From Paremcibacter congregatus (GTDB lineage: Bacteria > Pseudomonadota > Alphaproteobacteria > Sphingomonadales > Emcibacteraceae), in the NCBI RefSeq assembly GCF_006385135.1, contig NZ_CP041025.1, positions 2,697,501 through 2,761,500 of the forward strand: a stretch of DNA of 64,000 nt, written 5' to 3'. A program made the translations under genes and the position numbers. This document shows, piece by piece, positions 1-64,000 of the stretch. Every line of letters begins with the position of its first letter. Positions within the stretch are counted from its first letter, which is position 1. Under the pieces are notes generated by a model, which made no database searches, was not told the origin of the DNA, and was given only the letters and a program-made list of their open reading frames with translations.

Positions 1-2
1 AT

Positions 3-1061
3 AACGGCCGTTTTTTACAGATTGATCCAAAAAATGATGGTCTAAGCCCCTATGCCTATTGTTGGAATGATCCGATAAACCTGACCGACCCCGATGGAGA
101 GCAGGCTATCGCCAAAACCATTATGACTTTGGTGACAGCTGGATCGATTACCTACAATATGTATAAACTTTGGGGCGCCTATGAAAAATTTGAAGAAGAT
201 CCCGTTGAGTTTGCCTATGTCGCGGCGGCAACAGCCGTCGGTATTGCGGTGCCCTATGCTGCGCCAAGATCTATACCCTTTATTGCCTCAGGATTAAGCA
301 AGATATTAGTTGGATCAAATACTCTTTTTCACAATTTTCTTTCTATTCCCGGGTGTATCCCTGTAACGACATTTGTCCGTCAGGCAGGTACTTTTCTTAT
401 CCAACAGGAAGTCTCCAGCTTTAGTTATTTAGGACTTAAATGGAGTTTCTCCAGCAATAGAACGATCGGGATTAATCACGACACATGGAAACAATGGGAA
501 GGGGCTGTTTCAACATATGCCAGTGAAAATTTTGGATGGAATCTTGGCTTGGAAGCAGTCTATTCCTCAGGATATGGACCAAATCGTATTGGAAATTATC
601 TGAGCATTCATCAAAACCCTACCCACCCAAATCTCCCCGTATTCTTTCCGGCAAACCTTAATCCTTCCTTCGATGAATATGCTACTGGTTTCTATTGGTT
701 GTATCCTTGGTCATTAGAAGGAAACAGGAATATGCGGGGAGATGTCAATAGGGTCGCCGCCTCTCATAATGAAGTCTTTAATTATGATCATCTCCGCGGG
801 AACCAGGAAACCCTTCAACATGATCTTTATTCTGACTTTGCGACCATCGTTGATAGGCGGTCCCATACAACACGCTACGGAGGCCCCCCCCATGCAGGCT
901 CTAGTACTTTTATCCGAAGAGGACTTGCCACCGGTTTAGCGGCCTATAACATGGCCACGAATTGGGCATCGTTAATACTGAGTTTTGAAGAAACCCCAAA
1001 ACTGGTAAAACTGTATAATGCCTTGCTCGGTGGGCAGGAAAGTAACCATAAAGAGTTATAA
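3..1061 (+). CDS. Rhs-family protein, C-terminal end (5' truncated by window)
   Basis: The reading frame is already open at the window edge, so only the C-terminal ~350 residues are seen. Residues encoded at about 3-108 form the Rhs repeat-associated core motif: an N-G-R-F-L-Q-I-D-P block, then Y-A-Y-x-x-N-D-P and a closing D-P-D-G. In Rhs/YD-repeat polymorphic toxins this motif ends the cocoon-forming shell, and the residues after it are the variable toxin tip. The ~310-residue tip starts with alanine- and glycine-rich, partly hydrophobic stretches and matches no toxin family I recognise. Its DNA is more AT-rich than the following nitrate genes, as usual for exchanged Rhs tips. No small immunity gene follows before the stop of the next, opposing gene. 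The core motif is clear; the activity of the tip is unknown. Confidence 0.8.
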   Translation, partial: NGRFLQIDPKNDGLSPYAYCWNDPINLTDPDGEQAIAKTIMTLVTAGSITYNMYKLWGAYEKFEEDPVEFAYVAAATAVGIAVPYAAPRSIPFIASGLSKILVGSNTLFHNFLSIPGCIPVTTFVRQAGTFLIQQEVSSFSYLGLKWSFSSNRTIGINHDTWKQWEGAVSTYASENFGWNLGLEAVYSSGYGPNRIGNYLSIHQNPTHPNLPVFFPANLNPSFDEYATGFYWLYPWSLEGNRNMRGDVNRVAASHNEVFNYDHLRGNQETLQHDLYSDFATIVDRRSHTTRYGGPPHAGSSTFIRRGLATGLAAYNMATNWASLILSFEETPKLVKLYNALLGGQESNHKEL

Positions 1062-1136
1062 AGCATTCAATTTAAATGATTATTTCCTCCACCTCTGGCA
1101 ATTGTCATTTGATGGGAAGAGGAGCACTACCTTAAC

Positions 1137-1197
1137 GGCTCTGTCACTTTAACTTTTTCAGTACGAAGAGTTTGGCTAAAGTTAACGTGTCAAGCCC
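1137..1197. repeat. 61-bp mini-element with IS6-like inverted ends
   Basis: The left end reads GGCTCTGTCACTTTAAC. The right end, read on the other strand, is GGGCTTGACACGTTAAC, so the two are imperfect inverted repeats (about 12 of 17 matching). The same kind of end flanks the IS6-family element at 35724-36567, and a near-identical left end lies at 27235. Only ~27 bp separate the ends, so this is a deletion remnant or a MITE-like derivative without a transposase. Confidence 0.55.
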
Positions 1198-1276
1198 GTA
1201 TATATTTATGGCCGACAAAGCGATCTGGGACGAACTTGGAAAATTTCCCAAATTTACCCCCCCATAAATACCGACC

Positions 1277-2956
1277 TTATCGCAAAAGCAGGGCCAATAT
1301 CAGGAGAAAGGCGAGAAGGCCGGACAAGGCGCGCCAGAAGGTGAGCGGGTCCTTTTCGAGCAGGGGCATGAACGCAACCCGGGCCTGAACCGGGGGTGGC
1401 ACGGTAAAGTCCCGCTCAAACTGCGACAGGCTTTGATATCTGTCCCGTGGATCTTTCAGTACCGCCTTCTGCAGCACCGGATCAAGCCACGGCGGGATGT
1501 CCGGATTCACCTGGGATGCCGGAATATAGTCCAGATGGCGCACATGGCGCATATTGGCAAACCCCTTGCCGTAAGGCAGCTTATGAGTCAACATCTCGTA
1601 GATTACCACGCCCAGCGAATAGAGATCCCCCCCCCTGTCGCCATCACCATACAGAAGATATTCCGGCGCCATATAGTCGACAGCCCCGGCAGGCAGTCGC
1701 GTCTGGCTGGCGTCTCTGCCCTCTTCAACGCTCGCCACCTTGACCGAACCAAAGTCAATGATCTTCACCGTACCGGCAGCATCTATCATGATATTTTCAG
1801 GCTTCAGGTCTTGATGCACCATGTCCTGACGATGCATCGCCCGCACACCCTGGATGAGCTGGCGCAGAATATCCCTGACCATGCTCATTTCCGGCGCAGG
1901 GTGATCATTGATCCATTCCCGTAAGGTTTGCCCTGCAATATATTCGGTAACATAATAGAGACAGCTCCGATCGCGCGCGAAAGGCAACACTTTCAGGATA
2001 TGCGGCGAACTGACCTGGCGACCGACCCATTCCTCGCGATGAAACATTTCGATGTAATGTGCATCATCATTGAAGTTGGCCGACGGTGTTTTCAAGGCCA
2101 CCAGGTCGCCGTTCCCCCGGTCTCTGGCGAGATAAACCTGACTTCGGGCATTGGCATGCAGATCACGTATGATCTCATAGCCATCCAGCAGCATCCCTGG
2201 CTCAAGCTCCGGCGGAAAAGACAGATGGCATCGCGCCCGGAAGGCATTTTCTCTTCCAGTGTCGTCAATGCGAATGACCTGACAGGTCAGGTTGTCGTCA
2301 CTCCCGTGATCCAGCGCGTTTATGCAAATCTCCTGAGCCACTTTCATCAAGTCATCCGGGTGGCGTTCCACCACCTGTTTCATCATCACCGGGCCGGCGA
2401 ATTCATGCACCCCGTCCGTGGTCAGGAAAAAAACATCCCCGCGCCGTACCTCAATAATACGATAATCGATTTCAAGATGCTGTCCTGTTCCCATTGCGCG
2501 GGCGAGTGCACTGCCCTTGCCATAACGGTGATCTGTGGTCAGTTGATCAATTTTCCCCGCCCGCAAGAGACAGATGCGGCTGTCGCCAATATGAAAGATA
2601 TAGGCCGATCCAGACTTTACCACCAGAGCGCTTAACGTACTCACCATGCCCAGGTCCGAGCCATAGACGGACTGCCCCTGACCATACATCCAGCGATTGG
2701 TGGCAAGCAAGATCTTGCTGATCGATTTCTTGACACTCCAGCTGTCCGGTGTCGAGAAATAATCCTCCAACAAAGACTTCACGCAGGTTTCGCTGGCCGC
2801 CTTGCCTGCCTGACAGCCACTCATCCCATCCGCGACGGCAACGGCAATGCCTTTGGTCAGGGTCTGCAGCTCTTCCGGCAGCATGACCCCGTAGGAATCT
2901 TCATTCTCCTGTTTGACCCCTTTATCGGAAAAGGCGCCGATGGTAATTTGTGTCAT
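1277..2956 (-). CDS. PP2C-type phosphatase / Ser-Thr protein kinase fusion
   Basis: One 559-residue protein joins two opposing signalling activities. Residues 1-230 are a PP2C phosphatase domain with the metal-binding aspartates visible (D43 in DGMSG, D125 in GDSR, D181 in TTDG, D221 in DDN). Residues ~260-510 are a Hanks-type kinase: VALK lysine K289, catalytic loop HQDLKPEN at 381-388, DFG at 401-403, then an APE motif. The loop has Gln where most kinases have Arg (HQD instead of HRD). A hydrophobic segment at ~538-558 should anchor it in the inner membrane, with the catalytic domains cytoplasmic. It begins 3 bp after the narK stop, so the two are co-transcribed. Such fusions recur in proteobacterial nitrate-assimilation clusters, and control of the transporter or reductase is a reasonable guess. 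The target is not shown by the sequence. Confidence 0.9.
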   Translation of the reverse strand: MTQITIGAFSDKGVKQENEDSYGVMLPEELQTLTKGIAVAVADGMSGCQAGKAASETCVKSLLEDYFSTPDSWSVKKSISKILLATNRWMYGQGQSVYGSDLGMVSTLSALVVKSGSAYIFHIGDSRICLLRAGKIDQLTTDHRYGKGSALARAMGTGQHLEIDYRIIEVRRGDVFFLTTDGVHEFAGPVMMKQVVERHPDDLMKVAQEICINALDHGSDDNLTCQVIRIDDTGRENAFRARCHLSFPPELEPGMLLDGYEIIRDLHANARSQVYLARDRGNGDLVALKTPSANFNDDAHYIEMFHREEWVGRQVSSPHILKVLPFARDRSCLYYVTEYIAGQTLREWINDHPAPEMSMVRDILRQLIQGVRAMHRQDMVHQDLKPENIMIDAAGTVKIIDFGSVKVASVEEGRDASQTRLPAGAVDYMAPEYLLYGDGDRGGDLYSLGVVIYEMLTHKLPYGKGFANMRHVRHLDYIPASQVNPDIPPWLDPVLQKAVLKDPRDRYQSLSQFERDFTVPPPVQARVAFMPLLEKDPLTFWRALSGLLAFLLILALLLR

Positions 2957-2959
2957 AGA

Positions 2960-4438
2960 CTAACCGACCTTGATCATCTCTATCGTCCCGTCAGGCAGGA
3001 TTTCGGCAATTTCGCCGGCAGGCTCCTCCATGAAAACCGCCACCAGCAGAAAGACAATAACAGCACTGCCGCCAATCACCATAAAGAAAATCTGTGGCGC
3101 AACGAAGGAGAATACCGTGAGAAAACACACCGCACCGATATTGCCGTAGGCGCCAACCATCCCGGCGATCTGACCCGTCATACGACGTTTGATCAGGGGC
3201 ACCGTGGCGAAGACTGCGCCTTCCCCGGCCTGCACAAAGAAAGAACAGCACATGCAGGCCAGAACCGCCACAGGCACCGCCCAGTCGGCCGTGATCTGTG
3301 ACATCACCAGATACCCCACCGCCAATCCCACCAACAGCACCATCAACGACGTCTTGCGGCCAAACTTATCGCTGAAATACCCGCCGCTGGGGCGCGCCAG
3401 CAAATTCATAAAGGCAAAACTCGACGCCACCATTCCCGCCATCAATGGGGTCAGGCCGAAGGTATCCATAAAGAAAAGCGGCAACATGGACACAACAGCC
3501 AGTTCTGATCCGAAGGTGACCAGATAGGCCAGATTAAGAATGGCGACCTGCTTGAACTTATACTGCTGCAGGGGATCCATCCCCTGTTTCAAATGGCCTT
3601 CATTGACCTTGAAAATATGATAAACCTGATAAAGAAACACAGCAAACAGGCCGATATAAATCGCCAGCACTGTCGCGGGCGCGAGAATTTTCAAATTTTG
3701 CGGTCCAAGCTTCCAGGCCAACAGGGCCAGCGTCAGAAACATTGGCGCTTTCATGATGACATACAACAACATGTCCTGTTTACTGCTGATTTCCATCGCG
3801 CCGGCTTTATTGGGTTTGAAATAGGTCGCGCCCTGCGGCGTGTCACGGGCATTGATATAAAAAACAAACGAATAGACCAGAGCCAATAACCCCGTTGAGC
3901 CGATCGCATAGCGCCAGCCATCATCCCCGCCGAACAAATAGGCCACCGTCGGCAGCGTGAGGGCGGCCGCTGCTGAGCCGAAATTACCCCATCCGCCATA
4001 GATGCCTTCGGCAAGGCCAACCGTCTTCGCCGGATACCATTCACTGATCAGGCGAATGCCAATCACAAACCCCGCCCCGACAAAGCCCATCAGAAACCGC
4101 GCCAGCGCCATGGTTTCAAAACTGTCCGCCAATGCAAAAAAGAAACAAAGAAAGCTTGAGATAAACAGCAGGGCCGAATAGACAACCCGTGGTCCGAATT
4201 TATCAACAAACATCCCGATAATCACCCGCGCCGGAATGGTCAGCGCGACATTCAATATAAGTATCGCCGTAACCTGTTGCTTGGTGAGCCCCAGGTCTTC
4301 CCGGATCATCGCCATCAGCGGGGCATGGTTGAACCAGACCACAAAGCTGATAAAAAACGCGATCCAGGAAAGATGCAGGATCCTGGTCTTGCCCTTAAAA
4401 GAGAATAAATTCATTTCATATGAGGATGGTGCAGACAT
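2960..4438 (-). CDS. narK: NarK/NasA-type nitrate/nitrite MFS transporter
   Basis: A 492-residue major facilitator protein with about 12 membrane segments. It carries the two glycine-rich nitrate-signature motifs of the nitrate/nitrite porter family: GGWGNFG in the first half (~residues 150-156) and GAYGNIG in the second half. It should import nitrate, or exchange nitrate for nitrite, at the inner membrane. An AAAGGA ribosome site lies 8 nt before the ATG. The gene is divergent from nirB-nirD-nasA and is followed after 3 bp by the phosphatase/kinase, which places it in nitrate assimilation rather than respiration: no narGHI is present. The short acidic C-terminal tail is unremarkable. Confidence 0.92.
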   Translation of the reverse strand: MSAPSSYEMNLFSFKGKTRILHLSWIAFFISFVVWFNHAPLMAMIREDLGLTKQQVTAILILNVALTIPARVIIGMFVDKFGPRVVYSALLFISSFLCFFFALADSFETMALARFLMGFVGAGFVIGIRLISEWYPAKTVGLAEGIYGGWGNFGSAAAALTLPTVAYLFGGDDGWRYAIGSTGLLALVYSFVFYINARDTPQGATYFKPNKAGAMEISSKQDMLLYVIMKAPMFLTLALLAWKLGPQNLKILAPATVLAIYIGLFAVFLYQVYHIFKVNEGHLKQGMDPLQQYKFKQVAILNLAYLVTFGSELAVVSMLPLFFMDTFGLTPLMAGMVASSFAFMNLLARPSGGYFSDKFGRKTSLMVLLVGLAVGYLVMSQITADWAVPVAVLACMCCSFFVQAGEGAVFATVPLIKRRMTGQIAGMVGAYGNIGAVCFLTVFSFVAPQIFFMVIGGSAVIVFLLVAVFMEEPAGEIAEILPDGTIEMIKVG

Positions 4439-4818
4439 AGTTCTTAATCCTTTGATAGCGCTTCAACAGGCCCCCATTTCAAGCGGGTCCCGCTTCCCTG
4501 ATACACATCAAAGCAAATAACGTGCCACACATATTGCAGTGCAACAAAATTTCTTAAATAGTGTGGCCAATCAATAGTATTCCTCTCTCTCAGCAACAGA
4601 CACGCACCTGAAGAAGATAAAAGCGCCCCCCATTGAAACGCTTTTCTTTCTGCCCTTTTTTTTACCTCTCTTTGCTAATTTGTCTATATTTTAACCAAAA
4701 CTATATAATGGTTATTTTTTAGGCATACTTATGAGCACCTGCACAATAACCGCAGAAAACAGGCTGTCTCGCCCCCTAAACCGCCCTTATTTAGAGATAA
4801 AATGCAGGGAAATAAAAA

Positions 4819-4835
4819 CTGGCACAGGATTTGCT
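4819..4835 (+). promoter_or_regulatory. Sigma-54 (RpoN) promoter of nirB-nirD-nasA
   Basis: The sequence TGGCACAGGATTTGCTT has GG at 4821-4822 and GC at 4833-4834 with exactly ten bases between, and matches the consensus TGGCAC-N5-TTGCT. Transcription would start near 4846, after the AAGGAG at 4842 and the TTG at 4831, so the first usable start is the ATG at 4885. Sigma-54 control with NtrC is the established mode for many assimilatory nitrate operons. I could not find a convincing NtrC site. The rest of the 446-bp divergent region (4439-4884) is AT-rich with no gene. Confidence 0.7.
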
Positions 4836-4884
4836 TCTAGGAAGGAGAGTAGAAACCCTATCTTCAACAGTCAAAGGGATCGAG

Positions 4885-7320
4885 ATGAAGAAAAAGCTTG
4901 TCGTAATCGGCAACGGCATGGCCGGCATGAGGGCCTTGGAAGAATTGCTGGATCTGGCGCCAAATAACTATGATGTCACCGTCTTTGGCGCCGAACCACA
5001 TGTGAACTACAACCGGATCATGCTCTCGCCTGTTCTCGCCCGGGAACAGGCTTTTGAGGATATCATCATCAATGATTTGGCCTGGTATGAAGACAATAAC
5101 ATTTGCCTGCGCGCGCACGAGAAAATTGTCGCCATCAACCGGTCCAACAAAACCATCATCAGTGATCAGGACAGAATTACTCCTTATGATATTCTGTGGC
5201 TTGCCACCGGATCCGATCCCTTCATTATTCCGATACCCGGCAAAGACCTGAAAGGTGTGACCACATTCCGTGACATGAGCGACGTCACGACCATGATCGA
5301 CGCCTCTGAGACCTATCAAAATGCCGTGGTGATTGGCGGCGGCTTGCTGGGACTGGAAGCCGCCTACGGGCTCAAGAAAAATGGCATGAAGGTCACTGTC
5401 ATTCACCTCGCCGACACCCTGATGGAACGCCAGCTCGACGAGGCGGCGGGATTCTTGCTGAAGTCTGAACTGGAAAGTCGTGACATCACCATTCTGACCG
5501 GTGCCAATACGGGGGCTCTTGTCGGCAAGGACCGGGTCGAAAGCGTGCAGCTCAAAGACGGTACTGAAATTCCAGCGGATCTGGTGGTCATGGCGGTTGG
5601 CATTCGACCCAATATGACGCTAGCCCGTGCCGCCGGCCTTGAGTGCAATCGCGGTGTTGTGGTCAATGATCATCTCCAGACCAGTGATCCCGATATTTTC
5701 GCGGTCGGTGAATGTGTGGAGCATAACGGGCTAACCTACGGACTGGTGTCACCGCTCTATGAAATGGGCCGCGCCATGGCCGGTTATATGGTGGGTCATG
5801 GCAGTCGCTACAAAGGCTCTGTCACCAGCACCAAACTGAAAGTCACGGGCGTTGAGCTTTTTTCCGCCGGGGATTTCAATGGCGGGCCGGATTGCGAGGA
5901 TATCGTCTTTCGGGACGCGCGCCGTGGGGTCTACAAACGTTTGGTGATCAAGGACGACCGCATTGTCGGCGCCGTGCTATATGGCGACGCCGCCGATGGC
6001 CCCTGGTATTTCCAACTGATGAAAGACAAAGACAAGATCGCCGACATTCGCGACTATATGATCTTCGGCCAGGCCCTCGCCATGGGAGACAACGCCGCGG
6101 ACCCCATGGCCGCCGTTACAGCATTGCCGGATAAGGCGGAAATTTGCGGCTGTAACGGCGTATGCAAAGGCGCGATAACATCCGCCATCCTCACCAAGGG
6201 CCTCACCAGCCTCGACGAAGTGCGGGCCCACACCAAGGCCTCGGCCAGCTGCGGCTCCTGCACCCATTTGGTGGAACAGGTAATGGCCCTGACCCTCGGC
6301 GACAGCTATCAGGCCCCGACCGCCACCCCCATGTGCGGCTGCACGGATCATACCCATGATGACGTGCGCCATCTGATCCTGCATCACCAGCTGAAAGAAA
6401 TTCCGGCGGTCATGCAGATGCTGCAATGGAAAACCCCCAACGGCTGCTCCAAATGTCGCCCGGCGCTGAACTATTACCTCATCGCCGCCTGGCCCGGCGA
6501 ATATCAGGATGATTATCAATCCCGTTATATCAATGAGCGCGTGCACGCCAATATTCAAAAAGACGGCACCTACAGCGTGGTGCCGCGTATGTGGGGCGGC
6601 CTGACCACCCCGAACGAACTGCGCGCCATCGCCGACGTTACCGATAAATTCAACATCCCCACGGTCAAGGTCACCGGTGGGCAGCGCATCGACCTTCTCG
6701 GCGTCAAAAAAGAGGACCTGCCCGGCGTCTGGGCCGATCTGAATGCCGCCGGCATGGTATCCGGTCACGCCTACGGCAAATCCCTGCGCACGGTGAAGAC
6801 CTGTGTCGGACAGGAGTGGTGCCGCTTCGGCACCCAGATGTCCATGGGCATGGGGGTTGATCTTGAACGCATGGCCTGGGGCAGCTGGACGCCTCATAAA
6901 TTTAAAATGGCTGTGAGCGGCTGCCCGCGCAACTGCGCCGAGGCGACGATCAAGGACTTTGGCGTTGTGGCGGTCGACAGCGGCTGGGAACTTCATGTCG
7001 GCGGCAATGGCGGCATGCATGTGCGGGCCTGTGATCTGTTGTGCAAGGTGACCACTGACGCAGAGGTCAAGGAATATTGCGCCGCCTTCATGCAGCTCTA
7101 TCGTGAGGAAGGCCATTATCTCGAACGCACCGCCCCCTGGGTGGAACGGGTCGGCCTCGACAGCATCAAACAGCGCATCGTCGAGGATGCGGAAAACCGC
7201 GCAAATCTTGCCAAACGCTTCCATATCTCGCAGCAGGGCAATCAGCAGGACCCCTGGGCCGAGCGCGCCAAACATAATGTTCACGCCCATGAATTCAAAC
7301 CCCTTGCAGACGTAGGATAA
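4885..7320 (+). CDS. nirB: Assimilatory nitrite reductase [NAD(P)H], large subunit NirB
   Basis: An 811-residue cytoplasmic enzyme that reduces nitrite to ammonium with NAD(P)H. Order of domains: FAD/NAD(P)H pyridine nucleotide-disulphide oxidoreductase (GNGMAG near the N-terminus, second dinucleotide fold GGGLLGLEAAYG at ~150), a BFD-type [2Fe-2S] domain (CGCNGVC...CGSC at ~415-450), a second Cys-rich segment, a ferredoxin-like half-domain, and the sirohaem/[4Fe-4S] domain with its four cysteines (CVGQEWC and CPRNC, ~residues 635-685). The ATG at 4885 is chosen because MKKKLVVIGNGMAG is the family N-terminus, AAGGGA precedes it, and upstream alternatives lie before the predicted sigma-54 start point. 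nirD begins 4 bp after the stop. Confidence 0.95.
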   Translation: MKKKLVVIGNGMAGMRALEELLDLAPNNYDVTVFGAEPHVNYNRIMLSPVLAREQAFEDIIINDLAWYEDNNICLRAHEKIVAINRSNKTIISDQDRITPYDILWLATGSDPFIIPIPGKDLKGVTTFRDMSDVTTMIDASETYQNAVVIGGGLLGLEAAYGLKKNGMKVTVIHLADTLMERQLDEAAGFLLKSELESRDITILTGANTGALVGKDRVESVQLKDGTEIPADLVVMAVGIRPNMTLARAAGLECNRGVVVNDHLQTSDPDIFAVGECVEHNGLTYGLVSPLYEMGRAMAGYMVGHGSRYKGSVTSTKLKVTGVELFSAGDFNGGPDCEDIVFRDARRGVYKRLVIKDDRIVGAVLYGDAADGPWYFQLMKDKDKIADIRDYMIFGQALAMGDNAADPMAAVTALPDKAEICGCNGVCKGAITSAILTKGLTSLDEVRAHTKASASCGSCTHLVEQVMALTLGDSYQAPTATPMCGCTDHTHDDVRHLILHHQLKEIPAVMQMLQWKTPNGCSKCRPALNYYLIAAWPGEYQDDYQSRYINERVHANIQKDGTYSVVPRMWGGLTTPNELRAIADVTDKFNIPTVKVTGGQRIDLLGVKKEDLPGVWADLNAAGMVSGHAYGKSLRTVKTCVGQEWCRFGTQMSMGMGVDLERMAWGSWTPHKFKMAVSGCPRNCAEATIKDFGVVAVDSGWELHVGGNGGMHVRACDLLCKVTTDAEVKEYCAAFMQLYREEGHYLERTAPWVERVGLDSIKQRIVEDAENRANLAKRFHISQQGNQQDPWAERAKHNVHAHEFKPLADVG

Positions 7321-7324
7321 CAAG

Positions 7325-7669
7325 ATGAAACCAAATTGGATCGAAGTCGGCCTGAGTGAGGATATCCCCTATCTGGGGTCGCGGGTGATCAAAACCGGCG
7401 GCACGGACATCGCGATCTTCAAAACCGCCACCGGAGAATTATTCGCCCTGGAAGATAAATGCCCTCATAAAGGCGGCCCCTTGTCCCAGGGCATTGTCCA
7501 CGGCAGGAGCGTCTCCTGTCCGTTGCATAACTGGGATATTTCACTGGAAGACGGCGAAGCACTCGGGCCCGACAGCGGCTGCAGCCATGTCATCGCTGTT
7601 GATATCAAAGACGGCATCATTTACCTTGACCTTCCCTCGGAAATGAAGGCCGCCGGCGCCCATGGCTAA
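7325..7669 (+). CDS. nirD: Nitrite reductase small subunit NirD (Rieske type)
   Basis: A 114-residue Rieske-fold protein that partners NirB. Both ligand pairs of a real Rieske [2Fe-2S] cluster are present: C-P-H at ~residues 42-44 and C-P-L-H at ~60-63. Some enterobacterial NirD proteins have lost these residues; this one has not, so it may carry a cluster and take part in electron transfer. It begins 4 bp after nirB and overlaps the start of nasA by 8 bp, which indicates translational coupling in a single operon. Confidence 0.93.
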   Translation: MKPNWIEVGLSEDIPYLGSRVIKTGGTDIAIFKTATGELFALEDKCPHKGGPLSQGIVHGRSVSCPLHNWDISLEDGEALGPDSGCSHVIAVDIKDGIIYLDLPSEMKAAGAHG

Positions 7670-10304
7670 CCCGGTAAAAACCACCTGCCCCTATTGCGGC
7701 GTCGGCTGTGGCGTTCTGGCCACCCGCACAAAGGAAGGCAAAATTCAGATCGCGGGCGATCCCGAACACCCGGCGAATTTCGGCAAACTCTGCTCAAAAG
7801 GCGGCGCATTGGCGGAAACTTTGGATCTCGAAGATCGCCTGCTGCTTCCCGAAGTCAGCTGTCAGAAAGTGGGATGGTCGGCGGCGCTTCAGGCCGCCGC
7901 CGATGGCCTGAGCGCCGTCCGAGAAGAACATGGTCCCGACGCCATCGGCTTTTATGTCTCCGGCCAGTTGCTGACCGAAGATTATTATGTAGCCAATAAA
8001 CTGATGAAGGGTTTCATCGGTTCCGGTAATATTGACACCAATAGCCGCCTGTGCATGTCGTCCAGCGTCGCCGGCCACAAGCGCGCCTTCGGCAGCGACA
8101 CCGTGCCGGGCAATTATGAAGACTGGGATCAGGCGGATCTGGTGGTTCTTGTCGGCTCGAACGCCGCCTGGTGCCACCCGATCCTCTTTCAACGCCTGCG
8201 GCATGCTCGGGAAACCCGCGGCGCCAAACTGGTGGTGATCGACCCCCGCCGCACGGCGAGCTGCGACAGTGCCGACCTGCATCTGGCGTTAAAACCCGGC
8301 ACGGACGTGCGATTATTTAACGGCTTGCTCGCTCATCTGGCGGCACAAGATTGTCAGGATAGCAATTTTGTCGCCCGGCATACCCACGGCATGGCGGATG
8401 CACTGGCAAGTGCCCGCGCCGATGCGCCGGACATCGCCCATCTCGCTCAGGCCTGCGGCCTCTCGCTCAAAGACATCACAGCATTCTTCGACCTGTTCGC
8501 CACCACGGAAAAGACCCTCACTGTCTATTCCCAAGGGGTGAACCAGTCGTCTCAGGGCACCGACAAAGTCAATGCCATTCTCAATTGTCACCTCTATACC
8601 GGTCGGATCGGCAGACCCGGTATGGGTCCCTTCTCCATCACCGGACAACCCAACGCCATGGGGGGACGCGAAGTGGGAGGACTGGCCAATACTCTGGCGG
8701 CCCATATGGAATTTGATGATGTTTCTCGCGACCGCCTGAGTCGTTTCTGGGACACGAAAACCGTAGCATCCGCCCCGGGCCTCAAAGCCATTGATATGTT
8801 CCGCGCCGTCCACGAAGGTAAAATACGCGCCATCTGGATTATGGGCACCAATCCGGCGGCCAGCCTGCCCGACGCCACATTCGTCCGCGATGCGCTTGAA
8901 AAATGCGATCTGGTGATTGTCTCCGACGTCATGGAAAATACCGACACGCTGAAATATGCCCATATCGCTTTTCCGGCCCGGGCCTGGGGTGAAAAGGACG
9001 GCACGGTGACCAATAGTGAACGCCGCATTTCGCGCCAACGCGCTTTCCTGCCCGCGCCGGGAGACGCGCGCCCCGACTGGTGGATCATCAGCCAGGTCGC
9101 CCGTCGCATGGGCTTTGCCGAAGCCTTTCCCTATGAAACACCCGCAGATATCTTCCGCGAACACGCCGCCCTCAGCGCTTTGGAGAATGACGGTCGCCGT
9201 GACTTTGACCTGTCGGGATTAAAGGATATGGATACAGACTCCTATGACGCGCTCGCCCCGGTTCAATGGCCGGTCAGCCCAGCACACCCCACGGGCAGAA
9301 AGCGATTGTTCGATGATGGATATTTTTTCACGGATGACCAGCGCGCGCGCCTGATCGCGGTGTCTTGTCGGCCTCCGGTTCACACACCAGACAAAGCCTA
9401 TCCCCTTATCCTCAACAGCGGTCGCCTGCGCGATCAATGGCACACCATGACCCGCACCGGCAAAGCTTCCCGTCTCAACGCCCATCAGGACGAGCCCGCC
9501 CTCGCCCTGCATCCCTTAGACGCAGAACTTTATGATCTTGGGGCAAATGGTTTCGCCAAGGTCAGCAGTCGTTGGGGGACCCTTCTGGTGCGGGTTCAAA
9601 TCACGCCAGACCAGACACCGGGTCAGGTCTTCCTGCCCATTCACTGGACAGACAGCCATGCGGCGCGCGCTGTTACGGGGTGCCTGGTCAATCCCGCCAC
9701 CGACCCCCTCTCCGGTCAACCGGAATTAAAACACACGCCGGTCAAAGTGGAAAAATGGAACCCCGACTGGCATGCTTTTTTGCTCACCCGCCACAAGATC
9801 ATGCCGGAAGGCGTCGATTATTGGAGCTATAGTCGTCAGGACTCCTGTCACGCCCTCGAACTGGCCGGCCAGGGCAGACTGGCGGGCAGTGATTTTCTGC
9901 GGCCCTATCTCGACCTTCACCAAGACCCCGATACATTGAATTTCTCCAACCCCTTGTCCGGCCAAAAGCGGCTGGCCCTGATCCGCAAGGATCAGTTAGC
10001 GCTATGCCTATTCACCGCCCACAAGGGAACTCTGCCAGACCGCAATTGGCTACAGTCTCTATTTAGTTTGGATAAGTTGGAGGAAAAACTTGTCGCGACG
10101 CTGTTATCCGGTCAGCCCCTTGACCCGCAGGCGGCACCCGGCCCGATCATCTGCGCCTGTTTCGGGGTGAGTAAAAAAGAAATTCTCACCGCCCGTCGTG
10201 AGAAAAGGGCCCTCACCGTCAACGACATTAGCCATTTGCTTAAAGCCGGCAGCAATTGCGGGTCCTGCCGACCAGAGATCAAACAGCTGATGACCGGCAG
10301 CTAA
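7662..10304 (+). CDS. nasA: Assimilatory nitrate reductase catalytic subunit
   Basis: An 880-residue cytoplasmic molybdopterin enzyme reducing nitrate to nitrite. The N-terminal [4Fe-4S] motif is CPYCGVGC followed by LCSKGG (residues ~7-48). The bis-MGD oxidoreductase domain and the molydopterin dinucleotide-binding domain (region ~570-690) follow. The last ~60 residues form a BFD-like [2Fe-2S] domain (C-A-C then C-G-S-C), which is the NasA/NasC layout and not NarG or periplasmic NapA. There is no twin-arginine signal. The start overlaps nirD by 8 bp. As no separate NasB flavoprotein gene is nearby, electrons may come from ferredoxin/flavodoxin or a distant reductase; this last point is inference. 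Confidence 0.94.
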   Translation: MANPVKTTCPYCGVGCGVLATRTKEGKIQIAGDPEHPANFGKLCSKGGALAETLDLEDRLLLPEVSCQKVGWSAALQAAADGLSAVREEHGPDAIGFYVSGQLLTEDYYVANKLMKGFIGSGNIDTNSRLCMSSSVAGHKRAFGSDTVPGNYEDWDQADLVVLVGSNAAWCHPILFQRLRHARETRGAKLVVIDPRRTASCDSADLHLALKPGTDVRLFNGLLAHLAAQDCQDSNFVARHTHGMADALASARADAPDIAHLAQACGLSLKDITAFFDLFATTEKTLTVYSQGVNQSSQGTDKVNAILNCHLYTGRIGRPGMGPFSITGQPNAMGGREVGGLANTLAAHMEFDDVSRDRLSRFWDTKTVASAPGLKAIDMFRAVHEGKIRAIWIMGTNPAASLPDATFVRDALEKCDLVIVSDVMENTDTLKYAHIAFPARAWGEKDGTVTNSERRISRQRAFLPAPGDARPDWWIISQVARRMGFAEAFPYETPADIFREHAALSALENDGRRDFDLSGLKDMDTDSYDALAPVQWPVSPAHPTGRKRLFDDGYFFTDDQRARLIAVSCRPPVHTPDKAYPLILNSGRLRDQWHTMTRTGKASRLNAHQDEPALALHPLDAELYDLGANGFAKVSSRWGTLLVRVQITPDQTPGQVFLPIHWTDSHAARAVTGCLVNPATDPLSGQPELKHTPVKVEKWNPDWHAFLLTRHKIMPEGVDYWSYSRQDSCHALELAGQGRLAGSDFLRPYLDLHQDPDTLNFSNPLSGQKRLALIRKDQLALCLFTAHKGTLPDRNWLQSLFSLDKLEEKLVATLLSGQPLDPQAAPGPIICACFGVSKKEILTARREKRALTVNDISHLLKAGSNCGSCRPEIKQLMTGS

Positions 10305-10438
10305 GGCCAATGCGCGAGACGACACAATCCGTCCCGGTAACGCCACAGATATGTGTCGCCGTTGAAAAGGCAAGTACAGGTGGGCCCGTCCGATTGGAGG
10401 GGAATCTTAGTTATATAATAAAAACATAATATAAAGTA

Positions 10439-10479
10439 ACATACGTATGCATACTTGCTAATTTTATGCATACGTATGT
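10439..10479. promoter_or_regulatory. Paired CATACGTATG operators upstream of the LacI gene
   Basis: Two perfect 10-bp palindromes, CATACGTATG at 10440-10449 and 10469-10478, are centred 29 bp apart, close to three helical turns. They lie ~70-110 bp before the LacI-type gene at 10550. Variants with the same ATACGTAT core occur at 20691, 20720, 25181, 25210 and 25375. The most likely reader is the adjacent LacI protein (autoregulation). The rest of 10305-10549 holds the nasA trailer with no gene. Confidence 0.7.
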
Positions 10480-10549
10480 AATATAGGGGATATGGGTAGA
10501 GGAGGTCGCATTAACCGGAAACCGGGCTGCGACTATAGGGTAGTGACCA

Positions 10550-11578
10550 ATGAAAGACGATAAGCCGACATCTTTTGATATCGCGCATCTGGCGGGCGTG
10601 TCTCAGCCCACCGTGTCGCGCGCCCTGCGCAACAGCCCGCTGGTCAGCCTGGAAACGCGGGAGAAGATTCAGGCCATCGCCAAAAAACTCAATTACCAGG
10701 TCGATATTAACGCCCGCAATCTGCGCTCGAAGAAAACCAATACCCTGGCGCTGCTGTTCTGCGAGGACCCCGGCAGCGACAACAGCCTGATCAATCCCTT
10801 CTTTCTCAGCATGCTCGGCAGCATCACCCGGGTCTCGGCGCAGCGCGGCTATGACCTGCTGATTTCCTTTCAGCAGCAAAGCGACGACTGGAATGCGGAT
10901 TACGAGACGGCTCATCGCGCCGACGGGATTATTTTCCTCGGCTATGGTGACTATATCACCTATGTGGAGAAGATCGCTCACCTCGACAGGATGGGGGCGC
11001 ATTTCATCACCTGGGGGCCGGTGCTGCCCGATCAGCCTGGTCATTTCATCGGCTGCGACAATCTCAACAGCGCTCATCTGGCGACCCGCCATCTGATTGA
11101 ACTCGGCCATAAGAAGATCGCCTTCCTCGGCATTGCGTCGGAACATCGCCCGGAATTCAACCAGCGCTATCAGGGCTATGTCAAGGCCCTGCTTGACGCC
11201 AAACTGATGGTCAATCCGAAATTGCAGATTGACGCCGACACCTCGGAAGAAATGGGTTATCAGGCGACCATAGAGCTGCTCAAAAGCAAGCTGCAATTCG
11301 ACGCTATATTCGGCGCCAGCGACCTGATCGTCATCGGCGCCATCAAGGCATTGAAGGAACATGGCCTGAAGGTGCCCGCCGATGTGGCGGTGGTCGGCTT
11401 CGATAATATTCCCGCCGCCGCCTATTCCAACCCGCCCCTGACCACCATCCAGCAGGACACCACCCTCGCGGGCGAGCTTCTGGTCGATAACCTGTTGCGC
11501 CTGATCGAAGGCGAGGAGGTCGCCTCGACCCTGATGCCCGCCAAGCTGATCGTCCGCGCCTCCTCCGGCGCGTCCTAG
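10550..11578 (+). CDS. LacI-family transcriptional regulator (alpha-glucan locus)
   Basis: A 342-residue repressor with a LacI helix-turn-helix at residues ~4-55 (FDIAHLAGVSQPTVSRALRN, then a hinge helix with NARNLRSKKT) and a periplasmic-binding-protein-like sugar sensor domain from ~60 to the end. It reads divergently from nothing close upstream and converges on the GH15 gene, whose stop is 2 bp after its own. Position in front of the maltodextrin genes and the shared ATACGTAT palindromes argue that it controls this locus in response to a maltooligosaccharide or glucose derivative. The effector is not shown. The ribosome site (TAGGGT) is weak. Confidence 0.9.
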   Translation: MKDDKPTSFDIAHLAGVSQPTVSRALRNSPLVSLETREKIQAIAKKLNYQVDINARNLRSKKTNTLALLFCEDPGSDNSLINPFFLSMLGSITRVSAQRGYDLLISFQQQSDDWNADYETAHRADGIIFLGYGDYITYVEKIAHLDRMGAHFITWGPVLPDQPGHFIGCDNLNSAHLATRHLIELGHKKIAFLGIASEHRPEFNQRYQGYVKALLDAKLMVNPKLQIDADTSEEMGYQATIELLKSKLQFDAIFGASDLIVIGAIKALKEHGLKVPADVAVVGFDNIPAAAYSNPPLTTIQQDTTLAGELLVDNLLRLIEGEEVASTLMPAKLIVRASSGAS

Positions 11579-11579
11579 C

Positions 11580-13970
11580 TTATTTCCCGTAGCGCGCGCC
11601 GACGACACTGTAATGATCCCAGACCTTGCGGTCACTTAAGGAGCGCACCAGCTTGACATATTCCGCATGCGTCCAGGCGAGCGGCGTCGCTGAATTGGTG
11701 CCTTCGCCTTTGACATAGCCCGCCGGGCTGTTCACCCCGACCCCGTCCCATACCTGTTCCGGCAGCATCATGCCGTCATTGGCGAACAGCTCCATGCCGC
11801 GCACGTAGGTATTCTTCAGGGTGGCTATTTCTTCGTCTGTGACCTTGTCCCGCCCGGCCCGGGCCAGTTCATAATGACCGCGCTCGCCGGTGAAGAAGGG
11901 CCAGACCCGGCCCCGCTGACCAGGACTCATTTTGCCGTAGTTTCTGCCATCGCTGGCGTCCTCGCCGTAACCGTCATTGCCGTAGCGCCGCCAGCCGGGG
12001 AACGTCCCCTCCACACCTTCGAAGCTGAAGTCATATTTGACCCGCAGGGCGTCATCACGGGTCTGATCATCCAGTTCCGGCAGCGTATCCAGGATCGCTG
12101 CATGATCCGCCGGACGCACGCCGTAGCGCACGAGCTCAAGAAAGCCGCCGTCGAGGATATCCTGCTCCGCCATCGCCGAGCGACCATTGTTGGGCGATAC
12201 AACGCCATCATCATTAGGATCTTCATTGGCGGTGATGCGCAGATAATATCGGCCATTGCCCGCCCCTGTCTCCTGTGTGCCCTTGGTGGTGAACATGCGG
12301 GCTTCGATCTTGGCTTCATAGTCATCCGCCGCCGCGAGGTACGTCACAGCCCCAGCCTCATCCCCGGCCAGCCGGGCGATATCCGCCGCCGTCACCAGTC
12401 CGGCAATCACCGCCGCAGTGGTCGAAGGGCTGTAGCCCGTCTGCTCTTCCCAGCGTTCCTGCTGTGTTTTCGGCGGGGTGATCAGTTGTTTGTTCCAGCC
12501 CACCTGAACCTCGCCGCCCTTCACCAGAAAATCCGCCGCCGGTTTCAGCATCGCCTGATACCAGTGGCGCAATTTTTCGTCGGACAAAATACCCGCCTGA
12601 TGCAGTTTCCAGCCCAGCATGATCGGCATCGCCGTCTGATCGAGCTGCACACCGACCCATTCCAGATCGCCATTCACATGGGTTTTCTGCAGGAACCAAC
12701 CGGTCGCCCCCTTGTTGCCAGATGTCTTGTCACTCACCTGCACTTTTTCGAGATAATTAAACGCCCGGAGCGGTGTTTCCCGATCGCCGAGCGCCAGAAA
12801 GGCCATGGCGCATTGATAGAAATCCCGCGGCCAGACCGCCTTATAGCCGGTCGCCGCCGCTTCCGCCGAGGCGGTTTCACCCCAGGGGTTCGACAGAGAG
12901 GCAATCAAGGCCCCCGCGTGGGTTTTATCTTCCTGGGCTTTCAGCACCAGGGCGCTGGTATAGAGTAATTTTCCGCCGTCCGTGGTCGCCCCAACCATCT
13001 GTGGCAGGTCACTGAGGCTCTTGAGGTAATCTTCCCAGCCGACGGCCTCCCCGATCCCGTTATAGGCGGCGAGAACCGCATCATAGCCCTTGGCCAGTGT
13101 CTCAGTTGCGGCGGATTCGCTGGCGGCAGCCGTCACGCCAAAACCAAGGGTGAAATCATACGTCACCTCTCCGCTTGTGACTTTATCCAGCTCCGCCGTC
13201 AGCGCCACATTGCCCGGCGCATCGCCAGTGGTGACATATTGCCAATCCATGACCCCATTGTCGCCCAGGTCCGCCACGCCGTCGGAGCGGCCGACGAACC
13301 CGGCGGAAGCTTTGACAAAGCTGCGGCTGGATTTCACGGTCAGATGGCGGTCGCCTTCCCAAGCCGTGAGCCCGTCGAGGTTCGCCTGCGCCTGATCACC
13401 GCTGCCGGTATTGGCCATATGGGGATTGAGGCTGAGATAGGGGGTCATCTCCCCCGCCAGCGCCCGGAAGATCACCTTCATATAGAGCGTCTGGCCGTCG
13501 GGATCGGTGAAGATATGCTTCTCAATCTCATATTTGCCCTCCCGGTCGCGGTTGACGATCCGGTAGGCCAGCGACAGGGGCCGCCCCGCATCATTCTTAT
13601 AGAGGTAATCAATCGTGCTGATGGTGTCATCTTTTTCCGTATCGAGAAAACCCTCCCCCTTGATCAGGAACTGCATGTCCTTGATCTGCGCCTCATGGAT
13701 CATACCAAACATGGTTTCGGTGAGGATGCCTTGGGCGACGGAAAACCAGACTTTTGACACGGGGCCTGTCACGCCCTGGTCGTCATAGCCCGCGCCGCTA
13801 TAGGCCTCATAGGACGTGCCAATGCCGGTCTTGCCCGCAAAGGCCCAGACAGAAGGCACCCCCGGTGCGCCCGGCGCAACCTTCTGATCCGGCGTGGTTT
13901 CGTTGGCCGCGCCACAGGCGCTCAAGGCTCCGATCACGGTCAGCAGGCTCAAATTTCTCGAAAAATTCAT
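11580..13970 (-). CDS. GH15 glucoamylase (glucan 1,4-alpha-glucosidase), lipoprotein
   Basis: A 796-residue secreted enzyme releasing glucose from the non-reducing ends of starch or maltodextrins. The N-terminus has a lipoprotein signal ending in the lipobox LSAC (Cys ~19). An N-terminal beta-sandwich like that of bacterial glucoamylase/glucodextranase (~40-290) leads into the (alpha/alpha)6 GH15 domain with the motifs WPRDFYQ (substrate-binding) and LDQTAMP, and the late PLAWTHAEY motif near the C-terminus. It should be membrane-anchored in the periplasm or on the outer surface. It is the last gene of the leftward cluster, 25 bp after the sugar permease. Confidence 0.93.
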   Translation of the reverse strand: MNFSRNLSLLTVIGALSACGAANETTPDQKVAPGAPGVPSVWAFAGKTGIGTSYEAYSGAGYDDQGVTGPVSKVWFSVAQGILTETMFGMIHEAQIKDMQFLIKGEGFLDTEKDDTISTIDYLYKNDAGRPLSLAYRIVNRDREGKYEIEKHIFTDPDGQTLYMKVIFRALAGEMTPYLSLNPHMANTGSGDQAQANLDGLTAWEGDRHLTVKSSRSFVKASAGFVGRSDGVADLGDNGVMDWQYVTTGDAPGNVALTAELDKVTSGEVTYDFTLGFGVTAAASESAATETLAKGYDAVLAAYNGIGEAVGWEDYLKSLSDLPQMVGATTDGGKLLYTSALVLKAQEDKTHAGALIASLSNPWGETASAEAAATGYKAVWPRDFYQCAMAFLALGDRETPLRAFNYLEKVQVSDKTSGNKGATGWFLQKTHVNGDLEWVGVQLDQTAMPIMLGWKLHQAGILSDEKLRHWYQAMLKPAADFLVKGGEVQVGWNKQLITPPKTQQERWEEQTGYSPSTTAAVIAGLVTAADIARLAGDEAGAVTYLAAADDYEAKIEARMFTTKGTQETGAGNGRYYLRITANEDPNDDGVVSPNNGRSAMAEQDILDGGFLELVRYGVRPADHAAILDTLPELDDQTRDDALRVKYDFSFEGVEGTFPGWRRYGNDGYGEDASDGRNYGKMSPGQRGRVWPFFTGERGHYELARAGRDKVTDEEIATLKNTYVRGMELFANDGMMLPEQVWDGVGVNSPAGYVKGEGTNSATPLAWTHAEYVKLVRSLSDRKVWDHYSVVGARYGK

Positions 13971-13995
13971 TTTACTCTATTCCTATCAGGTGGTT

Positions 13996-15504
13996 TTATC
14001 CGCGGTCTTCAACCCGCAATGTGGCAATCCCGGCGACGATCATGCAGGCCCCGCCAAGGACCAGCGCGTAAATCGGCGCGCCACCAAAAAGCTGTTTGAC
14101 CAGCAGCCCGAGGACACTGGCCGCCATGATCTGCGGGATGACGATGAAGAAATTGAAAATGCCCATATAAAGTCCCATCTTGCGGGCCGGTACGGCGCTC
14201 GACAACAGACTATAAGGCATGGACAGGATCGACGCCCAGGCAATGCCCACCCCGATCATCGGCAGCCACAGCAGCGCCGGGTCGGCAATGAACAGCATGG
14301 AAATCAGCCCCACCCCGCCGAGGCTGAGATTGATCATATGGGCGATCTTGCGGTTGGTCAGGCGCGCCACCACCGGGATCAGAAAAGCCGCCAGGGCGGC
14401 AAAGCCGTTATAGGCGGCAAACAGGATGCCGACCCAGTCGGCCCCTTCGTTATACAACGCCGAGGTTGGGTCTGTGCTGCCATAATGAAAACTGGTCACG
14501 GCCGGGGTGGTGTAGATCCACAGGGAAAACAGGGCGAACCAGGAAAAAAACTGCACCACCGCCAATTGTTGCATGGCGCGGGGCATATGAAACAAATCAT
14601 CAACAATCTGATAAAAACCATTGTCGGTGTGGCCCCGGGTCTGCAAACCGCCACTGACGATCTGCATCACGCCGAAGGCCATCCCGCCAAGGCTCAACAG
14701 ATAAAGCTGCGCATCCCAGCTTAACCCATAGATCGCCGCCGTGAAGATCGCCCCGGCCAGAAGCCACAGCGCCCCCTGCTGGCGATAGGTCTTTGGACTG
14801 CGGGTTGCTGTGCGCGTCGCGTCCGGCTCATCGGCCTGTACCGCCTTCTCGAAGGCCGCGAGTTCTTCCGGGGAATATTCCTTGGTGGTGAAAATCGTCC
14901 ACAATACCGCGACCAACAAGGCCGCGCCGCCGAGGTAAAAGGAGTAGATCACCGTTTGCGGGATCCCGCCTTCCGGGGCCACGTTGCTAAAGTCGAACCA
15001 GTTGGTCAGCATCCAGGGCAAGGCCGAGGCCACCACCGAGGCGACCCCGATGAAGAAGCTCTGCATGGCATAGCCCATGGTGCGCTGCCGGTTGGGCAGC
15101 ATATCGCCGACGAAGGCGCGGAAGGGCTCCATGGCGATATTGATCGAGGCGTCCATGATCCACAGCATCCCCGCCGCCACCCACAGGTAAGGCGAATTGG
15201 GCATGACAAACAGCGCCAGTGTCGCCAGCACCGCGCCGATCAGGAAATAAGGCCGTCGCCGCCCCAAGCGGTTCCAGGTTTTGTCGCTCATATAGCCGAT
15301 GATCGGCTGGACCAGCAGCCCGGTCAGGGGAGCCGCCACCCACAGGATAGGAATGTCATCAATATCGGCGCCCAGAGTCTGGAAGATCCGGCTAACGTTA
15401 CTATTCTGCAGCGCGAAGCCGAACTGGATGCCGAGAAAGCCGAAACACATATTCCAGATCTGCCAAAAGGACAGCTGCGGTTTACTTTTCATACTCATAC
15501 TCAC
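13996..15504 (-). CDS. MFS sugar permease of the SLC45/MalY type
   Basis: A 502-residue, 12-segment transporter. The charged loop DKTWNRLGRRRPYFLIG at ~75-90 is typical of the glycoside-pentoside-hexuronide / SLC45 group, to which the Caulobacter maltose permease MalY belongs. It should move maltose or short maltodextrins through the inner membrane with protons. The first possible codon (GTG at 15504) overlaps the TGA of the upstream GH13 gene; an ATG follows at 15498, and GGAG lies 5 or 11 nt before these starts. Translational coupling to the amylase is clear. Confidence 0.88.
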   Translation of the reverse strand: MSMSMKSKPQLSFWQIWNMCFGFLGIQFGFALQNSNVSRIFQTLGADIDDIPILWVAAPLTGLLVQPIIGYMSDKTWNRLGRRRPYFLIGAVLATLALFVMPNSPYLWVAAGMLWIMDASINIAMEPFRAFVGDMLPNRQRTMGYAMQSFFIGVASVVASALPWMLTNWFDFSNVAPEGGIPQTVIYSFYLGGAALLVAVLWTIFTTKEYSPEELAAFEKAVQADEPDATRTATRSPKTYRQQGALWLLAGAIFTAAIYGLSWDAQLYLLSLGGMAFGVMQIVSGGLQTRGHTDNGFYQIVDDLFHMPRAMQQLAVVQFFSWFALFSLWIYTTPAVTSFHYGSTDPTSALYNEGADWVGILFAAYNGFAALAAFLIPVVARLTNRKIAHMINLSLGGVGLISMLFIADPALLWLPMIGVGIAWASILSMPYSLLSSAVPARKMGLYMGIFNFFIVIPQIMAASVLGLLVKQLFGGAPIYALVLGGACMIVAGIATLRVEDRG

Positions 15505-17372
15505 TCAATCTCCAAAATCGTCACGGAGCGCGCGCCCAGTGGGATCTTTTGTGTGATATCCAAGTCCTGCCCGGTAATCACATCATGACCCCGCCGGGTC
15601 CCCGCCAACATTTCTGCGAACCGCGCGACGGGCAGGTCTTTCGCCTGACCATTTTTATTCAGCACCACCATAACCTTTTCCTGGTCGGTGTAGCGAAAAT
15701 AAACGTAAATCCCGTCTTGCGGCACATAATGCATCAGCTTGCCCACATGCAGGGATTTCTTGGTCTTCCGCCAGTTGGCCAGGCGACGGACAAAATCCTG
15801 TGCCGCCTTTTCAGTTTTGCCCAATCCCTCGCCCGTGAAGGCATTCACCTTGTCTCCCGCCCAACCGCCGGGGAAGTCACTGCGGATTTTCCCATCGTCC
15901 TTGACCTCCGGGCTGGTTTTCAGGATTTCGGTGCCGTAAAAAATCTGGGGGATGCCCCGCATGGTCAGCGTATAGGCCATCGCCATTTTATAGAGATCAA
16001 AATCTTCCCCCAATTGGGTATAGAGACGCGACATATCATGATTGTCCGACAGGATGACCAGATCTTCCGGCGCGGCATAGTCCAGATCCATCGACAAAAC
16101 GCCGTAAAGCCGTTTCAGGCCCTCCCGCCAGCCGTCTTTCTCGGTCAGCCCTTTGACCAGCGCCGCATGCAGGGGGAAATCGATCAAACTCGGCAAGGCG
16201 GAGCGATAGCCGTTGCGGTTGACCTTGCCCCGCTGCCAGTAAGACACCATCGCCCGGTTATCCTCAAATTCCTCCCCGACAATGGTGAAGCGGGGATATT
16301 CCTGCATGATCCGCCCGGCCCATTCCGCCATGAAATCCATATCGGGATAGGAATAGGTATCCATGCGAATCCCGGCGAGGTCGGCATACTCCACCCACCA
16401 GATGGCATTCTGAATCAGATAGGTCGCGAGCAGAGGGTTTTTCTGATTGAGATCCGGCATGGTCGTGTCGAACCAGCCGCCGGAGAATTTTTCTTTGTCT
16501 TCCTGCGCCGCGTAAGGGTCATACACCGTGTTATGCACATGCGAACTCTGAACATAGTCCTGCTGATAGAAATTCAGCCAGTCATCCATCGGCATATCCT
16601 GCATCCACCAATGGCCGGAGCCGATATGGTTGGCCACCATATCCATGATCACCCCCATGCCCCGGGCGCGAGCCTGCTGCGTGAGCGCGAGAAAATCCTC
16701 ATTGGTGCCGTAGCGGGCGTCCTGATTGTAAAAATCTGTGATGGAGTAACCGTGATAGCTTGTCCGCTGCTGGTCATTTTCCTGCAACGGCATCGGCCAG
16801 AGCATCGTGAAGCCCATGTCAGCCATATAATCCAGATGATCAATCATGCCCTGGATATCGCCGCCGTGGCGACCATCCTTGTCAGCGCGATTAAGTTTAT
16901 CCGCCATATGGGGCTGTGAATCATTGGACGGGTCGCCATTGGCAAAACGGTCCGGGGTCACCAGATAGATGGCGTCCGCCGAGGTAAAGCCCTGACGATC
17001 CGCGGACCCCGCTTTTCGGGCGCGCAATTCATAAGAATAGACGATACCCTTGCCGCCCTCACCCTGAAACAGAATGTCGAATTTGCCTGCCTTGGCCTCT
17101 GGCGCCAGAGTCAGGTTGAGAAACAGATAATTCGCGTTTTTCACCTGGATCACCTTATCGAGCGTTACGCCGGCGGCCGTGATCGACGGCGTCATGGCCG
17201 CAATATCCGGCCCATAGACCATCACCTGCAGATGAGTATCCTCAAACCCCACCCACCAGAAAGGCGGCTCCACCCGCTTAATCGCCTCCGCTGCCTGAAG
17301 GGCACTTGTAAATATACCCAGGGTCAGGATCAGGGCAACGGCTATAGTTTGGAAAAATTGTCGTGTCTTCAT
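15501..17372 (-). CDS. Secreted GH13 cyclomaltodextrinase/neopullulanase-like amylase
   Basis: A 623-residue periplasmic enzyme that hydrolyses maltodextrins, cyclodextrins or pullulan. A Sec signal peptide ends at ALQAAEA (~residue 28). Next come an N-terminal cyclomaltodextrinase domain (WWVGFEDTHLQVMVYG region), the (beta/alpha)8 barrel with nucleophile Asp in GIRMDTYS, acid Glu in VGEEFED and the third Asp in SDNHDMSR, and a C-terminal beta domain. The frame is open for 92 codons upstream, but MKTRQFF at 17372 is the signal-peptide start. Its ATG overlaps the TAA of the upstream acyltransferase as TAATG, so expression is coupled. The family resembles SusA. Confidence 0.92.
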   Translation of the reverse strand: MKTRQFFQTIAVALILTLGIFTSALQAAEAIKRVEPPFWWVGFEDTHLQVMVYGPDIAAMTPSITAAGVTLDKVIQVKNANYLFLNLTLAPEAKAGKFDILFQGEGGKGIVYSYELRARKAGSADRQGFTSADAIYLVTPDRFANGDPSNDSQPHMADKLNRADKDGRHGGDIQGMIDHLDYMADMGFTMLWPMPLQENDQQRTSYHGYSITDFYNQDARYGTNEDFLALTQQARARGMGVIMDMVANHIGSGHWWMQDMPMDDWLNFYQQDYVQSSHVHNTVYDPYAAQEDKEKFSGGWFDTTMPDLNQKNPLLATYLIQNAIWWVEYADLAGIRMDTYSYPDMDFMAEWAGRIMQEYPRFTIVGEEFEDNRAMVSYWQRGKVNRNGYRSALPSLIDFPLHAALVKGLTEKDGWREGLKRLYGVLSMDLDYAAPEDLVILSDNHDMSRLYTQLGEDFDLYKMAMAYTLTMRGIPQIFYGTEILKTSPEVKDDGKIRSDFPGGWAGDKVNAFTGEGLGKTEKAAQDFVRRLANWRKTKKSLHVGKLMHYVPQDGIYVYFRYTDQEKVMVVLNKNGQAKDLPVARFAEMLAGTRRGHDVITGQDLDITQKIPLGARSVTILEIE

Positions 17373-18523
17373 TAGATTTTTTCTTTCGCCAGAGAGGAAC
17401 GGGGGAAGGTGAATTTTTGTCTGAGATAGCGACGGGAGCGCACCTCGATCAGGGGGTAGGTCAGGGCGGCGGACATCAGGGTCAGCCCGAGAAACGCGCT
17501 GCCAAAGTGCAGTCTGTCCAGGGGAGAGAAAGGGGCACTCGCCCAGAGGGGTAATAGAAACCAGAAGACCATGAACCACACGCCATGCATCAAATAGACC
17601 GAATAGGATATCTTGCCCAAATAATGCAACGGGGTCCAGGCCAGGCATCTCGCCACCAGATCACGGTTATAAGCCAGCGCCAGAATCATCATGCTGAACA
17701 GGGGAATGATCCATAAATCATGCCAGTTCCCGTGAAAATGCGCGACCACCGCCAGAAACAGCCCGAGAAAGACCGTGTCCTTCTTCAGCCAGGCGAACGC
17801 CACGGATCGTCTGTAGAACTGATACAGCCCGACGCCGATGGTGAAATCAAACAGGCAGCGGAAAAACCCGCGATCAAAGGTGATGTCCAGCGTGGGCTCA
17901 GCACGGCTGTAGACCAGCCCGACCAGAAAAATCGCCGCCAGCCCCATTACGCCGGAGGTCACGACAAGTGACCGACGCCCCAGCAGCACAAGCAGCAGCA
18001 TTCCCCCCATATAGGCCCACCATTCCGCCCCGATCGACCAGGAAACGATATTCCACGACAGATAGCTATGCTGGTTCATGGCGTTGGTCAGCAGCAGATT
18101 GCTCGGCAGGGCCGCCGTGTCAAAATACAGTGTCCAGCTGTCATCGACCACCGACGGCAGAAATAGCGGCAACAGGCTGGAAAAACCGATCAGCACCGCC
18201 AGGGTAAAAAGATGCAGCGGATAGATCCGGCTAAAACGCCCCCAGATGAAATTCACCAGCGTCCTCCCGGTCACATTGCGGGAAAACTGCCCTCCGTAAA
18301 TATGGTAGATGATAAAACCACTGAGCAGGAAGAAGAAATCCACCCAGAGATATCCCTTGGCAACCAACCCACTGTCGCCGAGCGGCATCAGGTGGCCAAA
18401 GTCGCGGTAAAACAGGATAACGTCCATATGAAAGAACACCACCCAAAGCGCCGCCACCCCCCGCATTGTGGTCAATGCGGTCAAATAGACGGGCGGGCTT
18501 TGTGTCGCGACATCAGAGGACAT
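17372..18523 (-). CDS. Acyltransferase-3 (OafA/YrhL-like) integral membrane protein
   Basis: A 383-residue protein with about ten hydrophobic segments and the family features: RG-A-WVVFFH near residue 25, the catalytic-type His, and DFFFLLSGFIIYHIY. Acyltransferase-3 proteins transfer acetyl or other acyl groups onto sugars of surface polysaccharides or antibiotics. The start at 18523 is chosen over an ATG 21 bp upstream because GGGGGAG lies just before it. It sits between GH97 (11-bp gap) and the secreted GH13 (1-bp overlap), so it is a true member of the starch operon, where such an enzyme is unexpected. It may de-/re-acylate a glucan or modify the cell surface; this is not shown. Confidence 0.87.
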   Translation of the reverse strand: MSSDVATQSPPVYLTALTTMRGVAALWVVFFHMDVILFYRDFGHLMPLGDSGLVAKGYLWVDFFFLLSGFIIYHIYGGQFSRNVTGRTLVNFIWGRFSRIYPLHLFTLAVLIGFSSLLPLFLPSVVDDSWTLYFDTAALPSNLLLTNAMNQHSYLSWNIVSWSIGAEWWAYMGGMLLLVLLGRRSLVVTSGVMGLAAIFLVGLVYSRAEPTLDITFDRGFFRCLFDFTIGVGLYQFYRRSVAFAWLKKDTVFLGLFLAVVAHFHGNWHDLWIIPLFSMMILALAYNRDLVARCLAWTPLHYLGKISYSVYLMHGVWFMVFWFLLPLWASAPFSPLDRLHFGSAFLGLTLMSAALTYPLIEVRSRRYLRQKFTFPRSSLAKEKI

Positions 18524-18533
18524 GGCTCTCCCC

Positions 18534-20591
18534 CTACTTTTCAACGGGTGTGAAACGAATGCCCTGGCCGCCGCTGGTGGCGAGCTTGAGGGTCATTTTA
18601 TCGCCGCGCGTGACCCGCTTCTCCTCGATCACCATATCATAAGGGTCTGTTTGCCAATCGGCGTTCGGGCCATCGCGGTAGATTTGCGCCACATAGGTCA
18701 CCCCGTCCTCGAGAAAATCAAGCGAGATATCGAGGCTGCGCGCCACCTCATTGGTCAGGCTGCCGAGATACCAGTCGGCGCTCGCCCGGTCTTTGCGCAC
18801 GATGGTGACATATTCGCCGATCTCGCCGTTTAATACTTTGGTTAGTTCCCAGTCCGTGGGGACATCCTTGATGAACTGGAATGGCGCCATGCGGGCTTCA
18901 TAATTTTCCGGAAGATCCGCTGCCATCTGGATCGGGCTATAGAGCACCACATAGAGCGCCAACTGCTTGGCCAGCGTGGTCGGGATGCGGTTGTCGGGTT
19001 TTTCCTTCTCGAACAGCAGATCAAATATCCCCGGGGTGAAGTCCATCGGCCCGGACAACATGCGGGTAAACGGTAGGATGGCGGTATGTTCGGGATTATT
19101 TCCCGGCTCGCCCCAGGCGTTATATTCCTGGCCCCGCGCCCCTTCCCGCGCCACCCAGTTCGGGTAGGTGCGGCGCAGACCCGTGTCCTTGATCGGCTCA
19201 TGGGTATTGATGGCAATCTGACGCTTCGCGGCCTCTTCCACCACTTTTTGATAGTGATTGACCATGGCCTGACTGTCATGCCATTCATACCGCACCCGGC
19301 CATCCGTCTCGCGGTACACCGTCTCGCCGCCGTCCGCCACATAGCCGGTTTTGATCGCCGCCACCCCCAGTTTTTGATAATAATCCAGCGCCGCGCCCAG
19401 TTGCGCCTCATAGTTGGAAATGCCGCCGGACGTCTCGTGGTGACCAATCAGCCGCACGCCCTTGCTGCGCGCATAATCGCTGAGCGCGGTAATGTCGAAA
19501 TCTTTGTAAGCCTCGGTGAAACGGAAAATATCGCCGTTGTTATACCAGTCATCATCCCAGCCAATATTCCAGCCTTCCACCAGCACACCGGTGAAGCCAT
19601 GATCTGCAGCAAAGTCGATATAGCGTTTGGTGCGCGCCGTGGTCGCCCCGTGAATAGGCCCTGATTCCCAGGTCGCGACCCCCAGATGCATTTCCCACCA
19701 GATGCCGACATACTTACCGATTTCGACCCAGGACACGTCGCCAAGCTTATTGGGTTCATTAAGATTAAGGATCAGATTGGAAGTGATCAAACCCCCGGCA
19801 TCCTCTGAAATCTGCAGCGTGCGCCAGGGACTATGGAACGGGGCCGTCGCCTTGACCTTGATCCCGTCTGAGCGGGGCGTAAGGTCCGCCACCATCACCT
19901 GCCCGCGACCACGCTTCAAGGTCATCGCCGCATAATCCACCAGCGCTGCCTCATGGATGCTGATATGCAATTCCTTATCCGTACGCAACGTCAGCGGCGT
20001 ATGGGCATGGCTGACGTCACCGAGGGGCGTCTTGTCATAGAGATATTCGTAGCGGTTCCATTCCCGGGCCGGGGTCCACCAGGCCGTCGCCGGATCAATG
20101 ACATTGAACTCGGTCAGCTCCGCCATAATTTCCACCGCGCCGAGGTTCTCCTGGGCCGGCAGTTCGTAGCGAAACCCAAGCCCGTCATTATAGACCCGAA
20201 AAGTGACGATCATCTGGCGTTTGAGACCGGCCTCTTCCTGCAATACAGCCCGCAGTTCGCGGTAATGATTGCGCACGTCTTTCACTTCGCCCCAGGGCTG
20301 GGTCCAGGTCTCATCCACGGTTTTTGTGACAGAAGAGGCAACAATAAATTCCCCCTCCAGATGCGGTGCGTTTTTGAGGCGCAATCCCAGACGGGATCGG
20401 CCAATAACCGGCGCACCCTCGCGCGTCACCTGATAGCTGAGCCGCGCGCCCTCAAGGCTTAAACGCACGGTGATTTTCTCATCCGGGGAACTGACGCTCA
20501 AGGCATTCGCCCACAAAACACCCGATAAGGCCCAAAGCCCCAACATAAATACAAACGAACCTGTGGCTATCTTCACGATATGGCGGCCCAT
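18534..20591 (-). CDS. GH97 alpha-glucosidase (SusB-like)
   Basis: A 685-residue periplasmic exo-alpha-glucosidase. The N-terminus is a signal peptide/hydrophobic segment ending near WANALS. The GH97 N-terminal beta-super-sandwich, the (beta/alpha)8 barrel and the C-terminal beta domain are in order. The inverting-type glutamates are present in the motifs INTHEP and the later RTYPN...EGARGQEY block, matching SusB-type enzymes rather than retaining GH97 alpha-galactosidases. GGGAG stands 7 nt before the ATG. It is the first gene of the leftward operon GH97-acyltransferase-GH13-MalY-GH15. Two ATACGTAT-core operators lie 100-140 bp upstream. Confidence 0.93.
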   Translation of the reverse strand: MGRHIVKIATGSFVFMLGLWALSGVLWANALSVSSPDEKITVRLSLEGARLSYQVTREGAPVIGRSRLGLRLKNAPHLEGEFIVASSVTKTVDETWTQPWGEVKDVRNHYRELRAVLQEEAGLKRQMIVTFRVYNDGLGFRYELPAQENLGAVEIMAELTEFNVIDPATAWWTPAREWNRYEYLYDKTPLGDVSHAHTPLTLRTDKELHISIHEAALVDYAAMTLKRGRGQVMVADLTPRSDGIKVKATAPFHSPWRTLQISEDAGGLITSNLILNLNEPNKLGDVSWVEIGKYVGIWWEMHLGVATWESGPIHGATTARTKRYIDFAADHGFTGVLVEGWNIGWDDDWYNNGDIFRFTEAYKDFDITALSDYARSKGVRLIGHHETSGGISNYEAQLGAALDYYQKLGVAAIKTGYVADGGETVYRETDGRVRYEWHDSQAMVNHYQKVVEEAAKRQIAINTHEPIKDTGLRRTYPNWVAREGARGQEYNAWGEPGNNPEHTAILPFTRMLSGPMDFTPGIFDLLFEKEKPDNRIPTTLAKQLALYVVLYSPIQMAADLPENYEARMAPFQFIKDVPTDWELTKVLNGEIGEYVTIVRKDRASADWYLGSLTNEVARSLDISLDFLEDGVTYVAQIYRDGPNADWQTDPYDMVIEEKRVTRGDKMTLKLATSGGQGIRFTPVEK

Positions 20592-20689
20592 ACAAAGTCT
20601 CCCTGAATTTTCCTAATATTTGATCACGCCTGTTGTGCGGGGCGTTTTTTTCTATCCTAGGGACTGTACACGCCCAAAAGCAAGCCACG

Positions 20690-20730
20690 GCATACGTATT
20701 CATAAAGATAGGGGCTGTGAATACGTATGT
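20690..20730. promoter_or_regulatory. Paired ATACGTAT-core operators upstream of GH97
   Basis: CATACGTATTC at 20691-20701 and AATACGTATG at 20720-20729 form a divergent pair centred 29 bp apart, the same spacing as at 10440/10469. They lie upstream of the GH97 start (20591) and after the halogenase stop (20754), so they mark a separate promoter for the GH97-to-GH15 operon. Confidence 0.7.
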
Positions 20731-20753
20731 TATGCCATGCCCGACCATCAGGA

Positions 20754-22271
20754 TTATATCTCCCGCACCTGCCCCGCCGCGCAATGAGCTGCGATAAAGG
20801 CCGTGTGAGACGGCAAATCAGTTAACGCCCGCTGGTGCAGGCCGCGCAGGTTGGCCATAAAGTCGGTCAGCGTGTCCATCGGCACCTGATCGGCCAGCGG
20901 GTGATAGCTTGCGGGCCGCAGTCCCTGTCCGATCATCACCTGCAGCCAGCCGTCTTCGGTAAACAGCTCGTTATTCTCCCGGAAAATCCGTCCCGTGGCG
21001 GTGAAGAGATCCATCTTATGCTGCAGGCTTTCCGGGATCGCCATCTCGCGGCAGGTGGTCCAGAAGGGGCTATCGGTCCGCTGATTGGTGTGATAATGCA
21101 GAATGATAAAATCGCGGATGCGTTCATATTCAAAGCCCAGTTGCCGGTTATATTCCCCCTCATTGACCGCATCAAAAGCCTTGGTCGGGAACATCTGGGC
21201 CAGGCGGACAACGGCGGTCTGGATCAGATGAATGCTGGTGGATTCCAGCGGTTCCATAAATCCGCTCGACAGCCCCACGGCAATACAGTTTTTATGCCAG
21301 AATTTGGCTCGGCGACCGGTGGTGAAGCGGAGCGTGCGCGGCTCGGCCAGCGGCATGCCCTCCAGATTATTCATCAGCACCGCCGTCGCCTCATCCTCGC
21401 TGATATGATCGCTGCAATAGACATGGCCGTTGCCCGCCCGGTTCTGCAGCGGGATGCGCCACTGCCAGCCCGCCTGATGGGCGATCGACTGCGTATAGGG
21501 GCGCAGACGTGGACCATTTTCAGCTGGCACCGCAATCGCCCGGTCACAGGGCAGCCAGTGGGTCCAGTCCTCATAACCGACTTGCAACGCCTCGCCCATC
21601 AGCAGACTGCGAAAGCCCGAACAGTCGAGGAAAAGGTCACCCTCAAGGCGCGTCCCGTCTTCCAGGATCACCGCCTCGATGAAGCCCGTTTCACTGTTGA
21701 GCTGCGTCTGCGTGATCCGGCCTTCAACCCGCCTCACCCCCATCTGCTCACTGCCCGCCCGCAAGTATCGCGCATAGAGGCCCGCGTCAAAATGAAAGGC
21801 ATGGGTGAGGCCCGGCAGGCTGCTGCCCGGCAGATGATCAAGCCTGGCGAATTTATCCGCCTTGGCCGCCTGATAATTCAGGGAATAATCCCACAGACTG
21901 TCCGACGCCCCCTGTTTCGCACGCCGCAACCAAAAATGATGAAAGGCGGAAAAGCCCAGTTCCCGCCCGATGGGGCCAAAGGCATGCATATATTTATCGC
22001 CGGGCGCGCCCCAGTTTTCAAACTGGATGCCGAGCTTGAAGGTGCCCTGGGTCTGACGCAGGAAGGCATTCTCGTCCAGTCCCAACACGTTGTTGAAAGT
22101 CTGGATCGGCGGGATGGTCGCTTCGCCCACCCCGACGGTGCCGATCTCGTCAGATTCCACCAGGGTGATATCGAGGTCCGCCCCCATCAGTTTCACCAGC
22201 AGGCTGGCGCTCATCCAGCCGGCGGTGCCGCCGCCCACAATGACCAGTTTTTGTATCGGTTCTGCTGTCAT
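20754..22271 (-). CDS. FAD-dependent tryptophan-halogenase family protein
   Basis: A 505-residue flavoprotein with the FADH2-binding motif GGGTAGW (13-19), the GVGEATIP motif (47-54), the lysine K79 in FKLGI, at the same number as the essential lysine of PrnA/RebH, and the WxWxIP halogenase motif (GWQWRIP). All key features are intact, so it could be an active halogenase; its substrate is unknown. The start at 22271 is chosen because it restores the family numbering and has GAGAAGGA before it; the frame stays open 21 codons further. It follows the TonB receptor after ~85 bp. Halogenase-family genes beside carbohydrate TonB receptors are a known but unexplained pairing in Caulobacter and marine gammaproteobacteria. 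Confidence 0.88.
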   Translation of the reverse strand: MTAEPIQKLVIVGGGTAGWMSASLLVKLMGADLDITLVESDEIGTVGVGEATIPPIQTFNNVLGLDENAFLRQTQGTFKLGIQFENWGAPGDKYMHAFGPIGRELGFSAFHHFWLRRAKQGASDSLWDYSLNYQAAKADKFARLDHLPGSSLPGLTHAFHFDAGLYARYLRAGSEQMGVRRVEGRITQTQLNSETGFIEAVILEDGTRLEGDLFLDCSGFRSLLMGEALQVGYEDWTHWLPCDRAIAVPAENGPRLRPYTQSIAHQAGWQWRIPLQNRAGNGHVYCSDHISEDEATAVLMNNLEGMPLAEPRTLRFTTGRRAKFWHKNCIAVGLSSGFMEPLESTSIHLIQTAVVRLAQMFPTKAFDAVNEGEYNRQLGFEYERIRDFIILHYHTNQRTDSPFWTTCREMAIPESLQHKMDLFTATGRIFRENNELFTEDGWLQVMIGQGLRPASYHPLADQVPMDTLTDFMANLRGLHQRALTDLPSHTAFIAAHCAAGQVREI

Positions 22272-22357
22272 CTTGTCTTGGTCCTTCTCCCATATGAAAA
22301 GCCCCTGCCGATCAAGTGTATCGGCAGGGGCCATAAGGTCAAGTCATCTGTCCCGGA

Positions 22358-25096
22358 TTACATTTTATAGTTCAGACCGAAAAGGAAGGTCCGACCATAA
22401 TTCTGGAAATCCCGCACCTGACGTTTGTCATCGCCCTGATAGCTGGTGAATTTCTGGTTGGTCAGGTTGTTGGCCTGCACCAGAACGCTGAGGCCTTCGA
22501 CCCCAACTTCACTTAAGTCATAGGAGATCTGCGCATCAAAGATGGTTTCCGCCTTGATGAATTTGCTTTCGCGCACCAGGCTGAGACCGGAGACTTCACC
22601 CAGGAAGTCGGAGCGATAGCGCATGCTGGCCCGAGCCTGGAAGCCATATTTCTCGTAGTAAACCGTGGAATTGATCACGGTATTGGACAGACCCGGCATA
22701 TCCAGTGAATCGCTGGTCGGCGTTTCCTTGACATCACTGTCGGTGAAAGAAGCGCTGAAGGTCATCCCAAAGCCATCAAGACTCTCCGTCAAGATATCAA
22801 AAGGCAGGGAGCCTGATATTTCAACGCCGTAAATCTTGCCACCATGAACATTCTGCGGTTGGGTGACAAGGCCTTGGGTAAAGATCACGTCTTCAATACC
22901 GGAGATATCGACAATACTGGCAAAATCGAACGGCGTGCTTTGATCAAAGGGGAAGCTTTCGATCTTTTTATAGAAACCGGCGATGGCCACATAACCACCT
23001 TCGCCGAAGTAGGCTTCATAGGTCGCGTCGAACTGCCAGGTCATGAAGGGGCGCAATTTCGGATTTCCGCCGCCACCGCTCCAGGGAGAGTTATTGATAT
23101 TCGTAGAATCTTTCAGGGTATCGTTATATCCAAAACTAAAGCCTGAGTTCATCTGATCCATACGCGGGCGCGCCAGAACGCGGGCAACGCCGAGACGAAC
23201 TTTCTGATCATCGGCAACTTCCAGACTCAGATTCATGCTCGGCAGGAAGTTCCAGTATTTGTCACCATCAATGACGATTTCCCTGACGACTTGACCAGCG
23301 CTATTCACCCGGGCGGCGAAACCTTGTGATTCCTGATAGGCGCCGGAGTCGAAAAGTGCCTGCGCGTCATAACTGAGCATATTACCCATTCCAATGAAGG
23401 CAAGGGATGTGGGGGCCAACAGGAACTCTTCGGGAACGGGCAAAGTGCCGAAGTTATCCGGATCGGCAACAAATCCCTTAAGTGTCAGGTAAACACCCTC
23501 ATCCAGAAGCGACTTTGAGCGATCGGCATAACGTGCGCCAAATTCCAGACTGTCGATAAAGCTGTCTTCAATGATACGTGTTCCACTCAGGCGGATGGAT
23601 TTCAGCTCATCGTCGGAGCTTGGACGGTTGATAAAACCATCCTGACCTCGGTCAGTGTCAAAAATTCCAGCACCTACAAGACCGCCGCCCCAACTGAGCG
23701 GGCCACCCAGTTGAATAAGACTTGGATTAGAATAATCGAGGCCGGGACTGAAGATTGCTGCGCCGTCATCGGTTTGGCTAAAGCCCAACGTGTCAACCGC
23801 ACCAACACCTGACCCACGCCCCGTGCCGCTGTAGGTTTCCATATTGCTTTCGGTGCGGGTCACTTTCGAGTAGCTGAGATCGGCTTCGACAGACCAGCTA
23901 TCATCAATTTCGTAATGAGAATTTATTCCGGCGGAGAATGTTTCCGCTTCTTTATTGACGACATCATTGCGTACAACGCCTTCAACGTTATCCCAGGTGC
24001 CGGATGTGATCAAACCGTTGTCAACGACAGCGCCATCTCTCAAACTTGCCCCCGACCATTTAAGAGGAATTTCAATACCGCGCAGGATTTGCTCGTCATG
24101 AAACTTCGAATAATACATATCGACAGTGGTATTAAAGCTGTCATTAGGCTCAAATTCCAGGACACCCATCAGACCATCCCGGGTCAGCTCGTTGGATTTC
24201 ACATAAGGCTTGGCGCCACCAATGATTTCCGTTTCGGTTGGAATGGCATTCCCGCCCGCATCATAATAGGGCACGGCAGGTGTGATCACCACGCCGTCAT
24301 CATCCAAAACAGCATCAGAGCGGTTGCCTAATGTCGGATAGCCCCAGGCGTTCCAGCGTTCTTCCTGGGTCGGCGACACCATGCGGGCATAGCCAAGGGC
24401 GATACCGATGGTGTCATCGGCGAACTGATCGATATAGGAAGCGCTGGCGCGATAACCCCATGCGGTCGTGCCGGAATTAAGCGCGCCTAGATCATTATAT
24501 TCGCCGCGCATGTTCACGACGATGGTTTGCTTGCCATGGGCGAGAGGCCGCACGGTTTGCAAATCAACCGTACCACCGACCGCTTGGGAGACCAGCTTGG
24601 CATCGGTGGTTTTATGTACCACAACAGCATTGATCAGTTCAGAGGGAAACTGATCAAATTCTACGGCGCGGTTATTATTGGCGGAGACCTGCTCACGGCC
24701 ATTTAGGGTGGTTGTGGTGAAGTCAGGTGCCAGACCACGAATGGAGATCACATTGGCGCGACCATCCAGACGCTGTGCCGCCAGACCCGGCAGGCGGGCA
24801 ATGGATTCAGCGATACTGGCGTCCGGCAGTTTACCGATATCTTCGGCGGACACGGCCTCAACAATGGAGGAATTGTTGCGCTTCTTGGCGATGGAGCTCA
24901 ACAGGCTGCCCCGGATGCCGGTGACAACAACTTCTTCCAACACGGTTTCATCAGCGGCGGCGGCGTCTGCATCCTGAGCCGAGACGGCTGTCGGGTTCAG
25001 GGCCAGCATCATCGCGGCGGTAATCACGGTGCCATGGAGGTAACGGCGGGTGTTTCTGTGGGCAGCATGTTCTGGACTGGTAATCACTTCACTCAT
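22358..25096 (-). CDS. TonB-dependent receptor, probable maltodextrin uptake
   Basis: A 912-residue outer-membrane receptor. The signal peptide ends near AVSAQDA (~residue 40). It is followed by a TonB-box-like stretch (EEVVVTGIRGS), the plug domain (NGRE, QFPSELINAV motifs) and a 22-strand barrel ending in the aromatic C-terminal strand LFGLNYKM. It should import maltooligosaccharides through energised transport, like Caulobacter MalA. Two ATGs are possible; the one at 25096 has AGGGA at the right distance (6 nt), the one at 25102 does not. Operators of the ATACGTAT type lie ~85-125 bp upstream. Co-transcribed with the halogenase. Confidence 0.92.
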   Translation of the reverse strand: MSEVITSPEHAAHRNTRRYLHGTVITAAMMLALNPTAVSAQDADAAAADETVLEEVVVTGIRGSLLSSIAKKRNNSSIVEAVSAEDIGKLPDASIAESIARLPGLAAQRLDGRANVISIRGLAPDFTTTTLNGREQVSANNNRAVEFDQFPSELINAVVVHKTTDAKLVSQAVGGTVDLQTVRPLAHGKQTIVVNMRGEYNDLGALNSGTTAWGYRASASYIDQFADDTIGIALGYARMVSPTQEERWNAWGYPTLGNRSDAVLDDDGVVITPAVPYYDAGGNAIPTETEIIGGAKPYVKSNELTRDGLMGVLEFEPNDSFNTTVDMYYSKFHDEQILRGIEIPLKWSGASLRDGAVVDNGLITSGTWDNVEGVVRNDVVNKEAETFSAGINSHYEIDDSWSVEADLSYSKVTRTESNMETYSGTGRGSGVGAVDTLGFSQTDDGAAIFSPGLDYSNPSLIQLGGPLSWGGGLVGAGIFDTDRGQDGFINRPSSDDELKSIRLSGTRIIEDSFIDSLEFGARYADRSKSLLDEGVYLTLKGFVADPDNFGTLPVPEEFLLAPTSLAFIGMGNMLSYDAQALFDSGAYQESQGFAARVNSAGQVVREIVIDGDKYWNFLPSMNLSLEVADDQKVRLGVARVLARPRMDQMNSGFSFGYNDTLKDSTNINNSPWSGGGGNPKLRPFMTWQFDATYEAYFGEGGYVAIAGFYKKIESFPFDQSTPFDFASIVDISGIEDVIFTQGLVTQPQNVHGGKIYGVEISGSLPFDILTESLDGFGMTFSASFTDSDVKETPTSDSLDMPGLSNTVINSTVYYEKYGFQARASMRYRSDFLGEVSGLSLVRESKFIKAETIFDAQISYDLSEVGVEGLSVLVQANNLTNQKFTSYQGDDKRQVRDFQNYGRTFLFGLNYKM

Positions 25097-25180
25097 GTTC
25101 ATTCCCTATATTTGCGGTTTGTTATTTGGTTTTCGATTACCGCATCCTATTCATGGATCCCGAACCAAGGCAAACCGCTA

Positions 25181-25220
25181 CATACGTATTCATGACCGAA
25201 TACCTATGCCATACGTATTC
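25181..25220. promoter_or_regulatory. Paired ATACGTAT-core operators upstream of the TonB receptor
   Basis: CATACGTATTC occurs at 25181-25191 and again at 25210-25220, again 29 bp apart. A degenerate copy (GAATACCTATG) lies between them at 25198-25208. They lie in the 436-bp region between the receptor gene and the rightward GH13 gene and fit control of the receptor-halogenase operon. Confidence 0.7.
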
Positions 25221-25373
25221 AAAGAAATTCCACTGCCCAAATTTTTCTGGTTGCTCATAAATATTATAACCAGAAAGGACAAATAATTTGTAAATTTTAC
25301 AATGTCTTATGAATTAAATTCCTGCCTGTCCCCTCCGGTAAATCAGATTCAGGGCCCCTCCTCCCGCTACGTT

Positions 25374-25384
25374 GAATACGTATG
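25374..25384. promoter_or_regulatory. Single ATACGTAT-core operator upstream of cytoplasmic GH13
   Basis: GAATACGTATG at 25374-25384 lies ~155 bp before the GH13 start at 25539. It extends the putative LacI regulon to this gene. No second full copy is visible here. Confidence 0.6.
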
Positions 25385-25538
25385 TCATGACTTGCACTGA
25401 CCGTTTCAAGATGCCTAAATTGGCCATCAGACACGACCTTAACCGGTCGGAATACATAGGGTATCGCCGAGATCTTGATAAAATAAATTCCATCGGAACA
25501 GGCGAAAAAGAACATATAAAGCAAAAGTTGACGATACT

Positions 25539-27137
25539 ATGAAGAAGATCAATTGGTGGAACGGCGCCGTAATTTACCAGATTTATCCCCGCAGTCTGAT
25601 GGACAGCAACGGGGACGGCATTGGCGATATCCCCGGTATAATCAACCAGCTGGACTATATTAAAAGTCTTGGCGTTGATGCCATATGGATTTCTCCCTTC
25701 TTCAAATCTCCCATGAAAGATTTCGGCTATGACATCGCCGACTATCGCGATATCGACCCCCTGTTCGGCACGCTGGATGATTTTGATCAGTTGATCCGGG
25801 AATCCCATGCCCGCGACGTGAAAGTCATCATCGATCAGGTGCTCAGCCATACTTCCGACCAGCACGCCTGGTTCCAGGAAAGCCGCATGGACCGTGAAAA
25901 TCCCAAAGCCGATTGGTATGTCTGGGCAGACGCCAAGGCCGACGGTGACGCTCCTAATAACTGGCTGGCGATTTTCGGCGGCTCCGCCTGGCAATGGGAC
26001 GCGGGACGTGGACAATATTACCTGCATAATTTCCTCACCAGTCAGCCGGACCTCAATTATCATTGCCCGGCCCTGCGCGCCCAGGTCCTGCAGGAAGTGG
26101 AATTCTGGCTCAGGCGCGGCGTCGATGGTTTCCGCCTTGACGCGATCAACTTCTGTTTCCATGACGCCGAACTGCGCGACAATCCCGCCAAACCCATGGC
26201 GGAACGCCGCGGCCGCGGCTTCAGCCCCGATAACCCATACGCCGCCCAGTATCATGTTTATGACAATGATCGGCCGGAGACTCTGGATTTCCTCGAACAA
26301 CTGCGCGCGCTCCTTGACCGCTATCCCGGCGTGATGTCCATGGGTGAGATCAATACGGAGGATTCGCTCAAATCCATCGCCGACTATACCGCCGACAATA
26401 AACGTCTGCATATGGGCTATAGTTTTGAGCTGCTGGTGGATGATTTTTCCGCCCGCCATATCCGTGAAACGGTGGAGCAACAGATGGCTCACCTGAACGG
26501 CGCCCAACCCTGCTGGGCGATCAGTAACCATGATGTCAAACGGGTCTTGAGCCGTTGGGGCGGGGACAATCCGTCGCCGGAGATGGCCAAGATGCTGACC
26601 GCCCTGCTCTGCAGCCTACCGGGCACGATCTGCACTTATCAAGGCGAGGAGCTCGGCCTGACCGAAGCGAATATTGCCCACGCGGACCTTCAGGACCCTT
26701 TCGGCATCAAATTCTGGCCCGACTTCAAGGGCCGCGATGGCTGCCGCACCCCGATGCCCTGGACGTCTGACGCCCCACACGCGGGCTTCAGTGACGCCGC
26801 CCCCTGGCTGCCAGTGCCGACGGATCATCTGGCTGTAAGCGTCGAAGCGCAGGAAATAGATCCGGACTCGGTGCTGAATGCCTTCAAGAATTTTCTAAGC
26901 TGGCGCAAATCCCACCCGGCTTTGTTGCACGGCGATATCAAATTCCTCGACAGCCCGGACGGTACGCTGACCTTTGTTCGAACGTATAAAGGCGAGAGCA
27001 TACTGGCGGTGTTTAATCTGACAGGGAAAAAGAAGCGTTTTTTCTTACCAGAAGATAGTGCAAACTCAAGCTCTCCCCAAAATGCGATACAATGCAATCT
27101 GCCCCCATTTGGAATGAAATTCAACCAAGGTAACTAG
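25539..27137 (+). CDS. GH13 alpha-glucosidase, cytoplasmic
   Basis: A 532-residue enzyme without a signal peptide that should hydrolyse imported maltose and short oligosaccharides to glucose. Family motifs of the GH13 alpha-glucosidase/oligo-1,6-glucosidase group are intact: WWNGAVIYQIYPRS at the N-terminus, GFRLDAINF with the nucleophile Asp (~200), MGEIN with the acid Glu (~268), and ISNHDVKR with the third Asp. A C-terminal beta domain follows. It is transcribed away from the TonB receptor and completes the uptake pathway. Downstream lie IS remnants, so it is the right-hand end of the alpha-glucan locus. Confidence 0.93.
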   Translation: MKKINWWNGAVIYQIYPRSLMDSNGDGIGDIPGIINQLDYIKSLGVDAIWISPFFKSPMKDFGYDIADYRDIDPLFGTLDDFDQLIRESHARDVKVIIDQVLSHTSDQHAWFQESRMDRENPKADWYVWADAKADGDAPNNWLAIFGGSAWQWDAGRGQYYLHNFLTSQPDLNYHCPALRAQVLQEVEFWLRRGVDGFRLDAINFCFHDAELRDNPAKPMAERRGRGFSPDNPYAAQYHVYDNDRPETLDFLEQLRALLDRYPGVMSMGEINTEDSLKSIADYTADNKRLHMGYSFELLVDDFSARHIRETVEQQMAHLNGAQPCWAISNHDVKRVLSRWGGDNPSPEMAKMLTALLCSLPGTICTYQGEELGLTEANIAHADLQDPFGIKFWPDFKGRDGCRTPMPWTSDAPHAGFSDAAPWLPVPTDHLAVSVEAQEIDPDSVLNAFKNFLSWRKSHPALLHGDIKFLDSPDGTLTFVRTYKGESILAVFNLTGKKKRFFLPEDSANSSSPQNAIQCNLPPFGMKFNQGN

Positions 27138-27234
27138 ACTCTATGAATGGAATTAGCGTAAAGAACCGCACGGCTCCAAAGCGCAAGAGGACCGTCAGTT
27201 GACTGGCTAGCGGGCTGGCATAAAGACATTGATC

Positions 27235-27267
27235 GGCCTCTGTCACTTTAACTTTTTCAGCGCGAAG
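27235..27267. repeat. Solo IS6-like end
   Basis: CTCTGTCACTTTAACTTTTT and the following CAG plus CGAAGA are shared with the mini-element at 1139-1167 (only two bases differ). The partner end and a transposase are missing. The upstream stretch 27138-27234 carries no recognisable gene. Confidence 0.5.
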
Positions 27268-27286
27268 AATTAAAGAAAATAAAAAT

Positions 27287-27760
27287 CAGCAAATTCCCAA
27301 AACGGCCCGCACAGCCCTCAGAATGATCATAGGCCAGTTACGTGATCTGAAAACAAGAATTGATCGGCTTGAGAAGGAAATAATCACCTGCCACCGAAAG
27401 AACCCCGAAAGCAAACGTCTGTCCACCATTACCGACGCTTCTCTATTCAGATCCGGGCGGCAATTGGCGGCTTGGCTCGGGCTTGTTCCCCGACAGAACT
27501 CCAGTGGTGGCAAAGACAGGCTTGGCAGGATCACAAAACAGGGGGATCGTTATCTCCGGCAACGTCTCGTTATTGGGGCCACATCGATGCTGGGTGTCGT
27601 GAACAAGAGGAAAACACCCGATGATGATTGGGTGATCACCCTGCTTCAGAAAAAACCACCCCGTCTGGTCACGGTAGCCCTGGCCAATAAAATGGCGAGG
27701 ATCGCCTGGGCGATTATGACACGGAAAGAATCCTACACACCAAGAGAAATTCGAGCTTAA
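27287..27760 (+). pseudogene. IS110-family (IS1111 group) transposase, C-terminal remnant
   Basis: About 145-158 residues match the C-terminal half of IS110/IS1111 transposases: coiled-coil-like LRDLKTRIDRLEKEI, then GRQLAAWLGLVPRQNSSGGK, GDRYLRQRL and KMARIAWAIM. The N-terminal DEDD catalytic domain is absent, with a stop in frame upstream of ~27287. Between ESKRLSTI and TDASLF some 15 residues of the conserved PGIGPITATAL segment are missing in frame. The gene is therefore doubly broken and inactive. Confidence 0.85.
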
Positions 27761-28017
27761 ACAGACAAACTGAAAGCTACAACCATTTGCAAGGACACTT
27801 GATGTGATGATAACGAGGGACAAGAAACCAAAGACCCAGGCATCTCGCCCGCAACCATGCTCATAAATGAGCGTTGAATTGATTGGAGACTGGATCCGCG
27901 GAAATCATCAGGGCCAGCGGCAATAAACCGCATAAACAGGCCGGACACATGACAGTACCTATTCCTATCCTTACAAAAGATCAAAATATCCCTTGCATTT
28001 AAAGGGCCGTCCACACA
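27761..28017 (+). other. 3' non-coding end of the IS1111-type remnant
   Basis: No gene is visible. The position after the transposase fits the long right-hand non-coding end of IS1111-group elements, where the seeker/bridge RNA is encoded in that group. The boundary and any RNA are not proven. Nothing else is recognised up to the tRNA fragment. Confidence 0.3.
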
Positions 28018-28071
28018 TGGTTGCGGGGGTTGGATTTGAACCAACGACCTTCAGGTTATGAGCCTGATAGA
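28018..28071 (-). other. 3' fragment of a tRNA-Met gene (CAU), integration-scar-like
   Basis: Read on the minus strand, the segment gives the anticodon arm CAGGCTCATAACCTG, the variable loop AAGGTC, the T arm GTTGGTTCAAATCCAAC, the acceptor 3' strand CCCCGCA and CCA. The 5' half (acceptor 5' strand and D arm) is missing: after the anticodon stem the sequence diverges. Integrative elements that use a tRNA 3' end leave exactly such a fragment at one border. The CAACGACCTTCAGGTT within it recurs at 55715. Confidence 0.75.
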
Positions 28072-28124
28072 GTATACCATAAACCATTGTAAATAAACGA
28101 TATAAAATCAAAATAATATTTTCC

Positions 28125-28143
28125 GTGCTAGAAACCGTGCTAG
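28125..28143. repeat. Paired GTGCTAG repeats next to the tRNA fragment
   Basis: GTGCTAGAAACCGTGCTAG contains GTGCTAG twice, 12 bp apart. A copy differing by one deleted A lies at 55733-55750, also next to the 16-bp tRNA-derived sequence. The arrangement resembles integrase arm-type sites. From 28144 to 28358 no gene is seen, only a T-rich tract. Confidence 0.5.
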
Positions 28144-28358
28144 CTCTGCGCTTTCTCCAATGCGAAATAAAACTCAGGAAAAAAATGACGATCTTCACGA
28201 TTTTTTTTTCGAACTGAGAATTGGTGAAAAACTAAACTTCATGCTAACCCGAGAAAAGTAACTCCGTCATCCAAGAGTATGTGCGACAACAGAAGTAGAG
28301 GCTCAAAGATGTCTGGAAATTTGAAGGCATTCACTTTTTGAAGATATTATTCAATACC

Positions 28359-31300
28359 CTAGTGACGCGTCCCTTTCATATGATTCTGTCGGAAAACACC
28401 CCCTGTGAAAAATCCAGTGCATAATAGAAGTACAATAATCAGGGCCCAATTATAGTCTTGATCTAGCGGTTCTGTTTGCGCGACCTTTTTCAACTGTTGT
28501 CCCTGCACCGGCTGAGATGCAAGCGTGACGGATGATGCGCCGGCCGTCGGGAGCACCGATGACATTCCAAAACCTGCCGCCTGACCATTGACGAACGCCT
28601 TGAGTTTTTCATTCTCAACCACCAGATCATATTTATTGACCAGCTCGATCAAGCGTTCCGTCAGAAGCTGCCGGGTTGCCTCATCCGCCGCCCAATAGTC
28701 TTTGCGGACGGCCTCCAGCATCCGTTCGAGCATTTCTGCCTGAGCAATGGGATTTACCTTCTCAAAAAATTCATCGACGCCCAAGTTGAATTTATCCTTG
28801 ATATAGACCTCGGCAAACTCCTGCCACTGGTCATCCCGCACCAAATTTGGGTCCACCACCTGCCAGCCCCAAAAGTTCGTCAGCCGGCTCGCCAAAGTCG
28901 TCGCGCCGGAATAGCCTTCCTCCATCATTTCAGAAACCCAGCGCTTATTGAGGCTGCGGGTGCGCAACTCTTTCGCCAGGAACTGGGCGGCATTTTCAGC
29001 GCGCGGGTTCTGGGCGTCCCGTAGATTGGCGATCAGCATTTCCGGGCTTTTCCCATCGAGATTGCGGATCGCCAGCGCGAGGCCGCCAAAATATTCAAAC
29101 GGATCATCGCTTGATATCATGCCATAGATATTCGACGAACGCGCCAACATCGCCACATCGGTGCCGGAAAGCTGCTTGCCATATAAATTGACATTCTCAA
29201 GCTGTTCCCCCCAGCGGGCCGGGTCCGCCCCATAGGCCGTGCCCATCTTGGCCAGATAATTGTCAGAAATTTTCGCATCCGTCTCCCAGGTATCGCTCGC
29301 CCGCACCGCATCATCAACGCCTGATCCATAGTTGCCCGAGCTGTTGGAAAACAGTCGCACGGTAGAGAAATAGGTGGCGTCCTCTTCGGTCATGCCCTCC
29401 TGCATAAGGTCTGCCTTAACCCGCTGTGTATTGTCCCAGATTGAATTATTCGCCTCTTTCAATTGCGCCACTTTGCGCACGGCATCGGCCAGTCTGAGCA
29501 TCACATCGGGAAACGCGTCGCGATAAAGACCTGTGGCCGAAAGCACGACGTCAATACGCGGGCGTTTCAGCTCCCGCGCCGGAATAATCTCTGTGCCAAC
29601 AACACGTCCGTCCGCACTCCAGACAGGCTTCACCCCCATGGCGTATAGCGCCTGGCTTTCCAGAACGCCGTAGTGGCGCATGGCTTCAATGGACCATAAG
29701 GAAAAGGCCAGTTTATCAGGGAAGTGGCCATGCCGGACGCGATAGTCTTCGATCACCCCTTCCACCAATTCCTTGCCCTGTGCCCAGGCCGCACTCGTCG
29801 GCAATCGCGCTGGATCAAAACCATAGAGGTTATATCCCGATGGCAGGGATTCCGGATGGCGAATGGGATCTCCGCCGGTATTGACGGGAATATACCCCCC
29901 CGACAGGCCTTTGATCAAATGCGGCAATTCCTGAATGCCGGTCATATTGGCAATATAGAGGCGGCCCCGCTCAACATCGGTGCGCAAGGTCTCGTCCAAT
30001 TGTGTGAGGTCACCGGTCCCGACCACAAAGTCACGCACGGTTTTGAAGCCCGCAAGGTCTTCAAGTGGTGTTATATCCTGGGCGATAATATGCGCGGGAT
30101 CGTCTGTCGCGTTAGGGGACTGTGATCCCTCTTCGCGGGGATAGGCATCCGCTTCATAGTCACGGGCCCGGCCAGTGAAGTCCGCCCCCAGCATCTGCAC
30201 CAGAGTGGAAATCAGCAGCTTCCGCTCCGGGAGCTCACCAAAACGATGCAGCCCAAGCGGTTGATTTTGCGTAGCGATATCTTCGAGATAAACATGCAAT
30301 TGCTCCAAAAAGGCGGCAAAATCGGCATCTATGGTGACCTCGTTCAGCTCCAGATCCTGACAGTATTTCGCCTCAAAACAAAGTGCCTTGATTTCTTCCG
30401 CTGTTTTCGCGCGCACGCCCCCCTCATCAAGGGATTTAAATTGATGCATCAGTTCGTGGAGTTCAGAGGCCTCCCCCGCCAGTCCTGCGGCGGCAAAGGG
30501 TGGTGTCATATGCCCAATCACCGTAGCACTGCCGCGCCGTTTGGCCTGCATGGCTTCGCCCACATCATCAATGATAAAGGGGTACAAAACCGGCGTATCG
30601 CCGACGGCCAGATTACTCTGATCATAGCGGGAAAGGCCACGCTCTTTGCCTGAAAGATATTCCTGACTGCCATGTGTACCCAGGTGAATGATCGCATCCG
30701 ATCCCCAATATGTCCGGGCGTAATAGTAAGCCGCCAGATAATAGTGATTCATCGGGACCGTCCCTTTATGATAGATCAGCTTGTCCTGATCCGGATCATC
30801 AGACCGGGGCGGCTGGCGCATGACCAGCAAATTGCCGTTGCGGATCCGGGGCAGCACGAACTGCCGCTCTCCCTCATGGTCCACCACCATAAAATTTTGA
30901 TCGGCGGCCCCCCAGAATTGGTTAATCGGCGCTGTGACATTCTCCGGCAGTGAATTGAACCACGTCACATATTCCTTCACCGGCATAACTTCCGCCAGAT
31001 CGTCTCTCAGCAGTTCCTCCAGCTCATAATCACGGTAGAAGGGATTGAGCACGCGATCAATCCGGTCCGTGAAGTAATCACTGCCCACCTTATCAATGGC
31101 ATATCCTGCCCGCTGTAACGCACCGCTGATACTACGCAGGCTTTCTTCTATATTAAGGAAGGAGGCCCCCACATTTTTGTCGCCCCACACAAAGACCGTG
31201 AGCTTCTTATCTTCATTCGGCGTATTTTTCAGGGCAGCATATTTTATCGCGCGAGAGATCAAATGATCCATTTGATAGTCAATGACTTCAGCCTTACCGC

Positions 31301-32321
31301 TTTCTTGATTAACTGCCGCGACAATCACGGGATCAATTACGCCTGCGGTTTCCGGCAAAACAAGAAGGAAAGGTGTCATGCCCGGTGAAATACCCTGCGT
31401 ATCCGCTTCCCAGGCTTTCTGGTCCCCGTCAAAATAGGTCAGGGCCTGGATCACCGGCACACCGAGACGTTCAAATTCGCTCTGACGTTTATTCGCCCAA
31501 TGAATGGCGCGAAAATTCACAATCACATCAAAAATTGTTTCGCCGCCCTTTTGCAGCATCGGCACATAATCACTGGTTTGCGGGCTGAGTTCAAAGAAAA
31601 AAGGAATGGCCAGAGCCCCCTGCGCTTCAATTTTCGCAATGGCGACGTCGATCACGTTGGTATTGACGGATTCAATCTGGGATCGCTGTATCAGAACGCC
31701 AATCGCCGGCTTTTTCGTCTGACCTTCCCCTTTCCACGCCATATAGGCATCCAGAGTCTCGAAAATAAGTCCTTCATAGCCCGGTGCATAGATACCAACA
31801 TCTGGATAGATCACCGGCGCAGGAATAGAGTGATCATCATGAGATTGCCTCCCTAGGATCATGGCGAGATAATCCGCCATGCGTTTCAAATTCACCTGTC
31901 CACCGTTGCCATAATAGTCATGAAGTCTTTGAGCCTCAACGTCAGTCAAACCCCGCACCAGACGTTTTTCGTCAAGCCAGTTTATGGCCAGCATCTTTCC
32001 CTCATAAGCATGCGCCGCCGGGATATATTTCTCAAATGAGCTTTTACTGCTGCGGGAAGAGGCATCATCCATCACAACAAAATCATAAGTCGAGAATTTG
32101 AGACTCGCGGCCGCAGGATCGCCAATATCCGACAAAGACGCCCGATCAATGGTCACCCCCAAAGGCGAGATATAGCCCTTGAGCGCCGCGATTTTGGCCA
32201 AATTACTGTGCGTGCCTGAAACATATAATATTTTATATACCGGTCCGGTATCGCTCTTGTCCTGGGCGGATGCCGTCACGGCAATAGTGACGATCATAAA
32301 AATGGCAAACAGAAAACGCAT
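28359..32321 (-). CDS. Periplasmic CobN-like (HmuS-type) metallo-tetrapyrrole protein
   Basis: A 1320-residue CobN/BchH-family protein. The catalytic-type region is present (HLGTHGSQEYLSG, then LYPFIIDDVGEAMQAKRR, about 600-670). Unlike cytoplasmic cobaltochelatase, it has a signal peptide (MRFLFAIFMIVTIAVTASA) and a C-terminal membrane anchor (WALIIVLLLCTGFF), so the large domain should face the periplasm. The start at 32321 has GAGAGA before it and begins the signal peptide; the frame is open 30 codons upstream. No CobS/CobT or cobalamin genes are near. The order TonB receptor / CobN-like / DUF2149 / ExbB-like matches the HmuR-S-V-U haem-uptake loci of Bacteroidetes, in which HmuS is the CobN-like member. 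Haem or another metal tetrapyrrole is the likely substrate, by analogy. Confidence 0.85.
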   Translation of the reverse strand: MRFLFAIFMIVTIAVTASAQDKSDTGPVYKILYVSGTHSNLAKIAALKGYISPLGVTIDRASLSDIGDPAAASLKFSTYDFVVMDDASSRSSKSSFEKYIPAAHAYEGKMLAINWLDEKRLVRGLTDVEAQRLHDYYGNGGQVNLKRMADYLAMILGRQSHDDHSIPAPVIYPDVGIYAPGYEGLIFETLDAYMAWKGEGQTKKPAIGVLIQRSQIESVNTNVIDVAIAKIEAQGALAIPFFFELSPQTSDYVPMLQKGGETIFDVIVNFRAIHWANKRQSEFERLGVPVIQALTYFDGDQKAWEADTQGISPGMTPFLLVLPETAGVIDPVIVAAVNQESGKAEVIDYQMDHLISRAIKYAALKNTPNEDKKLTVFVWGDKNVGASFLNIEESLRSISGALQRAGYAIDKVGSDYFTDRIDRVLNPFYRDYELEELLRDDLAEVMPVKEYVTWFNSLPENVTAPINQFWGAADQNFMVVDHEGERQFVLPRIRNGNLLVMRQPPRSDDPDQDKLIYHKGTVPMNHYYLAAYYYARTYWGSDAIIHLGTHGSQEYLSGKERGLSRYDQSNLAVGDTPVLYPFIIDDVGEAMQAKRRGSATVIGHMTPPFAAAGLAGEASELHELMHQFKSLDEGGVRAKTAEEIKALCFEAKYCQDLELNEVTIDADFAAFLEQLHVYLEDIATQNQPLGLHRFGELPERKLLISTLVQMLGADFTGRARDYEADAYPREEGSQSPNATDDPAHIIAQDITPLEDLAGFKTVRDFVVGTGDLTQLDETLRTDVERGRLYIANMTGIQELPHLIKGLSGGYIPVNTGGDPIRHPESLPSGYNLYGFDPARLPTSAAWAQGKELVEGVIEDYRVRHGHFPDKLAFSLWSIEAMRHYGVLESQALYAMGVKPVWSADGRVVGTEIIPARELKRPRIDVVLSATGLYRDAFPDVMLRLADAVRKVAQLKEANNSIWDNTQRVKADLMQEGMTEEDATYFSTVRLFSNSSGNYGSGVDDAVRASDTWETDAKISDNYLAKMGTAYGADPARWGEQLENVNLYGKQLSGTDVAMLARSSNIYGMISSDDPFEYFGGLALAIRNLDGKSPEMLIANLRDAQNPRAENAAQFLAKELRTRSLNKRWVSEMMEEGYSGATTLASRLTNFWGWQVVDPNLVRDDQWQEFAEVYIKDKFNLGVDEFFEKVNPIAQAEMLERMLEAVRKDYWAADEATRQLLTERLIELVNKYDLVVENEKLKAFVNGQAAGFGMSSVLPTAGASSVTLASQPVQGQQLKKVAQTEPLDQDYNWALIIVLLLCTGFFTGGVFRQNHMKGTRH

Positions 32322-32343
32322 TATAATATCTCTCATGATTGGA

Positions 32344-32688
32344 TTAGTTGGCGGCAGGAGCTGGGGCAGCGCCTTCTGGCGTATCGTCGGGAACATATAT
32401 GATTGATCCATCCGGCATACGGTAGGCGACCCCCGCCTTCACCCCCTCACCGGCCCCGATTTCCCCGGTGCTTTTATAGGTCTCAATCTTTTCCCCCTTT
32501 TTAATAACGATCTCCATATCCTGCTGCCCCGGATTTTTGATCACCATCACATCATTACCCAGAAAAGGATTAATCGGATTTTGCGCAATGGAAATCAGGA
32601 GCGCGGCCAGGAGAACCAGAAACACATCAATCAGGTTAACGACCGAGAGAGCGGGATTTGCCGCCTCATCTTCATCAAGCAGCCTCAC
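32344..32688 (-). CDS. DUF2149 family membrane protein (HmuV-like)
   Basis: A 114-residue protein with one N-terminal membrane helix (NLIDVFLVLLAALLISIAQNP) and a small soluble periplasmic tail rich in Lys/Gly and ending in Pro/Ala. The layout resembles ExbD/MotB-type partners of proton channels, and DUF2149 proteins are found next to MotA/TolQ/ExbB-like genes. The start is GTG at 32688, overlapping the ExbB-like gene by 14 bp; the stop is 22 bp before the CobN-like start. It probably forms an energising complex with its neighbour. Confidence 0.85.
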   Translation of the reverse strand: MRLLDEDEAANPALSVVNLIDVFLVLLAALLISIAQNPINPFLGNDVMVIKNPGQQDMEIVIKKGEKIETYKSTGEIGAGEGVKAGVAYRMPDGSIIYVPDDTPEGAAPAPAAN

Positions 32689-33259
32689 GGTGCGGCTCCT
32701 CTTGTTTATTCTGTGTCAATGCGCGCTTTTCCAGCAGAGGAATCAAGGCGACAAGTTCCTCCGCCAGCCACTTTCGCTTGATGCTGGCGATGAAAAAGGT
32801 GATTGAGGCCACGACGAGGCCAAAGATGACTGCCGAAAAGGCAATGATCAAATTTTCACTGATGCCCTGAACGTCTCCATCGGACAGACTTTGTAACGCC
32901 GGCCCCATCGGAATCATTGTGGCGATAAGCCCAAGCATCGGCGCGATGCGGCTCACCAGACGCACCCCTTCCATCTCAGCAAGCGCGGCAACGTCAAGAT
33001 CGTCTTTGCTCGCCCCGGGACGCGCCAATGCGGCTGCGACAAGGGGATAACCTCGAGGCGCCGGGACGTCTGTGTCATGAAGGTCAATGCCGAGAAAGGC
33101 CTGAAAGGCCGGCGCGCCCTGCTTTCGCTGCACAGCCTGCATGGCGAAACCGCCCAGCGCATACAGGCTGTAAAAGAATAACCCCACCAGCAAAATAAGG
33201 ACCGGGGCCATAAACAGGTCAGATATCTGATACATCAGATGCTCAAGATTTTTTATCAC
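32675..33259 (-). CDS. MotA/TolQ/ExbB-type proton channel protein (HmuU-like)
   Basis: A 194-residue inner-membrane protein with an N-terminal helix (PVLILLVGLFFYSLYAL) and two further helices near 110 and 140 (RIAPMLGLIATMIPMGPAL, and NLIIAFSAVIFGLVVASITFF), the TolQ/ExbB pattern. It could couple proton flow to the CobN-like protein or to the receptor. The GTG start at 33259 has GGGAG 8 nt upstream. It is the first gene of the leftward operon ExbB-like, DUF2149, CobN-like. Confidence 0.88.
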   Translation of the reverse strand: MIKNLEHLMYQISDLFMAPVLILLVGLFFYSLYALGGFAMQAVQRKQGAPAFQAFLGIDLHDTDVPAPRGYPLVAAALARPGASKDDLDVAALAEMEGVRLVSRIAPMLGLIATMIPMGPALQSLSDGDVQGISENLIIAFSAVIFGLVVASITFFIASIKRKWLAEELVALIPLLEKRALTQNKQEEPHREAA

Positions 33260-33279
33260 TTAACAACTCCCAATTAGGG

Positions 33280-33297
33280 CGTACGACAGATCGTACG
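33280..33297. promoter_or_regulatory. CGTACGA inverted repeat before the ExbB-like gene
   Basis: CGTACGA at 33280-33286 and TCGTACG at 33291-33297 are perfect inverted repeats separated by four bases, 21 bp upstream of the GTG start. The site could be an operator or a small mRNA hairpin. No other copy was seen in the window. Confidence 0.4.
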
Positions 33298-33393
33298 TCA
33301 TCATTTTCTATATCGCAGAGCCATGCGGTGGTCAGACCGACATGTTCCAAATTCCATTTCTGTTTACAGATCTTTTTCACTTAACGCAACTAA

Positions 33394-33465
33394 TTATAAG
33401 AATCATTATTAATGTTGACTGCCCGAATGAAATCCATTAGCTTTCTTGCGAATCATTCTTAATAT
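33394..33465. promoter_or_regulatory. Fur-like AT-rich boxes in the haem-locus divergent promoter
   Basis: ATTATAAGAATCATTATTAA (33394-33413) and GCGAATCATTCTTAATATT (33448-33466) both contain GAATCATT followed by an AT-rich half, close to the Fur consensus half GATAATCATTATC. They lie in the 241-bp region between the ExbB-like operon and the receptor. Iron-responsive control would fit a haem-uptake locus. In alphaproteobacteria Irr or RirA could bind instead. Confidence 0.5.
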
Positions 33466-33500
33466 TAAATAATCCTCTTTATGGATCCGGGAGAGTCTTA

Positions 33501-35687
33501 GTGAAAAATCGTCTGTTATTGCCCCTGCTTCTCACAAGCGCATCACAATTTATCCTCAATTCCGCATCGGCTTCCGTCGCGGCGGAAGCCGACGCCTCAG
33601 TAGATTTTTCACTGGAATCCATTGTTGTCTACGCCACCCGCACCGAGAATAAACTGGAAGACGTCGCTGCGTCGGTCAGCGTGATCAGCCAGAAGCAGCT
33701 TGAAAAGAATATGGTCACCAATATCCGCGACATGTTGCGCTATGAGCCAGGCGTCGCCGCGACCAATTCGGGCCGCTTCGGCCTTTCTGGATTCAATATT
33801 CGCGGCCTGACCGGTAACCGCGTTAAAATTCTTGTCAATGGTACCGAACAGTCAAAGTCCTTCGAATCCGGCCCTTGGTTAAACTCGCCCCGAAATTTCG
33901 TTGATATGGACAGTGTGGCCCAGGTGGAAGTGTTGCGCGGCCCTGCCTCAAGTCTGTACGGCAGTGACGCCCTCGCCGGCGTCGTGGCCTATACCACCAA
34001 AAGTCCGTCGGCCTATCTTGAAGAAAGTGGAAACGACACCGGAGGCCACGCCAAAATCCTCTATGACAGCGTCACCAACATGGTTGCCGAAACCGTTTCT
34101 CTCGCCAACCGGACGGGCCAGCTCGAATTTCTCCTTCAATATACCCGCCGCGACGGCAAGGAGACGAAAAACTTTGGTGAAAATTACGCTGGTGGCACAG
34201 GAGACGAGCGTATCCTGCCCAATCCTTATGAATTTTCCAGCGACAATATCCTTGGTAAGATTGAATATCACATCAGTGACACACAGCGCCTGAAGCTGAT
34301 CGGCGAATATTTCCGCTCAAGTTCCCATATTGACCTTCTGACACTGGAAGGTCCCAGCTATAACGCCATGTTTAACTATACAGACTATACGGGGGACGAT
34401 ATATTCACCCGTAAACATGCCGGAATAACCTATGAATGGGACGCCAACAATATAGCTTTTGATAATATGTCCTTGACTTTTGACTGGCAAAAAGGCGGGG
34501 CCACCGAAAAAACCAACAACAGGACGGCGGCCTTCGGTTATGGCCATCGCCTGATCGACTATCGCCACCACGAAGAAGATTATCAAGTGGCCAGCCAGTT
34601 TGATAAAAAGGCAGGCGTTCACCATTTAACCTATGGTTTTATTTACCAGCATGCCACACAGACAAACCGCACAGATAAATTCTATCTGGACGGCGGCCGG
34701 GACGCCGATCTCGCCCGCTATACACCCGTTGTGAAGGGCCAATCCATCGGCCTGTTCGCTCAGGATCAGATTACTTTATTGGACGGTGCCCTGCTGCTGT
34801 CTCCGGGTATGCGGTACGACAGTTTCCGCGCAACGCCCTATGCCGATGAGTTCTACCCCACCGAACTCAAGAAACATACCAGCGACAAAGTAACCTTCCG
34901 TTCGGGTTTGGTGTATAAATTCACCGATGTGATCTCCATGTTCGGCCAGTTCAGCCAGGGGTTTAAATCGCCGGAGCTGATCCAGCTATATCGCGAGGAC
35001 ACCAGCTCCGCCTATCGCGGCTATATCACGCTTGCCAATCCGGACCTGAAAGCGGAAAGCAGTACCTCCTTCGAGGTTGGGCTGCGCGCCAACACCAAGG
35101 CCTATAATGTCGAATTGGTCGGGTTCCATTCCAATTACGATGATTTTATTGAGCAAACCGTCGACCATTCTTCCGGCATCAGCATCTACCAGTATACCAA
35201 TTTTGCAGAAGCCACCATTTCGGGTATAGAGGCCCGTGCCGCTATCTGGCTGGATGAGTTGACGGGAGCGCCGTCTGGTCTGGCCATCCAGGCCGCCTTC
35301 GCTTATGCCAAAGGCGATACGGAGCAGAGTGGCATGAAAACGCCCATCGATTCTGTCGCCCCCACAAAGACTGTATTGGGGCTGACCTATGATGCGCCGG
35401 ACGAGCGCTGGGGTTTGGGCTTGACCGGCACCCTTGTCGGCGCCAAGAATCCTGATCGCAATAGCACTACCAACGGTTTTTCCCCAAAAGGCTATACCCT
35501 TCTTGACCTCACCGCTTATGTCAATCTGACGGAGACGCTGGTCCTGCGCGCCGGCGCTTTCAATCTTACGGATCAAGAATATTGGCTTTGGGAAGATGTC
35601 CGCGGATATACCGCCGATACCAGCTATCTCAACCGTTTCACCCAGCCGGGCCGTAATGCATCTGTGAGTCTGCAGTATAGATTTTAA
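33501..35687 (+). CDS. TonB-dependent haem/metal-chelate receptor (HmuR-like)
   Basis: A 728-residue outer-membrane receptor with a signal peptide (cleavage near ASASVAAEA), a TonB box-like segment (ESIVVYATRTENKLEDV), a complete plug (RDMLRYEPGV, NIRGLTGNRVKILVNG, EVLRGPASSLYGSDALAGVV) and a barrel with the C-terminal aromatic strand SLQYRF. This plug signature is that of the haemoglobin/haem/siderophore receptor class, unlike the longer sugar receptors elsewhere in the window. The start is GTG with GGGAGAG upstream. It is divergent from the CobN-like operon. Ligand assignment to haem is inference from context. Confidence 0.9.
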   Translation: MKNRLLLPLLLTSASQFILNSASASVAAEADASVDFSLESIVVYATRTENKLEDVAASVSVISQKQLEKNMVTNIRDMLRYEPGVAATNSGRFGLSGFNIRGLTGNRVKILVNGTEQSKSFESGPWLNSPRNFVDMDSVAQVEVLRGPASSLYGSDALAGVVAYTTKSPSAYLEESGNDTGGHAKILYDSVTNMVAETVSLANRTGQLEFLLQYTRRDGKETKNFGENYAGGTGDERILPNPYEFSSDNILGKIEYHISDTQRLKLIGEYFRSSSHIDLLTLEGPSYNAMFNYTDYTGDDIFTRKHAGITYEWDANNIAFDNMSLTFDWQKGGATEKTNNRTAAFGYGHRLIDYRHHEEDYQVASQFDKKAGVHHLTYGFIYQHATQTNRTDKFYLDGGRDADLARYTPVVKGQSIGLFAQDQITLLDGALLLSPGMRYDSFRATPYADEFYPTELKKHTSDKVTFRSGLVYKFTDVISMFGQFSQGFKSPELIQLYREDTSSAYRGYITLANPDLKAESSTSFEVGLRANTKAYNVELVGFHSNYDDFIEQTVDHSSGISIYQYTNFAEATISGIEARAAIWLDELTGAPSGLAIQAAFAYAKGDTEQSGMKTPIDSVAPTKTVLGLTYDAPDERWGLGLTGTLVGAKNPDRNSTTNGFSPKGYTLLDLTAYVNLTETLVLRAGAFNLTDQEYWLWEDVRGYTADTSYLNRFTQPGRNASVSLQYRF

Positions 35688-35723
35688 GCGCAGTGGGGAG
35701 ACGCGAAAATCATTTCTATTGAT

Positions 35724-36567
35724 GGGTTTGTCACCTTAACTTTTGCCAAATTCTATGTTATGTGATTTTCATGAAAACAATATCATATCATCGACATCGC
35801 TTCCATCCGGATATTATCAGACAAGCTATCTGGCTTTATTTTCGATTTACGATGAGTTATCGAGACGTTGAAGAACTATTAGCTGAACGCGGCATTGATG
35901 TCAGCTATAACCCGAAGGGCAGCGCGGAGCAGCAAAACCGTGCGTAGGTGGGCTCTTAAGTTCGGAGCAGAATATGCTCGTCGTATCAAAAAACACAGGC
36001 CCCTACCCCATACAGAATGGTTTCTGGATGAAGTATTTGTCAAGATTGGCGGCAAATCTATGTATCTCTGGCGGGCCGTTGATGGAGAAGGCGAAATCCT
36101 GGATGTCTTAGTGCAAAAGCGCAGAAACAAACGAGCTGCTCTAAAACTTCTTCGAAAATTACTACAAAATCAAGGTATATTACCAACAAAAATAGTGACC
36201 GATAAATTGAGGTCTTACAGCGCTGCACTCCGAGATTTAAATATAGAGCACTTGCATGATACCACCAACAGGCTGAACAATAGGGCAGAAAGTTCACATG
36301 TTCCCATCCGGCGACGAGAGAGAAAGATGCAAAGATTTAAATCTCATAAATCTGCTCAGATTTTTCTGTCAATTTACGGCTCAATTTAGCGCGAAGCCTG
36401 CCCTTGGGGTATAATCTTTTCAACACTCAACGACATCTCATTTCAAGAAAAACTATACGGCAACTACGATCTATCGCAATGGTTGAATGGAACTTCGTGA
36501 CCAATGCCGCTTGATTTAGGCGTCAGTTACAACTTCTTCGTCACGAAAATATTAACGTGACAGGCCC
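35724..36567 (+). mobile_element. IS6-family insertion sequence, decayed
   Basis: The element is 844 bp, the family's usual size. The left end GGGTTTGTCACCTTAACTTTT and the right end, read inversely as GGGCCTGTCACGTTAATATT, are imperfect inverted repeats. The single transposase gene is frameshifted. The flanking bases do not show an 8-bp target duplication, which suggests that a rearrangement followed insertion. Confidence 0.8.
35771..36389 (+). pseudogene. IS6/IS26-type transposase, frameshifted
   Basis: The N-terminal part (YHRHRFHPDIIRQAIWLYF, SYRDVEELLAERGIDVSY) is followed in another frame by the DDE catalytic part (TVRRWALKFG, WFLDEVFVKIGGKSMYLWRAVD, TDKLRSYSAAL, NRAESSHVPIRRRERKMQRF). 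At ~35911-35938 a 28-bp foreign stretch replaces the expected single codon between SY and TVRRW, giving a stop after GSAEQQNRA. The C-terminus also stops early at GSI. The catalytic D, D and E are retained, but the gene is not translatable as a whole. Confidence 0.85.
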
Positions 36568-36687
36568 GTTTAGAGAAAACAGGAGAAATTTATAAAGAAA
36601 GTCCGCCGAACTTCTGAGCTCATTTAATCTATTGATCGTTTCGCTGTTGTGAAAAATTTAAAACACTAAAATTATTAAGTCAGTTCT

Positions 36688-38064
36688 TTATATTGTTAAA
36701 ATAGATAGAACCTCTTTAGTCTTTAGAGCCATCAATTGAATATCCCTTCTGGATTCTACATTTAACCGGACCACAGGCTCCGTGTTCGAGCTTCTCAGAT
36801 TAAAGCGCCATTGATCGAATTCAAGGCTAACACCATCTGTATAGTCAATCTTAAGTGCCGTCTCTTTATAGTGATCTAATACCCGCCGGATAGCGGTTTC
36901 CGGATCCGGAAGCTCCCGATTGATTTCGCCTGAAATGGGATAAGCCAAGATGCGCTCCTCGACCATCTCTGACAGAGGAACCTGCTTCTGAGATAATAAT
37001 TCGGCGACCAGCAGCCAGGGAATCATACCGCTGTCACAATAGGCAAAATCACGAAAATAATGATGAGCACTCATTTCACCGCCATAAATGGCATCTTCGG
37101 CACGCATACGTTCTTTCAGGAATGTGTGGCCAGATTTAGACTGTATTGCCACGCCTCCAGCGGCATTTACCTGGTCAATCGTATTCCATATAAGACGCGG
37201 ATCATAAATCACTTTTGCATGAGGATTTTTTTGCAGGAAAGCGTCTGCCAACAACCCAACAATATAGTACCCTTCAATAAACCGCCCCTTTTCATCAAAG
37301 AGGAAACATCGATCAAAATCACCATCCCATGCAATACCCATATCCGCGCCATGCGCAATGACGGCATCCCTTGTTACCGCTCTATTTTCAATCAACATGG
37401 GATTGGGAATACCATGCGGAAAAGACCCATCCGGCTCGTGGTGCACCTTCACCAATTCAACCGGCATCCTCATCGTTTTAAATCGCGCCTCAAGCGCGTC
37501 GATCACAGGGCCCGCCGCACCATTCCCTGCATTGACAACCAGTTTAAGCGGCTTAAACCGCCGCGTATCGACATAGCTCATCAGGTGGTCGATATAGGCC
37601 TGCAGAATAGACCCCGAGGTAATCGTCCCCCTGGTCTTGGGTTCCTTGAAATGACCTTCTTCTGCGAGGCGTTTAATATCCAGAAGACCCGTATCTCCAC
37701 TGATCGGGCGCGATCCTTCGCGCACCATTTTCATGCCGTTATAATTCATCGGGTTATGGCTGGCGGTCACCTCGAGCCCGCCATTAACACCTAAATATTG
37801 TGTCGCGAAATAAATTTCCTCGGTTCCGGTCATGCCAAGGTCAATAACATCAACTCCCGCGTCGATCAGCCCTTTTGCAATTGCCGCTTTCAGGTCCTTT
37901 GACGTCAAACGTGCATCGCCGCCAATGACTACCATTTTTGGGGCCGCATCTACTTTTAGAAACTGCCCGAAAGCCCTGCCTATACGGTAGGCAATCTCGT
38001 CATTAAGCTCGGAACCAAGCTGCCCACGAATATCGTAGGCTTTGAAACAGGTGAGTGATGTCAC
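36688..38064 (-). CDS. manB: Phosphomannomutase/phosphoglucomutase
   Basis: A 458-residue cytoplasmic alpha-D-phosphohexomutase. The phosphoserine loop is [13 protein letters not shown] (~residues 93-105), the metal loop is DGDFDRCF (~245), the sugar-specificity loop is [10 protein letters not shown] (~325), and the phosphate-binding RSSNTEP is near the C-terminus. It interconverts mannose-1-P and mannose-6-P (and glucose phosphates). In this locus it would feed mannose-1-P from the GH130 phosphorylase into glycolysis. It overlaps the upstream epimerase gene by 4 bp (ATGA). The 120 bp between its stop and the IS6 end carry no gene. Confidence 0.93.
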
Positions 38065-39311
38065 AATATTGATCCTTGACTATCTTTTTTTGTATTTTCA
38101 TCCTGCGAAAGCAAATGAATAATTTCAATACAGGCGCAGATCGAATGATAATCCGTCCGCCCCATTGAGACCCCTGACGCCTCTATGGTCTTATTGTCGT
38201 GGGTTAAATTCCGATGCCAACATTTTTGCTCGTGGTCAATCATATGCGTCCAGGCATATTGCCAGAACTGATGATAAATACACCAGTAGAGATGGTTTTC
38301 CTTTTGGCTGGCAAGTAACGCGGCCGCGACGATCGTTTCCGCCTGAACCCAGCTATATTTGCTATTGCTGCATATCTCGCCTGACGGCGCAAACCCATAA
38401 AACAACCCGCAATTGTTAGTATCGAAAGCTACTTCCATTGCATTGTCAAACAGAGCTTTGGCGCGAGGCAGCAACCACCCCTCCAGCGTGTGCTTATTAA
38501 GGAGTAAAAGTAGTTTGGCCCACTCGGTGAAATGGCCCGGCTGATATCCCCAAGGGCGTAATTTGTTTTCCGTATCCCCCGCATTATATTCAAAATCGAC
38601 AAGCCAATGGTCATTGTAATGTTCCCAAATCTTACCATCACATTGGGCGGCAAGTTCCACCGTGATCCGGCGGGCAATCACGAGAGCCCGATCAAGATAG
38701 CGGCGCTCCTTTGTGGCCTCATAAGCGGCAATCAAAGCTTCACAACAGTGCATATTGGAGTTTTGGCCACGATAAAGTGAGGCGCTCTTCAATTTAGCGT
38801 CAATGACTTCAATATATAATTTATCCTGTTCTTGCCAAAAGTGCTTTTCCATAAACTGAAAGGTTTCGTCTATATAATCATACGCTTCTTTCGCGCCTGC
38901 CTCATAAGTCCGTGCATAAGCCATAAGCACGAAAGCGAAGCCATAACAGTGATTATCGCCGTCACTGATCTGGCCATTCTCCAGCATCCAGGCGTATCCC
39001 CCGGTTTCAGGATTACGGTGCCCGTCGCGGAGGAACGCAAGGCCATGCCGTGCCGCATCCAGAAACGCTTGATCATTGAATTGTTTTGCTGCTACCGCGA
39101 AATTAATCGTAAGACGGCTGCTGCTGACCAAATGTCTTTGGTGATTTTCCAGACTTACCTTTCCAGTTGCATCAAAATGTTGAAAATAACCGCCTTTCTC
39201 CTGGTCAATACATTGCGGATAATAAAAAGTCAGTATTGAACGAACATGCTCAATCAAAAAGCCTGTGGACCGAAAATCGGGCAGTGGCGACATCTTTTGT
39301 GTTACGTTCAT
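38061..39311 (-). CDS. AGE-family sugar epimerase/isomerase (mannose isomerase-like)
   Basis: A 416-residue (alpha/alpha)6-barrel protein of the N-acylglucosamine 2-epimerase family. The motifs [32 protein letters not shown] and [15 protein letters not shown], with conserved histidines, match the YihS/mannose isomerase branch. This branch interconverts mannose and fructose, in contrast to cellobiose 2-epimerases. It lies between the ROK kinase (10-bp gap) and the phosphomannomutase (4-bp overlap). Together they form a mannose-to-fructose-to-fructose-6-P route. The exact substrate cannot be fixed from sequence. Confidence 0.88.
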
Positions 39312-39321
39312 AATTCTAGTC

Positions 39322-40287
39322 TCATGGAAATCTGTGGGTTTTATTGCACCGCGGGCTTAAAGCAGCAGCGGTTTCAGAGAAGTAACCTTGATGCGCCAAG
39401 ATCAAGCTACCCTTAGTCGCCGCCTCGCCAGCAAGGCGGGTCGGAACAATGAAATCTTTTATCGAAACTTCATTTAGCGTTGTCATATAGCCATGCATCA
39501 ACTCTAAGAATTTACGATGCAATATGGGGAAGATCTGCTTTTGTCCCATCACCCCACCCCCCAGAATTATTTTTTCCGGCGCGTAGCAATAACACAAATT
39601 CACACATAAAATGGCCAGGTAATGCGCTTCAAGCTCCCATACGGCAGAGTTCTCGGGAAGGCTCTCGCCCGGAGAACCCCATCTGCTCTTGATGGCGGAA
39701 CCAGACGCCAGACCCTCCAGACAGTCTCCGTGGACAGGGCAGCTCCCTGGAAAAGAATCTTGAACCACATCGTGCGGCACAAGCATATGTCCGATTTCCG
39801 GGTGCTGGAGGTTATTCACCAAGTGACCATTAACAAAAGCTCCTCCGCCAATACCGGTGCCAACCGTCATATAGACAAAATTATCATTTTCCTTAGCACC
39901 CCCAAAATACCGTTCGCCAATAGCGGCGCCATTCACATCACTTTGAAAGGCGACCGGAACAGAAAAAATATTGGAAAAATAGCCAACGATATCAAAGTAT
40001 GACCAGCCCGGTTTGACGGTCAGTAATATTTTTCCGTAACTCCTGGAGGCCTTATTAATATCGATTGGCCCAAAATGAGCGATGCCCAAAGCCTGGACAG
40101 GGCCGTATTCAATGGATTTTTCTTTAAAAAAATCAACCACCTGAGCAAGCGTGTTTTCTGGGGTTGTTGTTGGAATGGTCCGTCGCGCAATGATATCGCC
40201 ATCACCATAGCCCATTACACAATTAAAGTTTGTGCCGCCTGCTTCCACACCACCGAACAATATATTTTCAGAATGCCTTCTAGACAT
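39322..40287 (-). CDS. ROK-family sugar kinase (fructokinase-like)
   Basis: A 321-residue kinase with the ATP motif GGVEAGGTNFNCVMG at the N-terminus, the ROK GTGIGGGAFVNGHLV motif (~145) and a zinc-site-like H...C-P-V-H-G-D-C-L-E cluster (~175-195), as in Bacillus GmuE/YdhR-type fructokinases. It should phosphorylate fructose, made from mannose by the next gene, to fructose-6-phosphate. It is first in a three-gene leftward unit, after the TonB receptor and separated from it by a strong hairpin. Confidence 0.9.
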   Translation of the reverse strand: MSRRHSENILFGGVEAGGTNFNCVMGYGDGDIIARRTIPTTTPENTLAQVVDFFKEKSIEYGPVQALGIAHFGPIDINKASRSYGKILLTVKPGWSYFDIVGYFSNIFSVPVAFQSDVNGAAIGERYFGGAKENDNFVYMTVGTGIGGGAFVNGHLVNNLQHPEIGHMLVPHDVVQDSFPGSCPVHGDCLEGLASGSAIKSRWGSPGESLPENSAVWELEAHYLAILCVNLCYCYAPEKIILGGGVMGQKQIFPILHRKFLELMHGYMTTLNEVSIKDFIVPTRLAGEAATKGSLILAHQGYFSETAAALSPRCNKTHRFP

Positions 40288-40388
40288 AACGTAAACCTAT
40301 CTTTTTAAAAATATATTTTGAATAACAGCACCCTGCTTGATAGGTCATTTCAAATGACGCCCATATTTGACACAAGGTTGCTGGATAA

Positions 40389-40418
40389 CTCACAGCAAGG
40401 CCGAGGCCTTGCTGTGAG
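40389..40418. terminator. Perfect 14-bp hairpin between TonB receptor and ROK kinase
   Basis: CTCACAGCAAGGCC, a two-base loop GA and GGCCTTGCTGTGAG form a perfect stem. It begins 29 bp after the receptor stop. There is no strong T-run on the minus strand, so it may stabilise the receptor mRNA or attenuate read-through instead of ending transcription. Confidence 0.6.
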
Positions 40419-40446
40419 ATTTATATTTGAGAAATGAGAATTATTA

Positions 40447-43137
40447 TTAAAATCTCATACGAGCGCCGATGGAATAACGACTGCCATTGTCAGCATACTC
40501 AATCACGCGATTTTCAAAGCTTGAGAACCATAATGTGCGTGCATTTGTGATGTTTATCGCTTCAACGAAGACTGCGATATCATTCGTTACATCATAGCTT
40601 GCGCTAGCATCCCATTGGCCATAAGCCCGGATCATTTCAGGCTGTCCCCGTTTGCCCGCTTCTGTCAAGGTGTAACCATCCCGGAAGTTATAGGCAATAC
40701 GCGCCTGAAGAGGACCTTTTTCATAGAAGCCTACAACATTATAGGTCTTTGAATTATCGTCACCATTATACACAGACGTGAAGTTGGCTGACATTCCCAA
40801 ACCATCAAACGGTGCTGGCAAACCTGAGAAGGTATATTGAGCCTGCAATTCGAAGCCTGTCAGACTGCCTTCACCTTCGTTTTCCGGACGATTAGAGAAG
40901 AACTCTTCTCCCAGAATTGTAACAACGGTTGTTTTACGGGCAATATTATTACGCAGATCTTTATGGAATACCGCACCACTCACATAACTCACATCATCGA
41001 TATACCATGTCAGTGCTGCGTCATAGTTCCACGCGGTTAAAGGCTTGAGACTTGGATTACCCGAGTTAATGTTGCGCTCTCTTTCACGAGCATTAATGTT
41101 TCGGAAAAGCATAAGATCCGTTAGGGTTGCCCGCGTCAGCGTTTTTGCCACAGCCGCCCGGAACACGATATCCTCTGCCATATCGATTTTCACGTTCGCG
41201 CTCGGCAACCACACATTATATGAGCCGGTTTCCTGAATAGGAATGGGGTCCGACAGAACAACAACCCGATCTGAATTCGGTGGAGATAGAATTTCCAAAA
41301 TCTCCTGACCAACGCCTGAAGACAAGACATCCGTTTTAGTATACCGAAGCCCCAAGTTGCCCGACCAGCTTTTTTCTCCAAAATCACCGGAGAAATTCGC
41401 CTGAATATAGGCACCGTAATTCTTTTCTCTTACTACCCCACCATCACCTGGCAATTCTACCACACCGACACCATTGCCATTCGTGGCAAGTGCCGCGCGG
41501 GTCGCATCTGGATCTACCGTTGCGTTAATTCCCGCGTCGGACTCCATCCAAGCCTGCATATCCGAAATATCGAACGACGGAAAACTTGTATTAAACTCAC
41601 CAGAATCCCCCCCCAGAAAACCGCTCGCATCAACGGTAGAGAAAAGCTCCTGTGGGAATGGCACGCCGCACCAGAGACACTGAATATTACCCGGCGTTTT
41701 ACTCACCACCCGGCCTTTTTCACGGAAAGCGTAATTGACGCCGCCCGCAATGGAATTCAGGATTCCAGCATCATCAAACTGGTAATCTCCATCGAAGGTC
41801 GCCTGGAATGTTTCATCAGAAACACTCCTGCCCTCCCAGGTAAACCACCCGAATGTTGCATTAGACGTATCGGATAAATCGCCAAAATTAGAAAATGTCG
41901 GCAAGCCGTTCGGGCTGATATCAAACATTACCTGGCTCGGGTCTGAACCGGGCGCATGAAGGTCAGTATCAAACCATGCCTGATTTCCGCCTGTGTTGTC
42001 CGTAGATTTGGAGTAAGCCGCATCAAAGACCGTATTCAAATTGCTTGACGGCGACCATTCAGCATTAAAGCCGGCTTGGTAGGTTTTTGCTAATCTTGGG
42101 CGAATAATGGAAGCTATTCTTGTCTGGAACTGGCCCTGTGCGTGGGTAACGGTATTATTTTCATCAACCGTCGCATTCGTGACTTCACCTGGTCCGCCAT
42201 AGAAGAACAATGTATGGGTATTGTCATTCACATCAAGCTTGGAATATAGGCCATCAATGGTAACGAGCAAGTCTTCAGACACCTGCCACTGAAGCGCCAA
42301 GGTACCACTGATGCGCTCACGATCTGTTTCGTTGATGTCATACTCTGCGAATGTCGGCATCGAAACACCTTCAAGTTCGTTCGTGCCATCATTGTCAAAA
42401 TCAAGGTTCAAGTTTGCTTCGACACCGTCCGTATATACACGCTCGGTACGAAGATCCCGTTTGACATAAGAAAAGGATCCAAGAATGCCAAACTTGCCAT
42501 CCACGAAAGTGTCACTTAGCAAGCCGGAAAATTGCGGTGAGACTTTTTCTCGTGATGTATCGTAAATACCTTTTGCCGATATCGCACCAGTAAACCCGTC
42601 AAAATCCAGGGGGCGTGCCGTTTTCATATTCACGGTCGACCCAATTCCTCCTTCGACTAATTTGGCATTGGGTGTCTTATACACGTCCACGGCGTTGATC
42701 AGCTCCGCAGGAAGGATGTCAAAACTAAACTCACGCCCATCATTTTCCGTCGCCAGAACACGGCCATTCAACAACACCGCGTTGGTTGCCGGGCCTAAGC
42801 CACGCACAGTAATTGTTCTGCCTTCGCCTCCATTACGATCAATTGTAATTCCCGGAATACGCTGCAAAGCTTCTGAAATATTTTGATCCGGAAATTTACC
42901 AACATCTTCAGCCGCGATTGCGTCTACAATCGTGTCTGAATTTCGCTTGGTCTGCAAGGCACGCATCTGGCTGCCCCGAATACCCGTTACAATAATTTCC
43001 TCTAACACCATCGCATCGTCATCTGAGGTGGTCTTTTTATCTGTTTCATCCGCGGCATAGGCCTGTGAAACAGTCAGCGCTAGCAATGCTGATGAGGCCA
43101 GTAAAATATGTTTGAAATTCAGTTTAATATTATTCAT
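40447..43137 (-). CDS. TonB-dependent receptor, probable mannoside/oligosaccharide uptake
   Basis: An 896-residue outer-membrane receptor. Signal peptide to about SQAYAADE, TonB-box-like LEEIIVTGIRGSQMRA, plug motifs DQNISEALQRIPGI, TVRGLGP and DILPAELINAVDVYK, and a long barrel ending in the strand YSIGARMRF. It belongs to the same carbohydrate-associated class as the 22358 receptor but is clearly diverged. AGGGAG lies 6 nt before the ATG. Two TTTAACGTTAAA operators lie 50-95 bp upstream, linking it to the LacI regulator at 51512. It would supply the periplasm for the ABC importer. Confidence 0.92.
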   Translation of the reverse strand: MNNIKLNFKHILLASSALLALTVSQAYAADETDKKTTSDDDAMVLEEIIVTGIRGSQMRALQTKRNSDTIVDAIAAEDVGKFPDQNISEALQRIPGITIDRNGGEGRTITVRGLGPATNAVLLNGRVLATENDGREFSFDILPAELINAVDVYKTPNAKLVEGGIGSTVNMKTARPLDFDGFTGAISAKGIYDTSREKVSPQFSGLLSDTFVDGKFGILGSFSYVKRDLRTERVYTDGVEANLNLDFDNDGTNELEGVSMPTFAEYDINETDRERISGTLALQWQVSEDLLVTIDGLYSKLDVNDNTHTLFFYGGPGEVTNATVDENNTVTHAQGQFQTRIASIIRPRLAKTYQAGFNAEWSPSSNLNTVFDAAYSKSTDNTGGNQAWFDTDLHAPGSDPSQVMFDISPNGLPTFSNFGDLSDTSNATFGWFTWEGRSVSDETFQATFDGDYQFDDAGILNSIAGGVNYAFREKGRVVSKTPGNIQCLWCGVPFPQELFSTVDASGFLGGDSGEFNTSFPSFDISDMQAWMESDAGINATVDPDATRAALATNGNGVGVVELPGDGGVVREKNYGAYIQANFSGDFGEKSWSGNLGLRYTKTDVLSSGVGQEILEILSPPNSDRVVVLSDPIPIQETGSYNVWLPSANVKIDMAEDIVFRAAVAKTLTRATLTDLMLFRNINARERERNINSGNPSLKPLTAWNYDAALTWYIDDVSYVSGAVFHKDLRNNIARKTTVVTILGEEFFSNRPENEGEGSLTGFELQAQYTFSGLPAPFDGLGMSANFTSVYNGDDNSKTYNVVGFYEKGPLQARIAYNFRDGYTLTEAGKRGQPEMIRAYGQWDASASYDVTNDIAVFVEAINITNARTLWFSSFENRVIEYADNGSRYSIGARMRF

Positions 43138-43185
43138 TTAAAACTCCCTATATTTACATCTATTTTTGTATTTCCCTAGCTTAAC

Positions 43186-43232
43186 TTTAACGTTAAACAA
43201 AATTAAATCAAGCAAAAAGTTTAACGTTAAAC
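43186..43232. promoter_or_regulatory. Two TTTAACGTTAAAC operators before the TonB receptor
   Basis: TTTAACGTTAAAC at 43186-43198 and GTTTAACGTTAAAC at 43219-43232 are 12- to 14-bp palindromes centred 34 bp apart. Three more copies occur at 51309, 51345 and 53852, and none was noticed outside this locus. Confidence 0.75.
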
Positions 43233-43274
43233 ATAAAGCCTAAAAATTTTTAAAACCCCTATATTATAATATAG

Positions 43275-44210
43275 TTACTCCTTCACCATAAAGGGGTCGT
43301 CAATTTCAATCCAATGCGATTCAGCATCAGACACACCCGCGTAGAGGGTCGCTTTACCATCAATTCGAATCAAGCCAGAGGAGAAGATAACATTCGCCAA
43401 ATCTGCCCGCTTTGCCGGACCGGCTTCAAACTGGTCTCGGCTGGCAATAATTTTATAGTCCCTGAACTCTTTCAGCACAGGGTTAAAGATAAAGGATTTA
43501 GCATAATAATGCCGCTCCTGCATGAGGTGATCATTTTCATAACATGCGGCATGCGCCAACACACCAATTTCGCCATTGGTGAGTAAATGTGCCTCATTGA
43601 CACCTCCCCAGTCCATGGGATGGAACATTCCATGCAGTAAAGTGGCAGACTCGATTACTGCAATTGTTAAACCTTCCAGATTGTCAATATCGACATAACC
43701 TATCTTCCCCCGTCCGCCGATCTCACCTTGAGGTCGGGTAAAAACGGCTATCTTACCATTTTGTAAATCACATAAACGAATGTCCTTCATTCCGGCAGGA
43801 CCGATAAAACACTCAACCAAATTAAAGATATCCGGCCCCCGGAATAAAACGGTTCTCCATTCCAATCCTTTCTCTACATCTTTTATTTGCACGCCCCCAA
43901 ACACAAGTTCATTTCGTATATATGTGATAAAAGGATCCTGCAAATTATAAACAGGCGCCCCAGCAATAGGTGCCCACGTCCCGTCAGTCTCCTCAAAGAA
44001 CACGACATTGGAATATTCATGATCTCTTGGCTCAACACGCCCCGCGATCACTGTTCTATTCGCCGAACGGAAAGGCGCCGTAATGTTGTAGACATCATGC
44101 CCGTCTACGCCTGAAAATTTAAGCTTTGCTGTCTTAAAGACATTTTTTTTCTGGTCTTGCCGGAACTCGGAAACAAGTTCCTTTACACGTTTGGTTTCTT
44201 TTTCACTCAT
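43275..44210 (-). CDS. DUF1861 family protein (mannoside-locus beta-propeller-like)
   Basis: A 311-residue soluble protein of the DUF1861 family (PF08950). Motifs seen include YNITAPF, AGRVEPRDHEYS, DPFITYIRNELVFGG, GRGKIGYV, LLHGMFHPMDWGGVNEAHLL, and a late VIFSSGLIRIDGKATLYAGVSD. The pattern of repeated Asp/Glu-rich blades and the ending with an IYYG-like stretch resemble the five-bladed propeller of GH130 enzymes, beside whose gene it lies. It could be a glycoside-active enzyme or binding protein for the same sugar; no activity is asserted. The ATG at 44210 is preceded by a GTG codon; AAAGAG lies upstream. It is the last gene of the seven-gene operon. Confidence 0.8.
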   Translation of the reverse strand: MSEKETKRVKELVSEFRQDQKKNVFKTAKLKFSGVDGHDVYNITAPFRSANRTVIAGRVEPRDHEYSNVVFFEETDGTWAPIAGAPVYNLQDPFITYIRNELVFGGVQIKDVEKGLEWRTVLFRGPDIFNLVECFIGPAGMKDIRLCDLQNGKIAVFTRPQGEIGGRGKIGYVDIDNLEGLTIAVIESATLLHGMFHPMDWGGVNEAHLLTNGEIGVLAHAACYENDHLMQERHYYAKSFIFNPVLKEFRDYKIIASRDQFEAGPAKRADLANVIFSSGLIRIDGKATLYAGVSDAESHWIEIDDPFMVKE

Positions 44211-44243
44211 CACTAACTCTTTTTGCTTGTTAAATTTATTCTT

Positions 44244-45320
44244 TCACAGACCTTTAGGAAAAAGGTGACCCCACAAGGCGTCCAGGGAAATAGTCGCCAA
44301 GGCCATGACTTCATCCGCAGCACCATAATAAATATGGAGCACTTCATTTTTAATAAGGGCGCCACAGCTAAACACCACATTTCCAAAAAAGCCATCCGTC
44401 TCATAAGGGGCCCAAGGCTCCACTAGGGGGCCATTCATACGGGCAATCACTTTGGTTGGGTCGTCTATGTCCGTCAAGAATGCTCCCATACAGTAGCGTT
44501 GTGTTTCATCCACGCCATGATAAATCTGTAGCCAGCCCTTGCTCGTTTTGAGCATGGGCGCTCCTCCGCCAATTTTCAATTTATCCCATTCACTATCTGA
44601 ACATTCTGCCAAGACAGTATGGTCTCCCCAATGAAGAAGGTCTGGCGATTTGGATATCCATATCTCTGGTGTCCCAAGGTGCATGGGAGCTGGACGATGC
44701 AATGCCCAATAATACCCTTGAATTTTCTCTGGAAAAAGACAGACATCCCGATTATCCGGCGCAAATATTAGCCCCAGCTTTTCCACATCCCGGAAATTCG
44801 AGGTCCGGGCAAGCGAGGTCGTAATGCCAAGGCCGGAAACAGAAGAATAGTTAATATAATATACCCCTTCTATTTGAGTAACCCGGGGATCTTCACAGCC
44901 AAAAAGTTCATAGCGATTGTCCGGAAAAATAAAGGCTTCATCCTCAACAACAAAATTTACGCCATCCTGACTGCGCGCCAGGCGTATATGTGAAAGTGAT
45001 GTTAGGTAACCCTTCTTGGGGTTTGCCTTTAACGCGATCATGCGAGGATCAGAAAAGTCATATGTCTCATCATCCCTGCGAAATGATTTTATCGTCATTT
45101 CGCAGGCCCCCGCCACCTCCGTCAAAAAGGGGATTCTAATTTCATTGTTATCGGACGTGATAACACTTTCAGCTACCCTGAGCAGCATCACAGTTTCACC
45201 ATTATAGTCAATGACCCCCGCATTAAAGGTACCATCCACTTTAAAGCCTGCCTTGCTGGGTTTGACCATAGCTGGTGTAATCAGAGGGTTAAATTCAGAA
45301 CGTTTAATAAGCATTTTCAA
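44244..45320 (-). CDS. GH130 beta-mannoside phosphorylase/hydrolase
   Basis: A 358-residue five-bladed propeller enzyme. Hallmarks are the N-terminal NPLITPAMV region, FNAGVIDYNGETVMLLRV, SLSHIRLARSQDGVNF, GCEDPRVTQIEGVYYINYS (with the Asp of the catalytic blade), HRPAPMHLGTPEIWISKSPDLLHW, KIGGGAPMLKTSKGWLQIYHG and the closing LHIYYGAAD. GH130 phosphorylases split beta-mannosides with phosphate, giving mannose-1-phosphate; some members act as hydrolases. The phosphate-binding residues cannot be checked without alignment. No signal peptide, so it acts in the cytoplasm on sugar brought in by the ABC importer. It overlaps the GH13 gene by 17 bp. Confidence 0.9.
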   Translation of the reverse strand: MKMLIKRSEFNPLITPAMVKPSKAGFKVDGTFNAGVIDYNGETVMLLRVAESVITSDNNEIRIPFLTEVAGACEMTIKSFRRDDETYDFSDPRMIALKANPKKGYLTSLSHIRLARSQDGVNFVVEDEAFIFPDNRYELFGCEDPRVTQIEGVYYINYSSVSGLGITTSLARTSNFRDVEKLGLIFAPDNRDVCLFPEKIQGYYWALHRPAPMHLGTPEIWISKSPDLLHWGDHTVLAECSDSEWDKLKIGGGAPMLKTSKGWLQIYHGVDETQRYCMGAFLTDIDDPTKVIARMNGPLVEPWAPYETDGFFGNVVFSCGALIKNEVLHIYYGAADEVMALATISLDALWGHLFPKGL

Positions 45321-46929
45321 TTTCTCTTGTAATTAATACGCCAAAGGGCGGCAGATAATCTGGTTCACAAGGGCTTATTCCCCTGCTGGTCAAAATTTCG
45401 CGGAAATTCTGGCGATCAATTAGTTTTTTTTCTCGGCTGAAATTAATGTGGATGTGGACAATGTGATCATCCCAACGACGGGAGAGATGCAATAATTTTT
45501 CATCCAGAGACAAGTGATCATAGTTTCCAAATGCCAGAGCCGGATTATCCCGGCACAGGAAAATCAGTTTTTGATACCAGTGCCAAAGGCTTTCCGGGTC
45601 GTTTCTCTGATCTTCCACATTGGGGGAATGCACTACATTGGCTGCCCCGATCCAGGGTTTAGATCGGCTAAACCCTGAGAAATCACTTTTATTCCAGGAC
45701 ATATATGATCTTGATTTATCCCGGCATTTTTCCAACGCATCACCATAGGCCTGCCGCTGGTTTTTGCCTTCACTCACCGCCAGATTGAAATGGTTTATCG
45801 CCTGAATATCTTTCATTTCCTCAATATTCCCAGGAATGAAATTCGACATGCCGATCTCTTCGCCAAAATATAGAAAACTCACACCTTTCGCCATCAACGT
45901 CAACGCCGCCAACGCCGCCGCCGCCGCTTGATTTTCATGGCATAGTCTGCTCATGGATCGCGCCATATCATGACTGTTAAAAAATATAGTAGGCAATCCA
46001 CTCAGATGTTTCTCCATATCTTTCAATTCCTGATAAACACGACAGATGTCGAAGCTGTCGATCGACCCCAAATTGAAATTAAACACCACATCCAGCATAT
46101 CGGGACCTTGATAGGGGGCCAGTTTCGCAAGCGCTTCGTCGCCGACTTCACCAACAAGGAAGTAGGCCGTCTTTTTTTGAGCGGCGTATTCCCTGACGAA
46201 TCCGCAGAGTTCCCTCACGCAAGGATAAATTCCCAACTGATCAATATCATTGAGATGAATCTGTTTCCCCTGCTCATCGACAGGATTTTCAGCCCCTATG
46301 CCGTCACAAGAGAGAAAATTAATGACATCAAACCGGAAACCATCAACGCCCTTGTCCAGCCAAAACCGTAACATGGCTTTCATGTCATCCCGAACGGCCT
46401 GATTCTGCCAATTCAGATCGGCCTGCTCGGGGGCGAATTTATGATAATATACCTGACTGCCGTCGGGCTCTTTCGACCAGGCCGATCCGCCAAAAAAGGA
46501 GCTCCATCCATTGGGCGCGTCCTGAAAGAAAAAATAATCGCGATATTTACTTTTCGGATCAGAGGCAGCTTCCCGGAACCATGCATGGTCTGTTGAAACG
46601 TGATTTAACACGACATCAATAATGACCTTCATACCACGCCTATGCGCCTCTTCAATGAAATGGTCAAAATCAGCTAATGTGCCAAAATCAGGGTCGACAT
46701 CAAAATAGTCGGCAACATCATAGCCGTTGTCGACCTTGGGTGAGGGATAAAATGGCGTGATCCACAAGCCATTGACGCCCAAATCCTGTAAGTAACCCAG
46801 GCGACTTGTCAGTCCGGCAAAGTCCCCGATCCCATCCCCGTTCCCGTCCTGGAAACTGGAAATATATATTTCATAAAATACGGTGTCTTGCCACCATGTC
46901 TGATTTGAAGTTGAGATCATATCATTCAC
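45304..46929 (-). CDS. GH13 alpha-glycosidase in the mannoside operon
   Basis: A 541-residue cytoplasmic enzyme of the GH13 alpha-glucosidase group: WWQDTVFYEIYISSFQDGNGDGIGD at the start in pattern, nucleophile in GFRFDVINFL (~202), acid Glu in LVGEVGDE (~255), third Asp in FNSHDMARS (~320). All three catalytic residues are present. The start is probably GTG at 46929, one base after the permease stop, with an in-frame ATG at 46920. Being in one operon with GH130 suggests that the imported sugar contains both alpha-glucosyl (or related alpha) and beta-mannosyl linkages. Alternatives are a trehalose- or sucrose-type disaccharide. Confidence 0.9.
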   Translation of the reverse strand: MNDMISTSNQTWWQDTVFYEIYISSFQDGNGDGIGDFAGLTSRLGYLQDLGVNGLWITPFYPSPKVDNGYDVADYFDVDPDFGTLADFDHFIEEAHRRGMKVIIDVVLNHVSTDHAWFREAASDPKSKYRDYFFFQDAPNGWSSFFGGSAWSKEPDGSQVYYHKFAPEQADLNWQNQAVRDDMKAMLRFWLDKGVDGFRFDVINFLSCDGIGAENPVDEQGKQIHLNDIDQLGIYPCVRELCGFVREYAAQKKTAYFLVGEVGDEALAKLAPYQGPDMLDVVFNFNLGSIDSFDICRVYQELKDMEKHLSGLPTIFFNSHDMARSMSRLCHENQAAAAALAALTLMAKGVSFLYFGEEIGMSNFIPGNIEEMKDIQAINHFNLAVSEGKNQRQAYGDALEKCRDKSRSYMSWNKSDFSGFSRSKPWIGAANVVHSPNVEDQRNDPESLWHWYQKLIFLCRDNPALAFGNYDHLSLDEKLLHLSRRWDDHIVHIHINFSREKKLIDRQNFREILTSRGISPCEPDYLPPFGVLITREIENAY

Positions 46930-46930
46930 A

Positions 46931-47779
46931 TCACTTTAAGGATAAGGACATTCCCTGCAGGAAATACCGGCGGAAAGTAATAAACAAAATGATCAGGGGT
47001 AAAGCCTGCAAGACCGAACCCGCCATGACTGGCCCCACATAAATTCCATATTGCTTACTGAAGGTCGCGAGCAATACCGACAGCGGCATTTTATCAACAT
47101 CCGATATCACAATTAATGGCCACATGAAGTTGTCCCACGTCCCCGTGAAGGTGAAGAGTGCAACAATGGCAACAATGGCTTTATTCAGGGGCAACATGAC
47201 GTTGAGTATGATTTGCTTTAGACTTGCCCGATCCAGTTTCGCCGCATCAATATAGTCATTCGGTGTCCCCCGAAAGGTTTGAGCCACCATAAATATGCCC
47301 CACCCAGACATCAGAACTGGCAAAATCATCGCGGAATAGCTGTTGATCAACCCAAGCTGTTTGATCAAGATGAACTGAGGTATGATCAGCATCATTCCCG
47401 GCACCACCATTTGGAATAATATAAAGTCGTTCATCTGTCGGCGCCCCCGGAAGTCTATTTTAGCCATCGCATAGCCGATGAAAGCACTGGTCATCACAAC
47501 AGAAGCTGTAACGGTGAGCGTCACAAAAAACGAATTGAACAGGGATTTCAAAAAAGGGCGATTTAATTTTTCTGCACTTTCAAACAGAAATTGATAATTT
47601 TCCAATGTGAACGAGCCAGAAAAAAGATCGGTATGATATATCTCAGGCGTTGGCTTCAGAGACGCCATGATCATCCAAATGTATGGATATAACCAGGTCA
47701 ACGCCAACCCATACATCAAGGTTACAATGATCCAGCTTCCCAGCTTTTTCTTTGGTAATTTTAGTTTAAAACCAATCAT
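46931..47779 (-). CDS. ABC sugar importer permease (MalG type)
   Basis: A 282-residue inner-membrane protein with six hydrophobic segments and the EAA loop typical of carbohydrate permeases (DYIDAAKLDRASLKQIILNVMLPLNK, ~190-215). The C-terminus ends in a short FLQGMSLSLK as in MalG/CUT1 permeases. It overlaps the MalF-type gene by 4 bp and is followed 1 bp later by the GH13 gene. It should form the channel with the neighbouring permease and use the ATPase at 52581. Confidence 0.92.
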   Translation of the reverse strand: MIGFKLKLPKKKLGSWIIVTLMYGLALTWLYPYIWMIMASLKPTPEIYHTDLFSGSFTLENYQFLFESAEKLNRPFLKSLFNSFFVTLTVTASVVMTSAFIGYAMAKIDFRGRRQMNDFILFQMVVPGMMLIIPQFILIKQLGLINSYSAMILPVLMSGWGIFMVAQTFRGTPNDYIDAAKLDRASLKQIILNVMLPLNKAIVAIVALFTFTGTWDNFMWPLIVISDVDKMPLSVLLATFSKQYGIYVGPVMAGSVLQALPLIILFITFRRYFLQGMSLSLK

Positions 47780-48666
47780 ACCAGCTCCACATTCTTTTCC
47801 AGAACCTTACGCATCAACTTAAGGACGGCATAACTGATTATTGCAATGATGATGGCCATCAGGGCCGCACGACCGGGTTGCAACCGATTAAAGGCTGTTT
47901 CATAGATGACAAGCATGGGCATATTGGTGCTTTCCATCGGTCCGCCGCCCGTCATCATGTAAGGCTCGGTAAAAATTCCAAACGCGACGGTAATGGCAAA
48001 AACCAAAACCATTACCAACTGAGCATTAATCATCGGCAAGGTAATTCTGAACAACCGTTTCAATGGTTTCGTATTATCCAGCTTGGCGGCATCGTAAATT
48101 TCAGGAGGAATGGCGGCAAGGCCCGAATATAGGATCAATCCATAATAGCCGACGAACTTCCATGTCACGACAAGCGAAATGGATAGCATCGCCATTGTCG
48201 GACTGGACAACCAGGGAATGGTAAAGCCAAACCACTCCAGCAGAAAGCTGTTCAATGGGCCAGTAGAGCTGAATATTTTCTCGAAAACAAGCGAATAAGC
48301 CACGCCCGAAGAAATATGCGCCAGCAGAAAGCACAATGCAATAAAGACTTTACCGCGTCCAATATGCTTCAAGCCAAACGCAAAGGCTAGTGAACAGGCC
48401 AACACAATCGGCACATAATAGATCAAAAAGCGCATGACGTTCCATAGAGATCGCCAAAACTCAAGATCCCCCAGTACGGCCACAATATTGCGTGCTCCAC
48501 TGAAGGTTGGCACATCAAAAAAGCGCCAGTCAGAAAAGGATAATATGACCAGCCAGACAAAGGGATAAGCCCAGAAAATAACATTAAACAACAGGAACGA
48601 CGCCGCCAGTGCTGCGCCAATCTGAGCTTCGTTAAATTCACCAAGTTTTATACGTCCAAGTCTCAT
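47776..48666 (-). CDS. ABC sugar importer permease (MalF type)
   Basis: A 296-residue inner-membrane protein with about six transmembrane segments and the EAA loop (PPEIYDAAKLDNTKPLKRLFRITLPM, ~185-210). It is the first permease, 2 bp after the binding-protein gene and overlapping the MalG-type gene by 4 bp. Length fits CUT1-family permeases without the extra periplasmic domain of E. coli MalF. Confidence 0.92.
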   Translation of the reverse strand: MRLGRIKLGEFNEAQIGAALAASFLLFNVIFWAYPFVWLVILSFSDWRFFDVPTFSGARNIVAVLGDLEFWRSLWNVMRFLIYYVPIVLACSLAFAFGLKHIGRGKVFIALCFLLAHISSGVAYSLVFEKIFSSTGPLNSFLLEWFGFTIPWLSSPTMAMLSISLVVTWKFVGYYGLILYSGLAAIPPEIYDAAKLDNTKPLKRLFRITLPMINAQLVMVLVFAITVAFGIFTEPYMMTGGGPMESTNMPMLVIYETAFNRLQPGRAALMAIIIAIISYAVLKLMRKVLEKNVELV

Positions 48667-48668
48667 GT

Positions 48669-49967
48669 TTAATTCACAGTATCTAGGAGTTTATTTGTCC
48701 GCCGCACCGCGTCGGCCAGCGCGTCTTTTGGTGCCTTTGTTCCAAATTTTACCGGCTCAACCATTTCATATCCCATTGTTTTTTGGACATCGATCGTATT
48801 TTCGATGAAGGCGGATGGCAGAGCGACATCAACATAAGCCGCATATTGCCTGGCAAGCGGGTGGGTATCATAAAAGGCTCTAAATATGGCGTTTTCCATC
48901 AGGTCTCCCCGCGCCGGCGGAAGGCTTGTTTTTTCAAGCCACAATAAACTGTATTCGTCTTGACTGAGCACCCAGGAGAGGAAGGCAAACGCTTCTTCTT
49001 TCACCTTACTGTTTTTGAACAAAACCAATCCCTTGCTGTCGGCAAAAGTAAATGTTTTACCTTGTCCCTCGCGCAGCACAATCATGGGACCGACGACTAT
49101 TTTTTCCAGTGTTTGCGGATACAGCCGTTCAAAAAATGGAATACTCCACGGCCCTCTCACGCCACCTACGACCAAACCTGTCGTTAAAGGATCATCACTT
49201 TCAAAGTCCAATGCCGTCCACTCACGCTTAAAAATCGTTTCCATAAACGTCAGGACAGAGAGGCCCGCAGCATTATCATAAGAGGCCTTGCCATCGGTAA
49301 TATAAGGCGCCCCACCCGAGGCCGCATAATAGAGTGATATAAAATCATACCAACGGTCGTACCAATTTTTCCCCGTGATAAGCTGCATGCCGTATTTTTG
49401 ATCCAAGGCGGCGTATTTCTCTGAAAGCTTATAGACATCATCATAGGTTCTCGGGACGTCGTCTATCCCAAGCTTTTGCAATATATCCATCCGCCACCAG
49501 ATCAAGGTCGGGTTGGAATAGAGGGGAAAGACATATTTTTTTCCTCCCTGATCCCACCCTTGTATAATTTTTTCCATACGTCTGTGTGCGATCAATTCCG
49601 GATATCCCGCCATGACCGAAAGGTCTTGCAACTGCCCCAAGGCAACCAATTGAGTGGCAAATCCGGAGAAGATATTCGTCGAGATATCAGGAGCATTGCC
49701 CGCCACAAGTGCTGTTAGAATAGCTTTCTCGGAACTTTCCACCGCCGGGATTGTCTCAAACGCCACCGGCATACCCAGGCCGCTCTCATTCCATCGGGCA
49801 ACCACAACCTTCCAGAAAGCCTCCTGCGACTCATCAGGCGCTACCCACAACCTGATCACTTTCCCCTCCGGCGCCGCTTTTGCCTTCTGATCTGAGCCGG
49901 AGCATCCGCCCACCAGAAGCGAGCTGAAGATGACAATGATATGGCTGATCTTTTTCATAAACGTCAT
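48669..49967 (-). CDS. ABC importer sugar-binding lipoprotein
   Basis: A ~432-residue family-1 solute-binding protein. The N-terminus has a lipoprotein signal with lipobox LVGGC, so it is anchored to the inner membrane facing the periplasm. The mature part shows the binding-protein pattern (VIRLWVAPDESQEAFWK, NAPDISTN, KYVFPLYSNPTLIWWRMDIL, GPWSIPF). Start choice: ATG 49967 has AAAGG close upstream; ATG 49958 is also possible; the frame remains open to 50018, inside the preceding gene. It presents the oligosaccharide to the two permeases that follow. Confidence 0.9.
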   Translation of the reverse strand: MTFMKKISHIIVIFSSLLVGGCSGSDQKAKAAPEGKVIRLWVAPDESQEAFWKVVVARWNESGLGMPVAFETIPAVESSEKAILTALVAGNAPDISTNIFSGFATQLVALGQLQDLSVMAGYPELIAHRRMEKIIQGWDQGGKKYVFPLYSNPTLIWWRMDILQKLGIDDVPRTYDDVYKLSEKYAALDQKYGMQLITGKNWYDRWYDFISLYYAASGGAPYITDGKASYDNAAGLSVLTFMETIFKREWTALDFESDDPLTTGLVVGGVRGPWSIPFFERLYPQTLEKIVVGPMIVLREGQGKTFTFADSKGLVLFKNSKVKEEAFAFLSWVLSQDEYSLLWLEKTSLPPARGDLMENAIFRAFYDTHPLARQYAAYVDVALPSAFIENTIDVQKTMGYEMVEPVKFGTKAPKDALADAVRRTNKLLDTVN

Positions 49968-49974
49968 TCGCCTT

Positions 49975-51249
49975 TTATTTCTGTAAAACCAACAAACCTT
50001 CAATGGTCGACTCCGCACCTGAATTCATATTTATTTTCACTGCGGAGTTAATCGCATCATAGGTTCTTCCCGTGGCTTGATCATACATCGCCCTCCTCGC
50101 AATATTGTCCCCTGTGAACCAGGAAGTTAACTTTGCCTGAAGGACAAGATATTTCTTATCTTGCGTGGCCTGATATGCCTCGGCTGCAGCATACACCATT
50201 GGCCGTATTCCATAGGCTATTTGTGGAAAATGTCTTTTATGGATTTCAGAATATCCGGCTTCATCTCGCCTGATTGAGAGCGATTCAACGAGGCCATTCT
50301 TGAGCAAATAAGGATAAAAATAATCAACCTCCCGCAATGCACTTTCTATATACTCTGGGTGTTTCAATTGCTGCCCCGCCAGCAACAGGGCGTAAGCCTG
50401 ACTATTTCCCCAAGCATGCCATTCATTTTCCCAACTTAGAAACATGCCGTAGGGATAGACCCCCTTGCCGCCTTTTTGCATTTGCATAATGCCTTTAGCC
50501 AACGCATTGATCATATCCAAAACGCGGCCATCTTTCTGCCGAACGTAATGCGGCAGCAGACCCATAATGGCGACGGCAGCCTGATCAGCAGCAAACTTCT
50601 GAGGCAACCAGCTAGCAACCCATATGGTGTTCTTGATTTCGGCTATCTGCTCTCCCAATGGTAGATCTCTTTTTAAGTTTACCATAAGCCGGTCAATTGA
50701 GGCTGCGATTCTATTCACCAGATCAACATCAGAGCTCACCAGACCATAAGCCACCTCAAGGCTCCATAATGCGCGAAAGGACCACCAGTTCATTTCTGCT
50801 ACCGACGTTTTATAACCCGTATTTATGGAGAGATCATGCCAAATGAAGTTATTAAAATATCCGTTATCATTCTGCATATACAAAATAAACTCGATCAACA
50901 TCTTCATCTTTTTCAGAATGGCTTTATTCGGGTGGGTTTTTAAATATCCAGCTAACATCACAATAGCCCGGGCAACATCGTCAACACAAGCAAACCCCTC
51001 AGCCGGCTCAATGGCAAAATGATAATCAGGATATTCACTGTAGATATTGACCACTGCCATTTTTGTGCCATTTATCTCCAAGGGAGCATATAAATGATTA
51101 AAATGATCAAGGTTGAACTGAAGAGGTTCAAAAATAGTTTTTTGTGAATGCGACAGCCCTGCGCTATGTGCGCCGCCTGAGACGCAAACAAAAACGCTAA
51201 GCACCAGAAAAAATGCTGTGGTGATGTTTCTCATATATTTTGAACTCAT
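49975..51249 (-). CDS. Secreted protein of unknown family, six-hairpin (alpha/alpha)-like
   Basis: A 424-residue protein with a signal peptide (cleavage near GGAHSAG). The mature chain is rich in helices with repeated Trp/Asp motifs such as FACVDDVARAIVMLAGY, MQNDNGYFNNFIW, MNWWSFRALWSLEVAYG, SWENEWHAWGNSQAYALLLAG and the closing GAESTIEGLLVLQ. The layout resembles (alpha/alpha)6 six-hairpin glycosidases and lyases, but I cannot name a GH/PL family. As first gene of the operon with the importer, it probably trims or binds the polysaccharide in the periplasm. No catalytic residue can be asserted. Two operators lie 60-110 bp upstream. Confidence 0.75.
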   Translation of the reverse strand: MSSKYMRNITTAFFLVLSVFVCVSGGAHSAGLSHSQKTIFEPLQFNLDHFNHLYAPLEINGTKMAVVNIYSEYPDYHFAIEPAEGFACVDDVARAIVMLAGYLKTHPNKAILKKMKMLIEFILYMQNDNGYFNNFIWHDLSINTGYKTSVAEMNWWSFRALWSLEVAYGLVSSDVDLVNRIAASIDRLMVNLKRDLPLGEQIAEIKNTIWVASWLPQKFAADQAAVAIMGLLPHYVRQKDGRVLDMINALAKGIMQMQKGGKGVYPYGMFLSWENEWHAWGNSQAYALLLAGQQLKHPEYIESALREVDYFYPYLLKNGLVESLSIRRDEAGYSEIHKRHFPQIAYGIRPMVYAAAEAYQATQDKKYLVLQAKLTSWFTGDNIARRAMYDQATGRTYDAINSAVKINMNSGAESTIEGLLVLQK

Positions 51250-51308
51250 TTTTTTCCACCGTATTTAGTTGCCACAGGCCATCGAGAATAGGTTATTTAT
51301 TGGCATTT

Positions 51309-51357
51309 GTTTAACGTTAAACTTAACTGTTGATTATGTCAATATTTAACGTTAAAC
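51309..51357. promoter_or_regulatory. Two TTTAACGTTAAAC operators in the divergent LacI/importer promoter
   Basis: GTTTAACGTTAAAC at 51309-51322 and TTTAACGTTAAAC at 51345-51357, centred ~36 bp apart, lie in the 262-bp region between the importer operon (starting 51249, leftward) and the LacI gene (51512, rightward). They could control both directions. Confidence 0.75.
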
Positions 51358-51511
51358 TTAATTCACTATAAATTGGAAACAGGATGTTGTACATTTTCTT
51401 TAAACGAAATATGTGCCACGAGAACAATAACCGGTAACGCTTTGCAATTTGCTTACTCTTGTGCCGCATAGGAATATATTATTGAGCCACGAAAAAGGAT
51501 TTTATAACGAC

Positions 51512-52576
51512 ATGGCCCGAAAGAAAGAGACCCTCAAGTCTATTGCTGCGAACCTCGGCATTACGCATACATCTGTTTCCAATGCCTTTATCAACCCGTC
51601 CAAAGTATCAGTCAAGCTGCGCAAAAAGATACTGGATTATGCAAAATCAGTAAATTACCACGGCCCCAATCCTGCTGCGAGATCACTAAGGACAGGTTTG
51701 TGCGGCGCCATAGGCATCATTTACAATGACCAGCTCAGTTACGCTTTCTCTGATCCACATGATATTGCTTTCCTGCGTGGCGTGTCCACGGTTTGCGAAG
51801 AAAGAGGGACAAATATTGTTCTTATTCCGTTAAAGAATAGCGACCTGGATAACTTTGAATCTCTGGACGCCATGGTAGATGGCTACATTCTAAATGCACC
51901 CTATAAGAGCAACCCAACGACCCAGCGTGCCCTCTCAAGAGGACTCCCGACCGTTGTCGTTGACTTCGAGTCTCCTCAGCATATCAGCGTGCTGACCAAT
52001 GATGCCAGTGTCATGCAGGAAATGACCTCTCACATCACCTCCCTTGGACATAGAAAGATCGGGATTATCACATTCCCTCTAAAAGAAGGCAGTCAAGCTC
52101 TATTTAGCCTTGAGAGGGAACCTGAGACTGAAAATTACGTCGTTAACCAGCGACTCCAGGGATGTCGCGCCGCCCTTCTCAACGAAGATATTGAGTTAAG
52201 CAATATTCTGGTTCAGGAAATCACCAACAGCAGAAAAGGCGGTGCAGAGGCCGCCCAAATTCTGATGAATGCTGTTCCTGATATTACGGCCCTGATCTGT
52301 TTTTCAGATCAACTGGCCTATGGCGCCATGGAAGAATGTCGCCGACGCAAGATTGATCTCCCCGGTCGCATTTCAATTACCGGGTTTGATGGCATCACCC
52401 CCTATGACCTAAGCCCTGAATTACCCGCCCTGACCACAGTGCGGCAAGACGCCGATCAAAAAGGTCGAAAAGCTGCAGAAGCGCTTCTGAACAAAGCCAG
52501 CGTTAAAAGTAATCAAATCGACATACAGGCAGAAGTAATCATTAAAGACAGTACAGCAAAAGTATGGAATTTATAG
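51512..52576 (+). CDS. LacI-family regulator (mannoside locus)
   Basis: A 354-residue repressor: N-terminal helix-turn-helix KSIAANLGITHTSVSNAFIN (~8-27), hinge with NPAARSLRTG, and a sugar-binding sensor domain (~60-354). The start at ATG 51512 follows AAGGA by 12 nt; the frame is open 21 codons further upstream but without a domain. It stands with the MalK-type ATPase gene, 4 bp away, in one unit. Five palindromes with TTTAACGTTAAA, the typical even-spaced LacI operator form with a central CG, lie at the three promoter regions of the locus, and this protein is the best reader. Confidence 0.9.
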   Translation: MARKKETLKSIAANLGITHTSVSNAFINPSKVSVKLRKKILDYAKSVNYHGPNPAARSLRTGLCGAIGIIYNDQLSYAFSDPHDIAFLRGVSTVCEERGTNIVLIPLKNSDLDNFESLDAMVDGYILNAPYKSNPTTQRALSRGLPTVVVDFESPQHISVLTNDASVMQEMTSHITSLGHRKIGIITFPLKEGSQALFSLEREPETENYVVNQRLQGCRAALLNEDIELSNILVQEITNSRKGGAEAAQILMNAVPDITALICFSDQLAYGAMEECRRRKIDLPGRISITGFDGITPYDLSPELPALTTVRQDADQKGRKAAEALLNKASVKSNQIDIQAEVIIKDSTAKVWNL

Positions 52577-52580
52577 AAAC

Positions 52581-53738
52581 ATGGCTAACTTAACCATTAA
52601 AGACCTTGTTAAAACCTACATTGAAGATGAAATCATCCATGACATTAATTTTGATATTCAGTCTGGTGAATTTATCGTCCTTGTCGGACCCTCCGGCTGT
52701 GGAAAATCCACAATTCTGAGAATGATCGCCGGGTTGGAAGAAGTCACTTCCGGTCAAATATTCATTGATGATGTGGACGTAACAAATACAGCGCCTTCGA
52801 AAAGAGGCGTTGCGATGGTATTTCAATCTTATGCCCTCTACCCTCACATGACCGTCAGGGAAAATCTAAGTTTTGGCCTGAAAAATATGAAACTTGATAA
52901 GGCATATATCGATCAACATATCACTCACGTCGCCGACATATTGCAACTGAGTGAGTATCTCGACCGCTTGCCCAGCCACCTTTCAGGTGGACAGAGACAG
53001 CGGGTTGCTATTGGACGTACGATCGTTCGCGATCCAAAAATATTTCTGTTTGACGAACCCCTGTCAAATCTTGATACAGAATTACGCGTACAGATGCGCC
53101 ATGAATTGTCAAAATTACATAAAAAGTTAAAAAGTACGATGATTTATGTGACGCACGATCAAATAGAGGCCATGACCTTGGCAGATAGAATAGTTGTTTT
53201 GGATCAGGGTAGAATTTCTCAAATGGGAACGCCATTGGAGCTCTATAATCACCCAAAGAATATTTTTACAGCAAGCTTCATTGGCAGTCCAAAAATCAAT
53301 TTACTTGATGGTAAAGTAATGGATAGCCAACACGGAAAAACACTTGTTAACCTGGACGGTGGTATAAATATATGCCTGAACAAGCATTACCCTCTGATAG
53401 AGGTTGGTGACACTATAACGCTTGGTTTACGACCAGAACATATACATGCTCACCTCAAGTCAGGCGATGTTATTTTAGAAGTACAACCGCATGCCATAGA
53501 AAACCTGGGGGATTCAACATACGTCTATGCCAAACTTCAGAATCACTCAGACATCCGTGTGAAGCTCCAAGGGCAAAATACATTTAATAGTCAAAATGTT
53601 ATTACCCTCGGCATCAATCCAAATGACATTTTGCTCTTTGACCAGAAGGGTGACGCGATTATTCCTTCAGGAACAGCCCACCCTGCCCCATCGGAAGATT
53701 TAGAGAATTCATCCTCGATGAGACAAAAGGTATCATAG
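52581..53738 (+). CDS. ABC sugar importer ATPase (MalK/UgpC type)
   Basis: A 385-residue ATP-binding protein. Walker A GPSGCGKST (~38-46), Q-loop in VFQSYALYPHMT, signature LSGGQRQRVAIGR (~134-146), Walker B IFLFDEPLSNLD, switch His in YVTHDQIEAMTLADR. A C-terminal OB-type regulatory domain (~240-370) contains GLRPEH, as in MalK/UgpC. It should drive the MalFG-type permeases at 46931-48666. The importer is thus split between two divergent units. It begins 4 bp after the LacI gene. Confidence 0.93.
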   Translation: MANLTIKDLVKTYIEDEIIHDINFDIQSGEFIVLVGPSGCGKSTILRMIAGLEEVTSGQIFIDDVDVTNTAPSKRGVAMVFQSYALYPHMTVRENLSFGLKNMKLDKAYIDQHITHVADILQLSEYLDRLPSHLSGGQRQRVAIGRTIVRDPKIFLFDEPLSNLDTELRVQMRHELSKLHKKLKSTMIYVTHDQIEAMTLADRIVVLDQGRISQMGTPLELYNHPKNIFTASFIGSPKINLLDGKVMDSQHGKTLVNLDGGINICLNKHYPLIEVGDTITLGLRPEHIHAHLKSGDVILEVQPHAIENLGDSTYVYAKLQNHSDIRVKLQGQNTFNSQNVITLGINPNDILLFDQKGDAIIPSGTAHPAPSEDLENSSSMRQKVS

Positions 53739-53851
53739 CATGTGGATACGACAATCACGTCCCTCTTTCTAAGCATGACATCTTCCTCCTTTTAAAATAT
53801 TTTTCAATATTTACATGATTTATTACAAAATTCTCCCTTGCGTCTTACTTT

Positions 53852-53865
53852 GTTTAACGTTAAAC
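53852..53865. promoter_or_regulatory. GTTTAACGTTAAAC operator before pgi
   Basis: A perfect 14-bp palindrome identical to 43219 and 51309, located 145 bp upstream of the chosen pgi start. It suggests that glucose-6-phosphate isomerase is made together with the mannoside locus. The remaining sequence 53739-53996 is AT-rich and holds no gene. Confidence 0.7.
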
Positions 53866-53996
53866 TTAATGCGATATCTTCCTTACATCACGGATAGATG
53901 ATCTTTAACCAAATACTTCCTTTCCACTATTCGTCCTCAACTCAGGAAGATGGGAGTGATAGCCCCCCCTCTTCCTCTTTTTCTTGGTACAAGCTT

Positions 53997-55640
53997 ATGA
54001 ATACACAAACCACATCCTGGCGTTTACTTGACAGATTACGGAGAGACGGCACGGGTTTGCGGCTGAATGACCTGTTCGCCAATGATCCGGCGCGCTTTGA
54101 GAAATATGCCCTGCAGGTCGAGAATATCCTGTTTGATTATTCCAAAAATCTGGTGACCGATGACATCATGGCGGGTCTCTTTGACCTGGCCCGCGAGGTC
54201 GATGTCGAAGGCTGGCGCGATCGCATGTTTAGCGGCGACCGCATCAATGTGACCGAGGACCGCCCGGTTCTCCATGTCGCCCTGCGCAATATATCCGCCA
54301 GGCCCATCCTTGTGGACGGGATTGATGTGATGGAACAGGTCAGTGAGGAACTGGACAAGATGAAACGCCTGACCGATGCCGTGCGCTCGGGAAAGTGGCG
54401 CGGCTACTCTGGCAAGCCGATCACCGACGTGGTCAACATAGGCATCGGCGGCTCCAATCTCGGTCCCCAGATGGTCACCGAAGCCCTCCAGAAATACAGC
54501 GACAACAGGATACGCGTGCATTATGTGTCCAACGTCGACGGCGTCCAGATCGCCCAGGTCCTGCGCCCCCTGAACCCGGAACAGGTGCTCTTCGTGATTT
54601 CCTCCAAGACCTTCACCACCCGCGAGACCCTGACCAACGCCGAAACGGCGCGCAACTGGTTACTGGCTTCGTCTTTTGAAGAAACCGCTCTGGAGAAACA
54701 TTTCATTGCCGTCACGGCCAACCGCAATAACGCCCTCAAGTTTGGCCTGCCCCAGGAAAATATCCATGATTTATGGGACTGGGTTGGCGGGCGGTTTTCT
54801 CTCTGGTCGGCCATCGGCCTGCCCATCGCCCTGAGCCTGGGATTCGAGCATTTCGAAAGCCTTCTCGGCGGCGCCTATGCCATGGACCGCCATTTCGAAA
54901 TGGCGCCCATGGAACAGAATGCGCCAGTGATACAGGCTCTGATCGGCATCTGGAACAGCACGTTTCTCGGCATGCAAAGCCAGGCGATTCTGCCCTATAA
55001 CCAGTCCCTGCACATGTTCTCCGCCTATCTGCAGCAGGCGGACATGGAAAGCAACGGCAAGTCGGTGGATTGGGACGGCAATGACGTACCCTATTCCACA
55101 GGTTCGATCATCTGGGGCCAGCTCGGCATCAACGGCCAGCACGCCTTCTATCAATATCTCCACCAGGGCAAGAATATCGTCCCGGCCGATTTTATAGGCG
55201 CCGTGGAAAGCAGCACCAGCGTCCGTGGCCACCATGAATATCTCATGGCAAATTTTATCGCCCAGACCCAGGCCCTTATGACCGGCATTGACGAGACGCA
55301 AGTGCGGGCCGAGCTGCGCGCCAAGGGCAAGTCCGAAGCCTATATCAATAACCTCGTGTCCCACAAGATCCACCAGGGTAACCGCCCGACCAATACGATC
55401 CTGATGGAGCGCATTGATCCGCATACTCTTGGAGCGCTGATCGCACTTTATGAACATAAGATTTTCGTTCAGGGCATCATCTGGAAGGTGTGCTCTTTCG
55501 ATCAATGGGGCGTGGAGCTTGGCAAGGAGTTGGCGCACCGCATCCTGCCGCAGCTCGACCAGAACGGTACGGTTGAGCCTCAGGATAGTTCGACCACGGG
55601 CCTGATCGATTTCTATAAAAACGTCAGAAAAAAAAGTTGA
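53997..55640 (+). CDS. pgi: Glucose-6-phosphate isomerase
   Basis: A ~547-residue glycolytic enzyme converting glucose-6-P and fructose-6-P. Family signatures GGRFSLWSAIGLPIAL (~265) and GQLGINGQHAFYQYLHQG (~375) and the sugar-binding GIGGSNLGPQM (~155) and SKTFTTRETL (~205) are present. MNTQTTSWRLL at 53997 is the family N-terminus; no good ribosome site stands before it, and the frame is open to an ATG at 53898 (33 more residues of low-complexity Ser/Pro type). GC content rises sharply inside the gene compared with the genes before it. In this locus it closes the mannose-fructose-glucose-phosphate conversion. Confidence 0.93.
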   Translation: MNTQTTSWRLLDRLRRDGTGLRLNDLFANDPARFEKYALQVENILFDYSKNLVTDDIMAGLFDLAREVDVEGWRDRMFSGDRINVTEDRPVLHVALRNISARPILVDGIDVMEQVSEELDKMKRLTDAVRSGKWRGYSGKPITDVVNIGIGGSNLGPQMVTEALQKYSDNRIRVHYVSNVDGVQIAQVLRPLNPEQVLFVISSKTFTTRETLTNAETARNWLLASSFEETALEKHFIAVTANRNNALKFGLPQENIHDLWDWVGGRFSLWSAIGLPIALSLGFEHFESLLGGAYAMDRHFEMAPMEQNAPVIQALIGIWNSTFLGMQSQAILPYNQSLHMFSAYLQQADMESNGKSVDWDGNDVPYSTGSIIWGQLGINGQHAFYQYLHQGKNIVPADFIGAVESSTSVRGHHEYLMANFIAQTQALMTGIDETQVRAELRAKGKSEAYINNLVSHKIHQGNRPTNTILMERIDPHTLGALIALYEHKIFVQGIIWKVCSFDQWGVELGKELAHRILPQLDQNGTVEPQDSSTTGLIDFYKNVRKKS

Positions 55641-55654
55641 GCATCTCTTTCCAG

Positions 55655-55678
55655 GGGAATGACACGTTAACTTTCTGT
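55655..55678. repeat. Possible solo IS6-like end
   Basis: TGACACGTTAACTTT matches the right end of the 61-bp mini-element (read inversely) exactly over 15 bases, and the three Gs before it also fit. It stands 15 bp after the pgi stop, with no partner end visible. Confidence 0.4.
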
Positions 55679-55698
55679 TAAACGACAGGATCAGCAAG

Positions 55699-55734
55699 CC
55701 TGAACAGGTCGTTTCAACGACCTTCAGGTTTTGT
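55699..55734 (+). terminator. Probable pgi terminator
   Basis: CCTGA-AC-AGGTCGTT, loop TC, AACGACCT-TCAGG form a stem of 13 pairs with a two-base bulge, followed by TTTTGTG. It lies 58 bp after the pgi stop. Its right arm coincides with the 16-bp tRNA-Met-like sequence, so the resemblance to a terminator could also be fortuitous. Confidence 0.5.
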
Positions 55735-55750
55735 GCTAGAACCGTGCTAG
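55715..55750. repeat. att-like copy of the tRNA-Met segment plus paired GTGCTAG
   Basis: CAACGACCTTCAGGTT at 55715-55730 is identical to 28042-28057 inside the tRNA-Met fragment. It is followed directly by GTGCTAGAACCGTGCTAG (55733-55750), one base shorter than the copy at 28125-28143. Shared core plus shared arm-like repeats at both places suggest the two ends of an integrated segment of ~27.7 kb, or two related integrations. Confidence 0.5.
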
Positions 55751-55922
55751 GTGTAATATCAATGACTTAGCAGAATATAAAGAGAATATATGGGGAATGT
55801 ATTTTATACTATTTTGAGTTATACGTTATAAAAAAAATAGTTAAGACTGGTTGCGGGGACTGGAAATAAACGGAAGTTGACACGGCGAATAACACTACGG
55901 CACAAGAAATAATAGGCGTGCT
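55751..55922 (+). promoter_or_regulatory. AT-rich region upstream of the first CRISPR repeat (possible leader)
   Basis: About 170 bp, very AT-rich, with stretches such as TATTTTATACTATTTT, no gene. With the array transcribed on the + strand, this side precedes the first repeat and could be the leader. Type II-C arrays do not always need an external leader promoter. Confidence 0.4.
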
Positions 55923-58136
55923 GCCATAGCTTCCATTCCGACACGGTTATGCTATGATTCAAGGGTGGTGACCGGTAGGGCCTCTGTGGCCATAGCTTCC
56001 ATTCCGACACGGTTATGCTATGATCTGGCCGTTGAAGCAGAACAGCGTGAAGCCGCCATAGCTTCCATTCCGACACGGTTATGCTATGATGGATATGCAA
56101 TTCTCCGCTTGGAATATCGGGCCATAGCTTCCATTCCGACACGGTTATGCTATGATGATTTTTCATTCCCTTTAAAGCCTTTTTGGGCCATAGCTTCCAT
56201 TCCGACACGGTTATGCTATGATTGTTCAAGAGTTAAGTTTTGCTCTAACGAAGCCATAGCTTCCATTCCGACACGGTTATGCTATGATTTTAACTCTCTG
56301 GATTGGAAAGTCGTTTATGCCATAGCTTCCATTCCGACACGGTTATGCTATGATTTAATGTTTTCAATGGCAGGGTGTCCCACGGCCATAGCTTCCATTC
56401 CGACACGGTTATGCTATGATGTCGATGTGCTTCAGGACAGAATTAAAGACGCCATAGCTTCCATTCCGACACGGTTATGCTATGATGGCCAATATGCGGA
56501 TCTGATGCCGAAAGAAGCCATAGCTTCCATTCCGACACGGTTATGCTATGATTGATCATATGCGATTGTTTGAATATGTTCAGCCATAGCTTCCATTCCG
56601 ACACGGTTATGCTATGATTTTTTTCTTGACAGTATGCCTTATACATTAGCCATAGCTTCCATTCCGACACGGTTATGCTATGATGGTATTACGTCGCGGC
56701 TATATCTGGGCCGTGCCATAGCTTCCATTCCGACACGGTTATGCTATGATCGCGTAATCGATAAGGCTTATCGCAAGAGCGCCATAGCTTCCATTCCGAC
56801 ACGGTTATGCTATGATAAAGGAAATATTCGCCGTGCTGGGCTATTAGCCATAGCTTCCATTCCGACACGGTTATGCTATGATATACAGCAGGGCACAAGT
56901 TATAACCGTGGGGCCATAGCTTCCATTCCGACACGGTTATGCTATGATTCCGACCCCTTGAAACCGCAACCGTAAACAGCCATAGCTTCCATTCCGACAC
57001 GGTTATGCTATGATGATTGCCCGCCCATTTTGACCATCTCGTAGGCCATAGCTTCCATTCCGACACGGTTATGCTATGATTCGGGGTCGTCGCATAACAA
57101 TCACCATAATGCCATAGCTTCCATTCCGACACGGTTATGCTATGATTCACGCGGGCGGCGGGGTAATGGACGGCGAGCCATAGCTTCCATTCCGACACGG
57201 TTATGCTATGATTGAAAAACTTTGAATATATCTACTATCAAGGCCATAGCTTCCATTCCGACACGGTTATGCTATGATTAAGTGCATATTGTCATGAAGC
57301 GTGCGGCCGCCATAGCTTCCATTCCGACACGGTTATGCTATGATGCGGTTTTGATCCGCAGTGCGCGCCGCCGAGCCATAGCTTCCATTCCGACACGGTT
57401 ATGCTATGATTGTGTTGTTCTTTACAACACACCCTTCACTGCCATAGCTTCCATTCCGACACGGTTATGCTATGATGAAGAAAAGCATGTTTCACATGAT
57501 CGGCGTGCCATAGCTTCCATTCCGACACGGTTATGCTATGATAGCAATTTATTATATGAGGGGATAAGTAACGCCATAGCTTCCATTCCGACACGGTTAT
57601 GCTATGATTATTGACATAATCATTATCATGATATTCTTGCCATAGCTTCCATTCCGACACGGTTATGCTATGATAAAAATAATACATCATTTGATATGTA
57701 AAGCGCCATAGCTTCCATTCCGACACGGTTATGCTATGATTTCGCTTTCATACATTTCATAACCAAAACAGCCATAGCTTCCATTCCGACACGGTTATGC
57801 TATGATTACACCGGTAAACGAATGTTGCGCCGTCGAGCCATAGCTTCCATTCCGACACGGTTATGCTATGATTGTCTGTAGCATCTGTGACCTTATCCAC
57901 AAGCCATAGCTTCCATTCCGACACGGTTATGCTATGATCACGAAACGGGAACCCATTTAAACCTCGACGCCATAGCTTCCATTCCGACACGGTTATGCTA
58001 TGATAGCCCCACCAGAGAGGTAAACGGTGGACGTGCCATAGCTTCCATTCCGACACGGTTATGCTATGATTGTTATACCGTCCGGGGATGTCATAACTCT
58101 GCCATAGCTTCCATTCCGACACGGTTATGCTATGAT
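55923..58136 (+). CRISPR. Type II-C CRISPR array, 34 repeats of 36 bp, 33 spacers of 30 bp
   Basis: Repeats start every 66 bp from 55923 to 58101. Each begins GCCATAGCTTCC and ends GCTATGAT; the ends are partly inverted (ATAGC/GCTAT). All copies inspected, including the first and last, are identical, and the spacers are all 30 bp and differ from one another. Orientation is set by the tracrRNA: its anti-repeat (62569-62601) pairs with the repeat as read on the + strand, so crRNAs are read left to right. The repeat shape is that of Neisseria-type II-C repeats. The last nine bases, TGCTATGAT, form an extended -10 box, so each repeat may start its own crRNA. Cas2 follows in the opposite direction. 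Confidence 0.98.
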
Positions 58137-58165
58137 AGGTTGGTTACAAGATACTGAAAATAAAG

Positions 58166-58218
58166 AACAAAGACCGGACATCTTAAAATAAAACAAGTTG
58201 TTCGGTCTTTGTTTTTTC
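58166..58218. terminator. Bidirectional terminator between array and cas2
   Basis: AACAAAGACCG (58166-58176) pairs with CGGTCTTTGTT (58203-58213). A T-run follows on the + strand (TTTGTTTTTTC) and a weaker one on the minus strand (TTCTTTATTTTC). It can end both the array transcript and the cas operon. The right arm lies inside the last codons of cas2. Confidence 0.7.
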
Positions 58219-58512
58219 ATTATTTTTATGCGTTCCAACAAGAATTTTCATCCTCTCATACTGCTTATCTGTTATTTTTAACACTCTTACACTCCCGTCT
58301 GAGGGTAAAATGCCGTCTAAGCGCCGCAAATGTTTTTCAACCCGATCCTGACCGTTGCAAATACGTGCATAGACTGAGTATTGTATCATCATATAACCAT
58401 CTTTTAGAAGATAATTTCTAAAGCGCGAGGCTGTTTTACGTTCTGGTTTCGTAGAAGTGGGTAAATCATAAAAAACAAATAGCCACATGAATCTATCCTT
58501 TGCCGCACTCAT
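58183..58512 (-). CDS. cas2: CRISPR-associated endonuclease Cas2
   Basis: A 109-residue ferredoxin-fold protein of the adaptation complex with Cas1. The N-terminal strand WLFVFYDLPTSTKPERK holds the conserved Asp (~16), and NYLLKDGYMMIQYSVYARIC, and LRVLKI-type strands follow. It overlaps the cas1 stop by 4 bp (ATGA). The last codons overlap a terminator arm. It is the last gene of the leftward cas9-cas1-cas2 operon, next to the array. Confidence 0.96.
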   Translation of the reverse strand: MSAAKDRFMWLFVFYDLPTSTKPERKTASRFRNYLLKDGYMMIQYSVYARICNGQDRVEKHLRRLDGILPSDGSVRVLKITDKQYERMKILVGTHKNNEKTKTEQLVLF

Positions 58513-59414
58513 CCTAATTTACCAATTTTGAACTCAGTGAGAGGCAATAATGCGGGGCTGTTATTCTCCATTGCGCAAACTAACCCAGCCGCCATTTTAT
58601 CACACGTGTTTGCCAGACTATGGGTTTCACCTTCTAAATCACATAACCATGCCCCTGCACCGGCTAGATGCTGACGGCATTCAATAGGCAAACTCTCCCC
58701 TTCCCTGAACAAACCTTCAGCTTGCATCTCAAAAACATAGTGATCAACAAAAGGCCGTAAAACCTCCATCAGGTCATCTGTCAGATTGAAAGAATTCAAT
58801 TCATTGGCATGATGCAAGCCAAAGGTCGGCATTAGACCATAAGCAACCTGTGATCGTGCCACATAGGCCCGTATGATTGCATAACCATAATTCAAAGCAG
58901 CATTAACAAGGTCGTTATTGCCTCTTTTAAAACTTTTGCCCATTAATCTTGTCCAATAATAACGGGCGGCTTGAGCCTCAAGATTATCAGGATCACCCGA
59001 CTTTACTTGATTTGCCAGCGTTATAAGGCGCTTGACCTCACCACCTGCCCCTTGTAGGCAGACAGCTTGATTGATAATTTTTGCCTGTATCACCCTTTGC
59101 CACAATCTTTTTTTAAGCGCTTTTGTGCAGGACTGTTGAATATACGCAACACGGCTTTGACGACTATGCGCATGAAAGGGCAGCATCACACCATTTGGCA
59201 TATGGCTTTTATCGCAAGTTATGATCGCTACCCCTTGGTCTTGCGCATATGATAACAAACTGGCATTCAGACTGATTTGCGGTGATTCAAGCACTAGGGC
59301 AATGATATCTTCCAATGGCAAACTGTGCTTACCACCTTCGTTCTCAAGTTGTAATTGGCCTTTGACCAGCCTAAGTTTTGCAGGGTTCTGGATGAGAATT
59401 GTGCGCCACGCCAA
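58509..59414 (-). CDS. cas1: CRISPR-associated endonuclease Cas1 (type II)
   Basis: A 301-residue integrase for new spacers. The best start is the TTG at 59414 giving (M)AWRTILIQNPAKLRL, the usual type II Cas1 N-terminus, with GGAGACAAGG before it; earlier in-frame codons lie deeper inside cas9. Metal-binding residues of the family fit Glu in the TRLMGKSFKRGN region (~138-150), His in PTFGLHHANELNSFNLTDDLMEVLRPFVD (~205-233) and Asp/Glu in the latter. It overlaps cas9 by 44 bp and cas2 by 4 bp, so the three genes are translationally coupled. Confidence 0.95.
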   Translation of the reverse strand: MAWRTILIQNPAKLRLVKGQLQLENEGGKHSLPLEDIIALVLESPQISLNASLLSYAQDQGVAIITCDKSHMPNGVMLPFHAHSRQSRVAYIQQSCTKALKKRLWQRVIQAKIINQAVCLQGAGGEVKRLITLANQVKSGDPDNLEAQAARYYWTRLMGKSFKRGNNDLVNAALNYGYAIIRAYVARSQVAYGLMPTFGLHHANELNSFNLTDDLMEVLRPFVDHYVFEMQAEGLFREGESLPIECRQHLAGAGAWLCDLEGETHSLANTCDKMAAGLVCAMENNSPALLPLTEFKIGKLG

Positions 59415-62400
59415 GCCTTGTCTCCTTACGAACTTTATATTTGTTACCAAAATAATCGACTGTATATTTTTCGAAGGATTGCAACGTTTTTACGCCTGTA
59501 CGATCTTTCCCATCTCCCTTCTTACCAAAAGATGGATCTCTGTTATGTGCAGTAATGCCAATAGCACCAGTACTGATATCCGTTCCCCCGTAATAGCCAA
59601 AATATTCATCTTTCTTGCTTTTGATAAAAAGGAGGTCATTTTTACAGAGAGAGAAAATAAAATCTTTATCCTCCATTTCTTCCCATTCCCCCTCTGGTTT
59701 ATATGCAATTATTGCTCTATTTGGCAGTGTACCACCAACAAAATGATGTACATAAATGGGAACAAGAAAAAATTTACCATTTTTTCTGAAAACATCCACC
59801 CTCACCATATCGCCGTTGCTCGCCAAGCCCCCATTAATGAGAACGCCGGATTTCTCGATGGTTTCAATACGTACGGCATTAATGAGCGGCCCCTGTTTCC
59901 CAGGGTCATTTGTTGGCATAAATATTGGTGTTGCAAAAGCCTTTTTAGGGTCGCCTTTATGCGCATCCAGACGTTTTTTCAAAACAGTATAAAGCCTAAT
60001 GTTGCGCTCCTTATGCACCATTCTTTCCAACATGTCGGGCTTTAAATCTGCCACTTTAATTCGCTGTATAATCTTGCCATCATCCTTACGAATACTGCGG
60101 ATGGTATCTTGATGTGCCGGGCCGGTAACTTTGCGCACCGGCATTCGGGATACAAAAATATGTTCTACTGCGTCTTTAGTGTCTTGTATGAAGCTTTCCC
60201 AAGGTTTAGGCGGTAAGGCTCGTTTATGCGGGTTTTTACGCCGGGCCTCATATTTATTCCAACGGGTTAAATTTTGCACCATGCTTTGGGTTGAACAGGC
60301 AAGAACAATGGCATCAATCGCATGGTGGGTATCATTACGGCGGTTTTTATCGGGAAAACCCCATGCACTACGCAAATGTGAGGTCAAAGCGCCATTACGT
60401 GCTTGCACACGGTTTCCTATCCCTAGGCCCAAAGATTGCTCCACATGGTTTTTAAGCAGCTTTGCGATATAACGAGTATCATTTAAGGCGCGATCTTTCC
60501 ATTTATTGGCCTTTTCTTCATCAAAATTCTCAATTAATAGATTATCGGCTTTCGGCTTGGGCAAGCCCTTTGCAAAAGCCGAGAGAGTCTTCAAATTTCT
60601 GCCTTGTTTTTGAAAATATTCAACGGGCGTATTATTAGCTTTCATCTGGTTTTCATCAGTGCAACACAGAATTTTATTCATGTAGCTATCGTTCCAAGAC
60701 CTACTGTAGGGTATGATATGGTCGATCTGCGTTGCCACAGGATCTCTCATCATTTGATGATTGATATATACCCCTGAATAGGGACAGAAACCCTTTTGCT
60801 CTTTCCACAGCCGATACTTGATAATGTCACCGCCCCGCACATTATCGGGATCAATATCCAGAATTTCAGCGGCATGTTTTTTTGCCGCTTCACGGTAAGA
60901 TTGGTTTGTTTTTTGATCTCTTTCCTTATCTTTTCTTTCTTTAAATGAACGTCCAACGTCCCGTGCCATTTCGATTATGATTGTCTCTGGCATACCGTAT
61001 TGGGCAATAACGGCATTCATCACTTTGCGTGTCTGCGCCAACGCCCTGTTTACCACAGGATTGCGCACATCTTTAAATGACGGGATTTTAGTGAGACCTT
61101 TATTTTCTTTTTGGCTATGATTATAGCCCGCTTCCCTGCAAGCTTTGTCATAGGTTAAGCCCTTTTGCATAAAGGGTAAAATCGCCCGCACGACTTTCAG
61201 GGACAAATCTATGGTTCTGCTGAAATTCGTGATTGTAAGCAAAGAGCTAATTTGGTCTTCTTGCAATTCAAGAGGCGCGAGCAAATCTCTAATTTCCTGC
61301 TCACTTTCATAAAAAGACAAAATATGAGAAATCTCATCAAGGCTATTGCGCCTTGGCCCTGTCCATTGTTGCCAGTCATCATCGCTACCCGTCGCCATTT
61401 TACTTTTAAGCGTTTGATAGCCGGTTAAAATTAACCAAACTGACTTTTCCGCTCTATCCCGCACTTTCTCCCATGTGTCATCACGATCATTAATTTTACG
61501 GTAACTCATATTAAAGCGCATATCGTCGCTTAAATTCAGTATTTTACGGGCTTGTTTAAAACTTACGCCGCTCTTATTTTTATGGGCCAAGTCAGTGAGT
61601 TTGTTTTTTTCATCCTGACTTAAAACTCTTTCATTGCTTTTAGTGTCTCGTATCTTTGCATTATTCAACTTTGACCAAAGAATGAACAGTTCTGCGCTAT
61701 AAGAAAATTTAGGGGCCCGTTTTTCTGAAGGCTCTAAAGTGCAATAACCGACCATTCCAATCGACGATTGTAGATCACGTTGACAAAAGGCAATGCCACT
61801 GCCCTCTAACGTATATTTTTTATCCGCTTCGCCATTTCCTGCAAAAGCATGTTCTAGCTCCCTTGAGGCTTTAATATTTCCATATCGTCTTTGGGCGGCA
61901 AATATCTTCCGAACTTCCTGGCGTAATAAATCGCGGGTCACAAAATTATCATATGAGCCATGCCCGTTCCGCTTTTTATCAAGCGTAGCCAAATAAGCCC
62001 CAACCGTTTCAGCCCCGCTTTGCACCATTGCTTCTTGTAATTGCACAGCTCCACTTAAGGCCTTTTTACCTTCAGTGTCATTGGCTATCGCTCCCTTGCG
62101 GTTAGATTGATAGCCCCGTCTTTTGGCAATGTGGAATAAAACACGAGAAAATTCAGCATCCGTTAGAATGCGCTCTAATGATTCTTTACGTAAATCCCAA
62201 GGGGATTTTTTGATCAACTTTTCATTATTATGACGTTTGTCCTGCACATCTATGGCATCAATATTATCAATGCCATACTCAATAAGCATTCGACGAACAG
62301 CGCGTTTTCTTTGTGAACGCCTGCCGAATACCCTACGCATCCCCCGCTTGGTACGGCGCGGTTCAGCCAATGATGCACCGGTTTTTGGATTTTCTGCTGC

Positions 62401-62505
62401 TTCAAAAATATGTACCCCAGAACAAAGTATGTTTTGCGCATTTAAGTTGACACCTGCAAACCCCACAGATGCAATCCCAATATCAACCCCAAGATTATAT
62501 GACAT
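59371..62505 (-). CDS. cas9: Type II-C Cas9 nuclease, 1044 residues
   Basis: A compact RNA-guided DNA endonuclease. RuvC-I LGVDIGIASVG with D8; Arg-rich bridge helix RGMRRVFGRRSQRKRAVRRM (~54-73); alpha-helical REC lobe (~75-490); RuvC-II ETIIIEMARDVG with E512; HNH domain with TQIDHIIPYSRSWND (H596) and metal-ligand-type N610; RuvC-III DTHHAIDAIVLAC with H727/H728 and D731; then the C-terminal PAM-interacting region. All catalytic residues of both nuclease sites are present, so it should be active. Length is that of Neisseria/Campylobacter II-C enzymes. GGGAGG lies just before the ATG. No csn2 or cas4 is present, which excludes II-A and II-B. The PAM cannot be read from the window. Confidence 0.97.
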   Translation of the reverse strand: MSYNLGVDIGIASVGFAGVNLNAQNILCSGVHIFEAAENPKTGASLAEPRRTKRGMRRVFGRRSQRKRAVRRMLIEYGIDNIDAIDVQDKRHNNEKLIKKSPWDLRKESLERILTDAEFSRVLFHIAKRRGYQSNRKGAIANDTEGKKALSGAVQLQEAMVQSGAETVGAYLATLDKKRNGHGSYDNFVTRDLLRQEVRKIFAAQRRYGNIKASRELEHAFAGNGEADKKYTLEGSGIAFCQRDLQSSIGMVGYCTLEPSEKRAPKFSYSAELFILWSKLNNAKIRDTKSNERVLSQDEKNKLTDLAHKNKSGVSFKQARKILNLSDDMRFNMSYRKINDRDDTWEKVRDRAEKSVWLILTGYQTLKSKMATGSDDDWQQWTGPRRNSLDEISHILSFYESEQEIRDLLAPLELQEDQISSLLTITNFSRTIDLSLKVVRAILPFMQKGLTYDKACREAGYNHSQKENKGLTKIPSFKDVRNPVVNRALAQTRKVMNAVIAQYGMPETIIIEMARDVGRSFKERKDKERDQKTNQSYREAAKKHAAEILDIDPDNVRGGDIIKYRLWKEQKGFCPYSGVYINHQMMRDPVATQIDHIIPYSRSWNDSYMNKILCCTDENQMKANNTPVEYFQKQGRNLKTLSAFAKGLPKPKADNLLIENFDEEKANKWKDRALNDTRYIAKLLKNHVEQSLGLGIGNRVQARNGALTSHLRSAWGFPDKNRRNDTHHAIDAIVLACSTQSMVQNLTRWNKYEARRKNPHKRALPPKPWESFIQDTKDAVEHIFVSRMPVRKVTGPAHQDTIRSIRKDDGKIIQRIKVADLKPDMLERMVHKERNIRLYTVLKKRLDAHKGDPKKAFATPIFMPTNDPGKQGPLINAVRIETIEKSGVLINGGLASNGDMVRVDVFRKNGKFFLVPIYVHHFVGGTLPNRAIIAYKPEGEWEEMEDKDFIFSLCKNDLLFIKSKKDEYFGYYGGTDISTGAIGITAHNRDPSFGKKGDGKDRTGVKTLQSFEKYTVDYFGNKYKVRKETRLGVAHNSHPEPCKT

Positions 62506-62528
62506 TTTTTAACCTCCCAAAAAAGAAC

Positions 62529-62556
62529 TTGACATATTAAGTGCATATTTTATGAT
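62529..62556 (+). promoter_or_regulatory. Promoter of the tracrRNA gene
   Basis: TTGACA at 62529-62534, a 16-bp spacer and TATGAT at 62551-62556 form a near-consensus sigma-70 promoter. Transcription would begin around 62563, just before the anti-repeat. The same TATGAT -10 ends each CRISPR repeat. It lies 24 bp from the divergent cas9 ATG. Confidence 0.8.
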
Positions 62557-62562
62557 GTTTTG

Positions 62563-62675
62563 CAACTTATAGCATAACCGTGTCGGAATCGTTGTTATGG
62601 TAAGGTATTGAAAGATACCGCAAAGTTTCTGCCCCTAGCTGGTTTACCTTCTAGGGGCATCTTTGATTCTTATAC
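62563..62675 (+). ncRNA. tracrRNA
   Basis: The anti-repeat at 62569-62589 is complementary to the repeat's ATTCCGACACGGTTATGCTA and one base more, 21 pairs in a row. After a 4-nt internal bulge, GTTATGGT at 62594-62601 pairs with the repeat's first bases GCCATAGC (two wobble pairs). This is the upper-stem/bulge/lower-stem shape of II-C guides. A nexus-like hairpin follows (GGTAT, loop TGAAAG, ATACC; 62604-62619), then the terminator hairpin TGCCCCTAG/CTAGGGGCA (62630-62659) and a T-rich end. It is divergent from cas9, 58 bp from its ATG. About 110 nt long. Confidence 0.9.
62630..62671 (+). terminator. Rho-independent terminator of the tracrRNA
   Basis: TGCCCCTAG (62630-62638) and CTAGGGGCA (62651-62659) form a perfect 9-bp stem with a 12-base loop, followed by TCTTTGATTCTT. 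In II-C guides this hairpin also forms the last stem-loop of the tracrRNA held by Cas9. Confidence 0.8.
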
Positions 62676-63591
62676 AAATATTCTTGATTAGACTAAGTGA
62701 TCCAGTTCCGTTTATGTGAACGAAGTTACAATTATATTTTGGATGTAGGTTTCAGCTATTCAGAATTCATCTTGGGTCAAAACCAGCAATATAGACGTTA
62801 CCTTCAAATTAATTCAAATATCAATTTTTTGCGCGTACACTCCGCACATAGGGGACTGGCCTCTGAGCGGGAGTTGAGGCGCCTCTATATATTGGATTCT
62901 GTCAGCGTAAATGTGCATAGAAAATCTTGAATTATCACCAATTCTAGGCTTGCAATCTGAGCAATTTTCCACCTAAACATATCACTTTTTTCAATCCTCT
63001 AACTCATTGAAACATATGGTATAAAAAATATACGACACCTGTTTTATTATGAACATTCAAAGATTTATCAAAACCATAGTGCTCTGGTGTGAAAAATTGA
63101 GTGTCGGTAAAAAGGATGTGCAGGCAATAACTTAAGCGCCCCGTGCCTAAGTTCCTTTTATCTTGCCCTAAGCCAACAGCACTAAATCTCTCCATTTTTT
63201 CTCGTTCAATTTTGCTGGAAGCGGCCCCGGAAAATCACCCCCTGCGCCAAACTGAAAATTCTGGCAAGATGACCATTAGAAAGAGGTTCTGGATGATCAG
63301 GAATTGCTCGACAAGACAACCCAGAAAATGGTGCCAGAATAGAGATTGGGAGGAGTGAGTTTGAGCGCAAGATAAAAGGTGTAGCACCAATGGCCCCTAA
63401 CTCCCCGTCTGCACATCTATTTACTGGCACCAATTCTTTAGCCCTAACACCAAGGAACCCGTCTAAGCCTTATCCCCCATGGTCTGGGATCAGTGCCAGT
63501 TGGATCAAAGTTCCTTTTCATGCCACATATTCAGCGCGCCGGTGCAGCTCATCCAGCCCTGCATCAGATTTTGACCCGCCCCGGACCAAGC

Positions 63592-63633
63592 CCCTGACAC
63601 ACGCCAGCTATGGGGGAAGCGCGTGTATCAGGG
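63592..63633. repeat. Imperfect hairpin in the gene-free right end
   Basis: CCCTGACACACGC (63592-63604) and GCGTGTATCAGGG (63621-63633) pair at 12 of 13 positions around a 16-base loop. No T-run follows. From 62676 to 64000 I see no supportable gene: all open frames are short, without a family motif or good ribosome site. The region may be the remains of decayed mobile DNA or of an intergenic spacer. Confidence 0.35.
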
Positions 63634-64000
63634 ACCAAGGAATAATCCTAACACAATAGAAATCCGCATCATCAAACAGGAAAACCCATCCCACAAAGCG
63701 AGCCACTTTATGCCACCTTTGAATGACGGAAAGGTGATTACAAAAGCCGGAATTTTCGATGACAAAAAACACCGCCCAGGCTATTGAAAATATTGACTTT
63801 TCCAGAACATGGTGCTCAACCTGTCATCAAAAAAACAGGGCCTGTAATCGCGTTGTAGATCAATTTTACAAAGCCTGTTCAATGACTTAAAGATCTTATG
63901 GCACCAAAGGTGTCAGCACGGGAGGTGCATAGTGTGTATGTATGATTACACTTTTTATTGAAGGCTCTATATCTTGAATTTTCTCGGTTCCTCTAGAAGT

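Follow-up and report, generated by a model that had tools for sequence, protein, structure and literature searches.

A type II-C CRISPR-Cas9 locus in Paremcibacter congregatus with two spacers that resemble resident PM2-like proviruses

The window (the whole stretch of 64,000 nucleotides that we analyzed) contains three cas genes, a CRISPR array, and a gene for a tracrRNA whose anti-repeat pairs with the array's repeats (Table 1). Two of the spacers match proviruses in the same chromosome. The original prediction had named cas9, cas1, cas2, the tracrRNA gene, and an array of 34 identical 36-bp repeats with 33 distinct 30-bp spacers, and all of these were confirmed at the coordinates in the table. 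The list of open reading frames has no further gene-like frames between the array and the tracrRNA. We are highly confident that Paremcibacter congregatus has here a type II-C CRISPR-Cas9 locus for adaptive immunity that is both complete and typical.

Table 1. Features of the CRISPR-Cas9 locus, in coordinates of the window.
Feature	Coordinates	Strand	Description
Hairpin and short T-run	55698..55729	+	After pgi, upstream of the array; fold -17.4 kcal/mol
CRISPR array	55923..58136	+	34 identical 36-bp repeats; 33 distinct spacers, each 30 nt
Spacer 2	56025..56054	+	5 mismatches to a phage-type helix-turn-helix gene beside provirus copy A
Spacer 3	56091..56120	+	3 mismatches to the lysin gene in each of the two resident PM2-like proviruses
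Hairpin and T-run	58165..58214	+	Between the array and cas2, on the acquisition side; fold -23.4 kcal/mol
cas2	58183..58512	-	109 aa; TIGR01573, E 1.3e-25; PF09827
cas1	58509..59450	-	313 aa as listed, TTG start; TIGR03639 (type II Cas1), E 4.2e-83
cas9	59371..62505	-	1044 aa, no internal stop; TIGR01865, E 6e-222; HNH_4, RuvC_III
tracrRNA promoter	62529..62556	+	11 of 12 consensus bases
tracrRNA	62564..62665	+	Start inferred from the promoter
Anti-repeat of tracrRNA	62566-62601	+	7 mismatches in 36 to the repeat complement
Nexus hairpin of tracrRNA	62604-62619	+	
Terminal hairpin of tracrRNA	62621-62665	+	Stable fold

Family models and the locations of motifs show that Cas9 has the RuvC and HNH nuclease motifs of type II systems: DIGIAS from D8, IIEMARD with E512, QIDHIIP with H596, YMNKIL with N610, and HHAIDA at 727-732. 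We take D8, E512, H596, N610, and the HHAIDA motif to be catalytic. The protein had been described as compact, and it is 1044 amino acids long, yet this is an ordinary size for II-C (orthologs have 1035-1082 amino acids). The best NCBIfam model for Cas1 is type II/NMENI. Because the match to TIGR03639 begins at residue 15, the true start of cas1 is probably about 12 codons later than listed, near 59414.

The assignment to type II-C was borne out by which genes are present, by the family models, and by the solved Cas9s that are closest to this one. Cas4 (PF01930), which marks II-B, was absent from the strain's own genome in a profile search whose control matched in 8 of 14 genomes. For csn2 (TIGR01866), which marks II-A, there was no match in the own genome, and the control was likewise silent (0 of 14 genomes). 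The highest-scoring solved Cas9s were 9ar4 (607 bits), 6jdq (583), and 6jdv (578), and lower scores were obtained for 5axw (193), 6rj9 (133), and the S. pyogenes entries (41-45 bits). The ranking is no clean test of subtype, as 8d2k, which we take to be a II-C Cas9, scores only 48 bits. The C-terminal part of the protein is closest to 6jdq among the solved Cas9s.

Overall, the locus resembles the Nme1Cas9 kind of II-C system from Neisseria meningitidis (6jdq, 6jdv): it shares cas9-cas1-cas2 and 36-nt repeats, and its Cas9 is matched in two long stretches. II-C repeats from Neisseria are 36 nt long with an extended -10-like motif at the end; similarly, every repeat here ends in TGCTATGAT, which is extended -10-like. 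By description, the locus can also be likened to that of EHCas9, a metagenomic II-C system with cas9-cas1-cas2, 36-bp repeats, a tracrRNA upstream of cas9, and its closest homologues in Alphaproteobacteria, although EHCas9 is reported to have 1070 amino acids (instead of 1044) and an NGG PAM (PMC10281378).

The closest relatives that we found are in other hosts, namely Micavibrio sp. UBA5572 (L006) and four contigs from metagenome-assembled genomes (L007-L010). Their Cas9s are 53-61% identical to this one and group with it in a tree, which holds no named II-A or II-B references. Since Cas9 groups with these Micavibrio-type sequences rather than with the members of its genus and family that are present in the tree, the tree suggests that it was acquired by horizontal transfer. 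L006, L008, and L010 have arrays of near-identical repeats and, by eye, the same hairpin between the array and cas2. L006 and L007 also share the core of the tracrRNA (two base pairs of the nexus are altered on both sides in L007), whereas the tail of the tracrRNA is different in L008-L010.

The strand of the array was set by the complementarity of the repeat to the tracrRNA. Even when up to 3 mismatches are allowed, the own genome (one contig of 4,189,011 bases) contains only the 34 copies of the repeat; a control search with the reversed pattern gave 0 matches. By analogy to other II-C systems, the TGCTATGAT ends may act as promoters: as described in PMC12080349, II-C repeats carry promoters and spacers are added at the last transcribed repeat. 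The degenerate repeats of L006 (partial) and L010 are, by eye, on the cas-distal side, which agrees with this polarity. The first repeat here is unmutated, unlike about 60% of first repeats in that study, and we count this against our explanation. Terminators are present upstream of some II-C arrays (PMC12080349), and the hairpin after pgi could shield the array from read-through. The hairpin beside cas2 is a possible terminator.

The repeat and anti-repeat form a duplex of -51.7 kcal/mol, whereas 500 shuffled repeats averaged -13.0 and reached -24.5 at best. An anti-repeat complementary to the array's repeat is what identifies a tracrRNA in type II systems, and this one has it; its transcription is predicted. 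The promoter that had been proposed for it is indeed near consensus (TTGACA-16-TATGAT) and ranks first of the 12 promoter-like sites in 55600-62800, a region without enrichment for such sites (12, versus a mean of 18.2 in shuffles). As for the proposed terminator, the stable terminal hairpin is present, but the T-run is imperfect and our terminator scan did not flag it. The scan reported 4 sites (shuffle mean 7.1) and left the hairpins at 55698-55729, 58165-58214, and 62621-62665 all unflagged.

The chromosome carries two resident, inverted proviruses. Their coat protein matches P2_N (31.1 bits, over a cut-off of 25; P2_C is below its cut-off) and shares 25% identity with Vibrio phage PG21's major capsid protein (E 6e-4). 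Their ATPase matches a PHROG packaging family and is 27% identical to the protein of phage Jorvik (E 1e-9). With a PM2-type coat protein and a packaging ATPase in one small element, the target of the spacers is a PM2/corticovirus-like (Vinavirales) provirus. The helix-turn-helix gene that spacer 2 matches has a homologue (40% identity) after a provirus in another genome, G403. With equal base frequencies, 2.7e-5 chance sites are expected in the own genome at up to 3 mismatches (as for spacer 3) and 0.009 at up to 5 (as for spacer 2), and none of 60 shuffled spacer sets matched the 20-kb provirus region at up to 6 mismatches. When all 33 spacers were compared at the peptide level to five provirus-bearing regions, spacer 3 alone stood out (score 54). 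Spacer 19 (40) and spacer 2 (39) did not exceed the values seen for 198 shuffled spacers (maximum 42), and the top score in control DNA was 39. Given the II-C polarity of PMC12080349, spacers 2 and 3 would be old.

A search of the spacers against phages and plasmids had been proposed along with the original prediction; targets emerged in the proviruses for spacers 2 and 3, while phages and plasmids gave no convincing match (12 and 5 records, all with E about 7-8). We also searched 296 relatives and 385 genomes of the class, with up to two candidates scored per genome. Across phages, plasmids, the own genome, and the matches listed in those genomes, 31 of the 33 spacers have no accepted target. 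Among the matches listed, those in G412, G527, G379, and G106 (5-8 mismatches) were set aside as chance because of the size of the search; the site in G412 is in a gene of ordinary look. Several other listed matches straddle artificial joints between spacers. The matches of spacer 20 to the G403 provirus and of spacer 5 to a stretch of G450, with 8 mismatches each, are at chance level. In viral contigs, we found neither spacers 3, 12, 13, 32, and 33 (5 of 33, searched as exact patterns of 20-27 nt) nor any relative of the lysin or the coat protein of the proviruses (in one such search, 0 of 83 pattern stretches were confirmed). In the phage collection, the arrays of L006 and L010 had no match with an E-value of 1 or less. 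When the genomes of four relatives were searched with these arrays, there was one 30/30 match, from spacer 19 of L006 to a gene in its own genome that is presumably queA-like; its flank adjoins unread bases, and we left it out of the PAM inference. (Elsewhere in the window, Rfam gave a weak match to a tRNA at 28027-28078, which ARAGORN did not support and which we rejected.)

The solved Cas9 6jdv is Nme1Cas9 (PMC9433092), and 41 of 98 residues around its PAM-contact positions are identical here. T1027 is kept as T979, but Q981, H1024, and N1029 are replaced by A934, D976, and A981, and N4GATT is therefore not expected as the PAM. As described for closer orthologs of Nme1Cas9, an aspartate at the position of His1024 is associated with a C at position 5 of the PAM (PMC9433092). 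In our residue mapping, Asp976 aligns to His1024, and the flank of the spacer-3 site (CGAC-C-CGA) fits C at position 5. From these two observations, we predict that the PAM probably has C at position 5 (N4C-type). The flank of the spacer-2 site (CAAG-T-AAA) has T there and does not fit. The corresponding residue is D in L006 and L007, H in L008 and L010, and N in L009.

We propose that Cas1-Cas2 would add 30-bp spacers to the array at the end that faces cas2 (the presumed polarity in this strain). The -10-like repeat ends would drive transcription of short crRNA precursors, which would pair with the divergently encoded tracrRNA and then load Cas9. Cas9 would cut DNA that matches a spacer and has, on its 3' side, a PAM in which position 5 is probably C. 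The old spacers would include memories of PM2/corticovirus-like tailless phages, and related phages, now resident as the two inverted proviruses, would be tolerated; the simplest reason would be the mismatches in their sites (at the spacer-3 site, these include the third base from the PAM side). Expression and interference are predictions from sequence. Nothing that we found about the mechanism departs from known II-C systems, and the kind is already known.

With its open genes, its identical repeats, and one or more spacers that clearly derive from phages, the locus is plausibly active or recently active. We also considered that it might be a silent relic, whose genes look intact but which lost expression or spacer acquisition, and that this let PM2-like proviruses with a relationship to the spacers establish themselves. 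As this would predict, spacers 2 and 3 have not kept the two proviruses out of the chromosome, and among the matches listed we accepted no target for 31 of the 33 spacers. However, all 34 repeats are identical, the three cas genes are open with active-site motifs, the tracrRNA promoter is near consensus, and 3 and 5 mismatches could account for the tolerance, so we consider a relic unlikely. It is less likely still that the proviruses persist through an anti-CRISPR against this Cas9: although 8 of 9 scanned small provirus ORFs have no Pfam hit and the ninth is DUF736 (a tenth ORF in the scan lies just outside copy B), none of the nine belongs to a Pfam anti-CRISPR family, and mismatched sites are the simpler reason. 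That the provirus matches are chance is very improbable, even with the 5 mismatches and unexceptional peptide score of spacer 2 and similar 5-6-mismatch matches in G527 and G379, given the low expectations, the empty shuffles, the peptide score of spacer 3, and the fact that neighbouring spacers match one element.

We also noticed that the first 12 nt of spacer 21 are identical to part of the cas9-tracrRNA promoter, which was equalled by 11 of 1000 shuffled spacer sets. As a doubtful extension of our proposal, the array might log a standing contest between the II-C Cas9 and PM2-like tailless membrane phages, with seed-mismatched variants later lysogenising the same cell as an inverted pair, and spacer 21 could be self-derived, with a regulatory past.

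The locus adds a well-bounded II-C example, and its predicted PAM, with a C at position 5, can be tested. As described in PMC10589892, Rhodobacter capsulatus has CRISPR spacers that target Jorvik, a tailless membrane phage related to PM2 (Vinavirales); phages of this kind are also found as proviruses in Alphaproteobacteria. In P. congregatus, the host and the phage are different, and the array matches proviruses of its own chromosome, with mismatches. Beside Jorvik, this is another alphaproteobacterial example in which a CRISPR array remembers tailless membrane phages, a group that has been little studied.

The cas genes all have open frames and match their family models with strong scores (see table), and a motif search of Cas9 found the RuvC and HNH motifs, which we take to be the catalytic ones. 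The original prediction that cas9 (1044 amino acids), cas1, and cas2 are intact is supported. Translation of cas1 probably begins some 12 codons downstream of the listed TTG, because the family match begins at residue 15; this is the only Cas1 in the genome. A recount of the array gave the same repeats and spacers as first described, and no further copies of the repeat were found in the genome with up to 3 mismatches.

Features of the CRISPR-Cas9 locus (window positions) and of the PM2-like proviruses (positions on C1, the genome's one contig)
Feature	Position	Strand	Description
CRISPR array	55923-58136	+	34 identical 36-bp repeats, 33 distinct 30-bp spacers
cas2	58183-58512	-	open frame; Cas2 family model
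cas1	58509-59450	-	open frame; type II Cas1 family model
cas9	59371-62505	-	1044 aa, open frame; Cas9 family models
tracrRNA anti-repeat	62566-62601	+	upstream of cas9; pairs with array repeat
Provirus copy A	C1:1838044-1846850		inverted relative to copy B
Provirus copy B	C1:1848030-1857172		inverted relative to copy A

Judging by its content of cas9, cas1, and cas2, the locus is of subtype II-C. Cas4 was not found in the genome (by a family search whose control worked); a search for csn2 found no match, but its control was silent as well. The window's ORF list has no additional gene-like frame between the array and the tracrRNA. Cas9 scores 193 bits against 5axw and 133 bits against 6rj9 (presumably both II-A), and 41-45 bits against S. 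pyogenes entries. It scores only 48 bits against 8d2k, which we believe is a II-C Cas9, and this speaks against a clean ranking by subtype. The nearest solved Cas9s by sequence are 9ar4 (607 bits), 6jdq (583 bits), and 6jdv (578 bits), which is Nme1Cas9 (PMC9433092). The gene content, the family models, the failure to find Cas4, and the closest solved Cas9s support the II-C assignment.

We built a tree of 22 Cas9 proteins (this one and 21 that were fetched, excluding fragmentary ones; no named II-A or II-B members). Cas9 grouped with those of Micavibrio sp. UBA5572 (L006) and another MAG contig (L007), with support of 99/97, inside a set of six that includes L008-L010. Cas9s from the same genus (L026) and family (L025) formed a separate pair, and another from the same genus (L031) was far away. 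Together with the lower G+C of the cas genes (0.37-0.44, versus 0.51 in the first 55.9 kb of the window), this placement suggests, within a limited sample, that the locus was acquired horizontally.

Sugar-use genes adjoin the locus (48669-55640): a solute-binding protein, a LacI-type regulator (LacI HTH model under its cut-off), a MalK-like ABC ATPase, and phosphoglucose isomerase. A weak Rfam tRNA match at 28027-28078 (29.7 bits; cut-off 29) is absent from ARAGORN's output and is probably a remnant or chance.

The anti-repeat:repeat duplex has a predicted energy of -51.7 kcal/mol (best of 500 shuffled repeats, -24.5), and this pairing sets the array's direction as the + strand, so each crRNA would be a spacer and then a repeat. 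Every repeat's 3' end, TGCTATGAT, is an extended -10-like motif. Type II-C repeats each carry a promoter, and new spacers are added at whichever repeat is transcribed last (PMC12080349). By this rule, the spacers here would run from the oldest (spacer 1) to the newest (spacer 33). Degenerate repeats at the cas-distal end in L006 (partial) and L010 (by eye) are consistent with the rule. The first repeat is mutated in about 60% of II-C arrays (PMC12080349), whereas here it is unmutated. The array-cas2 hairpin is similar in the window, L006, L008, and L010 (by eye).

The tracrRNA gene had been predicted with a promoter and a terminator. The anti-repeat and the candidate promoter 5' of it (TTGACA-16-TATGAT) were borne out: the latter matches consensus at 11/12 positions and is the region's top site, although promoter-like sites overall are no commoner than in shuffles. 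On the 3' side are a nexus hairpin and then a terminal hairpin (fold z -2.9), which is present but was not flagged by a terminator scan. The core is shared with L006 and L007, and two base pairs of L007's nexus are altered on both sides; the tails of L008-L010 differ. The 1.3 kb or so past the tracrRNA (62700-64000) has no convincing gene (listed frames 63-89 aa). Spacer 21 begins with 12 nt (57279-57290) that match part of the cas9-tracrRNA promoter region (62538-62549), or 14 nt including the repeat end; 11 of 1,000 shuffled spacer sets had an equally long match. A guide role is doubtful, because it is the PAM-distal end of the spacer that matches.

We compared all 33 spacers to the genome. 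Spacer 3 matches two sites outside the array with 3 mismatches (C1:1845418-1845447 and C1:1849434-1849463), one in the hydrolase (lysin) gene of each PM2-like provirus copy. Spacer 2 matches one site (C1:1847173-1847202) with 5 mismatches, two of them at the final two bases, in a helix-turn-helix gene adjoining copy A, between the aligned provirus parts. We take this to be a phage gene, because a homologue (40% identity) follows the related provirus of another genome, G403. By chance, 2.7e-5 sites would be expected in the genome for spacer 3 and 0.009 for spacer 2, and 60 shuffled spacer sets gave 0 matches to the 20-kb provirus region with 6 or fewer mismatches. At the peptide level, only spacer 3 stands out of these two (score 54, versus 39 for spacer 2 and a shuffled maximum of 42), so the assignment of spacer 2 rests on its DNA match and position. 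No target was accepted for the remaining 31 of the 33 spacers. In the nearest relative, spacer 19 of L006 is self-targeting: it matches at 30/30 a queA-like gene of its own genome (G678, L081).

Copies A and B are 92-99.7% identical across their aligned parts. Both encode a PM2-type coat protein (P2_N above cut-off), a packaging-type ATPase, a cell-wall hydrolase, and a GTA-type holin, as identified by family models applied to copy A's proteins. The replication genes of these side-by-side copies differ (C1:1838044-1857172, L054, outside the window): copy A has a 430-aa Rep_1 protein, and its counterpart in copy B (443 aa) has no Pfam or PHROG match but shares 62% identity with a G403 provirus protein of 446 aa.

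In Nme1Cas9, Q981, H1024, T1027, and N1029 read the PAM (PMC9433092); in an alignment of the C-terminal part, these correspond to Ala934, Asp976, Thr979, and Ala981. Where an ortholog has Asp in place of H1024, C is favoured at PAM position 5; such orthologs are 59.6-70.4% identical to Nme1Cas9 (PMC9433092). Applying this rule here would be a stretch, because the Cas9 of this locus and Nme1Cas9 share 41 of 98 residues around the PAM-reading site. The spacer-3 flank (CGAC-C-CGA) fits C at position 5, with about a one in four chance of fitting by luck; the flank of the more mismatched spacer-2 site (CAAG-T-AAA) does not. Because the spacer-3 sites are mismatched at three bases, one of which is third from the PAM, the resident proviruses would most simply be escape variants. 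We found no departure from known II-C biology in this locus, and CRISPR memory against PM2-related phages has a precedent: spacers against the PM2-related phage Jorvik are already known in R. capsulatus (PMC10589892).
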